Source of the DNA: an uncultured SAR86 cluster bacterium | Lineage (GTDB): Bacteria > Pseudomonadota > Gammaproteobacteria > Magnimaribacterales > AG-339-G14 | DNA length: 64,000 bases | Assembly (NCBI GenBank): GCA_902526045.1 | Contig: CABZJI010000003.1 | Location: 62,001 to 126,000 of the forward strand | Direction: 5' to 3' | Shown here: positions 1 to 64,000 of the stretch, piece after piece | Numbering within the stretch: position 1 is the first letter of the stretch | How the letters are laid out: each line of letters begins with the position of its first letter | Notes under the pieces: model-generated | What the model saw: the letters and a program-made list of their open reading frames with translations, nothing else | Database searches by the model: none | Told to the model about the DNA's origin: nothing | Made by a program: the position numbers and the translations under genes

Positions 1-2
1 AT

Positions 3-887
3 CCAAAAGAAAGAATTTATGCAGCAAATATAAGTATTCTTGATAAACAAATTGGGAGAATCATCGATAGCATAAAAGATGAAAAGCTTTCGTCAAATAC
101 CTTGGTACTTTTTTTCAGTGACAATGGTCCTGTCTTTGACATTGATCCGATCGGAGCGGTCGTTGTTCCAGAATTATTGAATGCTAAAGGAAGTAGTGGA
201 GGATTAAAAGGTAGTAAAGGTTCTGCATATGAGGGAGGTATAAGGGTTCCAGCATTTATGTTGTGGGAAGGTAAATTTAAAAATGAATCTTCAGATCAGT
301 TTTTTTTCATCCAAGATGTCTTGCCAACTTTATTGAGTGCTGCCGAAATTGATTATGAAAATAGTCTTTTTGAAGGCACCAGTAGATGGGATTCTTTGCA
401 TCAACGAACAGTTGATAAGCCACAAAATTCAGTTTTAGCTTCCAGTGTAGCTTTTGAGGAAATTGCCTTATTCAATGAAGAATGGAAGCTTTATTTTAAA
501 AAAGGTCCTGCTGGAAGTAATTCAATAAATTATTATGAATTATTTAATATCATAGAGGACCCACTTGAAGAGTATGATTTATCTAAAGATTATCCTGATA
601 TTTTTGATCGAATGAGGGAAACTCTCAATAAAATTCCCAAACGAAATCTACAAGGATATCCTGATGCAAGTTATCTTTATCTTCATGGGGATAGGATGTT
701 ATCAGAAGAAAGTGGAACCCCTTGGTTAAATTACGATTTTGAAGTAATAGAAAAGCCCTCTCCTTTTACCGGAACTCTTATATTCATATGGATTTTATTG
801 TTAGCAAATAAAACCTATGCAATTTTATTCATCTCTTTGGCGATTCTCATAATCTATTTAATTAGGAAAAAAATAAAACGTGGATAA
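3..887 (+). CDS. Sulfatase (arylsulfatase family), C-terminal part, with C-terminal hydrophobic anchor; truncated by window start
   Basis: Frame open from base 3 (PKERIYAANISILDKQIGRIIDSIKDEKLSSNTLVLFFSDNG...), sulfatase-like FFSDNGP and GGIRVPAFMLWEG motifs; the listed ORF start at 102 (TTG) is internal; ends in hydrophobic segments plus KKIKRG. Confidence 0.85.
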   Translation, partial: PKERIYAANISILDKQIGRIIDSIKDEKLSSNTLVLFFSDNGPVFDIDPIGAVVVPELLNAKGSSGGLKGSKGSAYEGGIRVPAFMLWEGKFKNESSDQFFFIQDVLPTLLSAAEIDYENSLFEGTSRWDSLHQRTVDKPQNSVLASSVAFEEIALFNEEWKLYFKKGPAGSNSINYYELFNIIEDPLEEYDLSKDYPDIFDRMRETLNKIPKRNLQGYPDASYLYLHGDRMLSEESGTPWLNYDFEVIEKPSPFTGTLIFIWILLLANKTYAILFISLAILIIYLIRKKIKRG

Positions 888-1797
888 ATCAGGAAAACAA
901 AGTTTTAAAGTTATTGATACTGATGAAAAATGGATTCTTTATCATAATTGTTTTTCGCTTTGTTCTCGTAAAGTTCGATTGTGCCTTGAAGAATTGGAAA
1001 TAGAATATAAACAGGAACATATTGATTTAATAGAAACTGGTAAATACGAAGTTGCCTCTAAAAATTTTTTAAAAATCAATCCTGGTGCGACTGTCCCAGT
1101 CTTACTTCATGAAGGTTATCCAATCTATGAATCTCATGAACAAATTTACTATCTAACTAAAGAGTCTTCTTCAAGTTTTATTATTCCTGCCAACGAAAAA
1201 GATAAAGATTTAATGGACTATTGGGTTAAAAAGTCTTCTATGGTCGGAGATCCAATGGAAAATCAAGATACTTATGCAGGAAACTGTATAGGTGCATTGA
1301 CGTTCCCACTTTTTGCTTCAATGATTAAATATATAAATATCAATAAAATACTTGTTGGCTTGATAAATCATCCTTTAAAAATAAGGGTTTTCCTTTTTAT
1401 TATTCTAAAGACATTTGGATATAAAGCTTTTTCGAGTGGTTCTCCTATAAGAAGGTTAATCAAAAGATCATTAAAGAATATTAATAATCATCTCCATGAA
1501 CTAAATAATCATTTAAAGACAAAAGAAGAAGATTGGATTATCAATAATGCGTTTACCCTAGCAGACATCAGTTGGGCAGTTATTCTTCATAGAATTGAAG
1601 AAGTCGGCTGGGACGAAATATTATTCAGAGATAAGCCCTTTCTTGAAGATTATTACAAAAAGGTGAAAGATAAAAAAAGTTTTATAAGTTCAATCATCAA
1701 CTATGACCATGAAATATTGGATAAAGGTAAAACAATTCTAAAATTAAAGATAAAAGAAGATCAAAACCTTAAATCACTTTTTAAAGAATTTTTCTGA
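880..1797 (+). CDS. Glutathione S-transferase family protein
   Basis: N-terminal thioredoxin-like GST pattern (YHNCFSLCSRKVRLCLEELEIEY...NPGATVPVLLHEGYPIYESHEQIYYL); GTG start overlapping previous CDS by 8 nt. Confidence 0.8.
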   Translation: MDKSGKQSFKVIDTDEKWILYHNCFSLCSRKVRLCLEELEIEYKQEHIDLIETGKYEVASKNFLKINPGATVPVLLHEGYPIYESHEQIYYLTKESSSSFIIPANEKDKDLMDYWVKKSSMVGDPMENQDTYAGNCIGALTFPLFASMIKYININKILVGLINHPLKIRVFLFIILKTFGYKAFSSGSPIRRLIKRSLKNINNHLHELNNHLKTKEEDWIINNAFTLADISWAVILHRIEEVGWDEILFRDKPFLEDYYKKVKDKKSFISSIINYDHEILDKGKTILKLKIKEDQNLKSLFKEFF

Positions 1798-1807
1798 GTT
1801 TTTAATT

Positions 1808-1840
1808 AAAAAAAATACCCGAATCAATCGGGTATTTTTT
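1808..1840. terminator. Rho-independent bidirectional terminator between convergent genes
   Basis: aaaaaaaTACCCGAatcaaTCGGGTAtttttt inverted repeat with A/T flanks. Confidence 0.9.
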
Positions 1841-1853
1841 AATAAATCTACTC

Positions 1854-2591
1854 TTATCTTTCGTTTGGATAAGCTTTTACAAATTGGGCCATCCTTGTTT
1901 GAACATTTGTTCTTATGTCCTCTACCTCGTTGAGATAAGTCTGATAAGCACTTGAACTAAAGGCAGTCTTCATCGAATCAGTAAGTTCTGTCATTGAAGT
2001 AGATCCAAGAAATATCATATGTGTCTGATATTTATTGCCAAACATGATTCTATTGATTCCAAAAGAACCAACACTTTCTTGTGATTCCATGAATGTTTTC
2101 CAAGCATTTAAATAATCAGCTTCCTCACCAGATTCAACTTTAATATCTACATTGGCAAATACAGTATCGGTAGTCCAGTCACCTGATTCTAGAACTAACT
2201 CTGAAACGTAATTATAATATTTTGGAGAGTTTGAAAACCCGTCCAAAGAATCAATCATTTGAGCTGAATCAGCGCAACTACCAAAAATAGATCTTCCTAA
2301 TAACATTTTGTCATAATCGTCATATGTAACTAAGATTAAATGAGAATGAGAGCCGCCACCAATTGCATAAAGCGCAACATTTACTCCAGATTGTTCTCTC
2401 CAATTGTCTGCACATGAAGAAACATCAAATTTATCAACCGCTCCAACAAAAGAAATAGGATCTGTAACATCAAAATAATGAAATTCTGCTACCAGACTTC
2501 CTGGCTTTATCCCATGATCATCAGATAATAGATTTGCAGTAAAGAATATAAATAAAAACGAAAATAAAATTTTTCTCATAAATTTCTCCAT
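1854..2591 (-). CDS. Secreted protein of unknown function, two-module paralog family (copy A)
   Basis: Signal peptide MRKILFSFLFIFFTANLLS; same architecture as ORFs at 5835, 7545 and 8283. Confidence 0.75.
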   Translation of the reverse strand: MEKFMRKILFSFLFIFFTANLLSDDHGIKPGSLVAEFHYFDVTDPISFVGAVDKFDVSSCADNWREQSGVNVALYAIGGGSHSHLILVTYDDYDKMLLGRSIFGSCADSAQMIDSLDGFSNSPKYYNYVSELVLESGDWTTDTVFANVDIKVESGEEADYLNAWKTFMESQESVGSFGINRIMFGNKYQTHMIFLGSTSMTELTDSMKTAFSSSAYQTYLNEVEDIRTNVQTRMAQFVKAYPNER

Positions 2592-2639
2592 AAATTTTAT
2601 TTTAATTATGAATGAAATAAGATCAAATACTAATAATTT

Positions 2640-3569
2640 TTAAAAATAAATTGATTGGATTTTCTGATCAACTTTTGATAAATCTTTTTCCAAGTTTTCT
2701 AGAAATAAGTGCAACTTTGTATCGTCATAATTATCTAGCCGTGATCTTTCACATTTTTTTATAATTTTGGAATTCATTAAAAGTATTTTTTTACTTTTTG
2801 GTAAATTCTTTAAGCATTCTTCTATGATCAATAATGCTCTGTAGACTGACCTTGGAAAGCTATCATTCTTTAACAAAAAGGAAATTACTTCTTCTCTATC
2901 AGCCTCGCCTTTCGAAACTTTTCTAAAAGCGTCCTGAGCAGATAATGTAGTCAACATACTTAGCCATTCCATTGTTGAGAAATCATGAGTTTGTTTTTCA
3001 CTTTTGGAAACACACAGACAATCAATAATTCTAGAAATCATATCGGTACGTTCTATAAATCTTCCTAATCTGATGAACTCGAACTCATAACCACGAGAAA
3101 GATTATTATTTATTGCTCCAAAGAATCCTTGGGTCATTGAAACAATCTGAGTTAAATGAATAAGTTTTTTTCTTTTATGAATTTTTGAAATCTTTTTATT
3201 GACTACATGATCATAGAGTTCATTAAGTTGAATATTTGCTGGTTTAGGTAAATCATCTTTTATTGTTTCTATATTAAATTTTGACATTTGAAGGCAGTTA
3301 TTTAGCGAGCTTAAATTCCTTGAATCTTCAAAAAGAAAATTCAAAACATTACTTTCATTATATTTTTTGTATTTACTCTCAAAGATGTCGTTAATATCCA
3401 AAGTATCAATTAAGGGTTTCCAATTAAGCGAATGATCATCTGGAAAATCAAGAATTAGTTCCAAGTTAACATCTATCATCCTTGCAATATTCTCAGTACG
3501 TTCAATATATCTAGCAAGCCAATATAAATGTTGAGCACTTCTACTTAGCATTATGCGTCCACGACCCAA
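2640..3569 (-). CDS. Alpha-E domain protein (DUF403-like)
   Basis: LSRSAQHLYWLARYIERTENIARMIDVNLELILD N-terminus typical of the family; overlaps the ATP-grasp gene. Confidence 0.88.
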   Translation of the reverse strand: MGRGRIMLSRSAQHLYWLARYIERTENIARMIDVNLELILDFPDDHSLNWKPLIDTLDINDIFESKYKKYNESNVLNFLFEDSRNLSSLNNCLQMSKFNIETIKDDLPKPANIQLNELYDHVVNKKISKIHKRKKLIHLTQIVSMTQGFFGAINNNLSRGYEFEFIRLGRFIERTDMISRIIDCLCVSKSEKQTHDFSTMEWLSMLTTLSAQDAFRKVSKGEADREEVISFLLKNDSFPRSVYRALLIIEECLKNLPKSKKILLMNSKIIKKCERSRLDNYDDTKLHLFLENLEKDLSKVDQKIQSIYF

Positions 3570-4990
3570 GTATCTTTACTGCCGCCGCCTTGAGAAGAAT
3601 TAACAACTGTTGATCCTCTCTTTAAGGCTACTCTTGTTAATCCTCCAACTGTTACATAAGTATCTTTTCCGGAAAGTATGAATGGTCTTAAATCTAAGTG
3701 ACGCGGAAAAATAGTATCCTTCCTGAATGTTGGAGTGGTTGATAAAGAGATAAGTGGTTGAGCTACAAAGTTTTTTGGATCTTTCAAAATATTTTTTTTG
3801 ATTATAGAACGCTCATCTTTTTTAATATTTTTACCTATGACGATTCCATATCCTCCAGATTCTGCAACTGGCTTAAAAACCATATCCGAGAAATTTTCAA
3901 AAGCATAATTTCTGTCTTCCTTATTTTTTAGTATAAAAGTCTTTATGTTCGGAAGTATTGGATCCTCTTTCAGATAATACTTAATCATATCGGGTACGTA
4001 AGAATATACTGCTTTATCATCTGCAATTCCGCATCCGGGTGCATTTACAATGCCTACATTTTTATTTTTCCAAGCTTTTATGAGTCCCTTTACACCAATT
4101 ACGCTTTTAGGATTTCCAACTTCAGGATCTAAGTAATCATCATCTACTCTTCTGTAAATCACATCTACTTTTTGAAGTCCTTCAATCGTTTTTTTATAAA
4201 CAATATTTTTCTTAACAATCAAGTCAATGCCTTCTACTAAGTCAATTCCCATTTGCTGGGCAAGATAGGAATGTTCATAATATGCTGAATTGTAAATCCC
4301 AGGAGTTAGTAAAACGATTTCTGGATTTTTTGATTTAGAAAAAGAAGCTTGAACCAGCGTTTCATATAGTTTGAGAGGATATTCGTCAATCTTTGAGACT
4401 CCGTAATGAGAAAATAGATCAGGGAATACTCGTTTCATTACATATCTATTTTCCAGCATATATGAGACTCCTGAGGGAACTCTAAGATTATCTTCCAATA
4501 CATTGAAATCTCCTCTTTCGTCTTTTATTAAGTCGCTACCTGAAATATGAGCCCATGAATTATTAGGAAGCTTCAATCCCTTACAAAAATTTAAAAAGTA
4601 CTTAGATTTCAATATCATGGAACTTTCCATGAAACCTTCTTTTAAAAAATTTTTTTCGTTATAGCAGTCCTCTATAAAAAGATTCAAAGCTTTAGTTCTT
4701 TGTTTTAAGCCTTTTTCAACAAGATTCCACTCTTTCTTTTTTATAATTCTTGGAATGAAATCTAATGGCCAAGTTCGCTCTTCTGATCCTTCGTCAGAAT
4801 AAACTCTAAAATTAATTCCTAAAGATTTTATTGCAGATTTGGTTGCGCTATCTAACTCTTGAAGATCATTTTCAGATAAAGATTCTAAGTAGTTACCAAT
4901 TTTTTTTAAATGACCTCTAACGGTGCGCTTTGATGTAATATACTCGTCAAACGATTTAGATAGCTCGTATTTAGACCATGTCAGTTTCAT
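3551..4990 (-). CDS. Circularly permuted ATP-grasp protein (DUF404/DUF407-like)
   Basis: LTPGIYNSAYYEHSYLAQQMGIDLVEG, VDVIYRRVDDDYLDP, VFKPVAESGGYGIVIG, LRPFILSG motifs. Confidence 0.9.
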   Translation of the reverse strand: MKLTWSKYELSKSFDEYITSKRTVRGHLKKIGNYLESLSENDLQELDSATKSAIKSLGINFRVYSDEGSEERTWPLDFIPRIIKKKEWNLVEKGLKQRTKALNLFIEDCYNEKNFLKEGFMESSMILKSKYFLNFCKGLKLPNNSWAHISGSDLIKDERGDFNVLEDNLRVPSGVSYMLENRYVMKRVFPDLFSHYGVSKIDEYPLKLYETLVQASFSKSKNPEIVLLTPGIYNSAYYEHSYLAQQMGIDLVEGIDLIVKKNIVYKKTIEGLQKVDVIYRRVDDDYLDPEVGNPKSVIGVKGLIKAWKNKNVGIVNAPGCGIADDKAVYSYVPDMIKYYLKEDPILPNIKTFILKNKEDRNYAFENFSDMVFKPVAESGGYGIVIGKNIKKDERSIIKKNILKDPKNFVAQPLISLSTTPTFRKDTIFPRHLDLRPFILSGKDTYVTVGGLTRVALKRGSTVVNSSQGGGSKDTWVVDA

Positions 4991-5045
4991 CTTTTTTTTT
5001 ACAATCTTCTCCTATAATTAGAATATCATCCATTTGTATTCAATT

Positions 5046-5783
5046 ATGACCTATTGTTTAGCAATTAAAATTAACGAAGGATTAGTTTTTGCTTCAGATT
5101 CAAGAACGAATGCAGGATTAGATAATATAAGCACTTATTCAAAGATGTTTACTTTTAACGTCGGAGACAGAGCTTTTGTTATTCTTACTTCAGGGAACTT
5201 ATCTACCTCACAAGCTGTCTATCATCGAATCGAAAAAGATTTATCATCAGAAAATTCTTTAAAGAGTCTGAATACCTGTTCAGATATTGAAGAGGTTGCA
5301 TCTTATATTGGTGAGCTAAATATTGAGTATCAATCTAAAGCTAGTGAAAACCCAAATCAAAGCTCCCCAATGCTTGGATCTTTTTTTATTGTTGGCGGTC
5401 AAATAAAAGGGCAAGATCCAAATTTACTATTGGTCTATCCGGAAGGAAATTTTATTTATATGTCTGATGACCAACCCTACTTGCAAATAGGTGAAATAAA
5501 ATATGGGAAACCAATCTTAGATAGAATGATTTATCAAAATATTTCACTTGGAGATGCTGCTCGGGTAGCATTGTTATCTCTAGATTCAACCATGAGATCA
5601 GATCTAACCGTTGGACCACCGATTGATCTGGTTGTATTTAAAAAAGATGAAATTAATTTAGATTTCCAAGAACAATTAAAGCTAGATTCACCGTTCTTTA
5701 AAGAATTATCTGATATCTGGTCAGAACAAATTGATAAAGGTGTGAGAAAGTTGCCTAAGTTCCACTGGGAAAAAAATAATTAA
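5046..5783 (+). CDS. Anbu-type proteasome-like peptidase
   Basis: MTYCLAIKINEGLVFASDSRTNAGLDNISTYSKMFTF; ATG at 5046 exposes Thr2 as candidate nucleophile; ORF-track start 5034 is an upstream TTG; divergent from alpha-E/ATP-grasp genes. Confidence 0.88.
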   Translation: MTYCLAIKINEGLVFASDSRTNAGLDNISTYSKMFTFNVGDRAFVILTSGNLSTSQAVYHRIEKDLSSENSLKSLNTCSDIEEVASYIGELNIEYQSKASENPNQSSPMLGSFFIVGGQIKGQDPNLLLVYPEGNFIYMSDDQPYLQIGEIKYGKPILDRMIYQNISLGDAARVALLSLDSTMRSDLTVGPPIDLVVFKKDEINLDFQEQLKLDSPFFKELSDIWSEQIDKGVRKLPKFHWEKNN

Positions 5784-5812
5784 AAAAATACCCGCTCGAA
5801 AGCGGGTATTTT
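5784..5812. terminator. Rho-independent terminator
   Basis: aaaaaaTACCCGCTcgaaAGCGGGTAtttt. Confidence 0.9.
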
Positions 5813-5834
5813 AATAATGTTTTATTCAAAGGTC

Positions 5835-6563
5835 TTATTCAACAAACTCTTCCATAGTCAAAGCAGAGTCATAAACAGCTGCATTCACAACGAGTTCTGA
5901 ACCTTTCCATTCAACTACATCGCCCATATCAACAAGCCACTTATTAAAAACAGGATCAGTAGCTAACTTATCTTGCCAACCTTCCATTTCTTCAACAGTT
6001 TCAAATCCAACTGTAAATGCGTGAGAAGTATCACCGTTTCCATAAGTATTTTGTGAAAGTCCTAGCTGTCCAGGAAAACCATCCATAGATGCCATCATTT
6101 TGTTGGTTAGGTTTACAACTTTTCCTGCATCAGTAGCATAAAAATTGTGAACCTCCCAAACTCTATCATCATTAGAGACGTCTCCCCACGTGGTGACAAA
6201 TGTATGCATTAAATCTGATGTAGCTTCAGAATTTTGCGATAGGGCTCCAAAAAACTCCAGAGATGCTCTATTAGTAGGATCTAGTGATTTAGTTTGAAAC
6301 ACAGATGCATCAGTCATGCTTGGAAACAACCACACTAATGAATGTGTTGCAGGGTTTTCTCCATTGGATACATATACATTTAAGTGAACAGAGCCATTAA
6401 AATTATTTTTTACAAAATCACTTTTCATGTACCTGTCTGTTGCAGCTGCAATACTTGCAGCTTTAATTGGATCATCTACTTTTATTTGAAACTCTGCCCA
6501 AATAGGAGCAGCGAAAGAATAAGAAGAGACGATTAAAGAAACTAAAATTAGTAGTTTTTTCAT
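5835..6563 (-). CDS. Secreted protein of unknown function, two-module paralog family (copy B)
   Basis: Signal peptide MKKLLILVSLIVSSYSFA; WAEFQIKVDDPIKAASIAAATDRY and PATHSLVWLF align with paralogs. Confidence 0.72.
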   Translation of the reverse strand: MKKLLILVSLIVSSYSFAAPIWAEFQIKVDDPIKAASIAAATDRYMKSDFVKNNFNGSVHLNVYVSNGENPATHSLVWLFPSMTDASVFQTKSLDPTNRASLEFFGALSQNSEATSDLMHTFVTTWGDVSNDDRVWEVHNFYATDAGKVVNLTNKMMASMDGFPGQLGLSQNTYGNGDTSHAFTVGFETVEEMEGWQDKLATDPVFNKWLVDMGDVVEWKGSELVVNAAVYDSALTMEEFVE

Positions 6564-6628
6564 AATTAATATCTCCTATATTAAAAAATTAATTATGAAC
6601 TAAATTAATTGATTGAGTAACAAAAGAA

Positions 6629-7435
6629 TTATTCTAAATCCTTAAAATTTGGCTTTCTTTTTTCAATAAATGCTGTAACGCCTTCTTTAAAAACTTCACC
6701 ATCGCATAGAACTCTTTGTGTATCTCTTTCATAATCTAGTTGCTCATCTAAAGTATTTTTTAGAGCTGAATCATGAGCTTTCACTATTGCTTTTAACCCA
6801 GTTATGGATCCATTAGCTAATTGAGACGCTAAACTGATTGCTTCTTGAATCAAAGCATCATCTGGAAAAACAGACCAAATAAGTCCCCAATCTAATGCTT
6901 GGCTTGAACTTATATCTTCTCCTAATAATGCCATACCGTTAGCTCTTGCTCGTCCAATCAAATTAGGAACTAGCCATGAAGCCCCTACATCAGAGATGAT
7001 TCCAAGTTGAGGACCAAAAACTAATTTAAATTTTGCAGATTCAGAAGCGATAATTAAGTCACCACACAAAGCAAGACCAACTCCGCCACCAGCACAAATA
7101 CCATTTAATGCATTAACTACAGGCTTAGGACAATTAACAATTTTTCTAACCAAAGGATTAAATCCAATCTCCATAGCATTAGCAGTAGCTTCTCCGGGTG
7201 ACCAACTTGGATCAGTCGGCCATCCGCCGGCTGCTAAATCAGCGCCGCTACAAAAACCCCTTCCTTCACCGATAAGGATTACTGACCTAATAGATTTGTC
7301 ATGATAAATATCATCAAATGCATCGATAAGAGAATCAACAAGATCTTTATTTAAACTGTTCAGAACTTCAGGTCGATTCAAAATTAAAAGCCTTACTCCA
7401 TTATCAAGATTTTTAATCTTTAATACTTCTTGCAT
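6629..7435 (-). CDS. Enoyl-CoA hydratase/isomerase family protein
   Basis: Crotonase-fold motifs RGFCSGADLAAGG, NALNGICAGGGVGLALCGDLIIASESAKF. Confidence 0.9.
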   Translation of the reverse strand: MQEVLKIKNLDNGVRLLILNRPEVLNSLNKDLVDSLIDAFDDIYHDKSIRSVILIGEGRGFCSGADLAAGGWPTDPSWSPGEATANAMEIGFNPLVRKIVNCPKPVVNALNGICAGGGVGLALCGDLIIASESAKFKLVFGPQLGIISDVGASWLVPNLIGRARANGMALLGEDISSSQALDWGLIWSVFPDDALIQEAISLASQLANGSITGLKAIVKAHDSALKNTLDEQLDYERDTQRVLCDGEVFKEGVTAFIEKRKPNFKDLE

Positions 7436-7544
7436 ATCTTGGTCTCCCTTTAATCTTTTCTGAGTTGTGATGGGTTTTCAAAAAATTAACTTTATTGTTA
7501 TATCCATGATATATATTATATTTAATTAATAAATAGGAGATTTT

Positions 7545-8240
7545 ATGAAAAAATTAATTTTTCTTTTTGTGTTTTTAGGGTCATCTTTTTTAATGGCACA
7601 AGAGAGGCCTTTTCAAGCATTTTTTGGAATCAAAACAAGCAATCCTTTAGCAGTTGTATCAGCTATGGATGATTTGGCTGCAGCGAACTGTCCTGGTACA
7701 TCATCAGCAAGGCTTATGAATGAGCTTTTTAACGGTGGAGAAGAGACAACTCACACAATCATAATTACATATCCAGACAAGATGTCTTACATGATGTGGG
7801 CTAATAATTTTACATCTTGCCCAGCTGCTGGAAAATTCTTACAAACTATGAGTGAGATTTCGGAGCAAACATTTCAATTTATGGGAATGCCACTCTTAAC
7901 AGAGGGAGATCCAAATGGAGACCAATTCTTTCAAGTCTTTTTGATGGATGTTAGCGATCCTTCAACGTATGCATCCGAATATGCAAAACTTATGGCAACA
8001 GGACAATGTCCAAGTTCCTACTCACTTGTTGCAATGGGGCCTGGAGCAGATATTGAAGAATATGGCACACACTTTGCTTACTGTGGCTTCAAGAATATGG
8101 ATTCATTTTTAGATTCCTATATGGGGAATTCAACCCCGACTGATGCATATATGGAATTTGCTTCAAAGGTTGCTGATGCAAGGACTTTAAAAGCTATCAA
8201 CATGAGTGCAGTTGTCAAAGACTGGTTACCTAGTCAGTAG
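7545..8240 (+). CDS. Secreted protein of unknown function, two-module paralog family (copy C)
   Basis: Signal peptide MKKLIFLFVFLGSSFLMA; internal duplication; TTHTIIITY and GTHFAYCGF. Confidence 0.75.
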   Translation: MKKLIFLFVFLGSSFLMAQERPFQAFFGIKTSNPLAVVSAMDDLAAANCPGTSSARLMNELFNGGEETTHTIIITYPDKMSYMMWANNFTSCPAAGKFLQTMSEISEQTFQFMGMPLLTEGDPNGDQFFQVFLMDVSDPSTYASEYAKLMATGQCPSSYSLVAMGPGADIEEYGTHFAYCGFKNMDSFLDSYMGNSTPTDAYMEFASKVADARTLKAINMSAVVKDWLPSQ

Positions 8241-8282
8241 TTAAATGCAAGGAACTATAGCTATTGTTTTTAGGAGAAAAGA

Positions 8283-8993
8283 ATGAAAAAAATATTATTA
8301 ATTTTAATGGTTATCTCATCTATTAATTTATTATCAGATGATGGAACTGGCAGGCATGAAATGCATGCATTTTATCAATTTGCCGTAACTAATCCGCCTC
8401 AAGTAGTTGAAGCAATGGATGAGTTTTATGCATCAGATTGTGGAAAAAAATATCCAGCTGATGTTGTCTTATTTGATGATGCATTTAATGGAAGCAGTCC
8501 ATCGACACACTTTTTTATAAATTCATATGAAAGTATGGAAGATTATGAAGTGGGTCAGGCTCTAGTAGCTACATGCCCTGCAGCAGCAGCTTTTTTTAAC
8601 AAGATTTTACCTGTAGCAACTCCCGTTTCAGAATTTGTTACTTTTCAGGCTTTAGAGGTTGGAGATTGGACAAAAGATAGGGCCTTTATGAGATTTGATC
8701 TCAAGGTGGAATCTGGAAAAGCAGGAGATTATTTGGAAGAATTTATCGAATTAGCTAACTCAAATGAGAATGAACTTACTAGTTCATACGGTTTAAATGC
8801 TGTTATTTATGGATCTACAGAATTCACTCATTTTATCTATATAGGTGGAAGTGATTTTGCATCTCTTACTAAGAATCAAATGGCACAGTCTCAATCAGAT
8901 GCACAAGCTAAATTCTTAAAAAAAGTTAAAGGTATGAGAGAAGTAGTAAATATATCTTATGGTTCGCCAATTAAAGCCTGGCTAAAAAGATAA
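8283..8993 (+). CDS. Secreted protein of unknown function, two-module paralog family (copy D)
   Basis: Signal peptide MKKILLILMVISSINLLS; STHFFINSY and FTHFIYIGG; tandem with copy C. Confidence 0.75.
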   Translation: MKKILLILMVISSINLLSDDGTGRHEMHAFYQFAVTNPPQVVEAMDEFYASDCGKKYPADVVLFDDAFNGSSPSTHFFINSYESMEDYEVGQALVATCPAAAAFFNKILPVATPVSEFVTFQALEVGDWTKDRAFMRFDLKVESGKAGDYLEEFIELANSNENELTSSYGLNAVIYGSTEFTHFIYIGGSDFASLTKNQMAQSQSDAQAKFLKKVKGMREVVNISYGSPIKAWLKR

Positions 8994-9002
8994 ACATTTC
9001 TC

Positions 9003-9035
9003 AAAAAAAAGAGAGGTTAAGCCTCTCTTTTTTTT
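9003..9035. terminator. Rho-independent terminator between convergent genes
   Basis: aaaaaaaaGAGAGGttaaGCCTCTCtttttttt. Confidence 0.9.
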
Positions 9036-9955
9036 AATTTTTCAGTTCTTAGAAATATGAAAAAACTTAAAGTAGCTAATGAGCAAAGGATATGCCAAAT
9101 TCCATGAGCTTGTATATACGAGTCAGGATTACATAAAGGTTGGCCTGGGTATCCTTGAAGCCAAATAATGAAGGCGGATATGTAGAGAAACATGCCGATA
9201 AAAAACCAAGAATATTTTCTATCGTATATTGGTTTTGATTTACATAATAATCCCGGTAGCCAAAAAAATGCTATCCACCAATATTGATCTAAATTATTGA
9301 TTATCTCTAAAGGAAAAATTCCAAATATAGCTGCAACTAAGAATCCAACAAAACCAGAAAAGAATCTCATTCTTTGACTCCAGAATCTAAATAAAAATTC
9401 AGAAACTATCCAAATTCCTATTGAAACTCCATAAACACTGAATCCAATACCCATTCCATCTCCAAGAAACCACCTACCAAGACCGTAGGCGAAGACAATT
9501 CCTGCATATGTTTTAAAAAATGTACTCGTACTCCATTTAGCCATGAGCTTGAAGTTGTATAGCCAAGGAATAACGATGTACATAACCATACTTAAGTTAT
9601 CTGCCCAACCACCCCATTCAGTGTGTGTACCGTGCATTAAAAAAGACCCAGGTCCCAAGAAAATTGCAGCAGAGGCATATAAGATGGCAATAGGAGTAAA
9701 AGTGTGAAAAGTATTTATATTATTCTTATCTTTATGCAGAATGTGAAACATCATCAAGCCAGTCACCATGAAAGCTAAATTAGTCAGAGTATTTACAGGC
9801 TCTCTAAAGATACTATCGCTTACCTTTTCACACCAACGAGATGCTTCGCCAATAACCATACCTGGCTCAAGGGAAATGGATATTCCTAAATAAGCAAAAA
9901 GACCATATAAAAAAAGAAATAAAAAGCTAAAAAAGTAAGCAAGACGTAAGGCCAT
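9017..9955 (-). CDS. Alkaline ceramidase-like (CREST superfamily) multi-pass membrane hydrolase
   Basis: WCEK near N-terminus, FLMHGTHTEWGGWADNLSM, AHGIWHILCS resemble the His/Asp/HxxxH signature; multiple TM segments. Confidence 0.72.
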   Translation of the reverse strand: MALRLAYFFSFLFLFLYGLFAYLGISISLEPGMVIGEASRWCEKVSDSIFREPVNTLTNLAFMVTGLMMFHILHKDKNNINTFHTFTPIAILYASAAIFLGPGSFLMHGTHTEWGGWADNLSMVMYIVIPWLYNFKLMAKWSTSTFFKTYAGIVFAYGLGRWFLGDGMGIGFSVYGVSIGIWIVSEFLFRFWSQRMRFFSGFVGFLVAAIFGIFPLEIINNLDQYWWIAFFWLPGLLCKSKPIYDRKYSWFFIGMFLYISAFIIWLQGYPGQPLCNPDSYIQAHGIWHILCSLATLSFFIFLRTEKLKKREA

Positions 9956-9997
9956 ATATAATTATTTAGCCATTAAGTCTTTTAAATTAGAATTTGT

Positions 9998-10474
9998 TTA
10001 CGGAGTTCTCATTACCTCAGGTGGAGTACACTTGAGGATGGAAGTAGTATTGAGTTCTTCTAATACCAATTTGAGTTTTCTATATTCAGAAACTTCAGGG
10101 CTTAAGCCTACTGAGCTTATTCCTATAAAACTTGTACCTATCAATGGATCGTGCTTTGTTAAACCATAAGTTGAAAAACTAGTACTTCTATTTGCATTTT
10201 CAACTACTTTTTCTGACAAATTACTAATCAAGTTAGAAATTCTAATCCTATTAGCCTGCATTTCAGAACAAGATAAAGATTGAATGTCTAAAGGATAGTG
10301 CAATGTTTCGTCATTAATTGCACCTTTACCACCATTTTGATCTATAAAATCGTCTAGCATAATTGATGCAGATGAATAAGTTGTAATATTTGTTCCAGCA
10401 CAATTAACTAGAACAAACAGCATCAATGGAAGGATCAGTACTTTAATAAAATTTTTCATGTTTACAGTCTTCAT
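9998..10474 (-). CDS. Putative lipoprotein, unknown function
   Basis: Lipobox LVNC after MKNFIKVLILPLMLFV; start may be the internal Met (MKNF). Confidence 0.6.
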   Translation of the reverse strand: MKTVNMKNFIKVLILPLMLFVLVNCAGTNITTYSSASIMLDDFIDQNGGKGAINDETLHYPLDIQSLSCSEMQANRIRISNLISNLSEKVVENANRSTSFSTYGLTKHDPLIGTSFIGISSVGLSPEVSEYRKLKLVLEELNTTSILKCTPPEVMRTP

Positions 10475-10700
10475 AAAGCCACTCCATGAAGTTTATTTCC
10501 TACGTTTTTCTCTTAATTAAGAAAAACGAGATTTTATTGTCAAAATGACAGATAGTCAAATCAACAAACACTCACTTCTAAGTTAAATTTTACTATATTT
10601 GTACTTAAAAAGCCTCTATTTATAAATGTTTGATAGATTTTAAAAATAAATGATGTTTTATGCCAAGTCAAAGAACATAATGTAAAGTAAATACTCTTTT

Positions 10701-12473
10701 ATGGAAGCCAATCAAATTTTACTCTCATTCATACTTTTAATTATGGTTGGTATGTTTATTTGGGGTAGATTCCGCTACGATGCTGTGGCTTTGACAAGCC
10801 TTGCTATCCTTGTTGTACTTGGATTTGTTCCAGCAAAGGAGGCATTTATAGGTTTTGGTCATCCCGCAGTAATCACAGTTGCTCTTGTTTTGCTTATTAG
10901 TAAGGGTCTTGAAGCTTCTGGATTGATTGGAAAAATAGGTAATACTCTGCAGAAAGTTGCCAAAAGTGAATTCCAGTTTTTAGTTATATTGATGGGAATT
11001 GCAGTTGTTTTGTCCTCTTTCATGAACAACATTGGTGCCATGGCTATGTTATTGCCAATTACGTTAGGTATATGCCAAAAAATGAGTTGGTCCCCTTCTA
11101 AATTCCTTATGCCTTTAGCGTTTGCCTCAATTCTAGGTGGAATGAATACAAAGATTGGAACTCCACCAAATATAATAATTTCTGAATTCAGGAATCAATA
11201 CTCAAATCAAGGATTTGAATTTTTTGATTTTGCATACGCTGGATTACCAGTCAGTATTGGAGGAGTTATTTTTATTTCTTTGCTGGGATTTGTTCTTGTA
11301 AAAAATAGATCTGGTGAGAATAATTCATCCTCGTTAGTTGATATCAACGAATACTTAGTAGAGTTAGTAATTGACAAAGATAGTAACCTTATAGGTAAAA
11401 GGACACAAGAATTCAGAAAAGAGCTTGGTGCAGACATAGTGCTCATTGGCTCTGTAAATGAATTATCTGATGCTAGAGAAGTTCTAAGTAACTTTGATGA
11501 ACTTAAAGAATCTCAAATATTACTTTTAAAAATAAATCCAGAAGAAGTATCAAGTCTTCAGGAAGAATATGGTTTATCTCTTAGAACGGATATTAGTGAT
11601 CTTGATTCAACCAGCTTTGGTGAAATTGAGACCATGATCTCTCCAGGATCCAGATTAATTGGGAGAACAATAAGTTATTTTTCAAATATGGTTGGTAGAC
11701 AAATGGCCGTGCTTGGTTTGTGGAGAAAAGGCACAAATTTTCAAGGTAGTCTTTCAAATGAACATTTTAAAGCAGGAGACGTTTTGTTAGTTGCTTCAAG
11801 GGAAGAGCAGAAAGATACAAGCGAAAAGATGCAAGACCTGGGCTTGATGCCTCTATGGCAAAGAGAGCTCGATGTCATTAAAGATGATTCAAAAGTATTA
11901 GTTTCTCTTGGATTATTTTCTCTTAGTTTGCTTTTCGTGATTGCAAACTTTTTAAATGTTGTCATAGCTTTTTTGCTCTGTGTATTAGCATTTGTTGCAA
12001 CAAAACTTCTGAAACCTAATATGCTTTATCGGCATATTGAATGGCCTGTGATTGTGCTTTTAGGAGCCATGATCCCTATTGGAGATGCTTTGTATGACAG
12101 TGGGCTAACAAATATTCTAGCAACTGTAATTGCTACCCAATCTATACAATTTGGACTAGTGGGTACCCTTGTAATTTTAATGGTTGCTACTATGTGTTTA
12201 TCTGATGTTATTAATAATGCTGCAACTGCAGTGATCATGGGACCAATATCGGTCACAATTGCAAATCAATTGGGCTACCCTTCTGAGCCATTTTTGATGT
12301 GTGTTGCCATAGGCGCAAGTTGTGCATTTTTATCTCCTATTGGTCATCAATGTAATACTTTAGTTATGGGCCCTGGAAACTATAAATTTGGAGATTATTG
12401 GAAATTAGGGTTGCCCTTAGAGTTGCTCATCATTGCAATTTCTACGCCACTGCTTCTTATTTTTTGGTTCTAA
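10701..12473 (+). CDS. SLC13/DASS-type anion:Na+ symporter with two TrkA-C-like domains
   Basis: 12-TM pattern, NNIGAMAMLLPI, GGMNTKIGTPPN, NNAATAVIMGPIS, central soluble TrkA_C-like repeats (LIGKRTQEFRKELGADIVLI; LIGRTISYFSNMVGRQMAVLGLWR). Confidence 0.9.
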   Translation: MEANQILLSFILLIMVGMFIWGRFRYDAVALTSLAILVVLGFVPAKEAFIGFGHPAVITVALVLLISKGLEASGLIGKIGNTLQKVAKSEFQFLVILMGIAVVLSSFMNNIGAMAMLLPITLGICQKMSWSPSKFLMPLAFASILGGMNTKIGTPPNIIISEFRNQYSNQGFEFFDFAYAGLPVSIGGVIFISLLGFVLVKNRSGENNSSSLVDINEYLVELVIDKDSNLIGKRTQEFRKELGADIVLIGSVNELSDAREVLSNFDELKESQILLLKINPEEVSSLQEEYGLSLRTDISDLDSTSFGEIETMISPGSRLIGRTISYFSNMVGRQMAVLGLWRKGTNFQGSLSNEHFKAGDVLLVASREEQKDTSEKMQDLGLMPLWQRELDVIKDDSKVLVSLGLFSLSLLFVIANFLNVVIAFLLCVLAFVATKLLKPNMLYRHIEWPVIVLLGAMIPIGDALYDSGLTNILATVIATQSIQFGLVGTLVILMVATMCLSDVINNAATAVIMGPISVTIANQLGYPSEPFLMCVAIGASCAFLSPIGHQCNTLVMGPGNYKFGDYWKLGLPLELLIIAISTPLLLIFWF

Positions 12474-12718
12474 TTTCCTTGGATAATTGTACCTCTAATA
12501 AAAAGTTCGTAATAGCGTGAGCAGTTATAGTTCCTAATTTCTATCAACATATCCAAATATTTTTGCTTTTCGGTATCTAAAGTGGATCTATGATCTAAAT
12601 AGCATGCGTCAAATTCATCTAGATCATAAAAAGAATTTTTTACTACCTTATCGAAGGTGCATGAAAATAAAAAAATGGATAGAGAAAGGATCAGATAATT
12701 ATTGATTCTCATCTGCAT
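12470..12718 (-). CDS. Small putative lipoprotein
   Basis: LILSLSIFLFSC lipobox; 82 aa; overlaps the channel gene. Confidence 0.5.
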   Translation of the reverse strand: MQMRINNYLILSLSIFLFSCTFDKVVKNSFYDLDEFDACYLDHRSTLDTEKQKYLDMLIEIRNYNCSRYYELFIRGTIIQGN

Positions 12719-13424
12719 TCAACTGACCGCTGCTGGATTTTTGAGACATTACATCAACAATAATACCAATAACCATATTCAACATAATAACTGCGTTGAG
12801 AAGAATGAAGCTGATGAAGTATAACCATACCCAAGGAAATACTTCGATAATATCATTCATGACAGCAGCCCAGTCATCATAAGTGGCAACCTGTGCAAGT
12901 GTAAGCATAGCCAGGCCAATGTTACCCCAATGCTCTGGATCAGTTGTTCCAAAAACTAAAGTTCCAATCGCTGCCCATATGTAGATAAAAATGAACATTA
13001 AAAGAGCCACAAAACCGACTCTAGGAAGAGTTTCAAACAAAGCATCTACAATTTTCTTCAATGCTGGTACAACAGTAATAATTCTTAGAACCCTTACGAT
13101 TCTGAGCAATCTTGCAACAAAAGCTGTTTCTCCTCCAGTGATAGGAATTAGGCTAACCGTCACGATAATAAAATCAAAAACATTCCAACCGCCTTTGAAG
13201 AATTTAAACAAGGATCTTTCAGCAACTATTCTTATGATAATTTCAATTAGAAAAAAGATTGTAATCGCTGTATCTAAAAAATTCAGTAACTCGACATAGT
13301 CTTCTGAAAGATCATAAGAGCTAACACCAGCATAAATTGCTGAGCCAATTATTACGAAAATTACGATTCCATTAAAAAAACGACTGTTTCTAATTTTTAA
13401 GAAAAATTGAACTATCTGATTCAT
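12699..13424 (-). CDS. Voltage-gated cation channel of the bacterial NaChBac/NavMs family
   Basis: S4-like ARLLRIVRVLRIITVV; pore LTLAQVATYDDWAAVM; S6 FILLNAVIMLNMVIGIIVDVM; single six-TM unit. Confidence 0.9.
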   Translation of the reverse strand: MNQIVQFFLKIRNSRFFNGIVIFVIIGSAIYAGVSSYDLSEDYVELLNFLDTAITIFFLIEIIIRIVAERSLFKFFKGGWNVFDFIIVTVSLIPITGGETAFVARLLRIVRVLRIITVVPALKKIVDALFETLPRVGFVALLMFIFIYIWAAIGTLVFGTTDPEHWGNIGLAMLTLAQVATYDDWAAVMNDIIEVFPWVWLYFISFILLNAVIMLNMVIGIIVDVMSQKSSSGQLNADENQ

Positions 13425-13456
13425 TTGCGGATTATATACTCAAGTAAATTTTAAAG

Positions 13457-14779
13457 TTAATTATTTAAACAAAGATAAGAAAGGTTAATACCAACGTCTG
13501 TATTACTTCTGGAAAAGATATCAATACTGCTTCTATTATCAAAAGGTTTTAGAAAAATATTCATGGATAAGCAATTTATGAAGAGTCTAGAAAAAGTTAG
13601 ATCTGAAGATTCGTTAACGTCTTTTCTTGTACCTAAAGGTCCGTTAGGTGCAAGATAGTTTTTAGAAGACCAATCGTAGTTTGAGGCCATCACCCATGAA
13701 TCCGGCAAAGCCATTCTGTAACTGAAACCAAACCCCCATTGTCGAAAAGACTCAAATTTTTGATTTGCTTCATATTTATCGGAAAAAATATTCATGGTCC
13801 AACTAGAATTGTTGTTAGGAAGATTAAAAGTATTATTTACAAAAGTTCCATACCTGTAACCACTCTTTGCATCTAACCCAATAAAATTTCTTTTATCAAC
13901 ATTAAAACCGTACTCAAAAACAGAGCCATTTGTCAAAGATCCAGCGTGATTTACGCTGAAGGCATTAGACTCAAGCAGAGCTTTACCGGACAAATAAACT
14001 TGGATTCTTGTAAAACTCGGTGTAACAGACGGATTTTTTAAAGATCCTGATATACCCTCTTCAACATCTAATCGGCTATTTAATCCAAAAACAAAACTTC
14101 TTTGATCAAATTGTGTAAACCTTGATTGATATGTTGATGCCGCAGCAAGAAAATAATTTATTTTGTCACCCCTGGGATTATTTAAGTTTTGATTTAAAGA
14201 CAAATTATAGTTAACAGAAAATTTTGAATCAGATTTTGGTTTTGAATCAGGAGATACTTCTAAGGGAAATCCAGCAATTTCAATAATGTCTGCATCTATA
14301 CCTGCATTTGCGTTGCTCGAGCTAGCAAATCCAAATGTCATTAATTGATTTATTGTAAGAAGCTTTTCTTGTTCCTCAATAGCTGCTAAAAAAGATTCAA
14401 CTTTTGAAATTACTTCTTCTGGTGGATCATAATCTTTGACGCTATCAAGATATAACTTTGCTGGGGCATAGGCTTCTAATCTAAAGTACAAAACGCCTAG
14501 CTCTAACCTAATCCTTGCAAGTGTAGGATCATAAATCAACATTTGTTCGAATACTCCAATTGCTGCCTCTAAATCTCCAAGAATGATTGAAAGATTTGCA
14601 TATTTAAATAAATTACCCTGATCTGTTGGATTCTCAATTAACTTATCAAAAATAGCTTGCCTTTCTTTTCTTATGGTTTCTAATTGCTGAGGATCCGATA
14701 TAGTTGGGGGCACGTTCTGAGTAAATGCAAAAACGCTATAACAAAAGATAAATAGTAATAAAATATATCTACTGGACAT
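13457..14779 (-). CDS. TPR plus outer-membrane beta-barrel protein (Slam/DUF560-like)
   Basis: N-terminal signal peptide, TPR-like LSIILGDLEAAIGVFEQMLIYDPTLARIRLELGVLYFRLEAYAPAKLYLD, then alternating beta-barrel-like strands to the C-terminus. Confidence 0.65.
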   Translation of the reverse strand: MSSRYILLLFIFCYSVFAFTQNVPPTISDPQQLETIRKERQAIFDKLIENPTDQGNLFKYANLSIILGDLEAAIGVFEQMLIYDPTLARIRLELGVLYFRLEAYAPAKLYLDSVKDYDPPEEVISKVESFLAAIEEQEKLLTINQLMTFGFASSSNANAGIDADIIEIAGFPLEVSPDSKPKSDSKFSVNYNLSLNQNLNNPRGDKINYFLAAASTYQSRFTQFDQRSFVFGLNSRLDVEEGISGSLKNPSVTPSFTRIQVYLSGKALLESNAFSVNHAGSLTNGSVFEYGFNVDKRNFIGLDAKSGYRYGTFVNNTFNLPNNNSSWTMNIFSDKYEANQKFESFRQWGFGFSYRMALPDSWVMASNYDWSSKNYLAPNGPLGTRKDVNESSDLTFSRLFINCLSMNIFLKPFDNRSSIDIFSRSNTDVGINLSYLCLNN

Positions 14780-14816
14780 GACAAAGCGTCAATTATAAAG
14801 CTTTTATCCAAAAGAA

Positions 14817-17000
14817 ATGAAAAACATTCAAAAAAAATTACTTCTGCCTTTAGCAATTCTGATTGGGATGATTCCTCTTGCAAATCCATTAAATATCTTT
14901 GATGATTTAAGATTGTTTGCTTTTGATACCTTGCAGCAAATTAGTCCAAGAGAACCTATTGAGGATGATCCAATTCTTATAATTGATATCGATGATGAAT
15001 CACTTTCAAACTTAGGTCAGTGGCCTTGGCCAAGGAATTTGCTATCTAAGTTAGTGGAAAATACTGAGCTTGCTTTGACAACCTCCTTTGACATTGTTTT
15101 TGGTGAAAGAGATAGGACTGGAAGTGATGTGCTAACTGAACAATATTCCACCAGTTCAAATCTTGTTAAAGAATTAAAAAAAATAAAGCCTAATGACGAA
15201 GTTTTTGCGGAATCAATGGAGTCACATACAACTGTAGTTCTTGGAAGTGCTCCAAATAACAAATTAGTTAATGAGTATATAGGACCAAAATTTGGACTAA
15301 TCATACAAGGTGATTCTCCAAAACAATTTCTTCCTAATTACACAGGAATACAAAATAATTTACCCTCTTTAATGGATTCTGCTGCAGGTATCGGTTCAAT
15401 GAGTATTGGAGGCGAATCTAGTGTTGTACGAAGCCTTCCCACGTTTGAAGTTGTCAATGGACAAATAGTGCCCTCTTTGATGCTTGAAACACTTAGAGTT
15501 GCTATAGGAGCAAGTACCTATCAAATAAAGTCTTCAAATGCTTCAGGAGAATTAGCTTTTGGTGAAAATACCGGGATTAATAATATTAAATTAGGGAATG
15601 TCATAATTCCGACCAATGCAAATGGCTACCTTTGGTTACATTCAACTTATAAGGAGAATTTAAATATTGTCCCTGCTTTTGATGTTATCGAAGATAAGTT
15701 TGATAAAGAATTTTTCGTTGGAAAAATTGTATTAATTGGAACTAGTGCATCTGGCTTACTTGATATCAGAAATACAGCTCTAGAAAAGGATATTCCTGGA
15801 GTGACTGTCATAGCTCAAGGTATTCAACAAATTCTAAATGGAGATTTTTTGGTCAGACCGGATTGGATGGAAGGAGCAGAATTCTTATTTGGATTATTTT
15901 TTTCTATTTTCATCTGCCTAATTATTCAATATTTTGGGCCAATCGGGGGTTTAATCACTTTCTCGATTGCAAATTTAAGTAGTCTTTTTGGCTCATTTTA
16001 TGGATTTAATAATCTGAATCTTTTAATTGATCCAATTTCTCCGTTGATTATTTGTTTAATGAGTTATCTGATAATAACGTTTTTTAATTTCCTTTTTACT
16101 GAATTAGAAAGAAGTAAAGTTAGGACAGCTTTTTCTCAATATTTAGCTCCAGAGATGGTTTCAAGACTTGCTGAATCGAGCGAATCTTTAAAACTTGGTG
16201 GCGAGAGGAAGAATATGACCTTTCTTTTCTCAGATATCAGAGGTTTTACAGCTATTTCAGAAAGCTATAAATCTAATCCAGAAGAATTAACGGATTTGAT
16301 TAATAATTTACTAACTGTTTTATCCAATGAAATCTTAAAAAATAATGGAACAATTGATAAATACATGGGTGATTGTATTATGGCTTTTTGGAACGCACCA
16401 ACAGATCAAATTGATCACTCAGACTTAGCTCTAAAAGCTTCATTTGATATGGAGAAAGCTCTTCATGAATTTAATATTAATTTCAAAGAGGATAAAGGAA
16501 TGGAGCTGAAGATAGGAATAGGAATTAATACTGGGGAATGCATAGTTGGAAATATGGGTTCCGAGAAAAGGTTTGATTACACAGTATTAGGAGATCCAGT
16601 GAATCTTGCCTCAAGATTAGAAGGACAATCTGGTAACTATGGATTTCAAAGGATTCTTGGTGCGGACACTGTAAATAATCTTAAAACTGATGCTCATCTA
16701 TTTGAAGTCGATTTAATTCAAGTTAAAGGAAAAAGTGAACCTGTAAAAATTTATACATCGTTTGATAATTTTTCTCTAGTTGATGATGCATTGATGGAAT
16801 TTAAAAATGATCACATAAATTTTCTTCAAAGTTACAGAAATCAACAATGGGAAAAAGCGTTAAATCTTTTGCAAAGATGGGAAGATAAAGTAAAGGAGTT
16901 TGATTTATACTACGCTATTTTTAAGGACAGAATTAAAGATTTAGAAGTCAATTTAGTCGATCCAAACTGGAATGGAGCATATGTCGCAACAACAAAATAA
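14817..17000 (+). CDS. CHASE2-domain class III adenylate cyclase
   Basis: CHASE2 N-terminus (DDPILIIDIDDESLSNLGQWPWPR), TM segments, catalytic FLFSDIRGFTAISE, DKYMGDCIMAFW, DYTVLGDPVNLASRLEG. Confidence 0.93.
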   Translation: MKNIQKKLLLPLAILIGMIPLANPLNIFDDLRLFAFDTLQQISPREPIEDDPILIIDIDDESLSNLGQWPWPRNLLSKLVENTELALTTSFDIVFGERDRTGSDVLTEQYSTSSNLVKELKKIKPNDEVFAESMESHTTVVLGSAPNNKLVNEYIGPKFGLIIQGDSPKQFLPNYTGIQNNLPSLMDSAAGIGSMSIGGESSVVRSLPTFEVVNGQIVPSLMLETLRVAIGASTYQIKSSNASGELAFGENTGINNIKLGNVIIPTNANGYLWLHSTYKENLNIVPAFDVIEDKFDKEFFVGKIVLIGTSASGLLDIRNTALEKDIPGVTVIAQGIQQILNGDFLVRPDWMEGAEFLFGLFFSIFICLIIQYFGPIGGLITFSIANLSSLFGSFYGFNNLNLLIDPISPLIICLMSYLIITFFNFLFTELERSKVRTAFSQYLAPEMVSRLAESSESLKLGGERKNMTFLFSDIRGFTAISESYKSNPEELTDLINNLLTVLSNEILKNNGTIDKYMGDCIMAFWNAPTDQIDHSDLALKASFDMEKALHEFNINFKEDKGMELKIGIGINTGECIVGNMGSEKRFDYTVLGDPVNLASRLEGQSGNYGFQRILGADTVNNLKTDAHLFEVDLIQVKGKSEPVKIYTSFDNFSLVDDALMEFKNDHINFLQSYRNQQWEKALNLLQRWEDKVKEFDLYYAIFKDRIKDLEVNLVDPNWNGAYVATTK

Positions 17001-17724
17001 AATATTTCTTCTTTTTTTGCTTCTACCTTCGATTGCCTTATCACAGACTATTGTGAACATAGAAGAGCTAAGGAATGAAGGTAAAGAAGGTTTTTTTGCG
17101 GGGTTAGGCTTTGCTCTTAATGCCTCAAGAGGTAATAAAGATAGAGATTTCTATTCATTAGATTTGAGATTTGACTACAATTTAGATGATCTAGAAAACT
17201 TCATGATACTGAGAAAATCTGAGAGAAAAATAAATCAAAATGTAACGGACATTTCTCAACTGATTCATATCAGATCAGTATTTGATACTTACAATCAATA
17301 CAATACTGAGTTTTTTATCCAATCAGCTAAAAATCCATTTAGGTTATTTAGAGAAAGGAACTTATTGGGTACAGGCCTTAGGATGATCATCGACGATCAG
17401 ATGAGATTTGGAGCAGGTGTCATTTATGAAGAGGAAACTGACCTTGAAAATTTAGTAACCGATACAACAAGATTTTCAGCCTATTTTCATGATAACTTTG
17501 AAGTTGCAGAAAATATAAATTTTAATACCACGATTTACTATCAACCTGGAGTGTCAGATTTTAGTGACTACAAAGCAAGCTTTCTTATGGCATTTAGCTT
17601 CAAAGTAAATGAAAAATTCAATATAAGCCTGCAATATGATATTGCTTATGATTCCGATCCAATAAAAAATGCTGTGAAAGACGATCAAGGATTAAGTACT
17701 AAATTTTCCTATTCGTTTAACTAA
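16972..17724 (+). CDS. Outer-membrane beta-barrel protein (DUF481-like)
   Basis: Signal peptide (IFLLFLLLPSIALS) and alternating beta-strand pattern; overlaps the cyclase gene by 29 nt; alternative ATG at 16981. Confidence 0.55.
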   Translation: MEHMSQQQNKIFLLFLLLPSIALSQTIVNIEELRNEGKEGFFAGLGFALNASRGNKDRDFYSLDLRFDYNLDDLENFMILRKSERKINQNVTDISQLIHIRSVFDTYNQYNTEFFIQSAKNPFRLFRERNLLGTGLRMIIDDQMRFGAGVIYEEETDLENLVTDTTRFSAYFHDNFEVAENINFNTTIYYQPGVSDFSDYKASFLMAFSFKVNEKFNISLQYDIAYDSDPIKNAVKDDQGLSTKFSYSFN

Positions 17725-18734
17725 CCTGTTCTATCAATACTAATTTTTTCTAGTTCTTCAAAAAGGTTAGGATACTCCTCCATCAAATCTTCTAGATCTT
17801 CTTTTGATAAAGAAAGCAATTTAACTTCTTCCAAAGAACTTATGGAGGCATTACGTAATTCTTTGGAAAGTATTCCCTTTTCTCCAAAGTAATCACCCTG
17901 CCCTAAAGTTACAGGAGATTCTATCTCTACCTGCACTGATCCAAATTCAATAATATACATACAATCTGCAGCATCGCCTTTCTCAATAATTTTCCGTTTT
18001 GCTGGATAAATTTCAGCAACTAACTTGTCATTAATTTTACTTAGCGCCCCTATTGGCAACATTGAAAATAACGGAATACTTGAAATTGTTTCCATAGTTA
18101 TAAGAAAGTTTCTTTTTTGTATTTCCTCGTAATAAGCCGAAGCTAAAATGGCAGCTGGCAGTGCAAACATTCCAATGCCCAAGAACATAGTCATTGATGT
18201 TAAAACTTGCCCTAAAGGAGATGATGGGGTTACGTCTCCGTAACCAACAGTAGTCAATGTTGCAATTCCAAACCACATTGAACTGACAATTGAGCCAAAA
18301 TATTCTGGATTGATATCTCGTTCAATAAAATGAATTAGGGTCGAGAAAATCAATAAGACAGAAAAAACCATTATTTGAGAGCCCAGTAAAGCTAGTCGCT
18401 GATTGTAAACTGTCCTCAATAATGTGTTGGTAGGAAGTAACATTTTATGATTACTGTAAATTGAATAAGCTCTGAAGATTCTTAAAATTCTTAAATCGTA
18501 AAATCCAAAAAAGATATAGTTTGCAAGCACTATAAAATCGAAAAGAATAAGAAATGAAAATCTTCTTTCAATGAAAATTCTCAAAATAAACTCAGCTCCA
18601 AAGAAAATGTAAGAGGAAATTACAAAAATATCAAAATAAATATTCTCTGGAATAAATTCGCTAGAAGATAAAATCTGATCGAAGATATTTAGAAGGATTA
18701 AAATTCCAGCAATATTGTTAATGTATTTGATCAT
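17721..18734 (-). CDS. Six-TM K+ channel with C-terminal cyclic-nucleotide-binding domain
   Basis: Selectivity filter TLTTVGYGD; CNBD phosphate-binding cassette GDYFGEKGILSKELRNASISS. Confidence 0.93.
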   Translation of the reverse strand: MIKYINNIAGILILLNIFDQILSSSEFIPENIYFDIFVISSYIFFGAEFILRIFIERRFSFLILFDFIVLANYIFFGFYDLRILRIFRAYSIYSNHKMLLPTNTLLRTVYNQRLALLGSQIMVFSVLLIFSTLIHFIERDINPEYFGSIVSSMWFGIATLTTVGYGDVTPSSPLGQVLTSMTMFLGIGMFALPAAILASAYYEEIQKRNFLITMETISSIPLFSMLPIGALSKINDKLVAEIYPAKRKIIEKGDAADCMYIIEFGSVQVEIESPVTLGQGDYFGEKGILSKELRNASISSLEEVKLLSLSKEDLEDLMEEYPNLFEELEKISIDRTG

Positions 18735-18781
18735 TTCAAGATGACTTTAAATACATTTTATAATAATTATTATCTCAAATT

Positions 18782-18812
18782 AAAAAAAACCCTGCCGAAG
18801 CAGGGTCTTTTA
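18782..18812. terminator. Rho-independent terminator
   Basis: aaaaaaaaCCCTGCcgaaGCAGGGtctttta. Confidence 0.9.
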
Positions 18813-18822
18813 TTAATTGCAT

Positions 18823-21800
18823 TTAAAAGTTATAACCAATCCTTATTCCATATCTAGACCTTTCTCTAGCCATTATCCTCTGATAGTTTCCTACAGCTGT
18901 ACTTTGAAGCTCTCTATAATAATAGCTATTATTGTCAGTTATGTTTTGTCCATAAAATTGAACAAACCAAGAATCATCTGAGCTGGACAAAGTAATTTGA
19001 GCGCCTAACTCATCCCAAGCTTCTAACACGTCACTTGGAAGATTAAATACTCTTAAATATCTTTCTCCTTGATATGAGTAATCCAAACGATAATTAATTT
19101 TTAGATTCCCAATATCTTGTAAATAACCTATACCAAGGTTAGCTTGCAGTTCAGGATGAAATAAAGAATTACCTGAAACATCACTCACTAAACCTTCACT
19201 TATATCAGAACCAGGAACTAGATCAAATCCATGTAGTTGAGCTAAAATTTGATGAAGACCTGAAGCTCTATTTAATACCGAAGGCAGATGACCATCAGCA
19301 GGATTTTGACCAGCAAATGGATTCCAATAGCTTACTGGTGTAGGTTCTCCGAAAGTTCTGTCACCATGATGCTCAACTGGATTAAAAAATACCAAGCTAG
19401 CAAGGGTTAAACCGTCAAGAGTCGGATTTAAAGCAGATATGCCATCTGCAGGAGTCACTGCAGCGCCAGCAGTAGCTACCTCTTGCAAATAAGTGTTCCA
19501 CATAGCTTGTAATGCAGTTTTTTTAACAATAAAAGTCTCAGAAACTTGATCTTTTACAGTGTGCCAATCTGCAGAACCGGCTCCTCCGGTTAGTTGCAAG
19601 TCTCTATTCACCATGTCTATAGAGCCTTCTCCATCTTTTATCTCAGAAGATGTGTAACTTAGAGAGGCATTGAGGGTAAAACCAGGAACTTCGGGCGGCA
19701 TGTATAGTAAATCAGCCTCTGCACCCATGATTTCAACGTCAATTCCCTCGTTCACAGAGGTTCTATTTTTAATTTGAGTGATATGGTAATTTTCAATGTC
19801 ACTGTAGTAGGCAGAGACATTGAATCTTACACCTTGGTCTGGAAATTCATTTTTAAAACCTATTTCAAGATTATTTACCTCAGAGTTAGGAAATCCAGTA
19901 GGTACGCCAGCAAAACTAATTGGGTCAAAGCCAGGATTTATTCCACCACCTTTGAATCCAGTGGAAAAGGAAACAAACATCATGGAATCTTCATTTATGA
20001 AATAATCTACCACAAATCTACCTGTAAATTCTGAAGTCTCTCTGGTTGTTTCTAATCCAGCATTTCTATAAGCCTCCCCAGGCGCGGGTACTTTATTGCC
20101 AGGAATCGCGCTTTCCGGAACGGGGCAAAAAGATGCACCTTCAGGACAAAATAATGCTTCCCAGACTGCAGCTGAAGTTACCAAGCCACCTGTCCAAGCA
20201 GATGCAGCTGCATCAGTAATATTTCCTTTTGCATAACCTAAAATGTTAAATGATGGATTACTCGGACCAGCCTCTTTAAAATCATCCGTATATCTCATAC
20301 CAAAAGTAAGTTTTAGATCATCTCTAACTTCAAAATAATACTCACCAAAAATTGCGCTTGATTCAATTAAGCTTAAATTTGAGGTTCTAAAAAATGGAGC
20401 ATACAGTTGCGCCCCAAGACTAGCTGCTTGAGTACCTATCATTGCTGCTGGAGGTGAAACAGTTAATGCATCCAACCCCGATGCTACGACATCAGTATCA
20501 TCATCTTGAATATTTTTATAATAATTCATACCGAATAGGAAGTTATGAGGTCCGTCAAAACTTGAAAATAGTTTCATTTCAACTGCGTCTGTGTCAGCCA
20601 AAGCACTATAGTTAAAAGCTCCTGTGGGATAATTCAAAGTATCCAAAATGCATCCACCATAGAAACCAGCAGTGTAACCTTCGACTGAACAATTTGAATC
20701 GATGCTTGCAGACATAGTTCCAATACCACCAGGAGTTACGGGAGTATCGTTAAATCTTAATGTATCTAGCTCAGGAGATTCGTATGCCTCCAACCTATAA
20801 AACTTTCTATCTTTTCTGCTCGCAGCAACAGATAAAGATAGATCATCATTTATTTCATGATCTACGATGAATTGAGTAATATACTCGTCAACAGTATACA
20901 AAGGTTCGTTTCTAACATTCATCGTCCATAATTCTTGAGGAGCTCCAGCTAAACTAGTTACCGGTGTATAGTTTAAAACTCCTTGTGCAATGAGTAGTTG
21001 TTCAACCAATGTTGACATAGGATGAGCAATTTCAAACTTTTGATTTTCAGGCGCTTGCATTGTGCAGCCAAAAACTGCAGAAGGATCTCTATCACACCAA
21101 GTTCCTGATGTAAGGGTTCTTTTAGAATCTTCAATCTGAGCTTGATGAATAATATGAATTGTGGTTTTTTCAGAAGGTTCAAAGCTCAAAGTTGCTCTAT
21201 ATCCCATTTGATTTCGGTTATCCAGGTTATAATCAAGTCCTTCACTATAAATGTTATCTACCAAACCATCTTGCTTCAAAGTTGTTGAAGCAAATCTGAA
21301 AGCTGTACTATCATCCAATGGAATGTTCATTACTGTAGTCGTACCAAATCTTCCATAATCTCCAAGATCCACACTAACTTTGCCTGAAAAAGAAGTTGGA
21401 TCTGCTTTTGCAGTAATCATATTCAATGATCCACCAATAGCATTTCTTCCGTATAAAGTCCCAGCAGGTCCTCTGATTAACTCAACTCTTTCCATATCAA
21501 ATAGTTGACCTGTGTCTAGAGGTGTTACTCCAACAGCCAAGTCATTCAGGTGAACTCCAACTGCTGAATCTGCAGTACCTGATACCGCACCATTAACCAT
21601 ACCTCTTATTTCAATATCTCCACCGCCTTCACCAATATTTCCACCGAACCTCAGGCCTGGAACAAACAATTGCATATCATTAATTCCTTCTATTTGCTGC
21701 TCTAACAAATCATCTCCAGAAAAAGACGAAACTGACAAAGGAACATCTTGTAGGCTTTGCTCTTGTCTTTGTGCAGTAACAATAATCTCTTCTAATCCAT

Positions 21801-21876
21801 CAGAATCTTGAACAAATACGAGGGGTGATGTAAGAAATGAGAAGAATAAAATTAAATTGATTGAGAATTTATGCAT
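18823..21876 (-). CDS. TonB-dependent receptor
   Basis: TonB box-like LEEIIVTAQRQEQSLQDVPLSV, plug VELIRGPAGTLYGRNAIGGSLNMITAKA, C-terminal GIRIGYNF. Confidence 0.95.
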   Translation of the reverse strand: MHKFSINLILFFSFLTSPLVFVQDSDGLEEIIVTAQRQEQSLQDVPLSVSSFSGDDLLEQQIEGINDMQLFVPGLRFGGNIGEGGGDIEIRGMVNGAVSGTADSAVGVHLNDLAVGVTPLDTGQLFDMERVELIRGPAGTLYGRNAIGGSLNMITAKADPTSFSGKVSVDLGDYGRFGTTTVMNIPLDDSTAFRFASTTLKQDGLVDNIYSEGLDYNLDNRNQMGYRATLSFEPSEKTTIHIIHQAQIEDSKRTLTSGTWCDRDPSAVFGCTMQAPENQKFEIAHPMSTLVEQLLIAQGVLNYTPVTSLAGAPQELWTMNVRNEPLYTVDEYITQFIVDHEINDDLSLSVAASRKDRKFYRLEAYESPELDTLRFNDTPVTPGGIGTMSASIDSNCSVEGYTAGFYGGCILDTLNYPTGAFNYSALADTDAVEMKLFSSFDGPHNFLFGMNYYKNIQDDDTDVVASGLDALTVSPPAAMIGTQAASLGAQLYAPFFRTSNLSLIESSAIFGEYYFEVRDDLKLTFGMRYTDDFKEAGPSNPSFNILGYAKGNITDAAASAWTGGLVTSAAVWEALFCPEGASFCPVPESAIPGNKVPAPGEAYRNAGLETTRETSEFTGRFVVDYFINEDSMMFVSFSTGFKGGGINPGFDPISFAGVPTGFPNSEVNNLEIGFKNEFPDQGVRFNVSAYYSDIENYHITQIKNRTSVNEGIDVEIMGAEADLLYMPPEVPGFTLNASLSYTSSEIKDGEGSIDMVNRDLQLTGGAGSADWHTVKDQVSETFIVKKTALQAMWNTYLQEVATAGAAVTPADGISALNPTLDGLTLASLVFFNPVEHHGDRTFGEPTPVSYWNPFAGQNPADGHLPSVLNRASGLHQILAQLHGFDLVPGSDISEGLVSDVSGNSLFHPELQANLGIGYLQDIGNLKINYRLDYSYQGERYLRVFNLPSDVLEAWDELGAQITLSSSDDSWFVQFYGQNITDNNSYYYRELQSTAVGNYQRIMARERSRYGIRIGYNF

Positions 21877-21991
21877 AACACTCCTTGTCTAGAATAAATC
21901 ATTAATTTAAGAGCGTAATCTATCCTAATTAGATGAAAAATTAAATAGATTTATATTTGTATAAAATTATTTAAAAGAGTAAGTCAATAAA

Positions 21992-23716
21992 CTAATTAAG
22001 ATTTTCCCAAAAGTTTGAATAAGACTTATAAAAATCAGAGTGTTCAATTTTGTCATCCGTAATTGAAGAATCGTAAATCCTTGCATTCGACCTGACGTAA
22101 TCAAATCTCTCAGCAATATTTGGTGAGCCATTTTTTGCAAAATTAATCCAATCTGCGCGCATTTTTTTAGCTAGATCAATATCAGAATCATCATAAGAAC
22201 CATCGATACCAAATAATCCTCCTTTATTGAATAAATATCCAAGCTCGAGAGCATGTGTAGCACCAAGATAATCATTAGGAATATTAGGTTTTTTATCAAA
22301 TTGATAAAGATACGTGGGATTACCGGATAATGAGTGTTGCTTTGCTATAAAGTAGGAAGGAGCACCGAAAAATAAAAATCCCCAGAAATCAGTAGCTGCA
22401 TCATAGAAATTTTCATCCAAACTTAACGCAAAATCTTTCATTCCACTGGGTCCTTGAAATGATAAAGGATCGGGGTTTACAAAGGCCCAAAGACTTTCTG
22501 GCCAAAACTCACCAAATAAATTGAATGTCTTTTGATCAATAATTAATGGAAATAGACTAGTGCCCTCATCGCCGTTGAAACCCACCATGAAGGGTAAATC
22601 ATGAACATTTTGATTTATAAAGGCATCTTTTATAGATTCAGGAAAAACATATCCATCTACAATCTGATTTGTCATCATAATTAAATCCTGATCGAGTTGA
22701 AAATCATCAATTGAGACAATATCAAGGGCAGGTAACTCTCTAAGATCTTTTATGTTGGCATTTGCTCCTAAAAAATATTCAGCTAACTTTATGCCTTTAG
22801 ATTCAGCAGAGACTATAATTCCCTTATCTTCTCTAATGTCGGTAAGAACATTTGGTAGCCCGGTTCCGCTTTGAGCAATGGCTTTATGAAATAATCCTTT
22901 TGAAAGAGGACTTATCATCAATGAGGTAACCGCTTGACCTCCAGCTGATTCACCAAAGATGGTTACGTTATTTGGATCGCCCCTAAAACTTGAAATGTTC
23001 TCTTTCACCCACTTTAATGCAGTTATTTGATCTAAAGTTCCGTAATTACCAGAAACATTGTTTATTGACTCTTTTGATAATTCTGGATGAGCTAACCAAG
23101 CAAAAACACCTAGTCGGTAATTTATGCTCACCACAATGACATCCCCCTCATTAGGAATATATTGACTGGTATAATTACTTTCATGCCCAGAACCCCATCG
23201 CGAAGCACCTCCATGAATCCAAAACATTACTGGTTTATTTGCTGAGCCTCCTTTAGGAACAACAATATTTAGAAATAAACAATCTTCAGACATATCGTCA
23301 TAAGTAAAACGATTAAAACCTGCATTATTTTGAGAATCATCAGATGAAATATCTAAGCCTGATTTTTCTATAATAAGATCATAAAAGCCATTATTACCGG
23401 TCAGTTTCCCATCAGGAGTCAATAATTCAAGTGGTTGCATGCAAGCTTTACCATGTGAACTTGCTAAAAAAGTACCCTCCCATCCATCATGAGGCAAAGG
23501 TTCCTTCCAACGAAGGTTGCCAATGGGAGCTTTCGCGTAAGGGATACCAAAATATTTTATTGTGCCATCATTCTGATCAATTCCTTTGATTTTGCCCTGC
23601 TGAATACTAATGATTGATGAGTCTTGATCATAGGAACAAGAAAGGAAAAAACAAAAAACCCCGATAAAAATCAGGGTTTTTTGTAGGTATTTACAAAATT
23701 TAGAAATTGTAACCAA
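21992..23716 (-). CDS. Type-B carboxylesterase, lipoprotein
   Basis: GIPYAKAPIGNLRWKEP, CLFLNIVVP, GESAGGQAVTSLM; lipobox FLSC; TTG at 23716 gives MVTISKFCKYLQKTLIFIGVFCFFLSC; ORF-track start is GTG at 23755. Confidence 0.88.
   Translation of the reverse strand: MVTISKFCKYLQKTLIFIGVFCFFLSCSYDQDSSIISIQQGKIKGIDQNDGTIKYFGIPYAKAPIGNLRWKEPLPHDGWEGTFLASSHGKACMQPLELLTPDGKLTGNNGFYDLIIEKSGLDISSDDSQNNAGFNRFTYDDMSEDCLFLNIVVPKGGSANKPVMFWIHGGASRWGSGHESNYTSQYIPNEGDVIVVSINYRLGVFAWLAHPELSKESINNVSGNYGTLDQITALKWVKENISSFRGDPNNVTIFGESAGGQAVTSLMISPLSKGLFHKAIAQSGTGLPNVLTDIREDKGIIVSAESKGIKLAEYFLGANANIKDLRELPALDIVSIDDFQLDQDLIMMTNQIVDGYVFPESIKDAFINQNVHDLPFMVGFNGDEGTSLFPLIIDQKTFNLFGEFWPESLWAFVNPDPLSFQGPSGMKDFALSLDENFYDAATDFWGFLFFGAPSYFIAKQHSLSGNPTYLYQFDKKPNIPNDYLGATHALELGYLFNKGGLFGIDGSYDDSDIDLAKKMRADWINFAKNGSPNIAERFDYVRSNARIYDSSITDDKIEHSDFYKSYSNFWENLN
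23653..23684 (-). terminator. Rho-independent terminator downstream of TonB receptor, lying inside the esterase 5' coding region
   Basis: acaaaaaACCCCGATaaaaATCAGGGTtttttg imperfect stem with T-run on the - strand transcript. Confidence 0.75.
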
Positions 23717-26714
23717 CCCTAAAACCAAAGACTTGCGGATCTCTAACAGTAACACCTCTAGTTTGTCCTACTGAAGCATCACCCAGACCAATTCCGGTAA
23801 CATTAAGTTCATCAGTAATGTTTTGACCGTAGAATTGAACATACCAACTATCGTCGTTAGCGGGTGTAACGGTAATCTGTAAATTTGATTCTAACCATGA
23901 ATCAATCTGATCCTCAGGAAGATTAAATATACGTACATACCTTGCACCTTGATAAGCAACATCGAGTCTAGTGGTTATGTTGACACTGCCTGCTTGTGCT
24001 GTGTAAGAAATACCAACATTAGCAGATGAATCAGGATGAACTAATGAATTTCCAGAAATATCGGTTTCTAGACCTTCAGATACTACTGCAGCTGGATCAA
24101 AGCCCATTAATTGAGCCATTGTTCTCATGCCAGCCTGAACTCCTAGAGAAGGTAAATGTCCTTCAGCAGGAGCTAAACCTAATGCGGGAACCAAATAACT
24201 AACTGGCGTTGGTTGACCGTAAGTTCTATCTCCGTGAAACTCTGCAGGTATTAATGCTGCCATCAAATCAGCAGTAGTGGTTGCCCCGGCAGTTAGAACT
24301 TCAATGGCATCCAATCCTGTTTGAGCAGCTCCGCCCGTAACAGTTTCTTGCAACCAAGCACCGTAAACGGCTTGTAATGCATCTTTTCTCATAATGTACA
24401 TAGTAGAAAGTTCGTCTTTCATTAAGTGCCAGTTCTTACTGTCTGGATGCCCTGAAAAGGCTCCATCAGGCTGGACTGGATCAAGCGCCGAAACACCATC
24501 AGCAATAGTTGATTGAGTCATTGCCACAGAAGCATTCAAAGCAAGACCTGGAACTGAGGGAGGAGCGTACAACAACTCTAATTCGAGTCCCATGATATCG
24601 ACATCAATACCTTCATTAATTGAGGTTTTGTTCATAATTTTTGTGATGTGATAATTTTCTGCATCATATGCATAAACGGCACCGTTTAAACGAACACCCT
24701 GTTCAGGAAATTCTGTTTTAAACCCAAATTCAAGTGATATGAGATCTGAGGCTGGAAATATTTGCGGTGTGTTAGGAAAAATTACAGGATCAAGAGCAGG
24801 GTTAAAACCACCACCCTTAAAACCTTTCGATAAATTTACATAAATCAACGAGTTTTCATCGACAAAATAATCAACGACAAATCTTCCGGTCATGGCACTA
24901 AATTCCATATACGGATCCAGACCTGTAGTTGCGATATAAGCTTCTCCATAATCAGGAACACTTCCTAAAAGGGGACAAAATCCTTGCTCAAAGTTTCCAC
25001 AAGCAAAAGCTTCGAAAGCAGCAGCAGTTGGTATGGCTCCTTCTGTCAGAAGATTTACTCCTAAGTCAGTAGCTCGACCTTTAGAAAAACCTAAAACGTT
25101 AACAAATGCAATTCTACTTAAGCTTGTTTTTTCATCTTCATTATATCTAAGACCAAAAGTAAGTTTTAAGTCTTCTCTCGGCTCATAATAAAGTTCTCCA
25201 AAAACTGCTTGCGATTCAATAGTCCCTTTATCATTTGTTCTGTATAAACTTGGATAAAGTTGTGCGCCTAGAGCAGCAGCAGGACCAGCCAATAATGCTG
25301 GCGGTGCTTGAGCTAAGACATCCAATCCACTTGCATATACATCATATAAGGTAATGGAAGCATTATCATAGTAAGTGTAACCGGCTAGGAAGTTTACATT
25401 TCCATCGAATGAAGAACTCACTTTTAATTCAAGTACTTTTGTATCAACGTCTGATTCTGGTCTATCTCCGCCTGTTGGATAATTTATTGTATCCATGACA
25501 CAACCACCGTAAGCACCAAGAGTTCCTGCGTCTAAATCACATCCTGGACCGTACCCTGACATATTGATCAAACCACCAGGGGTGGCAGCAGTATTTTTAA
25601 ATCTTAAAGTTTGCATTTCAGGAGAGGAATAAGCAGACATTCTCATGAAAGTTCTATCTTTTGAGTGAGCACCTATTGAAATATCAATATCATCAACGCT
25701 GTGCTCTATGAGAAGTTGCGTAGTGTATTGATCAACTTGATAGAGAGAATTACCACGAGTATTTACTTGTCTGAATCCTTGAGGAGCACCAGACATATCA
25801 GTTGTTGTAGTAAAATCCAATACTCCCATAGCAACCATCAAGTTTTCAACGTAAGTTCCCATGGGGTGGGTTAACTCAAATGCTCGCTCAGAAGTACGAG
25901 TACAACCCGTTACAAAAGATGTATCTCTTTTACAGTATACGTTACCACCTAATGTTCTGGTTGAATCTTCAATTTCTGCGTTATGGATAATATGGATTGT
26001 AGTATTGTCAGTTGGCTCAAAAGTTAAAGTAGCTCGATAAGCTACTTGATTTCTTCCATCAACATCTTGATCTTTTTGAACAGAGTAAATGTTTTCCATA
26101 TAACCGTCTCTTTTAAGAGTAGATGTGGCAAGTCTCAAAGCCACTTTATCGTCTAATGGAATATTAAAAGTTGAGGTTGTTTTCAGTCCGTTATAGTCAG
26201 CAATATCGATACTTGCATTACCGTAATAACCAGACGTGTCCCCTTTTGCAGTAATCATGTTGATGGCGCCACCAACTGAATTTCTTCCAAATAAGGTTCC
26301 TGCTGGTCCTCTGATAACCTCTATTCTCTGCATGTCAAAGAATGTTCCATCCTGCAAAGTTGTTGAACCTAATGCTAAGTCATTCATGTGGATTGCAACT
26401 CCAGCATCTGCAGAAGCTGCAACGGCTAAATTAGTAATTCCACGAATATCAAATCCACCACCGCCAGAAAAAGCAGTGGGTGCAAAAGTCAATCCAGGAA
26501 CCACAAGTTGAAGATCCGAAGCTTCCTCAATTTGCTGTTCAAGCAAATCATCTGCATTAAAAGCTGTCACAGCCAAAGGAACGTCTTGAAGACTTTGTTC
26601 TTGTCTTTGCGATGTAACGGTTACTTCTTCAAGAGCATTGTCTTGCGCTATCGAATATCCAGTGAAAATGAGTGCCAATATCAATAATGGCGATAATAAT
26701 TTTTTTATACTCAT
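23700..26714 (-). CDS. TonB-dependent receptor, paralog of the one at 18823-21876
   Basis: LEEVTVTSQRQEQSLQDVPLAV, IEVIRGPAGTLFGRNSVGGAINMITAKG, C-terminal GFRVGYNF. Confidence 0.95.
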   Translation of the reverse strand: MSIKKLLSPLLILALIFTGYSIAQDNALEEVTVTSQRQEQSLQDVPLAVTAFNADDLLEQQIEEASDLQLVVPGLTFAPTAFSGGGGFDIRGITNLAVAASADAGVAIHMNDLALGSTTLQDGTFFDMQRIEVIRGPAGTLFGRNSVGGAINMITAKGDTSGYYGNASIDIADYNGLKTTSTFNIPLDDKVALRLATSTLKRDGYMENIYSVQKDQDVDGRNQVAYRATLTFEPTDNTTIHIIHNAEIEDSTRTLGGNVYCKRDTSFVTGCTRTSERAFELTHPMGTYVENLMVAMGVLDFTTTTDMSGAPQGFRQVNTRGNSLYQVDQYTTQLLIEHSVDDIDISIGAHSKDRTFMRMSAYSSPEMQTLRFKNTAATPGGLINMSGYGPGCDLDAGTLGAYGGCVMDTINYPTGGDRPESDVDTKVLELKVSSSFDGNVNFLAGYTYYDNASITLYDVYASGLDVLAQAPPALLAGPAAALGAQLYPSLYRTNDKGTIESQAVFGELYYEPREDLKLTFGLRYNEDEKTSLSRIAFVNVLGFSKGRATDLGVNLLTEGAIPTAAAFEAFACGNFEQGFCPLLGSVPDYGEAYIATTGLDPYMEFSAMTGRFVVDYFVDENSLIYVNLSKGFKGGGFNPALDPVIFPNTPQIFPASDLISLEFGFKTEFPEQGVRLNGAVYAYDAENYHITKIMNKTSINEGIDVDIMGLELELLYAPPSVPGLALNASVAMTQSTIADGVSALDPVQPDGAFSGHPDSKNWHLMKDELSTMYIMRKDALQAVYGAWLQETVTGGAAQTGLDAIEVLTAGATTTADLMAALIPAEFHGDRTYGQPTPVSYLVPALGLAPAEGHLPSLGVQAGMRTMAQLMGFDPAAVVSEGLETDISGNSLVHPDSSANVGISYTAQAGSVNITTRLDVAYQGARYVRIFNLPEDQIDSWLESNLQITVTPANDDSWYVQFYGQNITDELNVTGIGLGDASVGQTRGVTVRDPQVFGFRVGYNF

Positions 26715-26857
26715 AACATTCCCCTTTGTGTTTTGAGTTGATAACTTCCGTGTTAATACTATTTAAGACTCCCTTCTTAAACGTATTATCGTTAATTTAT
26801 AGTAAAAATAGACAAAATTAAACGTTTTTGTAACATATTTGATCAATTATTTAGATA

Positions 26858-26896
26858 TAAAAAAAGCCTCCTTCAATAATAAGGGAGGCTTTTTTA
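26858..26896. terminator. Rho-independent terminator
   Basis: aaaaaaAGCCTCCttcaataataaGGGAGGCTttttt. Confidence 0.88.
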
Positions 26897-26904
26897 TTTA
26901 AAGA

Positions 26905-29900
26905 TTAAAAATTATATCTATACTCTATTCCAGTTACCCTTGGATCTCTTAAGAAATAACTTTGGAAATTACCGGTCACGTCAGTTGAGTTATATTTCCA
27001 AGTTATATTATCCTCATTGAGAGCATTTCTTGAAAAAAATCTGAAATACCATTGATTTTCAACGTCTCCTACCGTTAAACCAATATTTATTTCATCCCAA
27101 GCATCAACCTTACCGTATAAATCATTGTTAAATTCATTTACGTACATATCGCTTTGATAATAGTAGTAAATATTTGGAACAATTGAGATGCCGTTACCAA
27201 TTTCAAAATTGTAAGAAAGTCCTAATGAAGTTGTCATTTCTGGCGTATTAGGAAGACGATTGCCATCAATACTTTGCTTCACGCCTGTAGAAGTTGGTAT
27301 TCCAAGAGCTGATAATGCCACCCTAGACATATAAATTGGATGGCCGTCTGCTTGAGTTGTTCCAGGAACTGGTAACCAAGCATCCAAACTTGCTAAGACA
27401 GCTTGAACTGAATTGACAAGATCTTTATCAGCAATAAAGGTGTTTGCAACACAACCCTCACCTTCATAAAAAAGATCAATACATTTGTAAATAGTATTGC
27501 TGGCATCAAAATAAGGCGTACCTTGAGCTGCAATGTTGAACGGATCAATTGTAAGCTCGTCATCTTGGATTTTTGTGTTTATGTAGGCAAACATAAAATC
27601 TAACCTCAGATTTGGAATTGCAGCAGGAACGTAATCCATTTCTATTTCAGCCCCAAAATTTTCTGAGTCAATATTGAAATTAAAAGTTGTAGTAGCAAGA
27701 ATCCTTGATATTTGCATATCGGTATACTTGTTGTAAAAAATCGAAGTATTCAGTCTCATTTGACCATTGAGCAAAATTGACTTGATTCCCAATTCAAATG
27801 CATCAACTTTTTCCTCTACTGTGTTTGCAGGAATTAAACCCTTTTCATAAATTCTTGGGTTAATTGGAGGATTAATGCCTGCAGGTTTAGTTCCTCTGGA
27901 ATAAGAAGCATACAAAAGAGAATCATCACCGAAAGTATAATCAACGATTAATCTTCCAGCAGTTGTTGTGTAATCTAGTTTATTCTTTTTATATGACTCC
28001 CAGCCAGGAATATTATAACTTTCGCTTCTATCATAGAGCGGAGGAACCAAATCTTTAACACTCATAAAGTAAGTCGCATAAGCCGTTCCAGTTGCTAAAG
28101 CTTGTTGTTGAGGATCTGTAATTAAGCCAGCTGCAGCAATACCACCTGCTAAAGCAGCAGATGCAGCATTAACTTGAGCTGAAACTTGATAAAGATCAAT
28201 GGTTTCTTGCTCACCTGCTCCACAACCGTTTGATGATTGACCAGATAAAATCTGACCGATAACGCCAAGGTCTGGTGCTTGACCAAAAGCTCCTGCAATA
28301 CCCTCAAAACAGTTATATAAATCTCCATCGACCAACAACCAAGGCACGCCAGCAAATGCGCCGACATTTCTTGCTTGTCCATAATTTGTCGTTACGATAT
28401 CGTTAATTTTTTTCTCTTCTCCGTATCGCAAACCAAGAGTAATTCTCAAATCATCTCTCACATCAAAGTAAAGTTCTCCAAATAGACCGCTGGCCTCTAA
28501 TTCATACTCATTAATATCACCAAATGTAGTAGGAACAAAAAATTGGGCATCTCCTAGAAGCGTTAAAGGAGATGAAGTTGTTAGATAACTATCATCTTCA
28601 TAATGACCATAATGATTTACGCCGACTATGAAATTAAAAATACCATCTAGATCAGAACTATATTTAAGTTCGAGATATTCAGTTGCTTGTTCATTACTAG
28701 ATCCGTCAATGAATGAGTTTCTGTTAGTAGTCTGTAAAACATACTTGCCTGATTGACCGCTCAGTCTTTCTACCTGCGTGGGACCTTTTTTTCCGCATTG
28801 ATCTCCAACGCAGTGATCAAGCATATCAACCGAAACTAAGCCTCCAAGATAAGTAAGAGGATCATCAGAAACTTTTACACCAATCAAAGGCTCAACTGCC
28901 AAAGTTGTATCCATTCTTGTGTATGATGATGATTCCCGTGACATAACATTTAATGACACAATTCCATCCTCCAAATCGTGAGAAATATTAAGCTGATGAG
29001 TACCAGAATGCCTATCATATATAGGAGCGAAATCACTATGAGTCTGCCTAAGAGTCATGTTTGCAGGTCTCGGAACATCATTAAGACCAAACGCTGTGTA
29101 AGTTGCTGTGTTTGCACCCAAGGGCCCTGATTCTAGAAAGACTGCTCCAAGAATTCCATTATAGGTCGCCGCTGGATTAGCTATTCCAATTCCTTCGCCG
29201 CCTAAAGCACAACCCCTTGCAATATTAGTATCGGGAGTACAGACATAATTTGTTCGAAGTGTTCTGGTGCTTTCTTCTTCGTGCTCTTGGTACATGTAAT
29301 CAATTACAGTATTTCCAGAATCATATCTTAGAGAAATTCTTCCCACATAATGGTCTCGACCATCAAAAGTACCACCCAATGGTTCATAGAGGTTCTCAGT
29401 AAATCCATCTCTTTCTGTTTGTGTATAAGCGGCCCTTATAGCAAAATTTTCATCTAAAGGAATATTTATTGCGCCTTCAAATGTTTTTAAATCGTATTCA
29501 CCAATTGTAAAACCTGCATAGCCATCAAGACCTGCATCAACGGATGGCCTTTTGGTAACCAAATTAACTAATCCAGCTGTTGTCCCTCTTCCGAAAAGAG
29601 TACCTTGAGGACCTCTCAAGACTTCAACTCTATCCATATCAAACATTGTAGAAACATTTGTATTTTCTCCCCATGGAGATTCATTGATATGTGTTGTGAC
29701 CGATTGGTCAAAAGAAATACCAGTAGCAAGTCTTCCTATACCTCTGATGGAAACTGAGCTACCACCAAAATTAGTCTCTGAATAACTTAGATTAGGAACG
29801 TTAAGCTGTAAATCAGTGAATCTAACAGCTTGCCTTAAAGCGAGGTCATCAGCAGATAAAGCCGAAACAGCAATAGGAACATCTTGCAAGGATTTTTCTG

Positions 29901-30015
29901 TTTTTTGGGCAGTTACAATTATTTCCTCAAGAGTGTAATCTTCGTTATCAGACTGAGCAAAAAAGTTTGTGGAAAATAAGAGAAACGAAATTAAGAGGTG
30001 ATGGAAAAATTTCAT
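26905..30015 (-). CDS. TonB-dependent receptor
   Basis: LEEIIVTAQKTEKSLQDVPIAVSAL, VEVLRGPQGTLFGRGTTAGLVNLVTKRP, C-terminal GIEYRYNF. Confidence 0.95.
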   Translation of the reverse strand: MKFFHHLLISFLLFSTNFFAQSDNEDYTLEEIIVTAQKTEKSLQDVPIAVSALSADDLALRQAVRFTDLQLNVPNLSYSETNFGGSSVSIRGIGRLATGISFDQSVTTHINESPWGENTNVSTMFDMDRVEVLRGPQGTLFGRGTTAGLVNLVTKRPSVDAGLDGYAGFTIGEYDLKTFEGAINIPLDENFAIRAAYTQTERDGFTENLYEPLGGTFDGRDHYVGRISLRYDSGNTVIDYMYQEHEEESTRTLRTNYVCTPDTNIARGCALGGEGIGIANPAATYNGILGAVFLESGPLGANTATYTAFGLNDVPRPANMTLRQTHSDFAPIYDRHSGTHQLNISHDLEDGIVSLNVMSRESSSYTRMDTTLAVEPLIGVKVSDDPLTYLGGLVSVDMLDHCVGDQCGKKGPTQVERLSGQSGKYVLQTTNRNSFIDGSSNEQATEYLELKYSSDLDGIFNFIVGVNHYGHYEDDSYLTTSSPLTLLGDAQFFVPTTFGDINEYELEASGLFGELYFDVRDDLRITLGLRYGEEKKINDIVTTNYGQARNVGAFAGVPWLLVDGDLYNCFEGIAGAFGQAPDLGVIGQILSGQSSNGCGAGEQETIDLYQVSAQVNAASAALAGGIAAAGLITDPQQQALATGTAYATYFMSVKDLVPPLYDRSESYNIPGWESYKKNKLDYTTTAGRLIVDYTFGDDSLLYASYSRGTKPAGINPPINPRIYEKGLIPANTVEEKVDAFELGIKSILLNGQMRLNTSIFYNKYTDMQISRILATTTFNFNIDSENFGAEIEMDYVPAAIPNLRLDFMFAYINTKIQDDELTIDPFNIAAQGTPYFDASNTIYKCIDLFYEGEGCVANTFIADKDLVNSVQAVLASLDAWLPVPGTTQADGHPIYMSRVALSALGIPTSTGVKQSIDGNRLPNTPEMTTSLGLSYNFEIGNGISIVPNIYYYYQSDMYVNEFNNDLYGKVDAWDEINIGLTVGDVENQWYFRFFSRNALNEDNITWKYNSTDVTGNFQSYFLRDPRVTGIEYRYNF

Positions 30016-30107
30016 ATAGATCCCCCTAGAAAAGTGAAAGTTTTAAAATAATCATTCTTAATGGTTGCGGATTATAAAGGTGAGAGAATAAAAGACAATT
30101 AATTAAT

Positions 30108-32147
30108 ATGAAAACGATACCAAAAGCTAAAAAAGTCAAGAAAGTCTTAAAAAAACATAATGATAAAAGAATAGATAATTATTTCTGGCTAAGAGACGAT
30201 TCAAGAAAAAATAAAGAGGTACTAAATTATTTAAAATCAGAGCGCAAGTATCACGATGAATGGCTCAAAACAAAATCAAATATTTCCAACAGATACTTAA
30301 AAAAACTTAATGGATATATTCCTGCAAAAGATGAATCCCTGAGGGTAGAAAGAAATGGATTTTATTATTTTTCAGAAATTTTAAAGAAGAATGAGTATAG
30401 AAAATTCTATCGATCTAAAGGCAAAAATTCAAAAAAAGAATTAATTTTAGATATCAACCAGCTAGCAAAAAGTAAAAAGTTCTATCAAGTTTCAAGCGTC
30501 TCTCCTTCGAAAGATAATCACTTATTAGCATTCGCAGAAGATACAAATGGAAGAAGAGAATACACAATAAAGATTAAAGATATTAAGACAGGAGAAAATC
30601 TTAAAGATAAAATTTCAGGAACAGATGGTCAATTTATATGGTCTGAAGATTCAAAAAATATTATTTACATCAAAAGAGATGAAATAACGTTAATGAGTAA
30701 TAAAGTATTTCTGCATAAGATTGGCACTTCCCAGAGTAAAGACATACTTCTTTATGAGGAAAATGATTATCAGTTTCATTGTAGTCTTGGAATTTCTAGA
30801 GACAGAGAATATGGATTTATTTATTCCAGTCAGACTAATTCCAATGAAATTAGATTGTTCCCATTGAATGATCCCTCTAGTTTGAAATTAATTCTCAAGC
30901 GAAAGAAAAAACATAAATACTTTGTTGATATTTTTCATAATACTTTTTATGTCATGACAAATATGAATGGTCAGGATAATTTTTCGCTCAAATATTCTGA
31001 TCTATCCGTTTGTCATCAACATAAAAAATGGAAAACTATTCTTAAAGAAAACAAAAAAAGGTATTTGCTAGACTTTGAAATATTCAAAAATCATATTCTT
31101 CTAGATGTAAGAGAAAATGGCTTACCTCAAATATTAAAAATAAATTCAAAAAGTGGATCTCATGAATACATTAAATTTGATGAATCCTGCTATGACGTCT
31201 CTCTAGCAGGCAATAATGATCCTAAAGCTGACTATTTTTGTTTTGCTTATTCTTCACTTAATAAAGTGGAAACTGTTTACAAAGAATTTTTAGTTTCCAA
31301 AAGAAGATCTACCATATGGAAATCAAAAGTTAAGTGTAAAACTGAAGGCTTAAAAGTTGAGAGACTTATACTTAAATCAAGAGATAATACAAAAATTCCA
31401 GCATCAGTTGTTTACAAAGATAACGGCGCTCCCCTTGATAAAAAACCTGTCTTGTTTTATGGATATGGATCTTACGGCCATATCATTGACGCAAATTTTC
31501 GTTCCAGCATTATTCCTTTATTGGAAGAAAATTTTATATTTGTTTTAGCACATATTCGTGGTGGATCTGAAATGGGTAAATATTGGTATGAGGATGGACG
31601 CATGCATAAAAAGAAAAATAGCTTCTATGACTTTATAGATGTTACTCAAGGATGCTTAAAAAAAGGTTTTGGAGACAAAGATAATGTATTTGCTATGGGG
31701 GGAAGCGCTGGAGGCTTATTAATGGGAGCTATTGCAAACGAAGCCCCAGAATTATACAAAGGTATTCTTGCTGCTGTTCCCTTCATGGATGTGGTTACAA
31801 CTATGCTTGATGAATCTATTCCTTTAACAACCTTTGAATACGATGAATGGGGAAATCCCAATAATAAAAAAGATTATAATTATATGAAGAGTTATTCACC
31901 TTACGATAATCTATCGAATCTTCCTTATCCGAATATTCTGGTGACATCTTCATTATATGATTCTCAGGTTCAATACTTCGAGCCAGCAAAATATGTTGCA
32001 AAGTTAAGAGATCTTTCAACGTCAAATAATGAAATTCTATTTAGGATTAATTTAATTGGTGGTCATGGCGGCTTGAGTGGAAAAACCTCAGTATTAAAAG
32101 AAACTTCAGAAGACTATACCTTTTTTATTAGTTTAGTGAATTCCTAA
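30108..32147 (+). CDS. Prolyl oligopeptidase family (S9, oligopeptidase B-like) serine peptidase
   Basis: YFWLRDDSR N-terminal motif; GYGSYG; GGSAGGLLMGAIAN nucleophile elbow; GGHGG. Confidence 0.92.
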   Translation: MKTIPKAKKVKKVLKKHNDKRIDNYFWLRDDSRKNKEVLNYLKSERKYHDEWLKTKSNISNRYLKKLNGYIPAKDESLRVERNGFYYFSEILKKNEYRKFYRSKGKNSKKELILDINQLAKSKKFYQVSSVSPSKDNHLLAFAEDTNGRREYTIKIKDIKTGENLKDKISGTDGQFIWSEDSKNIIYIKRDEITLMSNKVFLHKIGTSQSKDILLYEENDYQFHCSLGISRDREYGFIYSSQTNSNEIRLFPLNDPSSLKLILKRKKKHKYFVDIFHNTFYVMTNMNGQDNFSLKYSDLSVCHQHKKWKTILKENKKRYLLDFEIFKNHILLDVRENGLPQILKINSKSGSHEYIKFDESCYDVSLAGNNDPKADYFCFAYSSLNKVETVYKEFLVSKRRSTIWKSKVKCKTEGLKVERLILKSRDNTKIPASVVYKDNGAPLDKKPVLFYGYGSYGHIIDANFRSSIIPLLEENFIFVLAHIRGGSEMGKYWYEDGRMHKKKNSFYDFIDVTQGCLKKGFGDKDNVFAMGGSAGGLLMGAIANEAPELYKGILAAVPFMDVVTTMLDESIPLTTFEYDEWGNPNNKKDYNYMKSYSPYDNLSNLPYPNILVTSSLYDSQVQYFEPAKYVAKLRDLSTSNNEILFRINLIGGHGGLSGKTSVLKETSEDYTFFISLVNS

Positions 32148-33224
32148 CTTTTTAATTACCTCTGCTGCGATGGAGAGAGAGCTGGTCAAACCAGGACTAT
32201 CGATACCCTGTAGGTGTATTAAATTTTCTAGGCCGTGATCGCCTGAACCAAGTATTTCAAAATCTTGACCACCCTCACCTTCTGCCACAATCTTTGATCG
32301 GATTCCTGTGTAATCCGGGATCAAACAGGAAGGATCAAAATTAATCCAATAAGATTTAATTGAGTTACAAAACTCTTGAAGAGTATTTTCGTTAAAAGAA
32401 TAGTCTATAGAATCAACCCATTTTGCATTTGGACCAAATCGAAGATTATTATCAATATCCATTCCTGCATGAATACCATGACCATTTGAATTAGGAAGAG
32501 GATAAATTAAATGTTTGAAAGGATTTTTCTTTTTGTAAAGATAATAATGGCCCTTTGCATACATGACTTTTTTAATTTTAGGCAAGTCAATTTCTTCGAT
32601 TCTATTTGCGACATCTTCAGTATGAAGGCCGGAAGCGTTGATCAAGTAAGTACAATTAATTTTATCGCTTGTATTTAGAGTTAATTCAAACTGTCCTTTA
32701 CTTTTTTTGGCCTGTTTAAATTCAGATGCCAAAACTACATAGCCAGTTTTTTTGATATCTTCCTCTAGAGCAGCTAAATATTCTGGAACGCTTATTACCC
32801 CTGACTCACTGGAAAAAATTGCTGTTTCACACTTGATTTCTTCTTCAAGAGAATTTACCTTTTCTTTTGAAAGAAATTCCAAAGGCACTTCATTCAACCT
32901 TCCACTATCGTATAAAGATTGGAGCTGATCGAGCTGACTTTCATCAGTTGCTACTATAATCTTCCCAGTTTTCTTGAAAGGGATATTTTTTGCAGTAACG
33001 TATTCATAAATTTTTTGTCTGCCATCACAGCAAACCTTAGCTTTGAGCGAGTTTGGTGAATAATATAAACCCGCATGAATCACACCGGAATTTCTTGTGC
33101 TTGCACCCTCCCCAATTCTATTTTCTTTCTCAACAATAGCAACTTCAATACCTTTATCAGCTAAAGTTTTTCCTATGGCTAGACCTACTACCCCAGCACC
33201 AATAACAACAGCTTCTATTTTTAT
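32133..33224 (-). CDS. FAD-dependent oxidoreductase (L-2-hydroxyglutarate oxidase/DAO family)
   Basis: Frame open upstream of listed start: IKIEAVVIGAGVVGLAIGKTLADKGIEVAIVEKENRIGEGASTRNSGVIHAGLYY (Rossmann GxGxxG); candidate start ATA at 33224 with GGAG 7 nt upstream. Confidence 0.85.
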   Translation of the reverse strand: MKIEAVVIGAGVVGLAIGKTLADKGIEVAIVEKENRIGEGASTRNSGVIHAGLYYSPNSLKAKVCCDGRQKIYEYVTAKNIPFKKTGKIIVATDESQLDQLQSLYDSGRLNEVPLEFLSKEKVNSLEEEIKCETAIFSSESGVISVPEYLAALEEDIKKTGYVVLASEFKQAKKSKGQFELTLNTSDKINCTYLINASGLHTEDVANRIEEIDLPKIKKVMYAKGHYYLYKKKNPFKHLIYPLPNSNGHGIHAGMDIDNNLRFGPNAKWVDSIDYSFNENTLQEFCNSIKSYWINFDPSCLIPDYTGIRSKIVAEGEGGQDFEILGSGDHGLENLIHLQGIDSPGLTSSLSIAAEVIKKLGIH

Positions 33225-33225
33225 C

Positions 33226-34869
33226 TCAATTCTCCGTATCCTGAGTGTAATTTTCTTGAAGAGATCTCATTTCTCTTGAAAGAAGAAAAATAGCTATTAG
33301 ATTTGGTAGTGCTGCAGCTGCAACAGTGATCAGTGCAAAGTTCCATATAATTTCCGTATCAATCCAACCAGTACCGACAATAAAAAAAGCTGACATGTAT
33401 ACGATCCGGTAAAGAAAGACATACTTTTTGCCAAATAAATAAATTGTGCATCGATCGCCGTAGTAAGACCAAGAAACTACAGTACTGAATGCAAATAACA
33501 AGAGTCCTAAGGTTACAATGTATTCTCCATAATTGCCAAAAAAACCTTTATTAAAAGCTTTGCTTGTCAGTACTGCAGATTTAACCAAAGATTTTCCAAT
33601 AATATCTACATCAGATAAAACTAAACCCTCTTTTACAATTATCGCTCCATTAAATAGGGTTTCGTTTTCATAAACAAAAATATCCTCTGCGAACGATCTA
33701 TTATTTATAAAAGTAAAATTGCCATCGATCCTTCCCGATATTATATTTAGTTCACCTGAATGAAGATTAATGGAATTATTGTTACCTTGAAAAAAATCTA
33801 CCAAATCTTCCGAGTCACTAGCATCAAGATTACCTTCTAGAATTATGAAAGATGTTCTTTCAAACTTATTTTCATATTTTTCTATCCAAGCTCCCGAAGA
33901 AAGAATTACTAGACCGGTTAGAGTGCAAATTACAATAGTATCAATAAATGGTTCGAGAATAGATACAAAACCTTCTTCGATTGATTGTTTTGTTTTTGAG
34001 GTAGCATGAGCTATCGGCGCAGAACCTTGACCGGCCTCATTAGAATAAAGTCCTCTTGCAACTCCATAATTAAAAGCAGTAGCTATACTGGCGCCCAAAA
34101 ACCCACCGACCACTGAAGTTCCTGTAAAAATATCGCTGAATATCATTTGAAAAGTAGGGAGAATATTTTCTAAGTTATAAAAAATCACACTCAGCGCACC
34201 AATGAAATAGATTGTTGCCATAGTTGGAACAATAGAAGCAGCGACCGAGGCAATTCTCTTTAGTCCGCCTATTATCACCAGTCCTACCAAAATCGTCATC
34301 ACAATAGAGGTGGTTAAATTAGGAATGGAAAAACTGGCAAATAATGTACTGCTAATGTTATCTATCTGAGGCATCATCCCTGAACCAAATGTGGTTACTA
34401 ATAAACAAAAAGCAAAAATAATACCCAACCATTTAGACTTTAAGCCATTTTGCATGTAGTACATTGGACCCCCAGCGATAGATCCGTCTTCTAAAGAAAT
34501 TCTATATTTGTGCGCCAAAGATACTTCAACATATTTGGTTGTCATTCCTAAGAAAGCGGTAATCCACATCCAGAAAAGCGCAGCAGGCCCTCCGATAAAG
34601 ATTGCCATTGCCACTCCTCCGATGTTCCCAGTTCCAACAGTCCCGGATAAGGCAGTACTTAATGCCTGAAAGGGTGTAGTTTCTCCTCTGTTATCTTTGT
34701 ATTTATTTCCTGAAAAAAGGATTTTCCAAGCTCTACTAAAAAAAATAATTTGAGGAAATTTAAGATAGATAGTGAAAAAAATACCTGTTCCTAAGAGTAA
34801 AGCTGGAAACCAAGGAGAGCTACCAAAATAACTATCAATCAGCAGAATTGCTGAATTTATCGAATCCAC
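33226..34869 (-). CDS. Sodium:alanine symporter (AGCS) family transporter with inserted non-membrane domain
   Basis: TTPFQALSTALSGTVGTGNIGGVA, GLYSNEAGQGSAPIAHA, FAFSTVVSWSYYGDRC. Confidence 0.92.
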   Translation of the reverse strand: MDSINSAILLIDSYFGSSPWFPALLLGTGIFFTIYLKFPQIIFFSRAWKILFSGNKYKDNRGETTPFQALSTALSGTVGTGNIGGVAMAIFIGGPAALFWMWITAFLGMTTKYVEVSLAHKYRISLEDGSIAGGPMYYMQNGLKSKWLGIIFAFCLLVTTFGSGMMPQIDNISSTLFASFSIPNLTTSIVMTILVGLVIIGGLKRIASVAASIVPTMATIYFIGALSVIFYNLENILPTFQMIFSDIFTGTSVVGGFLGASIATAFNYGVARGLYSNEAGQGSAPIAHATSKTKQSIEEGFVSILEPFIDTIVICTLTGLVILSSGAWIEKYENKFERTSFIILEGNLDASDSEDLVDFFQGNNNSINLHSGELNIISGRIDGNFTFINNRSFAEDIFVYENETLFNGAIIVKEGLVLSDVDIIGKSLVKSAVLTSKAFNKGFFGNYGEYIVTLGLLLFAFSTVVSWSYYGDRCTIYLFGKKYVFLYRIVYMSAFFIVGTGWIDTEIIWNFALITVAAAALPNLIAIFLLSREMRSLQENYTQDTEN

Positions 34870-34871
34870 AA

Positions 34872-35102
34872 TTAAATAGCTTTTAACTGGATGAATTGAT
34901 TAAATTCTTGATAACCGCCAACTAACTCTCCATCAACCAAAATTTGAGGAAAAGTTCTTGCATTAGGAAATTTTTCGGTGAATTCTTCTCGATTAAAATC
35001 TACATCAAGCATATATTTTTTAAATTCTAATTCCTTAGTTTCACATATTTGAACAGCTGCATCGCAGAAAGGGCATTGTGGTTTTGACCAAATTTCTATC
35101 AT
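34872..35102 (-). CDS. Glutaredoxin
   Basis: 76 aa; CPFC active site, FPQILVDGELVGGYQEF. Confidence 0.9.
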   Translation of the reverse strand: MIEIWSKPQCPFCDAAVQICETKELEFKKYMLDVDFNREEFTEKFPNARTFPQILVDGELVGGYQEFNQFIQLKAI

Positions 35103-35126
35103 AATGTCTCCTACATTTTCGTATCT

Positions 35127-35813
35127 ATGATTTTAAACGCTATCACATCAGGCTTCACTTTATATTTTAATAATTTTTTAACTTTTACTAAGATATTTTT
35201 TGTTCCAATTCTGTTCATAAGTCTGGTTTCTTCAACTGCAAATTATTTATTTTCTCTGGGAGAGGATTATTTTGTGATTGCTGGAATGATCTTAGTATTT
35301 CAAGTTGTCTTCTTAACTCCTTTATACACCGGTATGGCTATCTTAATTGGACGAGATTTAAGAAGTGGATCACTTAATAAGTTAATCGGCTATGTGATAG
35401 TTGCAGCCCAGTTAGCATTAAAAATTTTTATTCTTCAAGTAATCATTGGAATTATGACGCTCATAGGTCTGATTTTATTTATAATTCCTGGGCTATACAT
35501 TCAATTCAGATTTACTTACTCAGTTTACTACCTAGTTTTAGAAGGAAATTCTATTTTTGGGTCTTTAGATAGTTTGTGGAATGAATCTAAAGAAGTGCAT
35601 TGGTCTTTATTTAATGCAGGAGTTTTGTTAACTGTTTTAACAATTTCTTTTGTTCTTATCGTTTACGCTTTTTTAGGATTAACGTCTCAAGAAGAAATGT
35701 CGGTTTCCTTTAGCTTTCTTGCTAACTGTATAACGAGTTACTTACAAATGATAATCGTAGCTTTTCCAGTGTATTCAATTTATCAACTAATTCTAAAAAA
35801 AATTAGTAATTGA
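35127..35813 (+). CDS. Integral membrane protein, unknown function
   Basis: Multiple hydrophobic segments; GLILFIIPGLYIQFRFTYSVY resembles YciC/DUF975-type proteins. Confidence 0.55.
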   Translation: MILNAITSGFTLYFNNFLTFTKIFFVPILFISLVSSTANYLFSLGEDYFVIAGMILVFQVVFLTPLYTGMAILIGRDLRSGSLNKLIGYVIVAAQLALKIFILQVIIGIMTLIGLILFIIPGLYIQFRFTYSVYYLVLEGNSIFGSLDSLWNESKEVHWSLFNAGVLLTVLTISFVLIVYAFLGLTSQEEMSVSFSFLANCITSYLQMIIVAFPVYSIYQLILKKISN

Positions 35814-36693
35814 ACCCATTTGTTTGAAAATCATAATTTAAATTTTCATTCAACTGCAAGGAATTTATTACAGGTAAAATTTGGTCGTAAAGATTGATAA
35901 GTGCGCTTAAATCTATGGTATTTTTAATCTCTTTAGATAGTTGTGCAAATGGAGTATCACTCAAAGTTTCAGTGAAATGAATAAGAATACTTTCTTCAAT
36001 TATTTTTGAGAGCCAATTAAGCTTTACCAATAAAGTATCTTTATCTTTATCTTTGATCAAGAAATTAATTATCTCTATGCCTTTCAAAGAAGCTAAATCT
36101 TCAAACACTTTCATAATTTTTCCATCTTGATTCCAACACTCCTCTGGAAAATCATTTGTATTATTTTCTAAAGATCCATCATTATTTAAATCAGAACTTA
36201 AAACATGTTTATCTGGATTCAATTTGTAATGAGTTAATCTACTTAAAACTGTTGGCTTTAGCTTATAAGGTTTTGACGTAGTAAGGATAAACTTCAAGTT
36301 TTTAGGAGGCTCCTCCAATGACTTCAGTAATGTATCCTGTGCAAAAAAATTCAGCTCATCTGCGTTGAGAATTAAAACAATTTTTGTTCCTGAAATTAAG
36401 GGGGTTGAGTAAATAAAGTTAGTTGCGTCTCTAATTTGTTGAATTTGAATTTGGGTTCTATCTTTCGATCGTTCTATTACTTTAAAATCAGGATGAGAAT
36501 TAGCTGAAAGTAAATTACATGACTGACATTCATCGCAAAGTGAATTATTTATTTTTAATTCATCGCACAAAAAAGCTTGAGCAATATATAAAGCAATTTT
36601 TTCTGGCTTTGAAAAAGGTTTACCAGACAAAAGCATTGAAGAAGTCTTGCCCTCTAAAATCAAATTAATAAGTTTCCTAAGCTCTTCAGTCAT
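35803..36693 (-). CDS. holB: DNA polymerase III delta' subunit
   Basis: Zn-binding CDECQSCNLLSANSHPDF, LLKSLEEPPKNLKFILTTS; ATG at 36693 (MTEELRKL) preferred over the listed start that overlaps tmk. Confidence 0.88.
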   Translation of the reverse strand: MTEELRKLINLILEGKTSSMLLSGKPFSKPEKIALYIAQAFLCDELKINNSLCDECQSCNLLSANSHPDFKVIERSKDRTQIQIQQIRDATNFIYSTPLISGTKIVLILNADELNFFAQDTLLKSLEEPPKNLKFILTTSKPYKLKPTVLSRLTHYKLNPDKHVLSSDLNNDGSLENNTNDFPEECWNQDGKIMKVFEDLASLKGIEIINFLIKDKDKDTLLVKLNWLSKIIEESILIHFTETLSDTPFAQLSKEIKNTIDLSALINLYDQILPVINSLQLNENLNYDFQTNGFNY

Positions 36694-36694
36694 A

Positions 36695-37288
36695 TCAAAA
36701 GAGTTTACTAATAGCGATTTGAAGAATTTCTTTAGGCTTTTCTTCAGCATCTATGGTAAGAAACCTCTCAGGATAAGCTATAGCTGCATCTAAAAAACTT
36801 TTCCTTAATCTTTTATGGAAATCTAAGTTTTCGAGTTCAAATCTATCTAGCTCATTTCGTGAAGAAGCTCTTTTTAGGCCTATTTCTGGGTCAAGGTCTA
36901 ATAGAATAGTTTTATCAGGTAATAATATTCCTGTTTGGTTGACTAAATAATCAATAACATCTTTGGATATGCCTCTACCGGCGCCCTGATAGGCATAGCT
37001 AGAATCAACATATCGGTCTGTAATTACTATTTTTCCTTGTTCTAAAGATGGCTTTATTACTTTATCTAGATGATCCAACCTATCAGAAAACATTAATAAA
37101 AGTTCTGTAAATGGATTAATTTGTTGCTTTTTATCTAAAAGGATCTGGCGAAGAATTTTTCCTACAGAAGTGCTTCCTGGCTCTTTAGTGATTACATACT
37201 CAATTTTTTCATCTTGCAGGTATTGGCTTAGACCTCTTACTAAAGTTGATTTTCCACATCCTTCTATACCTTCTATGCTGATAAACAT
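36695..37288 (-). CDS. tmk: Thymidylate kinase
   Basis: IEGIEGCGKSTLVRGL P-loop, DRYVDSSYAYQGAGRG. Confidence 0.95.
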   Translation of the reverse strand: MFISIEGIEGCGKSTLVRGLSQYLQDEKIEYVITKEPGSTSVGKILRQILLDKKQQINPFTELLLMFSDRLDHLDKVIKPSLEQGKIVITDRYVDSSYAYQGAGRGISKDVIDYLVNQTGILLPDKTILLDLDPEIGLKRASSRNELDRFELENLDFHKRLRKSFLDAAIAYPERFLTIDAEEKPKEILQIAISKLF

Positions 37289-37319
37289 TTGATGAAGTTT
37301 ATCAAACTAAAAGATTTTT

Positions 37320-38249
37320 CTATTGATATTTTTTGATGGCTTCTTTGTGCTCGTCGTAGGTTTCAGAGAATTGATGAGAACATTTATCTTTTGCAACAAA
37401 ATAAAGAAAACTGTGTATATCTGGATTTGAAGCCGCATAAATTGCTGATTCGGATGGATTTGATATCGGCATTGGCGGCAGTCCTTTATTTGTATAGGTA
37501 TTAAATGGAGTATCTTTTCTCAAGTGATTTTTTTTTATATCTCCATTGAAATCCTCAATGCCATAAATTACGGAGGAATCAATTTGAAGAGGCATGTTCA
37601 ATCTGAGTCGATTATAGATAACTCCTGCTACTTTTTTATGTTCGTTTGGACATGCTTCTTTTTCTAATAATGATGCAAGGATTAAAAGTTCCTCAGGTTC
37701 TTGTAGAGAGACATAAGGAGTCCTTAAATTCCAATACTTTTCTAATAAGCCATCTTGAGTAAGGATCGCTTCTAAAAAGATATCCTCACTATCTTCCATA
37801 CTTGAATAAAAATAAGTGTTGGGATGAAACCTTCCTTCAAGAGCGTGGATATTTGTTTCATCAAATTTTATTCCATTAATCTTTAAAGATACCGGTACAT
37901 TTGATCTATCTAATATTGAGCTAATGGTGGAACCTTCGGGAATTCTATACTTTCTATAATGTGTTTCTGATGAAATTATTTTTTTTAAAACAGAGAATAA
38001 ATTCTCATGTCTTTTTATCAAATAGTCACCGTAGGTAATTTCTTTATCCAATGATGCGTATCGAATGATTATATTTACAAATGAAGGAACAGTTATATCT
38101 GTATGTTTTAAATTTTCTATGATCTTGAGATAAGAATCACCTCTTTTAACTTCAAATATGAAATCTTTTTTTATATCAGAAGGTTTAAAAAATAAAAGAA
38201 CGCTAAATAGGAAATTAACTAAAAAGACTGTAAGAAAAAGTATTCTCAC
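37320..38249 (-). CDS. mltG: Endolytic transglycosylase MltG (YceG-like)
   Basis: LASLLEKEACPNEHKKVAGVIYNRL..MPLQIDSSVIYG, YTNKGLPPMPISNPSESAI. Confidence 0.92.
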   Translation of the reverse strand: MRILFLTVFLVNFLFSVLLFFKPSDIKKDFIFEVKRGDSYLKIIENLKHTDITVPSFVNIIIRYASLDKEITYGDYLIKRHENLFSVLKKIISSETHYRKYRIPEGSTISSILDRSNVPVSLKINGIKFDETNIHALEGRFHPNTYFYSSMEDSEDIFLEAILTQDGLLEKYWNLRTPYVSLQEPEELLILASLLEKEACPNEHKKVAGVIYNRLRLNMPLQIDSSVIYGIEDFNGDIKKNHLRKDTPFNTYTNKGLPPMPISNPSESAIYAASNPDIHSFLYFVAKDKCSHQFSETYDEHKEAIKKYQ

Positions 38250-39494
38250 CTAGATTTTTGAAAATACCAAGGATGCATTAGTTCCGCCAAAGCCAAATGA
38301 ATTATTTAAAACATATTTAACTTCTTTTTCTTGAGATTCGTTGGCAACGTAATTAAGTTCAGGTGCTTCCTCGTCAAGATTATCAAGATTTATAGTTGGC
38401 GGTAAACGATTATCTCTGAGGCAGAGAATTGAAAAAATAGATTCTATTGCCCCTGCTGCTCCCAAAAGATGTCCCGTCATTGACTTTGTAGATGAGACAG
38501 CTAACTGGTCAAGAGAGCTGGAAAAAATTTCAGCTATCGCATTTGCTTCTATGATGTCTCCTAAAGGTGTGGAAGTTCCATGGGCATTAATATAGTCAAC
38601 CTTTGAGCTATCTAATTGAGCATCCTTAAGTGCGGAGATCATCGCCTGTTTAGCTCCTTTTCCGTCTTCAGCTGGTGCAGTCATATGAAAAGCATCAGAA
38701 CTCATTCCAAATCCAGATACTTCTGCGTAAATATTTGCTGATCTTGCTTTAGCATGCTCGTATTCCTCAAGCACTAGAACCCCTGCTCCATCACCTAAAA
38801 CAAAACCGTCCCTATCTTTATCCCATGGTCTACTGGCTCTTTCAGGATTTTCATTGTTAGTAGATAAGGCTGTTACTGCCGAAAAACCTCCCAAACCTAG
38901 AGGCGTTATAGCCATCTCTGATCCACCAGTTATCATGATGTCGCAATCGCCATGAGAAATGGATCTTGCTGAAAAACCAATGCTATGATTTCCACTAGAG
39001 CAAGCTGTAACAATAGATAAATTTGGGCCATGTAAACCATACTCAATAGAAACTAATCCTGACACCATATTCACAATTGCTCCGGGAACAAAAAATGGAG
39101 AAATTTTTCTGGGACCTCTTTTATCAAGAGTGAGAGCATTTTTTTCGATCGTGTCCAAACCACCAATACCTGAACCAATTGAAACTCCAATTCTGGATGA
39201 ATCAAGGGAATCTAGTTCTAAACCAGAATTTTCAATAGCATGCTTAGAAGCAACCAGGCCATATTGAACAAACTCATCAACTCTTCGCTTAGTTTTTATA
39301 TCAAGATGATTTATTTCATCAAAGTTTTCAACTGGCGCTGCAAACTTTGTAGGATAATCTGATACATCAAATCTTGTAACAGTTCTTGCCCCACTCTTTC
39401 CAGCTAAAATATTTTGCCAAGAAGATTCTAATTCATTTCCTAATGGAGAAATGATACCGATGCCTGTAACAACAACTCTACGAGATGTGGTCAT
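38250..39494 (-). CDS. fabF: Beta-ketoacyl-ACP synthase II
   Basis: RVVVTGIGIISPLG, active site VTACSSGNHSIG, NAHGTSTPLGD, NNSFGFGGTNASLVF. Confidence 0.95.
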   Translation of the reverse strand: MTTSRRVVVTGIGIISPLGNELESSWQNILAGKSGARTVTRFDVSDYPTKFAAPVENFDEINHLDIKTKRRVDEFVQYGLVASKHAIENSGLELDSLDSSRIGVSIGSGIGGLDTIEKNALTLDKRGPRKISPFFVPGAIVNMVSGLVSIEYGLHGPNLSIVTACSSGNHSIGFSARSISHGDCDIMITGGSEMAITPLGLGGFSAVTALSTNNENPERASRPWDKDRDGFVLGDGAGVLVLEEYEHAKARSANIYAEVSGFGMSSDAFHMTAPAEDGKGAKQAMISALKDAQLDSSKVDYINAHGTSTPLGDIIEANAIAEIFSSSLDQLAVSSTKSMTGHLLGAAGAIESIFSILCLRDNRLPPTINLDNLDEEAPELNYVANESQEKEVKYVLNNSFGFGGTNASLVFSKI

Positions 39495-39512
39495 GAGTGA
39501 ATAAAATTGAAA

Positions 39513-39746
39513 TTAAGATGCAGATTCTATGTAACTGATAGCATCTTGAACAGTTGCTATTTTTTCAGCTTCTTCATCAGGAATTTCAATTTCAAATTCC
39601 TCTTCAAAAGCCATTACAAGTTCAACAGTATCGAGTGAGTCCGCTCCCAAATCATCTATGAACGAAGCTGTAGTAGTCACTTCCTCTTCGCTAACGCCTA
39701 ATTGTTCACAAACAATTCTCTGAACTCTTTCTTGTGTGCTGCTCAT
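39513..39746 (-). CDS. acpP: Acyl carrier protein
   Basis: 77 aa from [27 protein letters not shown] phosphopantetheine site; ORF-track start at 39881 is an upstream extension. Confidence 0.95.
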
Positions 39747-39822
39747 AAATACCTCATTAAGGTTGAAAAGATTTCGAATTATATACCTAGAAGATAAGTT
39801 TTTTAATTTTTTTTTGCACAAC

Positions 39823-40557
39823 CTACATATAAAGTCCACCATTAATATGTATTGTCTGGCCAGTAATATAGTTTGCCTCATCTGAAGATAAAAAATAAAT
39901 TAAATCAGCAACCTCTTCAGATAAGCCTAATCTGCCAAGAGGTATTTGTTCAGACATAAATTTTAAAGTATCTTCGTCCATGCTTTTGATCATATCTGTC
40001 TTGATGAATCCAGGCGCAACACAATTTACTGTTATATTTCGTGGAGCTAGTTCCCTAGCTAACGATCTTGAAAAAGCCTCCAAACCTGATTTAGCAGCCG
40101 CATAATTAGCCTGTCCTTTGTTTCCAATAGCAGCAGAGGTAGAAGAAATATTAATGATTCTTCCAGATTTATTTTTAACCATTTTTTTAGAAAAAAACTT
40201 CAATAAAGAAAAAACAGAGCTCAGGTGAACCTGTATTACCTCATCCCATTCTGCATTTTTCATTCTCAGAAAAATATTATCTCTTGTCACACCGGCATTA
40301 TTAACGACAATTTCTGGATTGATCTCTTTCTCCTTTAAGGTAACAAATAAATTTTCAATTGATTCTTTATCAGAAAGATCAAGTTGTATGCCAAATCCAC
40401 TTCCAGAAGATTCAGATAAGATTTCGTTTATAACGTTTACGCCATCCTTTGAAGTTGCCGTGCCGATGACAGGAAAACCCTTGGAAGAAAATAATTTAAG
40501 AATACTCTGTCCTATGCCTCTAGAGGCGCCAGACACAAAAACATATTTGGAATTCAA
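39823..40557 (-). CDS. fabG: 3-oxoacyl-ACP reductase
   Basis: SDR motifs [54 protein letters not shown]. Confidence 0.95.
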
Positions 40558-40564
40558 AACTTAA

Positions 40565-40774
40565 TTATTCTGGAGTGTTTTGTTCTTCAGATTCTTCTTT
40601 AATTTTTACTTCCATAATTTTCTTACCTTTATAAAAACCTTCCGAAGTCATGATATGGCGCTGATGACGTTCTCCAGAAACCTGATCAGTTGATAGGGTT
40701 GTATTTTTCAAAGCATTATGAGACCTACGTGCGCCTCTTCTTGCTCTTGATACTTTGCTTTTTTGTACTGCCAT
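40565..40774 (-). CDS. rpmF: 50S ribosomal protein L32
   Basis: MAVQKSKVSRARRGARRSHNAL; acidic C-terminal tail. Confidence 0.95.
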   Translation of the reverse strand: MAVQKSKVSRARRGARRSHNALKNTTLSTDQVSGERHQRHIMTSEGFYKGKKIMEVKIKEESEEQNTPE

Positions 40775-40813
40775 AAAACTAAAAGGCGATTCTAGATGAT
40801 ATTTTGGATTCCT

Positions 40814-41728
40814 TCAAACTTCAAAAGCTTCAAAAAAAGAATTAGGAACTTTGCTAATTATTTTTAAATCCTTGTTTATTATTTCTAAGCTAGAACAGTG
40901 CAAATACATTCTTTTTTCCATTTCTTTATTCAAGGCTATTGAAGAGTACTTTAAATCTCCAACTATTGGAAAGCCGCTAGCACTGGTATGTACTCTGATT
41001 TGATGAGTTCTCCCTGTCTCTAACCTGCATTCTAAAAGTGAATGGTAATCATTAAATTTAATCAATCTGAAGTTTGTCTCAGAATATTTGCCATCTTCAG
41101 AAACTGTTACCTTCTGTAAATTCTGCCTCTTATCAATTTTCAGAGGAAGTTTTACATCATTTAGTTCCTTGGACCAAGAACCATGCACTAAGCAATGATA
41201 TTTTTTGATTATTTGATTTGATCTTATAAACGAGTTATACGAACGAGTGCTTTGTTTATTTTTTGCAAGTATTATGCAACCTGAAGTTGCTTTATCTAAT
41301 CTATGAATCAATTGAGCTTCTCTATAATCTTTGCCAAAGTTTCTAACAATTTCTATTAACCCAATGCTCACTCTTGAGCCTCCATGAACTGCCAAGTTAT
41401 GCTTTTTATCAATTGCTAATATTTCATCATCTTCATAAATGATCCGATCTTGAGTTTCCTCTATAAGGCCTTTTTCTAGAGAATTTTGATTTGATTTCTC
41501 CTTATTAAAGAATAAAGGCGGTATTCTGATTTTATCCCCTGTTGAGAGTTTAAAATGAGGCTTTACCCTTGAACCGTTTATTCTTACCTCTCCTTTTCTT
41601 ATGATTGAATAAATCTTTGATTTTGGTAAATTTTTAAACTTTCCTATTAGGAAATTATCTACCCTTTGTTTGGAAGAATTAATTCCAATTTTTTCAATGG
41701 AAACTCCTGTATAACTGCCTTCTGTCAA
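40814..41728 (-). CDS. rluC: 23S rRNA pseudouridine synthase, RluC-like
   Basis: S4 domain, LIHRLDKATSGCIILAKN, LETGRTHQIRVH; divergent from rne. Confidence 0.88.
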   Translation of the reverse strand: MTEGSYTGVSIEKIGINSSKQRVDNFLIGKFKNLPKSKIYSIIRKGEVRINGSRVKPHFKLSTGDKIRIPPLFFNKEKSNQNSLEKGLIEETQDRIIYEDDEILAIDKKHNLAVHGGSRVSIGLIEIVRNFGKDYREAQLIHRLDKATSGCIILAKNKQSTRSYNSFIRSNQIIKKYHCLVHGSWSKELNDVKLPLKIDKRQNLQKVTVSEDGKYSETNFRLIKFNDYHSLLECRLETGRTHQIRVHTSASGFPIVGDLKYSSIALNKEMEKRMYLHCSSLEIINKDLKIISKVPNSFFEAFEV

Positions 41729-42002
41729 TTTCTTTAGTGGAATTATTTTAAAATATACTATTAATATGTTAGTTTAGCTTCTTTTTTAGGAGATAAAGCA
41801 TAGCAATTTCATTCTTTATCGATTAACAATCTCCTAAATTAATGATTTAAGAAAGATAAAGAACATTTTATGCTTGCTAAATAATAGAGTTTTATAAGAA
41901 CAATAAAATTTTCAGGTTAAAAAGCGTAAATCCTGAAGATATTACATGTCTAAGTCATTACTGACTTTAAATTACTTATAAAACATTTTTTTCGAGGTAA
42001 AT
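41729..42002 (+). promoter_or_regulatory. Long rluC-rne intergenic/5' leader, candidate rne autoregulatory UTR
   Basis: 274 nt non-coding; inverted repeats ttaggaga...tctcctaa and ttcagg...cctgaa; position equivalent to the E. coli rne leader. Confidence 0.4.
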
Positions 42003-44060
42003 ATGAAAAGAATGTTAATCAATGCTACTCAACCTGAAGAGCTCCGCGTTGCAATGACGAGAGGTGAGTCCCTTTATGACCTGGATATTGAAAATATCAA
42101 TGAAATTAGAAGAAAAGGTAATATCTATAAAGGAATAGTAACAAGAGTAGAACCTAGCTTAGGAGCTGCATTCATAAATTATGGTGCAGATAGACACGGC
42201 TTTCTGCCTTTCAAGGAAGTTGCGCCACAATTTTATCCAAAAAATAAAAAAGGAAGACTTTCAATTACAGATTGTCTTTCAAAAAATCAAGAAATAATTG
42301 TTCAGGTTGAAAAAGAAGAACGAGGCAACAAAGGTGCAGCGCTGACCACTTTTGTGAGCTTAGCTGGAAGGTTTTTAGTTTTAATGCCCAATAATCCAAA
42401 AGCTCAAGGTATCTCTAGACGATTAAATCCATCAGAAAGAGATACCCTGAAACAGAAAGTTTCCGCTCTAAATATACCTGAAGAGATGGGAATAATTGTA
42501 AGAACTGCCGGTGAAGGAAAAGAATTAACTGAACTAGAGTGGGATTTAGATTATTTATTGAAAGTCTGGGATGCAATTTTAGAAGCAAACCTTCAAAAAA
42601 ATGGTCCATTTTTAATTTACAAGGAAAGTGATGTCATCATTAGATCTTTAAGAGATTATGTTAGAGAAGACGTTGATGAAGTTTGGATAGATACACAGGA
42701 AGCTTTTGACCAAGCAATAGAATTTGTAGAAAGAGTCATGCCTGAACAATCAAACATAATAAAAAGATATGAAAATAGCCTGCCACTTTTTACTAGATAT
42801 CAAATTGAATCTCAAATTGAAACTGCTTATCAAAGAGAAGTGAAACTTGAATCAGGTGGATCCATAGTAATTGATGATGCTGAGGCCTTAGTAGCAATAG
42901 ATATAAATTCATCGAAAGCTACTTCTGGCAAAGATATTGAAGAAACTGCAACACATACTAATCTTGAGGCTGCAAAAGAAATATCAAGACAATTGAGGCT
43001 TAGAGATATTGGTGGCTTAGTAGTCATTGATTTCATTGACATGATGAATTTAGAAAATAAAAGAAAAGTCGAAGATGAAATGAGAAATTCTCTTTCAGCC
43101 GATCGAGCCCGAGTACAAATTGGCAGAATTTCAAGATTTGGTCTTTTGGAACTTTCTAGACAAAGGCTTAGATCTTCATTAAAAGAAAGATGGACTCAAG
43201 ATATTAATACTCTCTCTACGGCCGTGTTAAGACTTATCGAAGAAGAAAGTAGTAAAGAAAATACAAGTGAAGTAAGAGCAATAGTATCTCCATCAATGTC
43301 TGCACTTTTATTAAACGAAAGAAGAATAAGGCTTAATGATATTGAAGCAAGAGCTAATTTAAAAGTCACTGTGATTGCCGATCCTATTCGTCCAGATACT
43401 AGATTTGAAGTTGTGAGATTAAAAGATGGGGAAATAGTTGAGGAGGAAACAAGTTCTCACCTTCAAGAAAAATTGGAGAAAGACTCAAAAAGCTCAACCA
43501 TTTCTAGAAAAGAAGAAAAAGCTGCAGTAAGTCTAATGCCATCATCCAGACCTAAAACCGGACTAGTATCTAAATTGATGAACCTTTTTAAAAGCAACAA
43601 ATCGAAAGGAACAAAAAAACCAAAAAATATAAGAAAAAGAAATCCTAGAAAATCTCAAAACAAAAAGCAACCTCCAAAGTATGATGCTAAAAGGAATTCT
43701 AATCAAAAGAAGAGATCGCCTAACCAAAAAAAAGATCTGGATAGATCTAAGACATCAACTGCAAAAAAAAATCCGAATGAAAAACCTAAGAAGAAAATCT
43801 CTAAACCAAAAAGAGATAACTCTACTATCACAAAAAAAGGCTCTGAAGGAAAACTTCAAACCGAAAAACAGGTTAATAAATTTAAAGAAACTAAAAAGGA
43901 AACTAATTCTCAAGTTGGGAATAAAGCTGTTAAACCTGTAAAATTGTCTAGACCTAAAAAAGCTACTGAATCTGTCAAGGTTGAAAAGGAGGAAGCAGTT
44001 ATAAAACAGACCCAACATGCCGGAGATGTTAGAGCATCGAACGATCCAAGAAATAAATAA
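42003..44060 (+). CDS. rne: Ribonuclease E
   Basis: [31 protein letters not shown]1 domain, [13 protein letters not shown] and [11 protein letters not shown] catalytic Asp motifs; Lys/Asn-rich tail; zinc-link motif absent. Confidence 0.95.
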
Positions 44061-44061
44061 T

Positions 44062-44883
44062 TTATTTTAGGTTATTAAGGAAGTGTTGAATTAAGTCTCC
44101 AGATATTGACATGCCTGGTGGAGGAGTCCTAGGTAAATTATCAATTTCAAACCATTGAGCATCATCTATTTCATCATTATCTGGAGTTATTTCTCCGGAT
44201 TCATATTCGGCAAAATATCCAAGCATTAATTGACCCGGAAAGGGCCATGACTGACTTTGGAAATATTTAATATTTTTGACCTCAATTCCAACTTCCTCTT
44301 TGACTTCTCTTTTTAGACAAGCCTCGGCGCTCTCTCCAGCTTCAACAAAACCTGCTATTGTGCTGTAAAGATTCACTGGAAAGTTTTTATTGTGAGCTAA
44401 CAAAATACTTTTATCTTTGTGAATCAAAGTGATAATGCATGGTGAAATTTTTGGGTAAACCAACGGAGCATGGCAATTATGACACTTCATTGCTCGTTCT
44501 TTTTCATCATGCTTTAATTCTGATCCACAGAAACCACAGAACTGATTTGAGTCTGCCCAATTAACTATTTGAAATGCTCTAGAGATAGCTTCAAACAGTT
44601 GCATATTCATCACAGGAAATAATGTTCTTAAATCCGTAAAAGTAGTATCTGGAATCATTGTTTGTTCATTTGAAACAGAGACTGCGTAAAGAGGTACATC
44701 ATTTAAATAGCCAATAAAATGTCTAGATTTTTCTTCTAAGCCTGACCATTTCATTTCATCCTCAGATGCTGGGCGGACTGTAGATTCCTTTAAAAAATGC
44801 AATATCTTTGAATTATATACAGGAATGTACTTTGACTCTTTGGATGATTCATCTATAAAATTAGCCGGCGTAAAAATATTCAT
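44062..44883 (-). CDS. nudC: NADH pyrophosphatase (Nudix), NudC-like
   Basis: Zinc ribbon CGFCGSEL...CHNC; Nudix box GFVEAGESAEACLKREVKEEVGIEV; SQSWPFPGQLMLGY. Confidence 0.92.
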   Translation of the reverse strand: MNIFTPANFIDESSKESKYIPVYNSKILHFLKESTVRPASEDEMKWSGLEEKSRHFIGYLNDVPLYAVSVSNEQTMIPDTTFTDLRTLFPVMNMQLFEAISRAFQIVNWADSNQFCGFCGSELKHDEKERAMKCHNCHAPLVYPKISPCIITLIHKDKSILLAHNKNFPVNLYSTIAGFVEAGESAEACLKREVKEEVGIEVKNIKYFQSQSWPFPGQLMLGYFAEYESGEITPDNDEIDDAQWFEIDNLPRTPPPGMSISGDLIQHFLNNLK

Positions 44884-44893
44884 ATAAAAAACT

Positions 44894-46402
44894 ATGTCCT
44901 CAGCAATTTTTAAGAACTTTCTTGGTCACGCTCCTGATTGGTATAAGCAGACCATTCTAGCCTTTTTAGTATTAAATCCAATTCTTTACTTTATTTGTGT
45001 TGCAACTTCTTTACCTGCTGGGACGATTCTAGGCTGGGTTATTCTTGCTGAATTTATTTTTACACTTGCAATGACTTTTAAATGTCACCCTCTTCCTCCT
45101 GGAGGATTAATAGCCCTTCAAGCAGTAATCTTGGGTCTCACTACTCCTGGTCAAGTTTATTACGAAATTTCTTTGAATCTCAAAGTGATTCTATTGTTAA
45201 TGTTCATGGTAGCAGGGATATTTTTTATGAAGGACTTGCTTCTATTTATTTTTACTAAACTATTGTTGAAAGTTAAAAATAAGACAACTGTGTCCATACT
45301 TTTTGTTTTTTCTGCAGCTTTTTTATCAGCATTTCTAGATGCACTTACCGTCACAGCAGTTTTGATATCAGTCGCTGTCGGTTTTTATACTGTTTATCAT
45401 CAAGCGGCCTCAGGAAAAGACTTTTTAGATGAACATTATTTAAATGATGATTCTGATTTGGATGAAAGTGAAGCAGTAAATTTAGAAAAATTTAAATTCT
45501 TTCTTTGTAATCTTCTTATGCATGGTGCTGTTGGTACTGCTCTTGGTGGTGTTTGCACTATTGTTGGAGAGCCACAAAATCTTCTTATTGCATCCATAGC
45601 AGAATGGGACTTTATAGAATTCTTTATAAGAATGGCTCCAATTTCAATACCAGTCTTAATCGCAGGTTTATTCACTACATTGTTTCTTGAAAGATTCAAG
45701 GTTTTTGGATATGGAGCTCATCTTCCAGAGAGAGTTAGAGACATCCTTCAAGCATTTGACGATAATCAAACTGCCAATCTAACTGATCAAGTCAGAGCTA
45801 AACTTTTTATTCAATTAATTGTTGGATTAATCCTCATGTTTTCACTGGCATTTAGCATTGCAGCTGTTGGCTTGATAGGTTTAATGATAATTATACTTTT
45901 GACCTCTTTTACGGGAATCATTGAAGAAAAAGAATTAGGAAAAGCCTTCGAAGAAGCTCTTCCTTTTACAGCTCTGCTGGTTGTTTTTTTTGCTGTGGTA
46001 GCAGTCATACATGATCAATATTTATTCAAACCTGTTATCGACTATGTATTTCTTCAGGCTATAGAATTACAAGCTCCTTTGTTCTTTATAGCTAATGGAA
46101 TTTTGTCAATGATAAGTGATAACGTGTTTGTCGCAACCATTTATATAAATGAAATAAAGGCCGCATTAGATTCTGGAGAAATTACCAGAGATCAATTTGA
46201 TGCATTAGCTGTAGCGATAAATACCGGTACTAACTTACCTAGTGTTGCTACTCCAAATGGTCAGGCTGCTTTTCTCTTCCTGCTCACATCATCAGTTGCA
46301 CCATTGATTGGTTTGTCCTATCTAAGAATGGTTAAACTTGCTCTTCCCTACACAATTGTATTGAGCTCTGTTGGATTAACTGCAATTTTTTACTATTTTT
46401 AA
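44894..46402 (+). CDS. nhaB: Na+/H+ antiporter NhaB
   Basis: [20 protein letters not shown]-rich N-terminus and full-length 502 aa multi-[23 protein letters not shown]. Confidence 0.92.
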
Positions 46403-47361
46403 TGGATAGAACTTTTTGTATAGCCCCTATGATGGGAAGGACAGATACACATTTTAGAAATCTTTGTAGGTTTGCTTCAAAGCATGCCGTTTTATTCACC
46501 GAAATGGTGCATTCCAACGCTCTGCTGAAAAATAAACGAATAGATAAATATATCAACAAAACAGATATTGAGAATCCAGTTGTCTTCCAACTTGGAGGTT
46601 GTGAACCAAGCGACCTTGCAGAAGCTACTAAAATAATTAACGAGTGTAAATACAATGAAATTAATCTGAATGTTGGTTGCCCTAGCCCAAGAGTCAAGTC
46701 AGGAGGTTTTGGAGCGTTTCTCATGTATGAACCAAGTAAAGTAAAAGATTGTCTATCTTTCATGTCTGCAACTTCTGATATACCAATAACTGCAAAAATT
46801 AGATTGGGGGTAGATGATCAAGATATCGAAAAAACTTTAGATAAATTCATTGAAATAATTTTGAAATCGGGAATAAACACAATTTATGTGCATGCAAGAA
46901 AAGGAATGCTTAATGGATTAAACCCAAAAGAAAATAGGAATATCCCTCCTCTTAATTACGAAAGGGTTTATCGACTTAAGGAAGATTTTCCAGATATTGA
47001 AATAATACTGAATGGAGGTCTGTCAAATTTTATTGAAGATAAAAATAAATTAAAAATGGTTGATGGTTTGATGTATGGAAGGTTTATCTGCGAAAAACCA
47101 TATGAGTTAACAAAAGTAGACAAAATTTTTTATCATTCAACTGATGAAATGGAAATTGAATCTCTGATAAAGATGATGGAAAAATATCTGATAAAAAATC
47201 AAAATTTAGGGTTATCAGGTTACTTAATCAAAAGGCATATGGTGAACTTTTTTAAAGGATTTAATTACTCAAAAAAAATAAGACAAATAATTATGTCGGA
47301 TAACTTGGACGTAGATGAGATAATAAAGATATTGAAGAAAAAATATTTATTAGTCGCATGA
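46402..47361 (+). CDS. dusA: tRNA-dihydrouridine synthase, DusA-like
   Basis: CIAPMMGRTDTHFRNLCR, ELNLNVGCPSPRV-like NEINLNVGCPSPRVKSGGFGAFLM, YVHARKGMLNGLNPKENR. Confidence 0.92.
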   Translation: MDRTFCIAPMMGRTDTHFRNLCRFASKHAVLFTEMVHSNALLKNKRIDKYINKTDIENPVVFQLGGCEPSDLAEATKIINECKYNEINLNVGCPSPRVKSGGFGAFLMYEPSKVKDCLSFMSATSDIPITAKIRLGVDDQDIEKTLDKFIEIILKSGINTIYVHARKGMLNGLNPKENRNIPPLNYERVYRLKEDFPDIEIILNGGLSNFIEDKNKLKMVDGLMYGRFICEKPYELTKVDKIFYHSTDEMEIESLIKMMEKYLIKNQNLGLSGYLIKRHMVNFFKGFNYSKKIRQIIMSDNLDVDEIIKILKKKYLLVA

Positions 47362-47804
47362 AATTTTTTAAAAATATATTTAAATCAAAAGAAGTTGAAG
47401 CAGAAAGTAAAGATCACAGCATTCAAAAATCAATTTGCTCACTTATGATTGAGGTAGCTTATGCTGATGATCAACTAGATGAGTCTGAATTAAAAGCAAT
47501 GGCTCATTCACTCAGCAAACTAGATATTCAAGAAGATGAAATACAAGAAATCGTTGATGCAACTCTGGCAAAATCTAAAGAGTCCATTTCTTTTTATGAG
47601 CATACAAGAATACTTAATGATCAACTCGATTACGATCAAAAAAAAGAAGTTCTAAATTCTGCTTGGTCAATTGCATTTGCTGATGGTGAAATGGATAAAC
47701 ATGAAGAACATCTGATAAGAAGAATTGCTGATCTGTTGTACCTGAATCATAAAGATTTTATAAATGCCAAATTAAATCAAAAAGAAACTAATGAAAATAG
47801 TTAA
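47358..47804 (+). CDS. TerB-like (tellurite resistance TerB family) protein
   Basis: VAYADDQLDESELKAM...SIAFADGEMDKHEEHLIRRIADLLYL acidic repeat motifs. Confidence 0.8.
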   Translation: MKFFKNIFKSKEVEAESKDHSIQKSICSLMIEVAYADDQLDESELKAMAHSLSKLDIQEDEIQEIVDATLAKSKESISFYEHTRILNDQLDYDQKKEVLNSAWSIAFADGEMDKHEEHLIRRIADLLYLNHKDFINAKLNQKETNENS

Positions 47805-49032
47805 TCCAAGCAAACATAATTTATCGAAAGAAAAACTCCAATTTATGGATGAACTTTTCATGGATAGATATATATCACCAGGAAAAATATCAGGAACGCA
47901 GACCTTAGTAGCAAGAAATGGAGAAATTGTTCATTGTCACTCCCAAGGCCTTAGAGATATTGAACAGAATCTTGAGATGGAGGATAACTCCATTTTTAGA
48001 ATCTACTCAATGACTAAACCAGTAACTGGGGTAGCATTAATGCAGTTATATGAAAAAGGTTATTTTCATCTTGCAGATCCAGTAAGTAAATTTCTACCTG
48101 AATTTAAAAATCAGTCAGTTTATATCAGTGGGATTTATCCAGCTTTTGATACTAAACCTGTCAGCAGAGAAATGACTATTAGAGATCTCTTAACTCATAC
48201 CTCTGGTCTGAGCTATTCTATTAATTTTGAAAATCACTTAGATAGTGCCTATAGGCATGTATTTGACGAATTATTACCTGATAGGGAGAGACGCTCCCTC
48301 GATCTTAAAGATGTATGCGAAACTTTGTCTACCCTTCCCCTTCAATTTTCACCTGGCGAAGGATGGCTATATAGTGTTTCGATAGATGTTTGCGCTAGGA
48401 TTATTGAGGTCATCACAGGAGAAAAAATAGATGACTACTTTGAAGAACACATATTTAATCCCTTGGGCATGAAAGACACAGGATTTATAGTGCCAAAAAA
48501 AGATGCGGATAGATTGACAGCATTATATTGGAGAACGCCAGAGAAAAAATTGGTCCTAGAAGATCCATCTGGAAATGAAAGCAACATGTTGATTGATAAA
48601 AAATATAAAGGTGGCGGAAGCGGTCTTGCATCCACAATAGAAGATTATTTTAAGTTTAGTCAGATGCTTTTGAATGGCGGTGAATTTAATGGCAAACGAA
48701 TACTCTCTAGAAAAACAGTTGAGTTAATGACTATGAATCATTTACCGGATAATAAAACTTTGCTGGATATGAATGCTGGAGGGGGATTCTCTGAGGTTCG
48801 TTATCAGGGAATGGGTTATGGTTTGAGCATGGCTGTTACCGTAGACCAAGCCGCCACACAGATTTCAGGAACTTCGGGTTCGTATAATTGGGGTGGTATG
48901 GCAAGCACCTTCTTCTGGATAGATCCCAAGGAAGATTTATTAGGAATTTTTATGACTCAGTTAAGACCTTCAACAACTTTCCCGTTCAGAGGACAAATGC
49001 AAGCTATGGTCTATGGATCTTTTGAAGATTAA
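47791..49032 (+). CDS. Beta-lactamase-fold serine hydrolase/esterase
   Basis: SMTKPVTG (SxxK), YSVSIDVCARIIE (YxN-like position YSV), HTSGLSY. Confidence 0.85.
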   Translation: MKIVNPSKHNLSKEKLQFMDELFMDRYISPGKISGTQTLVARNGEIVHCHSQGLRDIEQNLEMEDNSIFRIYSMTKPVTGVALMQLYEKGYFHLADPVSKFLPEFKNQSVYISGIYPAFDTKPVSREMTIRDLLTHTSGLSYSINFENHLDSAYRHVFDELLPDRERRSLDLKDVCETLSTLPLQFSPGEGWLYSVSIDVCARIIEVITGEKIDDYFEEHIFNPLGMKDTGFIVPKKDADRLTALYWRTPEKKLVLEDPSGNESNMLIDKKYKGGGSGLASTIEDYFKFSQMLLNGGEFNGKRILSRKTVELMTMNHLPDNKTLLDMNAGGGFSEVRYQGMGYGLSMAVTVDQAATQISGTSGSYNWGGMASTFFWIDPKEDLLGIFMTQLRPSTTFPFRGQMQAMVYGSFED

Positions 49033-49754
49033 AAATCATCGAATTCATCAATGAAGTCATCTGGATTAATTTCTCCGTCAGTGATTTCATAGTTTCTGCG
49101 TTGCAAATATGCATCTCTAAAGAATATATATTTATCTCCACTAACGAAATTATCTAGCTCAAGTAAAACAGTTGTTTCATTTAAGATATTCAATCCAGTC
49201 AATAATCCTGATGCAGTTGGATGATCATCAGCTACAGCTAAAGGTGATATAACAGAATCTAAACCTCTAGATAAACCATCCCTAACAGTAGTTGGACCTA
49301 GAAAAGGTAAAACTATATAAGGACCTGGTTCAACTCCCCATTTTCCAAGTGTTTGTCCAAAATCTTCGTTATTCTTACTAAACCCCATTGGAGTAGCAAC
49401 ATCAAAGAGGCCAAAGATTCCAAAAGTTGAATTAAAAATAAATCTTCCAAAATCATTTAAAGCTTTTGAAAAATTTTCTTGCATAACATTATTCAATCCT
49501 GACTTAACATCATTAATATTTTCAAAAAAGTCTGTTACTCGCTCTCTCACGAAAGGCGGAGTTGCCTCAACATATGCTCCAGTGACAGGCTCGATTAAGT
49601 CTTCGATTACCTTTTCGTTGAATTCATGAACTTTTCGATTTTGTTCTTCATAAGGATCTATGGAATTGATCAACTCAGGAGAGACGGCGCATCCTATAAA
49701 AACAAAGAAAAATGCTAAAATAGCACTTAACCTTTTGATATACAGATTAAACAT
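49029..49754 (-). CDS. mlaA: MlaA/VacJ family lipoprotein
   Basis: Lipobox FIGC, DPYEEQNRKVHEFNEKV, FGIFGLFDVATPMGFSKNNEDFGQTLGKWGVEPGPYIVLPFLGPTTVRDG. Confidence 0.92.
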   Translation of the reverse strand: MFNLYIKRLSAILAFFFVFIGCAVSPELINSIDPYEEQNRKVHEFNEKVIEDLIEPVTGAYVEATPPFVRERVTDFFENINDVKSGLNNVMQENFSKALNDFGRFIFNSTFGIFGLFDVATPMGFSKNNEDFGQTLGKWGVEPGPYIVLPFLGPTTVRDGLSRGLDSVISPLAVADDHPTASGLLTGLNILNETTVLLELDNFVSGDKYIFFRDAYLQRRNYEITDGEINPDDFIDEFDDF

Positions 49755-49765
49755 TTCGTAAGCAT

Positions 49766-51418
49766 ATGCCTCTGCCTGAAAAAAACAACCGCGTAATTGT
49801 TACGAGTGCTTTGCCCTATGCTAATGGTGACTTACACATTGGGCATCTTTTGGAGCATCTACAAACAGACATATGGGTGAGGTTGCTTAGAGCAAACAAT
49901 ATTACTTGTCATTATGTTTGTGCGAGCGATGCTCATGGCACTCCCATCATGCTGAAGGCAAGGGAACTAGAAACAGAACCTGAAAAAATGGTTGAAGAAT
50001 TTAGGTCTTCGCATATCAGAGACTTACGATCTTTCAATATTTCTCACGACAATTTTTATACGACTCATAGTGATGAAAATAAGTACTTCAGCGAATTAAT
50101 TTACATCAGAGCAAAAGAATCTGGATTTATCGAAAATAAACAGATCGATCAATTATATGACGAAAAAGCAGGATTATTTCTTTCAGACAGGTATGTCAAA
50201 GGTACTTGCCCAAAATGCTCAGCTGAAAACCAATACGGTGATAATTGTGAAGTCTGTGGTGCAAAATATGAAGCTGCGGAACTGATCAACCCAGTATCGA
50301 CAATCAGCGGTGAAAAACCCAAAGTAAAAACTAGTGAGCATGTTTTTTTTAAACTATCAAAATTAGAATCTAATGTGGCAAATTGGATGAGAGCCACGCC
50401 TCTTCAGGATGCAGTTAAAAATAAACTTGAGGAGTGGTTCCAGCAAGGCCTCAAAGATTGGGATATTAGTAGAGATTCGCCATATTTTGGATTTGAAATC
50501 CCTGATATGCCTGATAAGTACTTTTATGTCTGGCTAGACGCTCCTATAGGATACATAGCCAGCCTTGAAAATTATTTAAGATCAAATGATAAGGAATCTG
50601 CAGAAGAAATTTGGTCAGAAAATGTGAATACAGAAATTTATCATTTTATTGGAAAGGATATAATGAATTTCCATGCCTTGTTTTGGCCTGCATTACTTGA
50701 AACGTCTAATTTTAAAAAGCCATCAAATGTTTTTGTTCATGGTTTCCTAAGTTTAAACGGAGCAAAAATGTCCAAATCAAGAGGTAATTTCTTAAGTATG
50801 AAAGATTTCATAGAAATACTTGATGCTGACTACATAAGATATTACTTAGCATCAAAGTTATCTCCTTCAATTGACGATATTGATCTGAATTATGATGACT
50901 TTCAAAAGAAAGTTAATTCTGATTTAGTAGGAAAATTTGTGAATATTGCTAGCAGATCAGCCGGATTTCTAAAAAAGAATGATAATCAGATAGGAAATAA
51001 TATCGATAATGTATTCTACGAAAAATTTATTTCATCCAAAAAGGAAATCACAAATCTTTTTGCAGATCTTGAGTACTCGAAAGCAATCAAGGAAATCATG
51101 AAGTTAGCTGATTCTGCAAATACCTATGTGGATGAAAAAAAACCTTGGATTTTAGCTAAGGATGAGAAAAATAAGGAAGAAGTTATCAAAATTGCCAGTA
51201 CAACAGTAAATTTATTTAGAGTTATTAACGCTTATCTCAAAATAGTTATTCCAGATACTTGTTCTAAAGGAGAAAGCTTTCTTAATGAGATAATCAGCTC
51301 CATTGATGATATTGATGATCCGTTAACAGATCACAAATTAAATTCATTTTCTCCTATCCTTCATAGATTAGATGATGAAAAATTAGAAGCACTTATTCAA
51401 AGAGGTTCAAATGGATGA
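49766..51418 (+). CDS. metG: Methionyl-tRNA synthetase (catalytic plus anticodon domain)
   Basis: [41 protein letters not shown] zinc knuckle, AKMSKSRGN. Confidence 0.95.
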
Positions 51419-51743
51419 AATTTCTATTGAAGATTTTATAAAAATAGATCTGAGGGTTGCTGAGATCAAAAACGCTGAAAACGTGGAAGATGCAGACAAG
51501 CTTCTAAAAATAGTTCTAGACCTAGGAGACTTAGGAGAAAGAACAGTATTTGCAGGAATTAAAAAATACTATGATCCAGAAAAATTAATAGGTCTAAAAA
51601 TTATATGTGTAGCTAATTTAAAGCCTAGGAAGATGCGATTTGGAGTATCTGAGGGTATGATTCTTGCAGCAAGTAGTGATGAAGAAGGTGTATTTATACT
51701 TCATCCTGATCAAGGAGCAAAACCAGGCATGAGAGTGAGTTAA
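51411..51743 (+). CDS. Stand-alone tRNA-binding (Trbp111/EMAP-II-like) domain corresponding to MetG C-terminus
   Basis: [34 protein letters not shown]...[22 protein letters not shown]; own ATG overlapping metG stop by 8 nt in +1 frame. Confidence 0.93.
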
Positions 51744-52777
51744 TGAGTAAGAGTATTGAAACGGATATTTTAATTATTGGAGCAGGTCCAGTAGGACTCT
51801 TTACTGTTTTCGAGGCAGGATTATTGGGTCTTAGTTGTCATCTTGTAGATAACCTAGACAAGATAGGCGGTCAATGCATTGAACTTTATCCTGAAAAACC
51901 TATTTACGACATTCCTGGGGTGCCGAATCAAACCGGCAAAGAACATATAGATTCACTTTTAAAACAAATAGAACCATTTGATTATAAAGTGCATTTAAAT
52001 CAAAGAGTAGATAAAATCGAACAGTCAGGAGATTATTGGATTGCCGAAACAACTGATGGAATATCCTTTAAAACATTAAATATTTTCATAGCAGCTGGCG
52101 CCGGTTCTTTTGAACCGAGAAAGCCACCTGTTGAATCTCCGGATAAATTTTTAGGCAAAGGTATAGATTATGCAGTCAGAAGCATTGATAAGTACAAAGA
52201 TAAAGATATTGTTATTTTTGGCGGTGGAGATAGTGCATTAGATTGGTCAGTTGAATTAGCAAATAAAGCAAAGTCAATAAAACTAGTCCACAGAAGAGAT
52301 GATTTTAGAGGTGCTGAACATACCGAAAATAAAATGCGGGATTTTGTTTCAAGTGGCGAAATAGAATTAAAAATACCTTTCGTCATAAAATCAATTGTTG
52401 GAAATAAATCTTTCGAAGGAGTAGAAATCATGAATTTTGAAACTAAGGAGACAGAAATTATCAATTGCGATGAAGCATTATTTTTCTTTGGTTTGAGTAA
52501 ACAACTTGGACCAATAAATGATTGGGAGATTGACTTAATTGAGAGGAAAGTTCAGGTAGATACTGAAAAATTTGAAACCAACCAAAGAGGTATATTCGCC
52601 GTTGGTGATATCAATACATATCCTGGGAAATTAGACTTAATTCTTTGTGGATTTCATGAAACTACTTTAGCTGTTCAAGAAGCCTTCAAAAGAATAAACC
52701 CTGGTCAAAGAGTTCCTTTTGGTTACACAACCTCAAATAAAGGTTTACAGGAAAAATTAAAAGTTTCTGGATCATGA
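51743..52777 (+). CDS. Ferredoxin/flavodoxin-NADP+ reductase (thioredoxin-reductase-like)
   Basis: IIGAGPVGLFTVFEAGLLGLSCHLVDNLDKIGGQCIELYPEKPIYDIPG; GGGDSALDW; no CxxC redox centre. Confidence 0.9.
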   Translation: MSKSIETDILIIGAGPVGLFTVFEAGLLGLSCHLVDNLDKIGGQCIELYPEKPIYDIPGVPNQTGKEHIDSLLKQIEPFDYKVHLNQRVDKIEQSGDYWIAETTDGISFKTLNIFIAAGAGSFEPRKPPVESPDKFLGKGIDYAVRSIDKYKDKDIVIFGGGDSALDWSVELANKAKSIKLVHRRDDFRGAEHTENKMRDFVSSGEIELKIPFVIKSIVGNKSFEGVEIMNFETKETEIINCDEALFFFGLSKQLGPINDWEIDLIERKVQVDTEKFETNQRGIFAVGDINTYPGKLDLILCGFHETTLAVQEAFKRINPGQRVPFGYTTSNKGLQEKLKVSGS

Positions 52778-53670
52778 ATGCAATTTTATTTCCTGGTCAG
52801 GGAGTTCAAGCTGTGGGCATGATGGACAGCTTATTCACTTCAAGCAATGAAGCTAAAGACTTATTCATCAAAGCTTCTGATGCTATTGAAATTGATCTCA
52901 TTGAATTAGTTACAGATGACTCTAAAAATTTAATAGATTTAACTGAATACTCTCAACCAATTATTCTCGCTTCTAGCATTGCCCTTGCAAATCATTTTAC
53001 TGATAAAAATAATTTTAATTTCTCTGCAGGATTATCTCTTGGTGAATATTCTGCCTTGGTGTATTCAGAGTGTTTAGATTTTTTAGATGCAATAAAGCTA
53101 GTTCACATCAGAGGTAAACTCATGCAAAATTCCGTAGCGCCTGGTGAGGCCAAAATGCTAGTTATTATGGGGATGAATCATCATGATATTCAATTGTTAA
53201 TCAAAGAGCTTTCCCGTGGTGGATGCAGAGTAAATTTGTCAACGGATACTGCCGATGGAATGGGTGTTCTTGCTGGAGAAACAGAAAATATAGAGAAGTG
53301 TAAAGCCTTGCTTGAAAGCAAAGAAATAAGAAGAGTCAAAACGCAATATGTAAACATGTCAGTTCCATCACATTGTTATTTATTAAAAGATGCACAAGAA
53401 AAGTTGGCTTCTGAACTAGAAAAAATAGAATTCAGAGAACCAAGAGTTCCGATAATATCTAATTTTACTGCGCTCCCAACTTCCGATATAAATGAAATTA
53501 AAAATAATTTGATCAATCAACTGTGTGAAACTGTAAGGTGGAGAGAAACTTTAAATTTTCTGAATGAAAGTAAAGTTTTAAGTATTACGGATTCAGGTCC
53601 AGGAAAGACAATAATTGGAATGGCTAGGAAATTTAAAGAAATGGAGAAATTAGCTTTAATTGATTCTTAA
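52774..53670 (+). CDS. fabD: Malonyl-CoA:ACP transacylase (FabD-like)
   Basis: LFPGQGVQAVGM, AGLSLGEYSALVYS, VPSHCYLL; 4-nt overlap with upstream reductase. Confidence 0.85.
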   Translation: MNAILFPGQGVQAVGMMDSLFTSSNEAKDLFIKASDAIEIDLIELVTDDSKNLIDLTEYSQPIILASSIALANHFTDKNNFNFSAGLSLGEYSALVYSECLDFLDAIKLVHIRGKLMQNSVAPGEAKMLVIMGMNHHDIQLLIKELSRGGCRVNLSTDTADGMGVLAGETENIEKCKALLESKEIRRVKTQYVNMSVPSHCYLLKDAQEKLASELEKIEFREPRVPIISNFTALPTSDINEIKNNLINQLCETVRWRETLNFLNESKVLSITDSGPGKTIIGMARKFKEMEKLALIDS

Positions 53671-54854
53671 TTATGTCTGTTTTTCAATCTCAACGATTTA
53701 ATCTTTATATAACCTTCGGCATCTTTCTGATTAAAGTCGCCTTTCTCATCAAAGCTAGCTAAATCTGACTTGTATAAAGATTTGTCACTTCTTCTGCTTA
53801 AAATAATCACATTACCCTTTTTAACTAAAATCTTTATCTGTCCCTGAACATTTTCTGAAAGATTATCAATGAGACTTTGTATTGCATGTCTTTCAGGGGC
53901 CCACCACAAACCGTCATAAATTAAACTAGAATATTTACTTATAAGTTCGTCTTTAGTTTTTATTGAATCTCCATCCATGCATATTGATTCTATAGCTCTC
54001 CTTGCTTTAAGTAAGATTGAGCCTCCCGGTGTCTCGTAACAACCTCTTGACTTCATTCCGGTAGATCTTGATTCAACAATATCTAGTCTGCCAATCCCGT
54101 TTCTTGAACCAATATCATTTAACTTTGTTAATAGTTCTGCTGGGGTAAGCTTTTCATCATTTATGGCAATAGGGTCTCCGTTTTCAAACTCTAAAGAAAA
54201 TTCTTCCCCTGAATCAGGTGCTTCATCAAGCGACTTTGTATTACGCCACATGCTTTCAGGCGGTACGGCTGTTATATCTTCTAAAACACCCCCTTCATAG
54301 GAAACATGTAATAAATTTTCATCGGTTGAAAAAGGTGGTTCATCTTTACTACCATCTTCAACAGGTAGTTGATTTTCGTTACAGTATTTAATTAAATCTT
54401 TCCTCGATACTAGGTTCCATTCACGCCAAGGACTTATGATTTTTAGTTCGGGATCTAATCCGTAAATACCTAATTCAAATCTAATCTGATCATTTCCTTT
54501 ACCTGTAGCCCCATGAGATATAAATTGAGCGCCCTCTTCTCTAGCAATCTCAACTAGTCTTTTAGCGATTAAGGGTCTAGCAATTGAGGTACCTAAAAGA
54601 TATTCTCCTTCGTAGATAGCATTTCCTCTAAACATCGGAAAAACATAATTTTTTACAAAATCATCTTTGAGATCCTCAACTATTGAGTGTGAGGCACCTG
54701 CCTGTGATGCTCTTATTTTCACGTCATCTCTTAAGTCGTTTTGACCCAGATCAGCGGTATAAGTAATAACTTCGGCATCATAGTTTTCTTGCAGCCATTT
54801 AAGGATAACGGTTGTATCTAATCCGCCAGAGTAAGCTAGTATTATTTTATTCAT
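53667..54854 (-). CDS. argG: Argininosuccinate synthase
   Basis: KIILAYSGGLDTTVILKWLQENYDAEVITYTADLGQ, GATGKGNDQIRFELG. Confidence 0.95.
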   Translation of the reverse strand: MNKIILAYSGGLDTTVILKWLQENYDAEVITYTADLGQNDLRDDVKIRASQAGASHSIVEDLKDDFVKNYVFPMFRGNAIYEGEYLLGTSIARPLIAKRLVEIAREEGAQFISHGATGKGNDQIRFELGIYGLDPELKIISPWREWNLVSRKDLIKYCNENQLPVEDGSKDEPPFSTDENLLHVSYEGGVLEDITAVPPESMWRNTKSLDEAPDSGEEFSLEFENGDPIAINDEKLTPAELLTKLNDIGSRNGIGRLDIVESRSTGMKSRGCYETPGGSILLKARRAIESICMDGDSIKTKDELISKYSSLIYDGLWWAPERHAIQSLIDNLSENVQGQIKILVKKGNVIILSRRSDKSLYKSDLASFDEKGDFNQKDAEGYIKIKSLRLKNRHN

Positions 54855-55050
54855 TTACAAAAAATTTCTGTGGATTATATCTTTAAACATATTGGCTTTG
54901 TAAATCATTATGAAAAACATTTCATTTTCAGGATCTTTGTATTTCCAGCAAAAAGTTTCTAATAAAAATGATTATCAATTCCCATCTATTTCTCATCAAG
55001 AGTTTTAGTTTAATTAATTGATATAGTTTTAAAAAATAGAGGTAATAAAA

Positions 55051-55491
55051 ATGGAAAATAAAAATTTTAATACCAAAGAGGTATGCGTAATATTGAATGA
55101 AATTATGGAGTATGAACTATCCGGAGTAGTGAGATACACGCACTCATCTTTGATGGTAACTGGACCACATAGATTGCCCATAGTTGATTTCTTAAAAGAA
55201 CAAGCAAGTGAGTCACTGCAACATGCTCAACAAGCCGGAGAATTACTTACAGGTTTAGACGGACATCCCAGTCAAAAGATTGCCAATATAGTTGAAACTA
55301 ACAATCATTCAATAAAAGATATCTTAGAGGAGAGTCTTGAGCATGAGATGCATGCCTTGAATCTTTATAAAAAGTTATTGACTAAAGTCGAAGGTGAATC
55401 AATATACCTTGAAGAATATACTAGAGACCTGATTGGTCAGGAAGAACAACACCAGTTAGAACTTAGAAAAATGCTTAAGGACTTTAGTTAA
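55051..55491 (+). CDS. Ferritin-like/bacterioferritin family protein
   Basis: LNEIMEYELSGVVRYTHSSLMV, EQASESLQHAQQAGELL, LIGQEEQHQLELRKML metal-ligand Glu/His pattern. Confidence 0.8.
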   Translation: MENKNFNTKEVCVILNEIMEYELSGVVRYTHSSLMVTGPHRLPIVDFLKEQASESLQHAQQAGELLTGLDGHPSQKIANIVETNNHSIKDILEESLEHEMHALNLYKKLLTKVEGESIYLEEYTRDLIGQEEQHQLELRKMLKDFS

Positions 55492-55608
55492 TTGCTTATG
55501 CTTTTGTGTTAATTACCATATTGTATTTATAATCAATAGCTATAATAAGTTTTCTTATTGATCCTACTTTGCCTTTTAGCTTTGAGGAATCAATAAAGAG
55601 GAGTTGTT

Positions 55609-56565
55609 ATGAAAATTATATTTCCTATTTTAATTCTAATTCTTTATTCCTGCGGTGGCGGCGGTGGCTCTTCAATGGGCTCAAACTCTTATGGAACATC
55701 GAATTCAAACTCAAGTTCATCTTCAAGTTCAAGCTCTTCAACCAGCCAAACTTCCTCGACTGCTTTGAGTGTTAGCGTTATGAGTGTTACAACAGGAGGA
55801 GATTCGGGGGGTGACTACGGTGGATCTTACGGTTCTTCCAGTTCATCATCTGATTCGATCTCTGTTATTCAGATTGAAAATGCAGATCAAGAACTTAATA
55901 TGGGTGGTAATGCAACTTCAAGTAAAAAAACTGTGTACGCATACTCTGAAGATTTTGATGATTACGCGACATATGAAGGGACGTCTTGGCCAAGAGTTAG
56001 ATTTTCGGAATCTCTTATCCAAACCAGCGCATCCGTAACTGCAAATGTTTCTAAACTTCCATCTAAGACTTCAGATGGAATAACAAGCACTGATGTAATT
56101 GGAATTAATTACAGACCAGCTTATCAATGCATGGTGGATATGACTGATTCAGAAGCTGGATGTTCAGATGATAATTGGAGATTGTTTTTATCCGACGGAA
56201 AAGTAGACCTAAAAGATGTTGATTCATTGCCTGAAGTTGATCAGACTTTTGTCGTTACAGTTCAGAGTACTGCAAGCGGAAACAAATATTATATTGATGG
56301 AGTTGAAGCAGACAATATCACTCTTGAAAAAGGCAAAACTTATGCATTTAGCCTTGGTGATGCTTATTCTAGCCATCCTATGAGATTATCTATTTCTCAA
56401 GATGGTATTCATTCATCAAAACCAGAGTTTATAAAAGGTGTGCAATCTTCTACTTCAAATAAAACCATTCTATTCACAGTTCCACAAAATGCCCCTGCGA
56501 AGCTTTACTATTTTTGTTACATACATTCTGGAATGGCAAACGAAGCAGAAATAACTATCAATTAA
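55609..56565 (+). CDS. Ser-rich lipoprotein with cupredoxin-like C-terminal domain
   Basis: Lipobox LYSC followed by GGGGGSS and poly-Ser linkers; C-terminal SSHPMRLS...YYFCYIHSGMANEAEITI (His...Cys-x2-His-x2-Met). Confidence 0.72.
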   Translation: MKIIFPILILILYSCGGGGGSSMGSNSYGTSNSNSSSSSSSSSSTSQTSSTALSVSVMSVTTGGDSGGDYGGSYGSSSSSSDSISVIQIENADQELNMGGNATSSKKTVYAYSEDFDDYATYEGTSWPRVRFSESLIQTSASVTANVSKLPSKTSDGITSTDVIGINYRPAYQCMVDMTDSEAGCSDDNWRLFLSDGKVDLKDVDSLPEVDQTFVVTVQSTASGNKYYIDGVEADNITLEKGKTYAFSLGDAYSSHPMRLSISQDGIHSSKPEFIKGVQSSTSNKTILFTVPQNAPAKLYYFCYIHSGMANEAEITIN

Positions 56566-56568
56566 ATC

Positions 56569-56952
56569 ATGTCTTCCCTTGGTGTTATATCTGGAATCAT
56601 ATCGGGCATGATTTTGTTTCAAACATCTGTGGTTGCTCCAATTGTCTTTACAATTTTGGATGCTGAAAGTGCGTCGAAATTCTTAAGAAAAATATTTCCA
56701 AGATTTTTTCTGATAATTCTTTTGTTTGGTGTTCTATGTCTTTCTATATCTCTGTTCTTAAAAGATACTCAGGGCATTGTAGTTTCATCTGTAACTATTA
56801 CATCGATGTCCATATCCTATTTGGTTGTTCCTGCTACAAATAAAGCTAGAGATGATAAAAGATCAAATACCTTTAGAAGACTTCATACACTTACAGTGGT
56901 GTTAACACTAATTACTTTGTTGGCTAATTTGAGTTGGCTGTTGCCTATTTAA
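56569..56952 (+). CDS. Small integral membrane protein (DUF4149-like)
   Basis: 127 aa, four hydrophobic segments, ARDDKRSNTFRRLHTLTVVLTLITLLANL. Confidence 0.6.
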   Translation: MSSLGVISGIISGMILFQTSVVAPIVFTILDAESASKFLRKIFPRFFLIILLFGVLCLSISLFLKDTQGIVVSSVTITSMSISYLVVPATNKARDDKRSNTFRRLHTLTVVLTLITLLANLSWLLPI

Positions 56953-57263
56953 AGCTCTACAGAATCTATCAATTCTTTCAATTCACCGCTTTGATACATT
57001 TCCATCATGATATCACTGCCGCCAACTAATTCTCCATTTACAAATAATTGAGGAAAAGTTGGCCATTCAGATACAGATGGAAGCTCTTGCCTTATCTCAG
57101 GATTGTTTAAAATATCGACAAAAGAGAATTCTTTCCCACATGCCATAAGAATTTGGGTTGCTCTCTGCGAGAACCCACACTGCGGTTTGTCAGGAGAACC
57201 TTTCATGTATATCAAGATTTTATTTTCAGAAATCTGATTATTTATTTTTTCAATCGTATTCAC
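56949..57263 (-). CDS. grxD: Monothiol glutaredoxin, Grx4-like
   Basis: MKGSPDKPQCGFSQRATQIL, WPTFPQLFVNGELVGGSDI. Confidence 0.94.
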   Translation of the reverse strand: MNTIEKINNQISENKILIYMKGSPDKPQCGFSQRATQILMACGKEFSFVDILNNPEIRQELPSVSEWPTFPQLFVNGELVGGSDIMMEMYQSGELKELIDSVEL

Positions 57264-57268
57264 ATTGA

Positions 57269-58000
57269 TTATTTTAACACTTCAAGATATCTCTGGGTCG
57301 TTTCTTTGATTCCATAGATCAAACAATCAGATATATATGCCTGTCCGATAGAAACTTCTTTTATTTCTCCACAATCTAGAAGATAAGGAAGATTCTCTAG
57401 GTTCAAATCATGGCCGGCGTTAAGATCCAAATTTAATTCATTTGCAAATTCTATAACAGACCTGTAAGTGTCTTTTGTTGATTGACTGTTAAAAAATGCT
57501 GCATATGGTCCTGTATAAAGTTCAACCCTATCCACCCCAATATCTTTGGCACGTTTTAACTGCTCAATATCTGGATCAATAAATATGCTCGACCTAATAT
57601 TAAGAGATTTTAATGTCTTAACAATTTTTTCTAATTCTGGATTTGGTTTGCTTAAATTAAATCCATGATCCGAAGTTTTTTGCATGGTATCGTCAGGAAC
57701 TAAAGTTGCCTGATCTGGCTGATAGAAGTTAATCAATTCCATATAACCAGGATAATCTTCATTTGACTGCTCAAAGGGATTTCCTTCAATATTAAATTCA
57801 ATATTGTTTGGTATGATCTTCTTAATTTCAGCTACGTCGTTTGGTGTTATATGTCTAAGATCAGGTCTGGGGTGAACTGTTATTCCATGACAACCTGAAT
57901 CTATGATTTTATTTGTCATATCTACCAAGTTAGGAATATCTCCATCTCTGGCATTTCTTAGCCAGGCTATTTTGTTTACATTGATACTTAAATTTGTCAT
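57269..58000 (-). CDS. pdxJ: Pyridoxine 5'-phosphate synthase
   Basis: LSINVNKIAWLRNARDGDIPNLVDM, GITVHPRPDLRHI, LNAGHDLNLENL. Confidence 0.94.
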   Translation of the reverse strand: MTNLSINVNKIAWLRNARDGDIPNLVDMTNKIIDSGCHGITVHPRPDLRHITPNDVAEIKKIIPNNIEFNIEGNPFEQSNEDYPGYMELINFYQPDQATLVPDDTMQKTSDHGFNLSKPNPELEKIVKTLKSLNIRSSIFIDPDIEQLKRAKDIGVDRVELYTGPYAAFFNSQSTKDTYRSVIEFANELNLDLNAGHDLNLENLPYLLDCGEIKEVSIGQAYISDCLIYGIKETTQRYLEVLK

Positions 58001-58761
58001 AAAAAAAGTGTTAAGGATCCATCATAAAATAGTTTGCAGCCTGCGAGCAAAGTACAAAAATATCCGATTTTATAAAACCAATCTTGTCCAATTTTATCAA
58101 CAAGATAAGCTCCAAAATAAACGCCAAGAGGAGCTAATGGCAGTAACAACAGCGAAGTATATATATTTTCAAAATTCATTTCGCCTAAATATGCATACGG
58201 AAAGATTTTAAATATATTGATTAATAAATAAAAAAGACCGGCCGTTGCAACGTACATAGTTCGATCTAACCTCATTGGAAGAAGATAAAAACTCAATGGC
58301 AACCCACCGGCATGAATTGAAAAACTAGTAAAGCCTGAAAGGCTTGGCCAAAAAAACGAAGAAAATTTAGATGGCTCCTTGGGTTTATCTGAATCTTTGC
58401 GTAAGTAATAATCCAAACAAAAAATGATAGCCATTAAACCAATGATAATTCTTATGTGATCATTGGTTAGATAACTAAATGTCAAAGTACCTATTAATAC
58501 TCCGATAAAAGCAAGCGGGATAATAAATTTTATAATTTCAAAATTCCATTTGAACCTATATCGCCAAACAGTGACGCAATCCATAAAGATCAAAGGTATC
58601 AGTAGAATTGCTACAGCCTGAAAAGGAGGTACAAAAAAGGACATAACGGGAATTGCTAAAAGAGAACCAAAAGATCCTGCACCGATGAATCCTCCTTTTC
58701 CCATTCCATGAAGGAAAACAGAAATGATTGCTACCACATAAAACAATGGATCCAGAATCAT
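57997..58761 (-). CDS. TauE/SafE-family (sulfite exporter) membrane protein
   Basis: GKGGFIGAGSFGSLLAIPVMSFFVPPFQAVAILLIPLIFMD, GGLPLSFYLLPM. Confidence 0.85.
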   Translation of the reverse strand: MILDPLFYVVAIISVFLHGMGKGGFIGAGSFGSLLAIPVMSFFVPPFQAVAILLIPLIFMDCVTVWRYRFKWNFEIIKFIIPLAFIGVLIGTLTFSYLTNDHIRIIIGLMAIIFCLDYYLRKDSDKPKEPSKFSSFFWPSLSGFTSFSIHAGGLPLSFYLLPMRLDRTMYVATAGLFYLLINIFKIFPYAYLGEMNFENIYTSLLLLPLAPLGVYFGAYLVDKIGQDWFYKIGYFCTLLAGCKLFYDGSLTLFL

Positions 58762-58767
58762 TTTCTT

Positions 58768-59970
58768 TTATATCAATTTATAGAGAATATCGGATAATTC
58801 GTTAGAAGATTGGTAAAGCTTCAAACCCTTATGAATTTTGTTATTAATATAAGAAAAACCAATTTTTTTATCTGTATCGCCATAAGCACAAGCACCGCCT
58901 ATACCTGCATGTCCAAAAGCAGTTTCAGATCTTCCTATTGGAGATAGTGGAGTATTAAGCAAATATCCCAGTCCAAATTTTATATCTCCAAAAAAAAGTA
59001 CTGTGTCCGGTCCAAAAGTATGTGGAGTTAAAGTTTGCTGAATGGATTCTTTTGACATTATTGTCTTACCATTTCTTGTTCCTCCATTAGATAAGATGCC
59101 ATAAAACTTTGCTAAAGCATTTGAATTACCGTGACCATTTCCAGCTGGAATTTCTGCTTTTCTCCAATCAGTAGAATTCATGTAATTCTGATCTTCGTTT
59201 GCTGCAGTGCTATCAAAAGCAATCATAAAGTCCCCTTTTTTATACCACCTCTTTATATTTTTTAGCGGTTGAGGAAGAAGTAACTCTGGGATCAAAGATA
59301 TGAAAATCTGAAATCCTCTCGAAGGTCCCATTGCATCAGAAATAGAAATTGTATCGGCACAATTTGGTAAATCTTCATCCTCTAAACCGATCTTGAAATT
59401 AAGATTTAGTGGATCAGCAATATTTTCCTTAAAGTAAGATCCTATGGTTTGACCTGTAACCCTTCTGAAAAGCTCGCCGTTTAAAAAACCGTAAGTCAAA
59501 GCATGGTATCCCTGACTAACACCAGGTTCATGAAATGGTTTCTGGTTTTCAAGAGCCTTTATGAAGGCTGACCAATCTTGCCATTGTGGATTTTCTAGTC
59601 TTTCCCTGAAACCAAACATTCCTGCTCTATGTGTTAAAAAATGTTTGATTAAGGTATTTTCTTTACCGTTGGTTCCGTACTCAGGCCAATATTTACTCAC
59701 CTTGTCATCCAATGATATCTTTCCTTGTTCAACTAAGTGCATCATGCAAGGAACAATAATTCCTTTAGTGACAGAGAAGACATTGCAAATGGTATCTTTG
59801 TCCCAAGGTATAGTTTTTTCTTTATCCTTAAATCCACCCCATAAATCCACTATCATTTCACCGTCTTTTTCAACGGCAAATGATGCCCCAGTTTCATAGC
59901 CTGAAACGAATAAAGAACGAAAATGATTCTCTAGTTCTTTAAAATCTGGATGACAGTATCCATTGATCAT
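58768..59970 (-). CDS. Beta-lactamase-fold serine hydrolase/esterase
   Basis: VFSVTKGIIVPCMM (SxxK), YHALTYGFLNGELFRRVTG (YxxxxxG), FGHAGIGG. Confidence 0.88.
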   Translation of the reverse strand: MINGYCHPDFKELENHFRSLFVSGYETGASFAVEKDGEMIVDLWGGFKDKEKTIPWDKDTICNVFSVTKGIIVPCMMHLVEQGKISLDDKVSKYWPEYGTNGKENTLIKHFLTHRAGMFGFRERLENPQWQDWSAFIKALENQKPFHEPGVSQGYHALTYGFLNGELFRRVTGQTIGSYFKENIADPLNLNFKIGLEDEDLPNCADTISISDAMGPSRGFQIFISLIPELLLPQPLKNIKRWYKKGDFMIAFDSTAANEDQNYMNSTDWRKAEIPAGNGHGNSNALAKFYGILSNGGTRNGKTIMSKESIQQTLTPHTFGPDTVLFFGDIKFGLGYLLNTPLSPIGRSETAFGHAGIGGACAYGDTDKKIGFSYINNKIHKGLKLYQSSNELSDILYKLI

Positions 59971-60848
59971 GATGACAGAACTTTTTTTAAAGAATCAACA
60001 AATTCCTTTGGTTTATCTAAAAATAAATGGTGCATTGCCCCAGGTATCATGTGTAATCTATCCTCAGATAAACCACTCACATACATGAAATAATTTAATG
60101 TTTCTTGAGTCATAAGTTGACTCAGCTGTCCATAGATAAGAGAAAGTTTACATTTTAGATTGGTTAAATTCTCATGTTGATCTGTATACGAATAAGTTTT
60201 CATAATGGTCGGATCCGATTTCAATTTCCATCCTTCATTTGTTTCTCTATAGGAAGTCTCTGCAACATATTTCAGGACAAAATCCAGTTCGCAAGGTTGG
60301 GGAGGCATGAGCCTGAATCTTTCAATTGCATCTTCTTTAGTGGGAGATGCAACTCCCAATCTAACAGTTGGTCGACGAGAAGCCATTTCTTTAGCTTTTT
60401 CAGGAGGAAGAACGATGGTTGAATCAACGAGGATAATTTCATCGCAAAGGTCTTTGTATTTGTTACCAAAGATCATGGAAACATGACCTCCCATACTATG
60501 AGCCACTATGATCGGTTTATCTAATTTTAAATTTTCTATAATGTCTTTTACTTCATCAGCGTATGTATCTTGAGAGTAAACCTCCCTATGTTCACTATCT
60601 CCCATACCACTGAAATCCATGGCAACAACAAAATAATCATTAGCAAATTCTGGAATGACATGATCCCACCAGTGCGTATGAGCATTAAAGCCATGTAAAA
60701 ATAGAAGGCACTTTTTATCACTTGAACCCCAAGTCCTAACATTTATTTTTACTCCAGAAGAATCTACTGATAATTGTTCTGAAGGATATTCAATATTATT
60801 TATGAACCAATCTGGCGCTTGGCCAAGAGGATTTTTTCCAATTAACAT
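59967..60848 (-). CDS. Alpha/beta hydrolase
   Basis: LLFLHGFNAHTHWWDHVIPEFA, VAHSMGGHVSMIFG, catalytic His in MHHLFLDKP. Confidence 0.9.
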   Translation of the reverse strand: MLIGKNPLGQAPDWFINNIEYPSEQLSVDSSGVKINVRTWGSSDKKCLLFLHGFNAHTHWWDHVIPEFANDYFVVAMDFSGMGDSEHREVYSQDTYADEVKDIIENLKLDKPIIVAHSMGGHVSMIFGNKYKDLCDEIILVDSTIVLPPEKAKEMASRRPTVRLGVASPTKEDAIERFRLMPPQPCELDFVLKYVAETSYRETNEGWKLKSDPTIMKTYSYTDQHENLTNLKCKLSLIYGQLSQLMTQETLNYFMYVSGLSEDRLHMIPGAMHHLFLDKPKEFVDSLKKVLSS

Positions 60849-60871
60849 GGCGCGATTATACGTAATATTGG

Positions 60872-61585
60872 TTATCTAAGTAAGGAATGAATATTACCTT
60901 GAAACTCTATTGACGGATTGATATTCACTCCGCCAGTAAGAGATTCTTCCAATACTTTTTCTAACATTCTAGAGGAACCGAATATTTCATAATTTAGTTC
61001 ATTGTCTATAACTATGTCGCCTGATAGAAGATCGGTATTTGGGAAAGTTATAAAATTGGCAATTAATTTGTTATTTTCACAGTTTATATTTGCTTCAACA
61101 GAAGTTTCATAAACTTCACCGAACAATTCCAAGTCATTGACCTGCGCATTAATTTTTCCTGAGGAAGAAATACATCTGTTTTTATCAAATCCTAACTTTA
61201 AATTTTCCGAAGAAAGAAGGATTTTCATAGGTAATTTTGATCCAAACTTATCACTATCAAATCTAAATTTTATGGAATTGAGACTAATCACCTCATTCAT
61301 AATTATCTCTGCTATTGAAATATCCCCTGTTAAATCAAGCCTTCCTCGATCTATTTTTATATTGAGTTTATTAAAACCAACAGAGGTATTAAGGTTCCCA
61401 ATTAAAGTATCGCCGTAAAATACTTCCTCAAATGTACCGCTCCAAATTGTTCCATTGATATTTCTATAAGAGATTTCTGGAAAAAGCTCATCAACCGTGG
61501 AGTAAGCAACCCTTAAGGGAAAAAATAAAAAAAGAAGTATAAAAAAAAGGAAAATTACTGAGATAAAAAAATATCTAAGACTCAT
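60872..61585 (-). CDS. gspN: Type II secretion system protein N (GspN-like)
   Basis: N-terminal TM, FPLRVAYSTVDELFPEISYRNINGTIWSG typical of GspN; follows gspM. Confidence 0.75.
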   Translation of the reverse strand: MSLRYFFISVIFLFFILLFLFFPLRVAYSTVDELFPEISYRNINGTIWSGTFEEVFYGDTLIGNLNTSVGFNKLNIKIDRGRLDLTGDISIAEIIMNEVISLNSIKFRFDSDKFGSKLPMKILLSSENLKLGFDKNRCISSSGKINAQVNDLELFGEVYETSVEANINCENNKLIANFITFPNTDLLSGDIVIDNELNYEIFGSSRMLEKVLEESLTGGVNINPSIEFQGNIHSLLR

Positions 61586-62031
61586 TAGATTTTAGATAAA
61601 TTTAATTGAGCAGACACCCTTCCGCCTGAAGATTTAGTAAGGCTAGTTTTATCCATGGAAACCCGATCTTGGATAGAGAAAAGCCAGTCATAAAGTCTCA
61701 TGAAATCAGCATCATTTATCCAAACTATTATTGACTGATCGTCTATAACCTGGGTTCTATCGATGTTAATTTTAAAATCACCAGAAGTATTGGTTATCAA
61801 AGAGGATATAGAAACATTATCTTGATTAACAAACCCTGGGAAAAAGTTAATTTTGTTAATCAATCTTTCTTCTGTAAGTGTTTTATTTCTCTCAATTTCA
61901 AGATTATTTGCTGTCTTTTGAATAAAATTCAAAAAGAAACTAAGAAAAATCAGAATCAGTAATGATGACGTCAAAATAAATATTACTTGTTGTTGTCGAG
62001 TTAAGGAATTTAGATAGCTAAAAACTTTCAA
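61585..62031 (-). CDS. gspM: Type II secretion system protein M (GspM-like)
   Basis: Short TM protein, LNSLTRQQQVIFILTSSLLILIFLSFF; VIVWINDADFMRLYDWLFSI-like C-terminal ferredoxin-like pattern; between gspL and gspN. Confidence 0.75.
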   Translation of the reverse strand: MKVFSYLNSLTRQQQVIFILTSSLLILIFLSFFLNFIQKTANNLEIERNKTLTEERLINKINFFPGFVNQDNVSISSLITNTSGDFKINIDRTQVIDDQSIIVWINDADFMRLYDWLFSIQDRVSMDKTSLTKSSGGRVSAQLNLSKI

Positions 62032-63139
62032 TTATGATTTCTCCTATAATGAAATTATTACTTCTATTAGATGTGCCTATTTGAGCGTAAATGCCCTCTC
62101 CTTCTAATTTAGCTATTATTCTTTCCAGATCGGCAAATGAATTTGCCTCAACTTCGAAAGCGGTTCTTTGTTGAGACAACACAAATGAATTTAAATTAGT
62201 TGAATTCAGTGAGGTAACAGCATTACTGACCGTAGAGATTAATTTCAGTTGGTCTTGATCATTATTCTGTCTCATCAATCGGTACTTAATTTCCTCAAAG
62301 TCAGTATCGTAATTCAAACTTGGAAATTTTTGGTTGAAAACTTGCTTCGACTTTTTTTGCGAGTTATCAATTTGAAAAGAATAGGACATAATTTCAATAA
62401 AGCTCAAACTAATAAAAAATATATAGATTGAAGCCAAAGCAATTAAAGGTTTTCTACTTTGCTTGAATAACTTAGCTATATCTAAACGTTTTTCATACTT
62501 TCCCTGCAAAAGATTAAAATATGAAAAGTCTATTGATCTAAAGCAGTAAATAATAAGATCTTCGTATGAGCTAAAGACTTTTGCTTGAATTTTTAAATCC
62601 ATATCAAGGGATATCTCTTCAACGCTAAAAACTTCCAATGGAGCATCTTTTAATTGGGCAAAAATACTTTCCTTACTAAAATTGAAAGTAGCCAAAGACA
62701 TCATCAATCTTATTTGGTTTCTCTTAGAGTGAACGTAAACAAAGTTTTCGAAGAAAATTAAAGTATTTACTTCAGAATCAAAACCATGAAATGGTGTTAA
62801 AAAATCAAGATTTTCTTGAAAAGCTAAATCTCTGACTGAATTGAGATATTCACTTGATGCAGCAAGAATTTCTTTTGTGTCTTTTGATTGAATCCACTCA
62901 TCTTCAAAATCATCTTCAATAAGCTCATCTTTTATCATAAAGGGAATAGCCTTTTTTAGCTGTGCATCAGATAAATCCGGAAGATTAAGATCAATGCTAT
63001 GGAACTCGTTAGACAGTAATATTCTTCCTGAAACTTTGTGATTTTCGGAATTAAACTTAACCGATTCAAAAGTATTATTATCTTGAAGAAAATAATAACT
63101 TTTATTTTGCTCAATAAGCTCTATCACCTTTTTCATCAC
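62018..63139 (-). CDS. gspL: Type II secretion system protein L (GspL-like)
   Basis: LPDLSDAQLKKAIPFMIKDELIEDDFEDE actin-like domain, single TM then periplasmic domain. Confidence 0.8.
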   Translation of the reverse strand: MMKKVIELIEQNKSYYFLQDNNTFESVKFNSENHKVSGRILLSNEFHSIDLNLPDLSDAQLKKAIPFMIKDELIEDDFEDEWIQSKDTKEILAASSEYLNSVRDLAFQENLDFLTPFHGFDSEVNTLIFFENFVYVHSKRNQIRLMMSLATFNFSKESIFAQLKDAPLEVFSVEEISLDMDLKIQAKVFSSYEDLIIYCFRSIDFSYFNLLQGKYEKRLDIAKLFKQSRKPLIALASIYIFFISLSFIEIMSYSFQIDNSQKKSKQVFNQKFPSLNYDTDFEEIKYRLMRQNNDQDQLKLISTVSNAVTSLNSTNLNSFVLSQQRTAFEVEANSFADLERIIAKLEGEGIYAQIGTSNRSNNFIIGEIIIESF

Positions 63140-63999
63140 AGATATTTTCCTATCTTTCTCATGTAAACTTTTGGCCCTGTCGAAGTTATTTCAATTTTTG
63201 AAATCAAATCATAAGTGTTAGATCCATTAGTAATTTCTACGTCTATCTCATAATAATTACTTTGAATTGATAACGATTCTCTAATGGAGCCTGATAAAGC
63301 CATCCCATCAAATTCAGGCATGTCAAAGAATTCCTTAGTTGATTTGAAGCCTCCAAAAGGTTTTGATAACAGCACATTTTGAGCTGAATAAAAATCTAAT
63401 TGATTTTCTGTTATAGCAATTATTAGATGAGGATATTTTGGAGACAAAGCATTTACATTGATGTTTAATTCTCTGGAAGGATGCACACATAGATAGGGTT
63501 TCAGTTGTTTGTATATCTCATCATTCATGCCATTAATGTTTCTAACTTCAGGCAGGTCAACAATCAATTGGTTTGTTGGTAGGTACGGATTCTTTTTGGC
63601 AGTGTAATTAACGTCTTCAGCTCCAAGAGTATCCTGCGGAGTGGAATTAGTGTCAATCCAATCAATCAATGAAGACACAATAATATCCATGTCGTATTCA
63701 GGAATCTCTAGGCTTATTCCAAGATTTTTTAATAGCTGTGAATTGATCCTACTTACTCTATCCTGAGTATTATTTATTTTCGAAACTAACGAATTAAGGT
63801 TGAAACAATTACTTTTATCGTAAAAATTTCCAAAAACTCGACCATTTTCTGTCTCAAAACTTAATGAGTTTTCAATTGATTCTGAGGCGCTGGCTAGGGC
63901 AATTTGAAGTCTATTTTGTTCAGGTTTTAAATATTCTTTACCAATCACTTCAAGACTTAATAAATCAAGATAAGCTTGAGAGAAAAAATTCTCGTAAAT
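63136..63999 (-). CDS. gspK: Type II secretion system minor pseudopilin K (GspK-like), 5' end beyond window
   Basis: FNLNSLVSKINN, SLIDWIDTNSTPQDTLGAEDVNYTAKKNPYLPTNQLIVDLPEVRNINGM; frame open to window end (IYENFFSQAYLDLLSLEVIGKEYL). Confidence 0.88.
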   Translation of the reverse strand: MYENFFSQAYLDLLSLEVIGKEYLKPEQNRLQIALASASESIENSLSFETENGRVFGNFYDKSNCFNLNSLVSKINNTQDRVSRINSQLLKNLGISLEIPEYDMDIIVSSLIDWIDTNSTPQDTLGAEDVNYTAKKNPYLPTNQLIVDLPEVRNINGMNDEIYKQLKPYLCVHPSRELNINVNALSPKYPHLIIAITENQLDFYSAQNVLLSKPFGGFKSTKEFFDMPEFDGMALSGSIRESLSIQSNYYEIDVEITNGSNTYDLISKIEITSTGPKVYMRKIGKYL

Positions 64000-64000
64000 A

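Follow-up and report, generated by a model that had tools for sequence, protein, structure and literature searches.

Gene content of the locus

The window analyzed here, a stretch of 64,000 nucleotides (G000:C3:62001-126000) from a SAR86 genome of 1.2 Mb in 13 contigs, carries on its minus strand an open reading frame with an ATG start codon (12699-13424) encoding a single-domain voltage-gated cation channel of 241 amino acids (S1-S6), the translation of which contains LTLAQVATYDDWAAVM. The channel gene lies 32 nt (13425-13456) behind the gene of a TPR protein of 440 amino acids (13457-14779, minus), a putative outer-membrane protein with a weak resemblance to SlipAM in a relative, and the two genes are probably part of one operon, of which the TPR gene would be the upstream member. 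At the place equivalent to this gap, loci of families f2 and f3 have a cadherin-repeat gene of 2.0-2.6 thousand codons, absent here. Divergent from the pair are a CHASE2-domain class III nucleotide cyclase (14817-17000, plus) with typical catalytic motifs (FSDIRGFT, GDCIMAFW, VNLASRL) and a putative outer-membrane protein of the DUF481 type (16972-17724, plus), and convergent with these is an MloK1-like K+ channel (17721-18734, minus; TTVGYGD) with a C-terminal cyclic-nucleotide-binding domain. This last protein matched MloK1 (PDB 2zd9) at 2e-43 and shares with it the cyclic-nucleotide-binding domain but, unlike MloK1, is encoded beside a cyclase and the channel described here. In the cyclases of the locus the customary class III motifs were intact, and TTVGYGD was likewise kept in the K+ channels, several of which had a clear phosphate-binding cassette, e.g. 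FFGEMGLLGNAPRNATI.

Further out, a CitMHS-type permease with a TrkA_C domain (10701-12473, plus) was a recurrent neighbor of the locus in families f1-f3. On the minus strand, three large TonB-receptor-like frames (18823-21876, 23700-26714 and 26905-29889) and a carboxylesterase-like frame between them (21992-23755) were named by eye.

The channel protein

The 241-residue frame is a real gene, as judged from its match to Pfam Ion_trans (1e-42), its match to NavRh (5e-63, 46% identity over 225 amino acids), the near-identical congeneric orthologs and its low dN/dS; proteins 93-97% identical to it occur in records named SAR86 cluster bacterium. The dN/dS was 0.008-0.017 (about 0.01-0.02) within the genus for the four congeneric pairs with finite dS, values that are approximate because dS exceeded 1, and the gene is under purifying selection. 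The AlphaFold2 model (mean pLDDT 89.6) showed six helices, and its best Foldseek match was again NavRh (4dxw, from the alphaproteobacterium HIMB114). The assignment to the bacterial Nav family made by a sequence-only reading of this DNA was thus upheld, in the form of a single-domain channel of the Nav/Cav family; NavRh, and not the NaChBac and NavAb used there as references, is the closest solved single-domain channel. Cav3 topped the whole-chain E-value ranking, since the scores of its four repeats sum, and was rejected as closest structure on a per-domain basis (216 bits for NavRh vs. 93). The viral scan returned no relative of the channel.

Within the protein, the S4 voltage-sensor region (residues 101-118; 13071-13124, minus) has an arginine at every third position (Arg105, 108, 111 and 114), all four of them invariant across 60 aligned homologs, as were T181 and W185 of the filter and Asn216 of S6. 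The P1 pore helix was located by the secondary structure of the model at residues 169-180 (12885-12920, minus), and S6 with a short cytoplasmic tail at residues 199-239 (12708-12830, minus). As in bacterial Nav channels, two pore helices flank a T-x-[E/D]-x-W filter, and S6 carries its asparagine. The tail after S6 measured approximately 21 residues in the clade of this channel vs. 49-52 in channels with TLESWSM or TFEDWTD filters, so that the C-terminal coiled-coil extension of canonical BacNavs, judged by tail length only, is missing. A short C-terminus is common to this channel and to the NavRh-like channels of SAR86. No cysteine was found in the whole protein. The product would be a homotetramer gated by voltage.

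A natural Asp-Asp filter fixed in one clade

Nucleotides 12864-12884 (minus) encode TYDDWAA exactly, as codons T181-A187 of the frame. In the alignments, this heptapeptide lay over TLSSWET of NavRh and over TQEDW of Cav3 domain II. The model places the end of the P1 helix at residue 180, the filter loop at 181-184 and the start of the P2 helix at W185; therefore, both aspartates (D183 and D184) lie within the filter, at ring positions 3 and 4, as the sequence-only reading had stated, and the possibility raised there that the pair falls outside the filter is excluded by both alignments and model. The codons of these residues alternated between GAT and GAC, the residues being constant. Compared with canonical BacNavs, the filter has one residue fewer after the Trp.

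A survey of the motif among marine homologs, proposed in the sequence-only reading, found TYDDW[AG][AN] or, once, TFDDWGA in 52 of 181 distinct homologs. All 52 came from SAR86 and other marine gammaproteobacterial records, including a few MAGs with other, probably mis-assigned labels, e.g. 'Flammeovirgaceae' (L063). In a tree built with the filter columns removed, they formed a single clade (100% SH-aLRT); the filter is hence no oddity but a fixed feature of this clade of SAR86 and its marine gammaproteobacterial relatives. TFEDWTD and in a few cases TFESWAT were carried by the next large clade, which drew on many families of gammaproteobacteria, Halomonadaceae (Vreelandella) among them, and the NavRh-like genes formed a separate clade (97% support). 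The Asp-Asp clade grouped with the TFEDWTD, TLEGWPD and NavRh-like clades, apart from those with TLESWAS and TLESWSM, which is the placement of ancestor-like BacNavs (AnclNav) in a tree built without the published AnclNav set itself.

The derivation of the filter from TLESW by an exchange of ES for DD was therefore the wrong comparison: with TFEDWTD in the nearest relatives, inheritance of Asp4 is probable and only the change from Glu3 to Asp is new, the acidic residue at position 7 having probably been lost, by parsimony from the neighboring clades. Likewise, Tyr does stand at position 2 in place of the Leu of NavAb, although an aromatic residue is usual there in this lineage (Phe in the nearest relatives), which makes of it a mild change rather than the unusual one it had been thought to be. 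The single TFDDWGA sequence (L158) was considered as an evolutionary intermediate and rejected, as it is nested inside the TYDDW clade, a position that makes a reversal likelier.

When the census was widened to 249 sequences, two more Asp-Asp filters were found outside the clade (L295, TFDDWSN; L300, TFDDWMA), the second on a very long branch and with few S4 arginines. The hypothesis that all Asp-Asp filters go back to one origin was rejected (AU p 0.00016, L300 being long-branched), so that the pair arose more than once; in no clade of the census other than that of SAR86 is it fixed. The order-wide search returned at most one channel match per genome, and other SAR86 genomes had CavMr-like TLEGWPD (L159-L162) or NavRh-like TLSSWET or TMSSWEN filters (L031, L032, L163-L170) instead. 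Tandem pairs of Nav-family genes, with matches approximately 70-100 bases apart, were also seen in several genomes of the phylum (G593:C62, G629:C22, G650:C135 and G735:C391); the filters read in one of each included TMEGWPD, TTEGWPT and TTEGWPS, and heteromeric channels are possible there.

Conservation of the locus and co-occurrence with the K+ channel

Twelve loci (one of family f1, the others of f2 and f3) were selected because the channel and the K+ channel share a contig in them, and the gene order of the window was kept in all of them. In the eleven f2 and f3 loci, the TPR gene and the channel are separated by an additional gene of 2,049-2,606 codons belonging to one family (L218:5273-12208, with equivalents in L219-L224 and L226-L229), and the f3 loci also had an MscS gene. 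In ten of the eleven, this giant gene stops 39-48 nt ahead of the channel gene and has the same orientation; in the remaining one (L219), a frame of 149 amino acids was called between the two. Cadherin domains were detected in both giant proteins scanned (8e-86 and 3e-79), one of which also had a weak N-terminal FecR match. Each giant protein contained 4-9 LDxE and 6-20 DxD calcium motifs, and the classical DxNDNxP was not found in them, which leaves Ca2+ binding by these proteins plausible only.

Among the loci of the genome scan, cadherin sequence was present upstream on the same strand in 25 of 27 clade loci outside the genus of the window (g1), and in none of 45 homologous loci outside the order or of seven SAR86 loci with other filters; detection relied on similarity to SAR86 cadherins, and therefore unrelated adhesins would be missed. 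In genus g1 the cadherin gene is absent next to the channel, and the source genome has a cadherin/FecR frame of 2,499 amino acids away from it, on contig C1 (L239:4943-12442). The locus has two halves, as deduced from genus g3, in which cadherin and channel occur together while the TPR, cyclase, DUF481, MscS and K+ channel genes are together elsewhere in the genome. In genus g20 and in genomes G171 and G076, the channel was kept without the rest of the locus. In G076 (L056) the whole block from cadherin through TPR, cyclase and DUF481 to K+ channel is missing, apparently by natural deletion, and the channel lies between frames sized like the outer neighbors of the L218 locus.

These exceptions bear on an alternative in which the channel has no more than its position in common with the cadherin, cyclase and K+ channel genes, which would be bystanders belonging to an ordinary island of envelope genes; it concerns the module and not ion selectivity and is judged on its own. 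An intact channel around which the block can be missing (L056) and channels that sit without it (g20, G171) are in its favor, but the identical gene order in three families and the cadherin sequence immediately preceding the channel at 25 of 27 loci, vs. none of 52 with other filters, speak against it. We regard it as a serious possibility, falling somewhat short of probable.

The co-occurrence of the two channels was evaluated in 203 genomes of the order, 57 of which had a channel of the Asp-Asp clade by match strength (including two partial channels, one without the filter). The K+ channel, partial matches included, was present in 44 of these 57 vs. 4 of the 146 others (Fisher p 4e-28, a value that overstates the association since the genomes are related and the counts phylogenetically dependent). 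By genus the figures were 6 of 8 vs. 1 of 14 (p 0.002). The test was conceived after the lists had been seen. As a marker of Ca2+ signaling, the Na+/Ca2+ exchanger family PF01699 (156 of 203 genomes) was uninformative because it was present with or without the channel.

Ca2+-dependent adhesion by cadherin-like proteins of bacteria (PMC12153261) and FecR-CHASE2 operons tied to biofilm (PMC5192318) are known, with no ion channel mentioned in the passages on them; by title and abstract, a literature search on SAR86 and cadherin gave nothing on point.

Predicted ion selectivity

Natural filters test selectivity rules derived from mutants, and published rules conflict on one that has Asp3-Asp4, no Asp7 and an aromatic residue at position 2: the charge-count and 'beacon' rules predict Ca2+ selectivity, and the data on NavPp and CavMr indicate that Asp4 can oppose it. 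A literature search covering few subscription papers returned no paper on SAR86 and sodium channels or on TYDDW.

With two aspartates in the filter, the channel probably lets calcium through. Four Asp183 and four Asp184 would form two stacked carboxylate rings with eight negative charges in which Ca2+ is bound, and such binding would make the channel Ca2+-permeable with a divalent preference, a reading held with moderate confidence. PCa/PNa would be above 1, probably in the tens at most rather than the hundreds. The divalent-permeable or mixed channel proposed from sequence is therefore a fair prediction, for which engineered precedents hold: NaChBac with LEDWAS carries Ca2+ current (PMC7764494), NsvBa with LDDWAD prefers divalents with a PCa/PNa of approximately 30 (PMC4225499), and in NavAb the filter TLEDWSM brought a gain of approximately 100-fold (PMC10120453). 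A review links Asp at HFS+1 to Ca2+ selectivity and notes Asp at both positions in CatSper1 (PMC10120453), the sperm Ca2+ channel subunit, which has the same pair but, unlike the SAR86 channel, belongs to a eukaryotic heterotetramer with accessory subunits.

The precedent originally invoked, CavAb (NavAb engineered to TLDDWSD), applies by half. Asp3 and Asp4 match, but the third Asp ring of CavAb, at position 7, is missing from this natural filter, which has Tyr2, Ala6 and Ala7 (position 7 being Ala or Asn across the whole clade), and the want of an acidic residue there is evidence against the calcium reading. As a lone precedent CavAb also misleads, since NavPp, CavMr G4D and NsvBa point other ways. 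The observation was thus right and the Ca2+ reading plausible, yet high Ca2+ selectivity of TYDDWAA is not secure. CavMr (TLEGWVD; PMC7041947), like the SAR86 channel, is a native bacterial channel in which Ca2+ passage is expected, but it relies on Gly4 and has an extended, disulfide-bearing loop (PMC10120453); the SAR86 protein has Asp4 and no cysteine. NavRh, the closest relative of known structure, has its acid at position 6 (TLSSWET) and not at 3 and 4, and its expression gave no current (PMC4225499).

Natural NavPp (TLEDWTD) is Na+-permeable and blocked by Ca2+, and the G4D change in CavMr lowered PCa/PNa from 218 to 7.7 (PMC7041947); Asp4 can thus fail to give, or even lower, Ca2+ selectivity in the AnclNav branch. 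A channel of this kind, with Ca2+ held so tightly by the Asp rings that the current is one of Na+, which Ca2+ modulates by a low-affinity divalent block, is suggested by the TFEDWTD filters of the nearest relatives, and Asp4 is common to the SAR86 channel and the ancestor-like BacNavs (NavPp and the Halomonas and Teredinibacter homologs; PMC7041947). Unlike these, however, the SAR86 channel has Tyr2, Asp3 rather than Glu and no Asp7, and a tail of approximately 21 rather than 52 residues after S6; the loss of Asp7 and the shortening of Glu3 to Asp are both likely to alter block. In NavAb, moreover, small or hydrophilic residues at position 2 brought divalent block and Phe (L176F) gave no Ca2+ block (PMC10349818), and NaChBac LEDWAS conducts Ca2+ (PMC7764494). 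We consider a blocked Na+ channel unlikely. A weakly selective cation channel for Na+, K+ and Ca2+, acting as a depolarizing or osmotic valve, is suggested by the non-selective NsvBa (TLDSWGS, with Asp3), by the loss of selectivity in NaChBac E192D (PMC4225499) and by the MscS gene at the f3 locus, but is likewise improbable, as NsvBa lacks the second Asp ring and prefers divalents once given LDDWAD (PMC4225499).

Possible role of the channel

Returning to the calcium-permeable reading, the best explanation of the data, in which we place moderate confidence, is a depolarization-gated Ca2+-permeable channel that probably acts at the output end of a system sensing surface contact or the envelope. 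The product, a member of the ancestor-like BacNav and NavRh branch, would form a homotetrameric cation channel in the SAR86 cytoplasmic membrane; membrane depolarization would admit seawater Ca2+ plus some Na+, and the likeliest role would be that of an electrical or second-messenger output. Opening of the K+ channel by a cyclic nucleotide would be hyperpolarizing, and Ca2+/Na+ entry through the Asp-Asp channel depolarizing. It is more speculative, and on the whole doubtful, that the giant cadherin-repeat protein of the cell surface, the CHASE2 cyclase, the cyclic-nucleotide-gated K+ channel, in some cases MscS, and the Asp-Asp channel constitute one contact- or envelope-sensing excitability system, in which sensing of a surface or of Ca2+ raises cyclic nucleotide, the K+ channel hyperpolarizes, and Ca2+/Na+ entry is restored by the Asp-Asp channel. 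If true, the logic of this system would parallel, in bacteria, that of the CNGK/CatSper pair of sperm.

The analysis thus adds to the original observation a natural Asp-Asp filter that lacks Asp7 and extends across a whole clade, together with a C-terminus that is shortened and a locus that is conserved and possibly a new signaling one. A natural channel of 241 amino acids allows the conflict between selectivity rules to be settled, and the conserved cadherin repeats, cyclase and cyclic-nucleotide-gated K+ channel supply concrete candidate partners. SAR86 is among the commonest bacteria of the surface ocean, and a channel permeable to Ca2+ and gated by voltage in so streamlined a genome would therefore bear on the question of Ca2+ and voltage signaling in ordinary planktonic bacteria.
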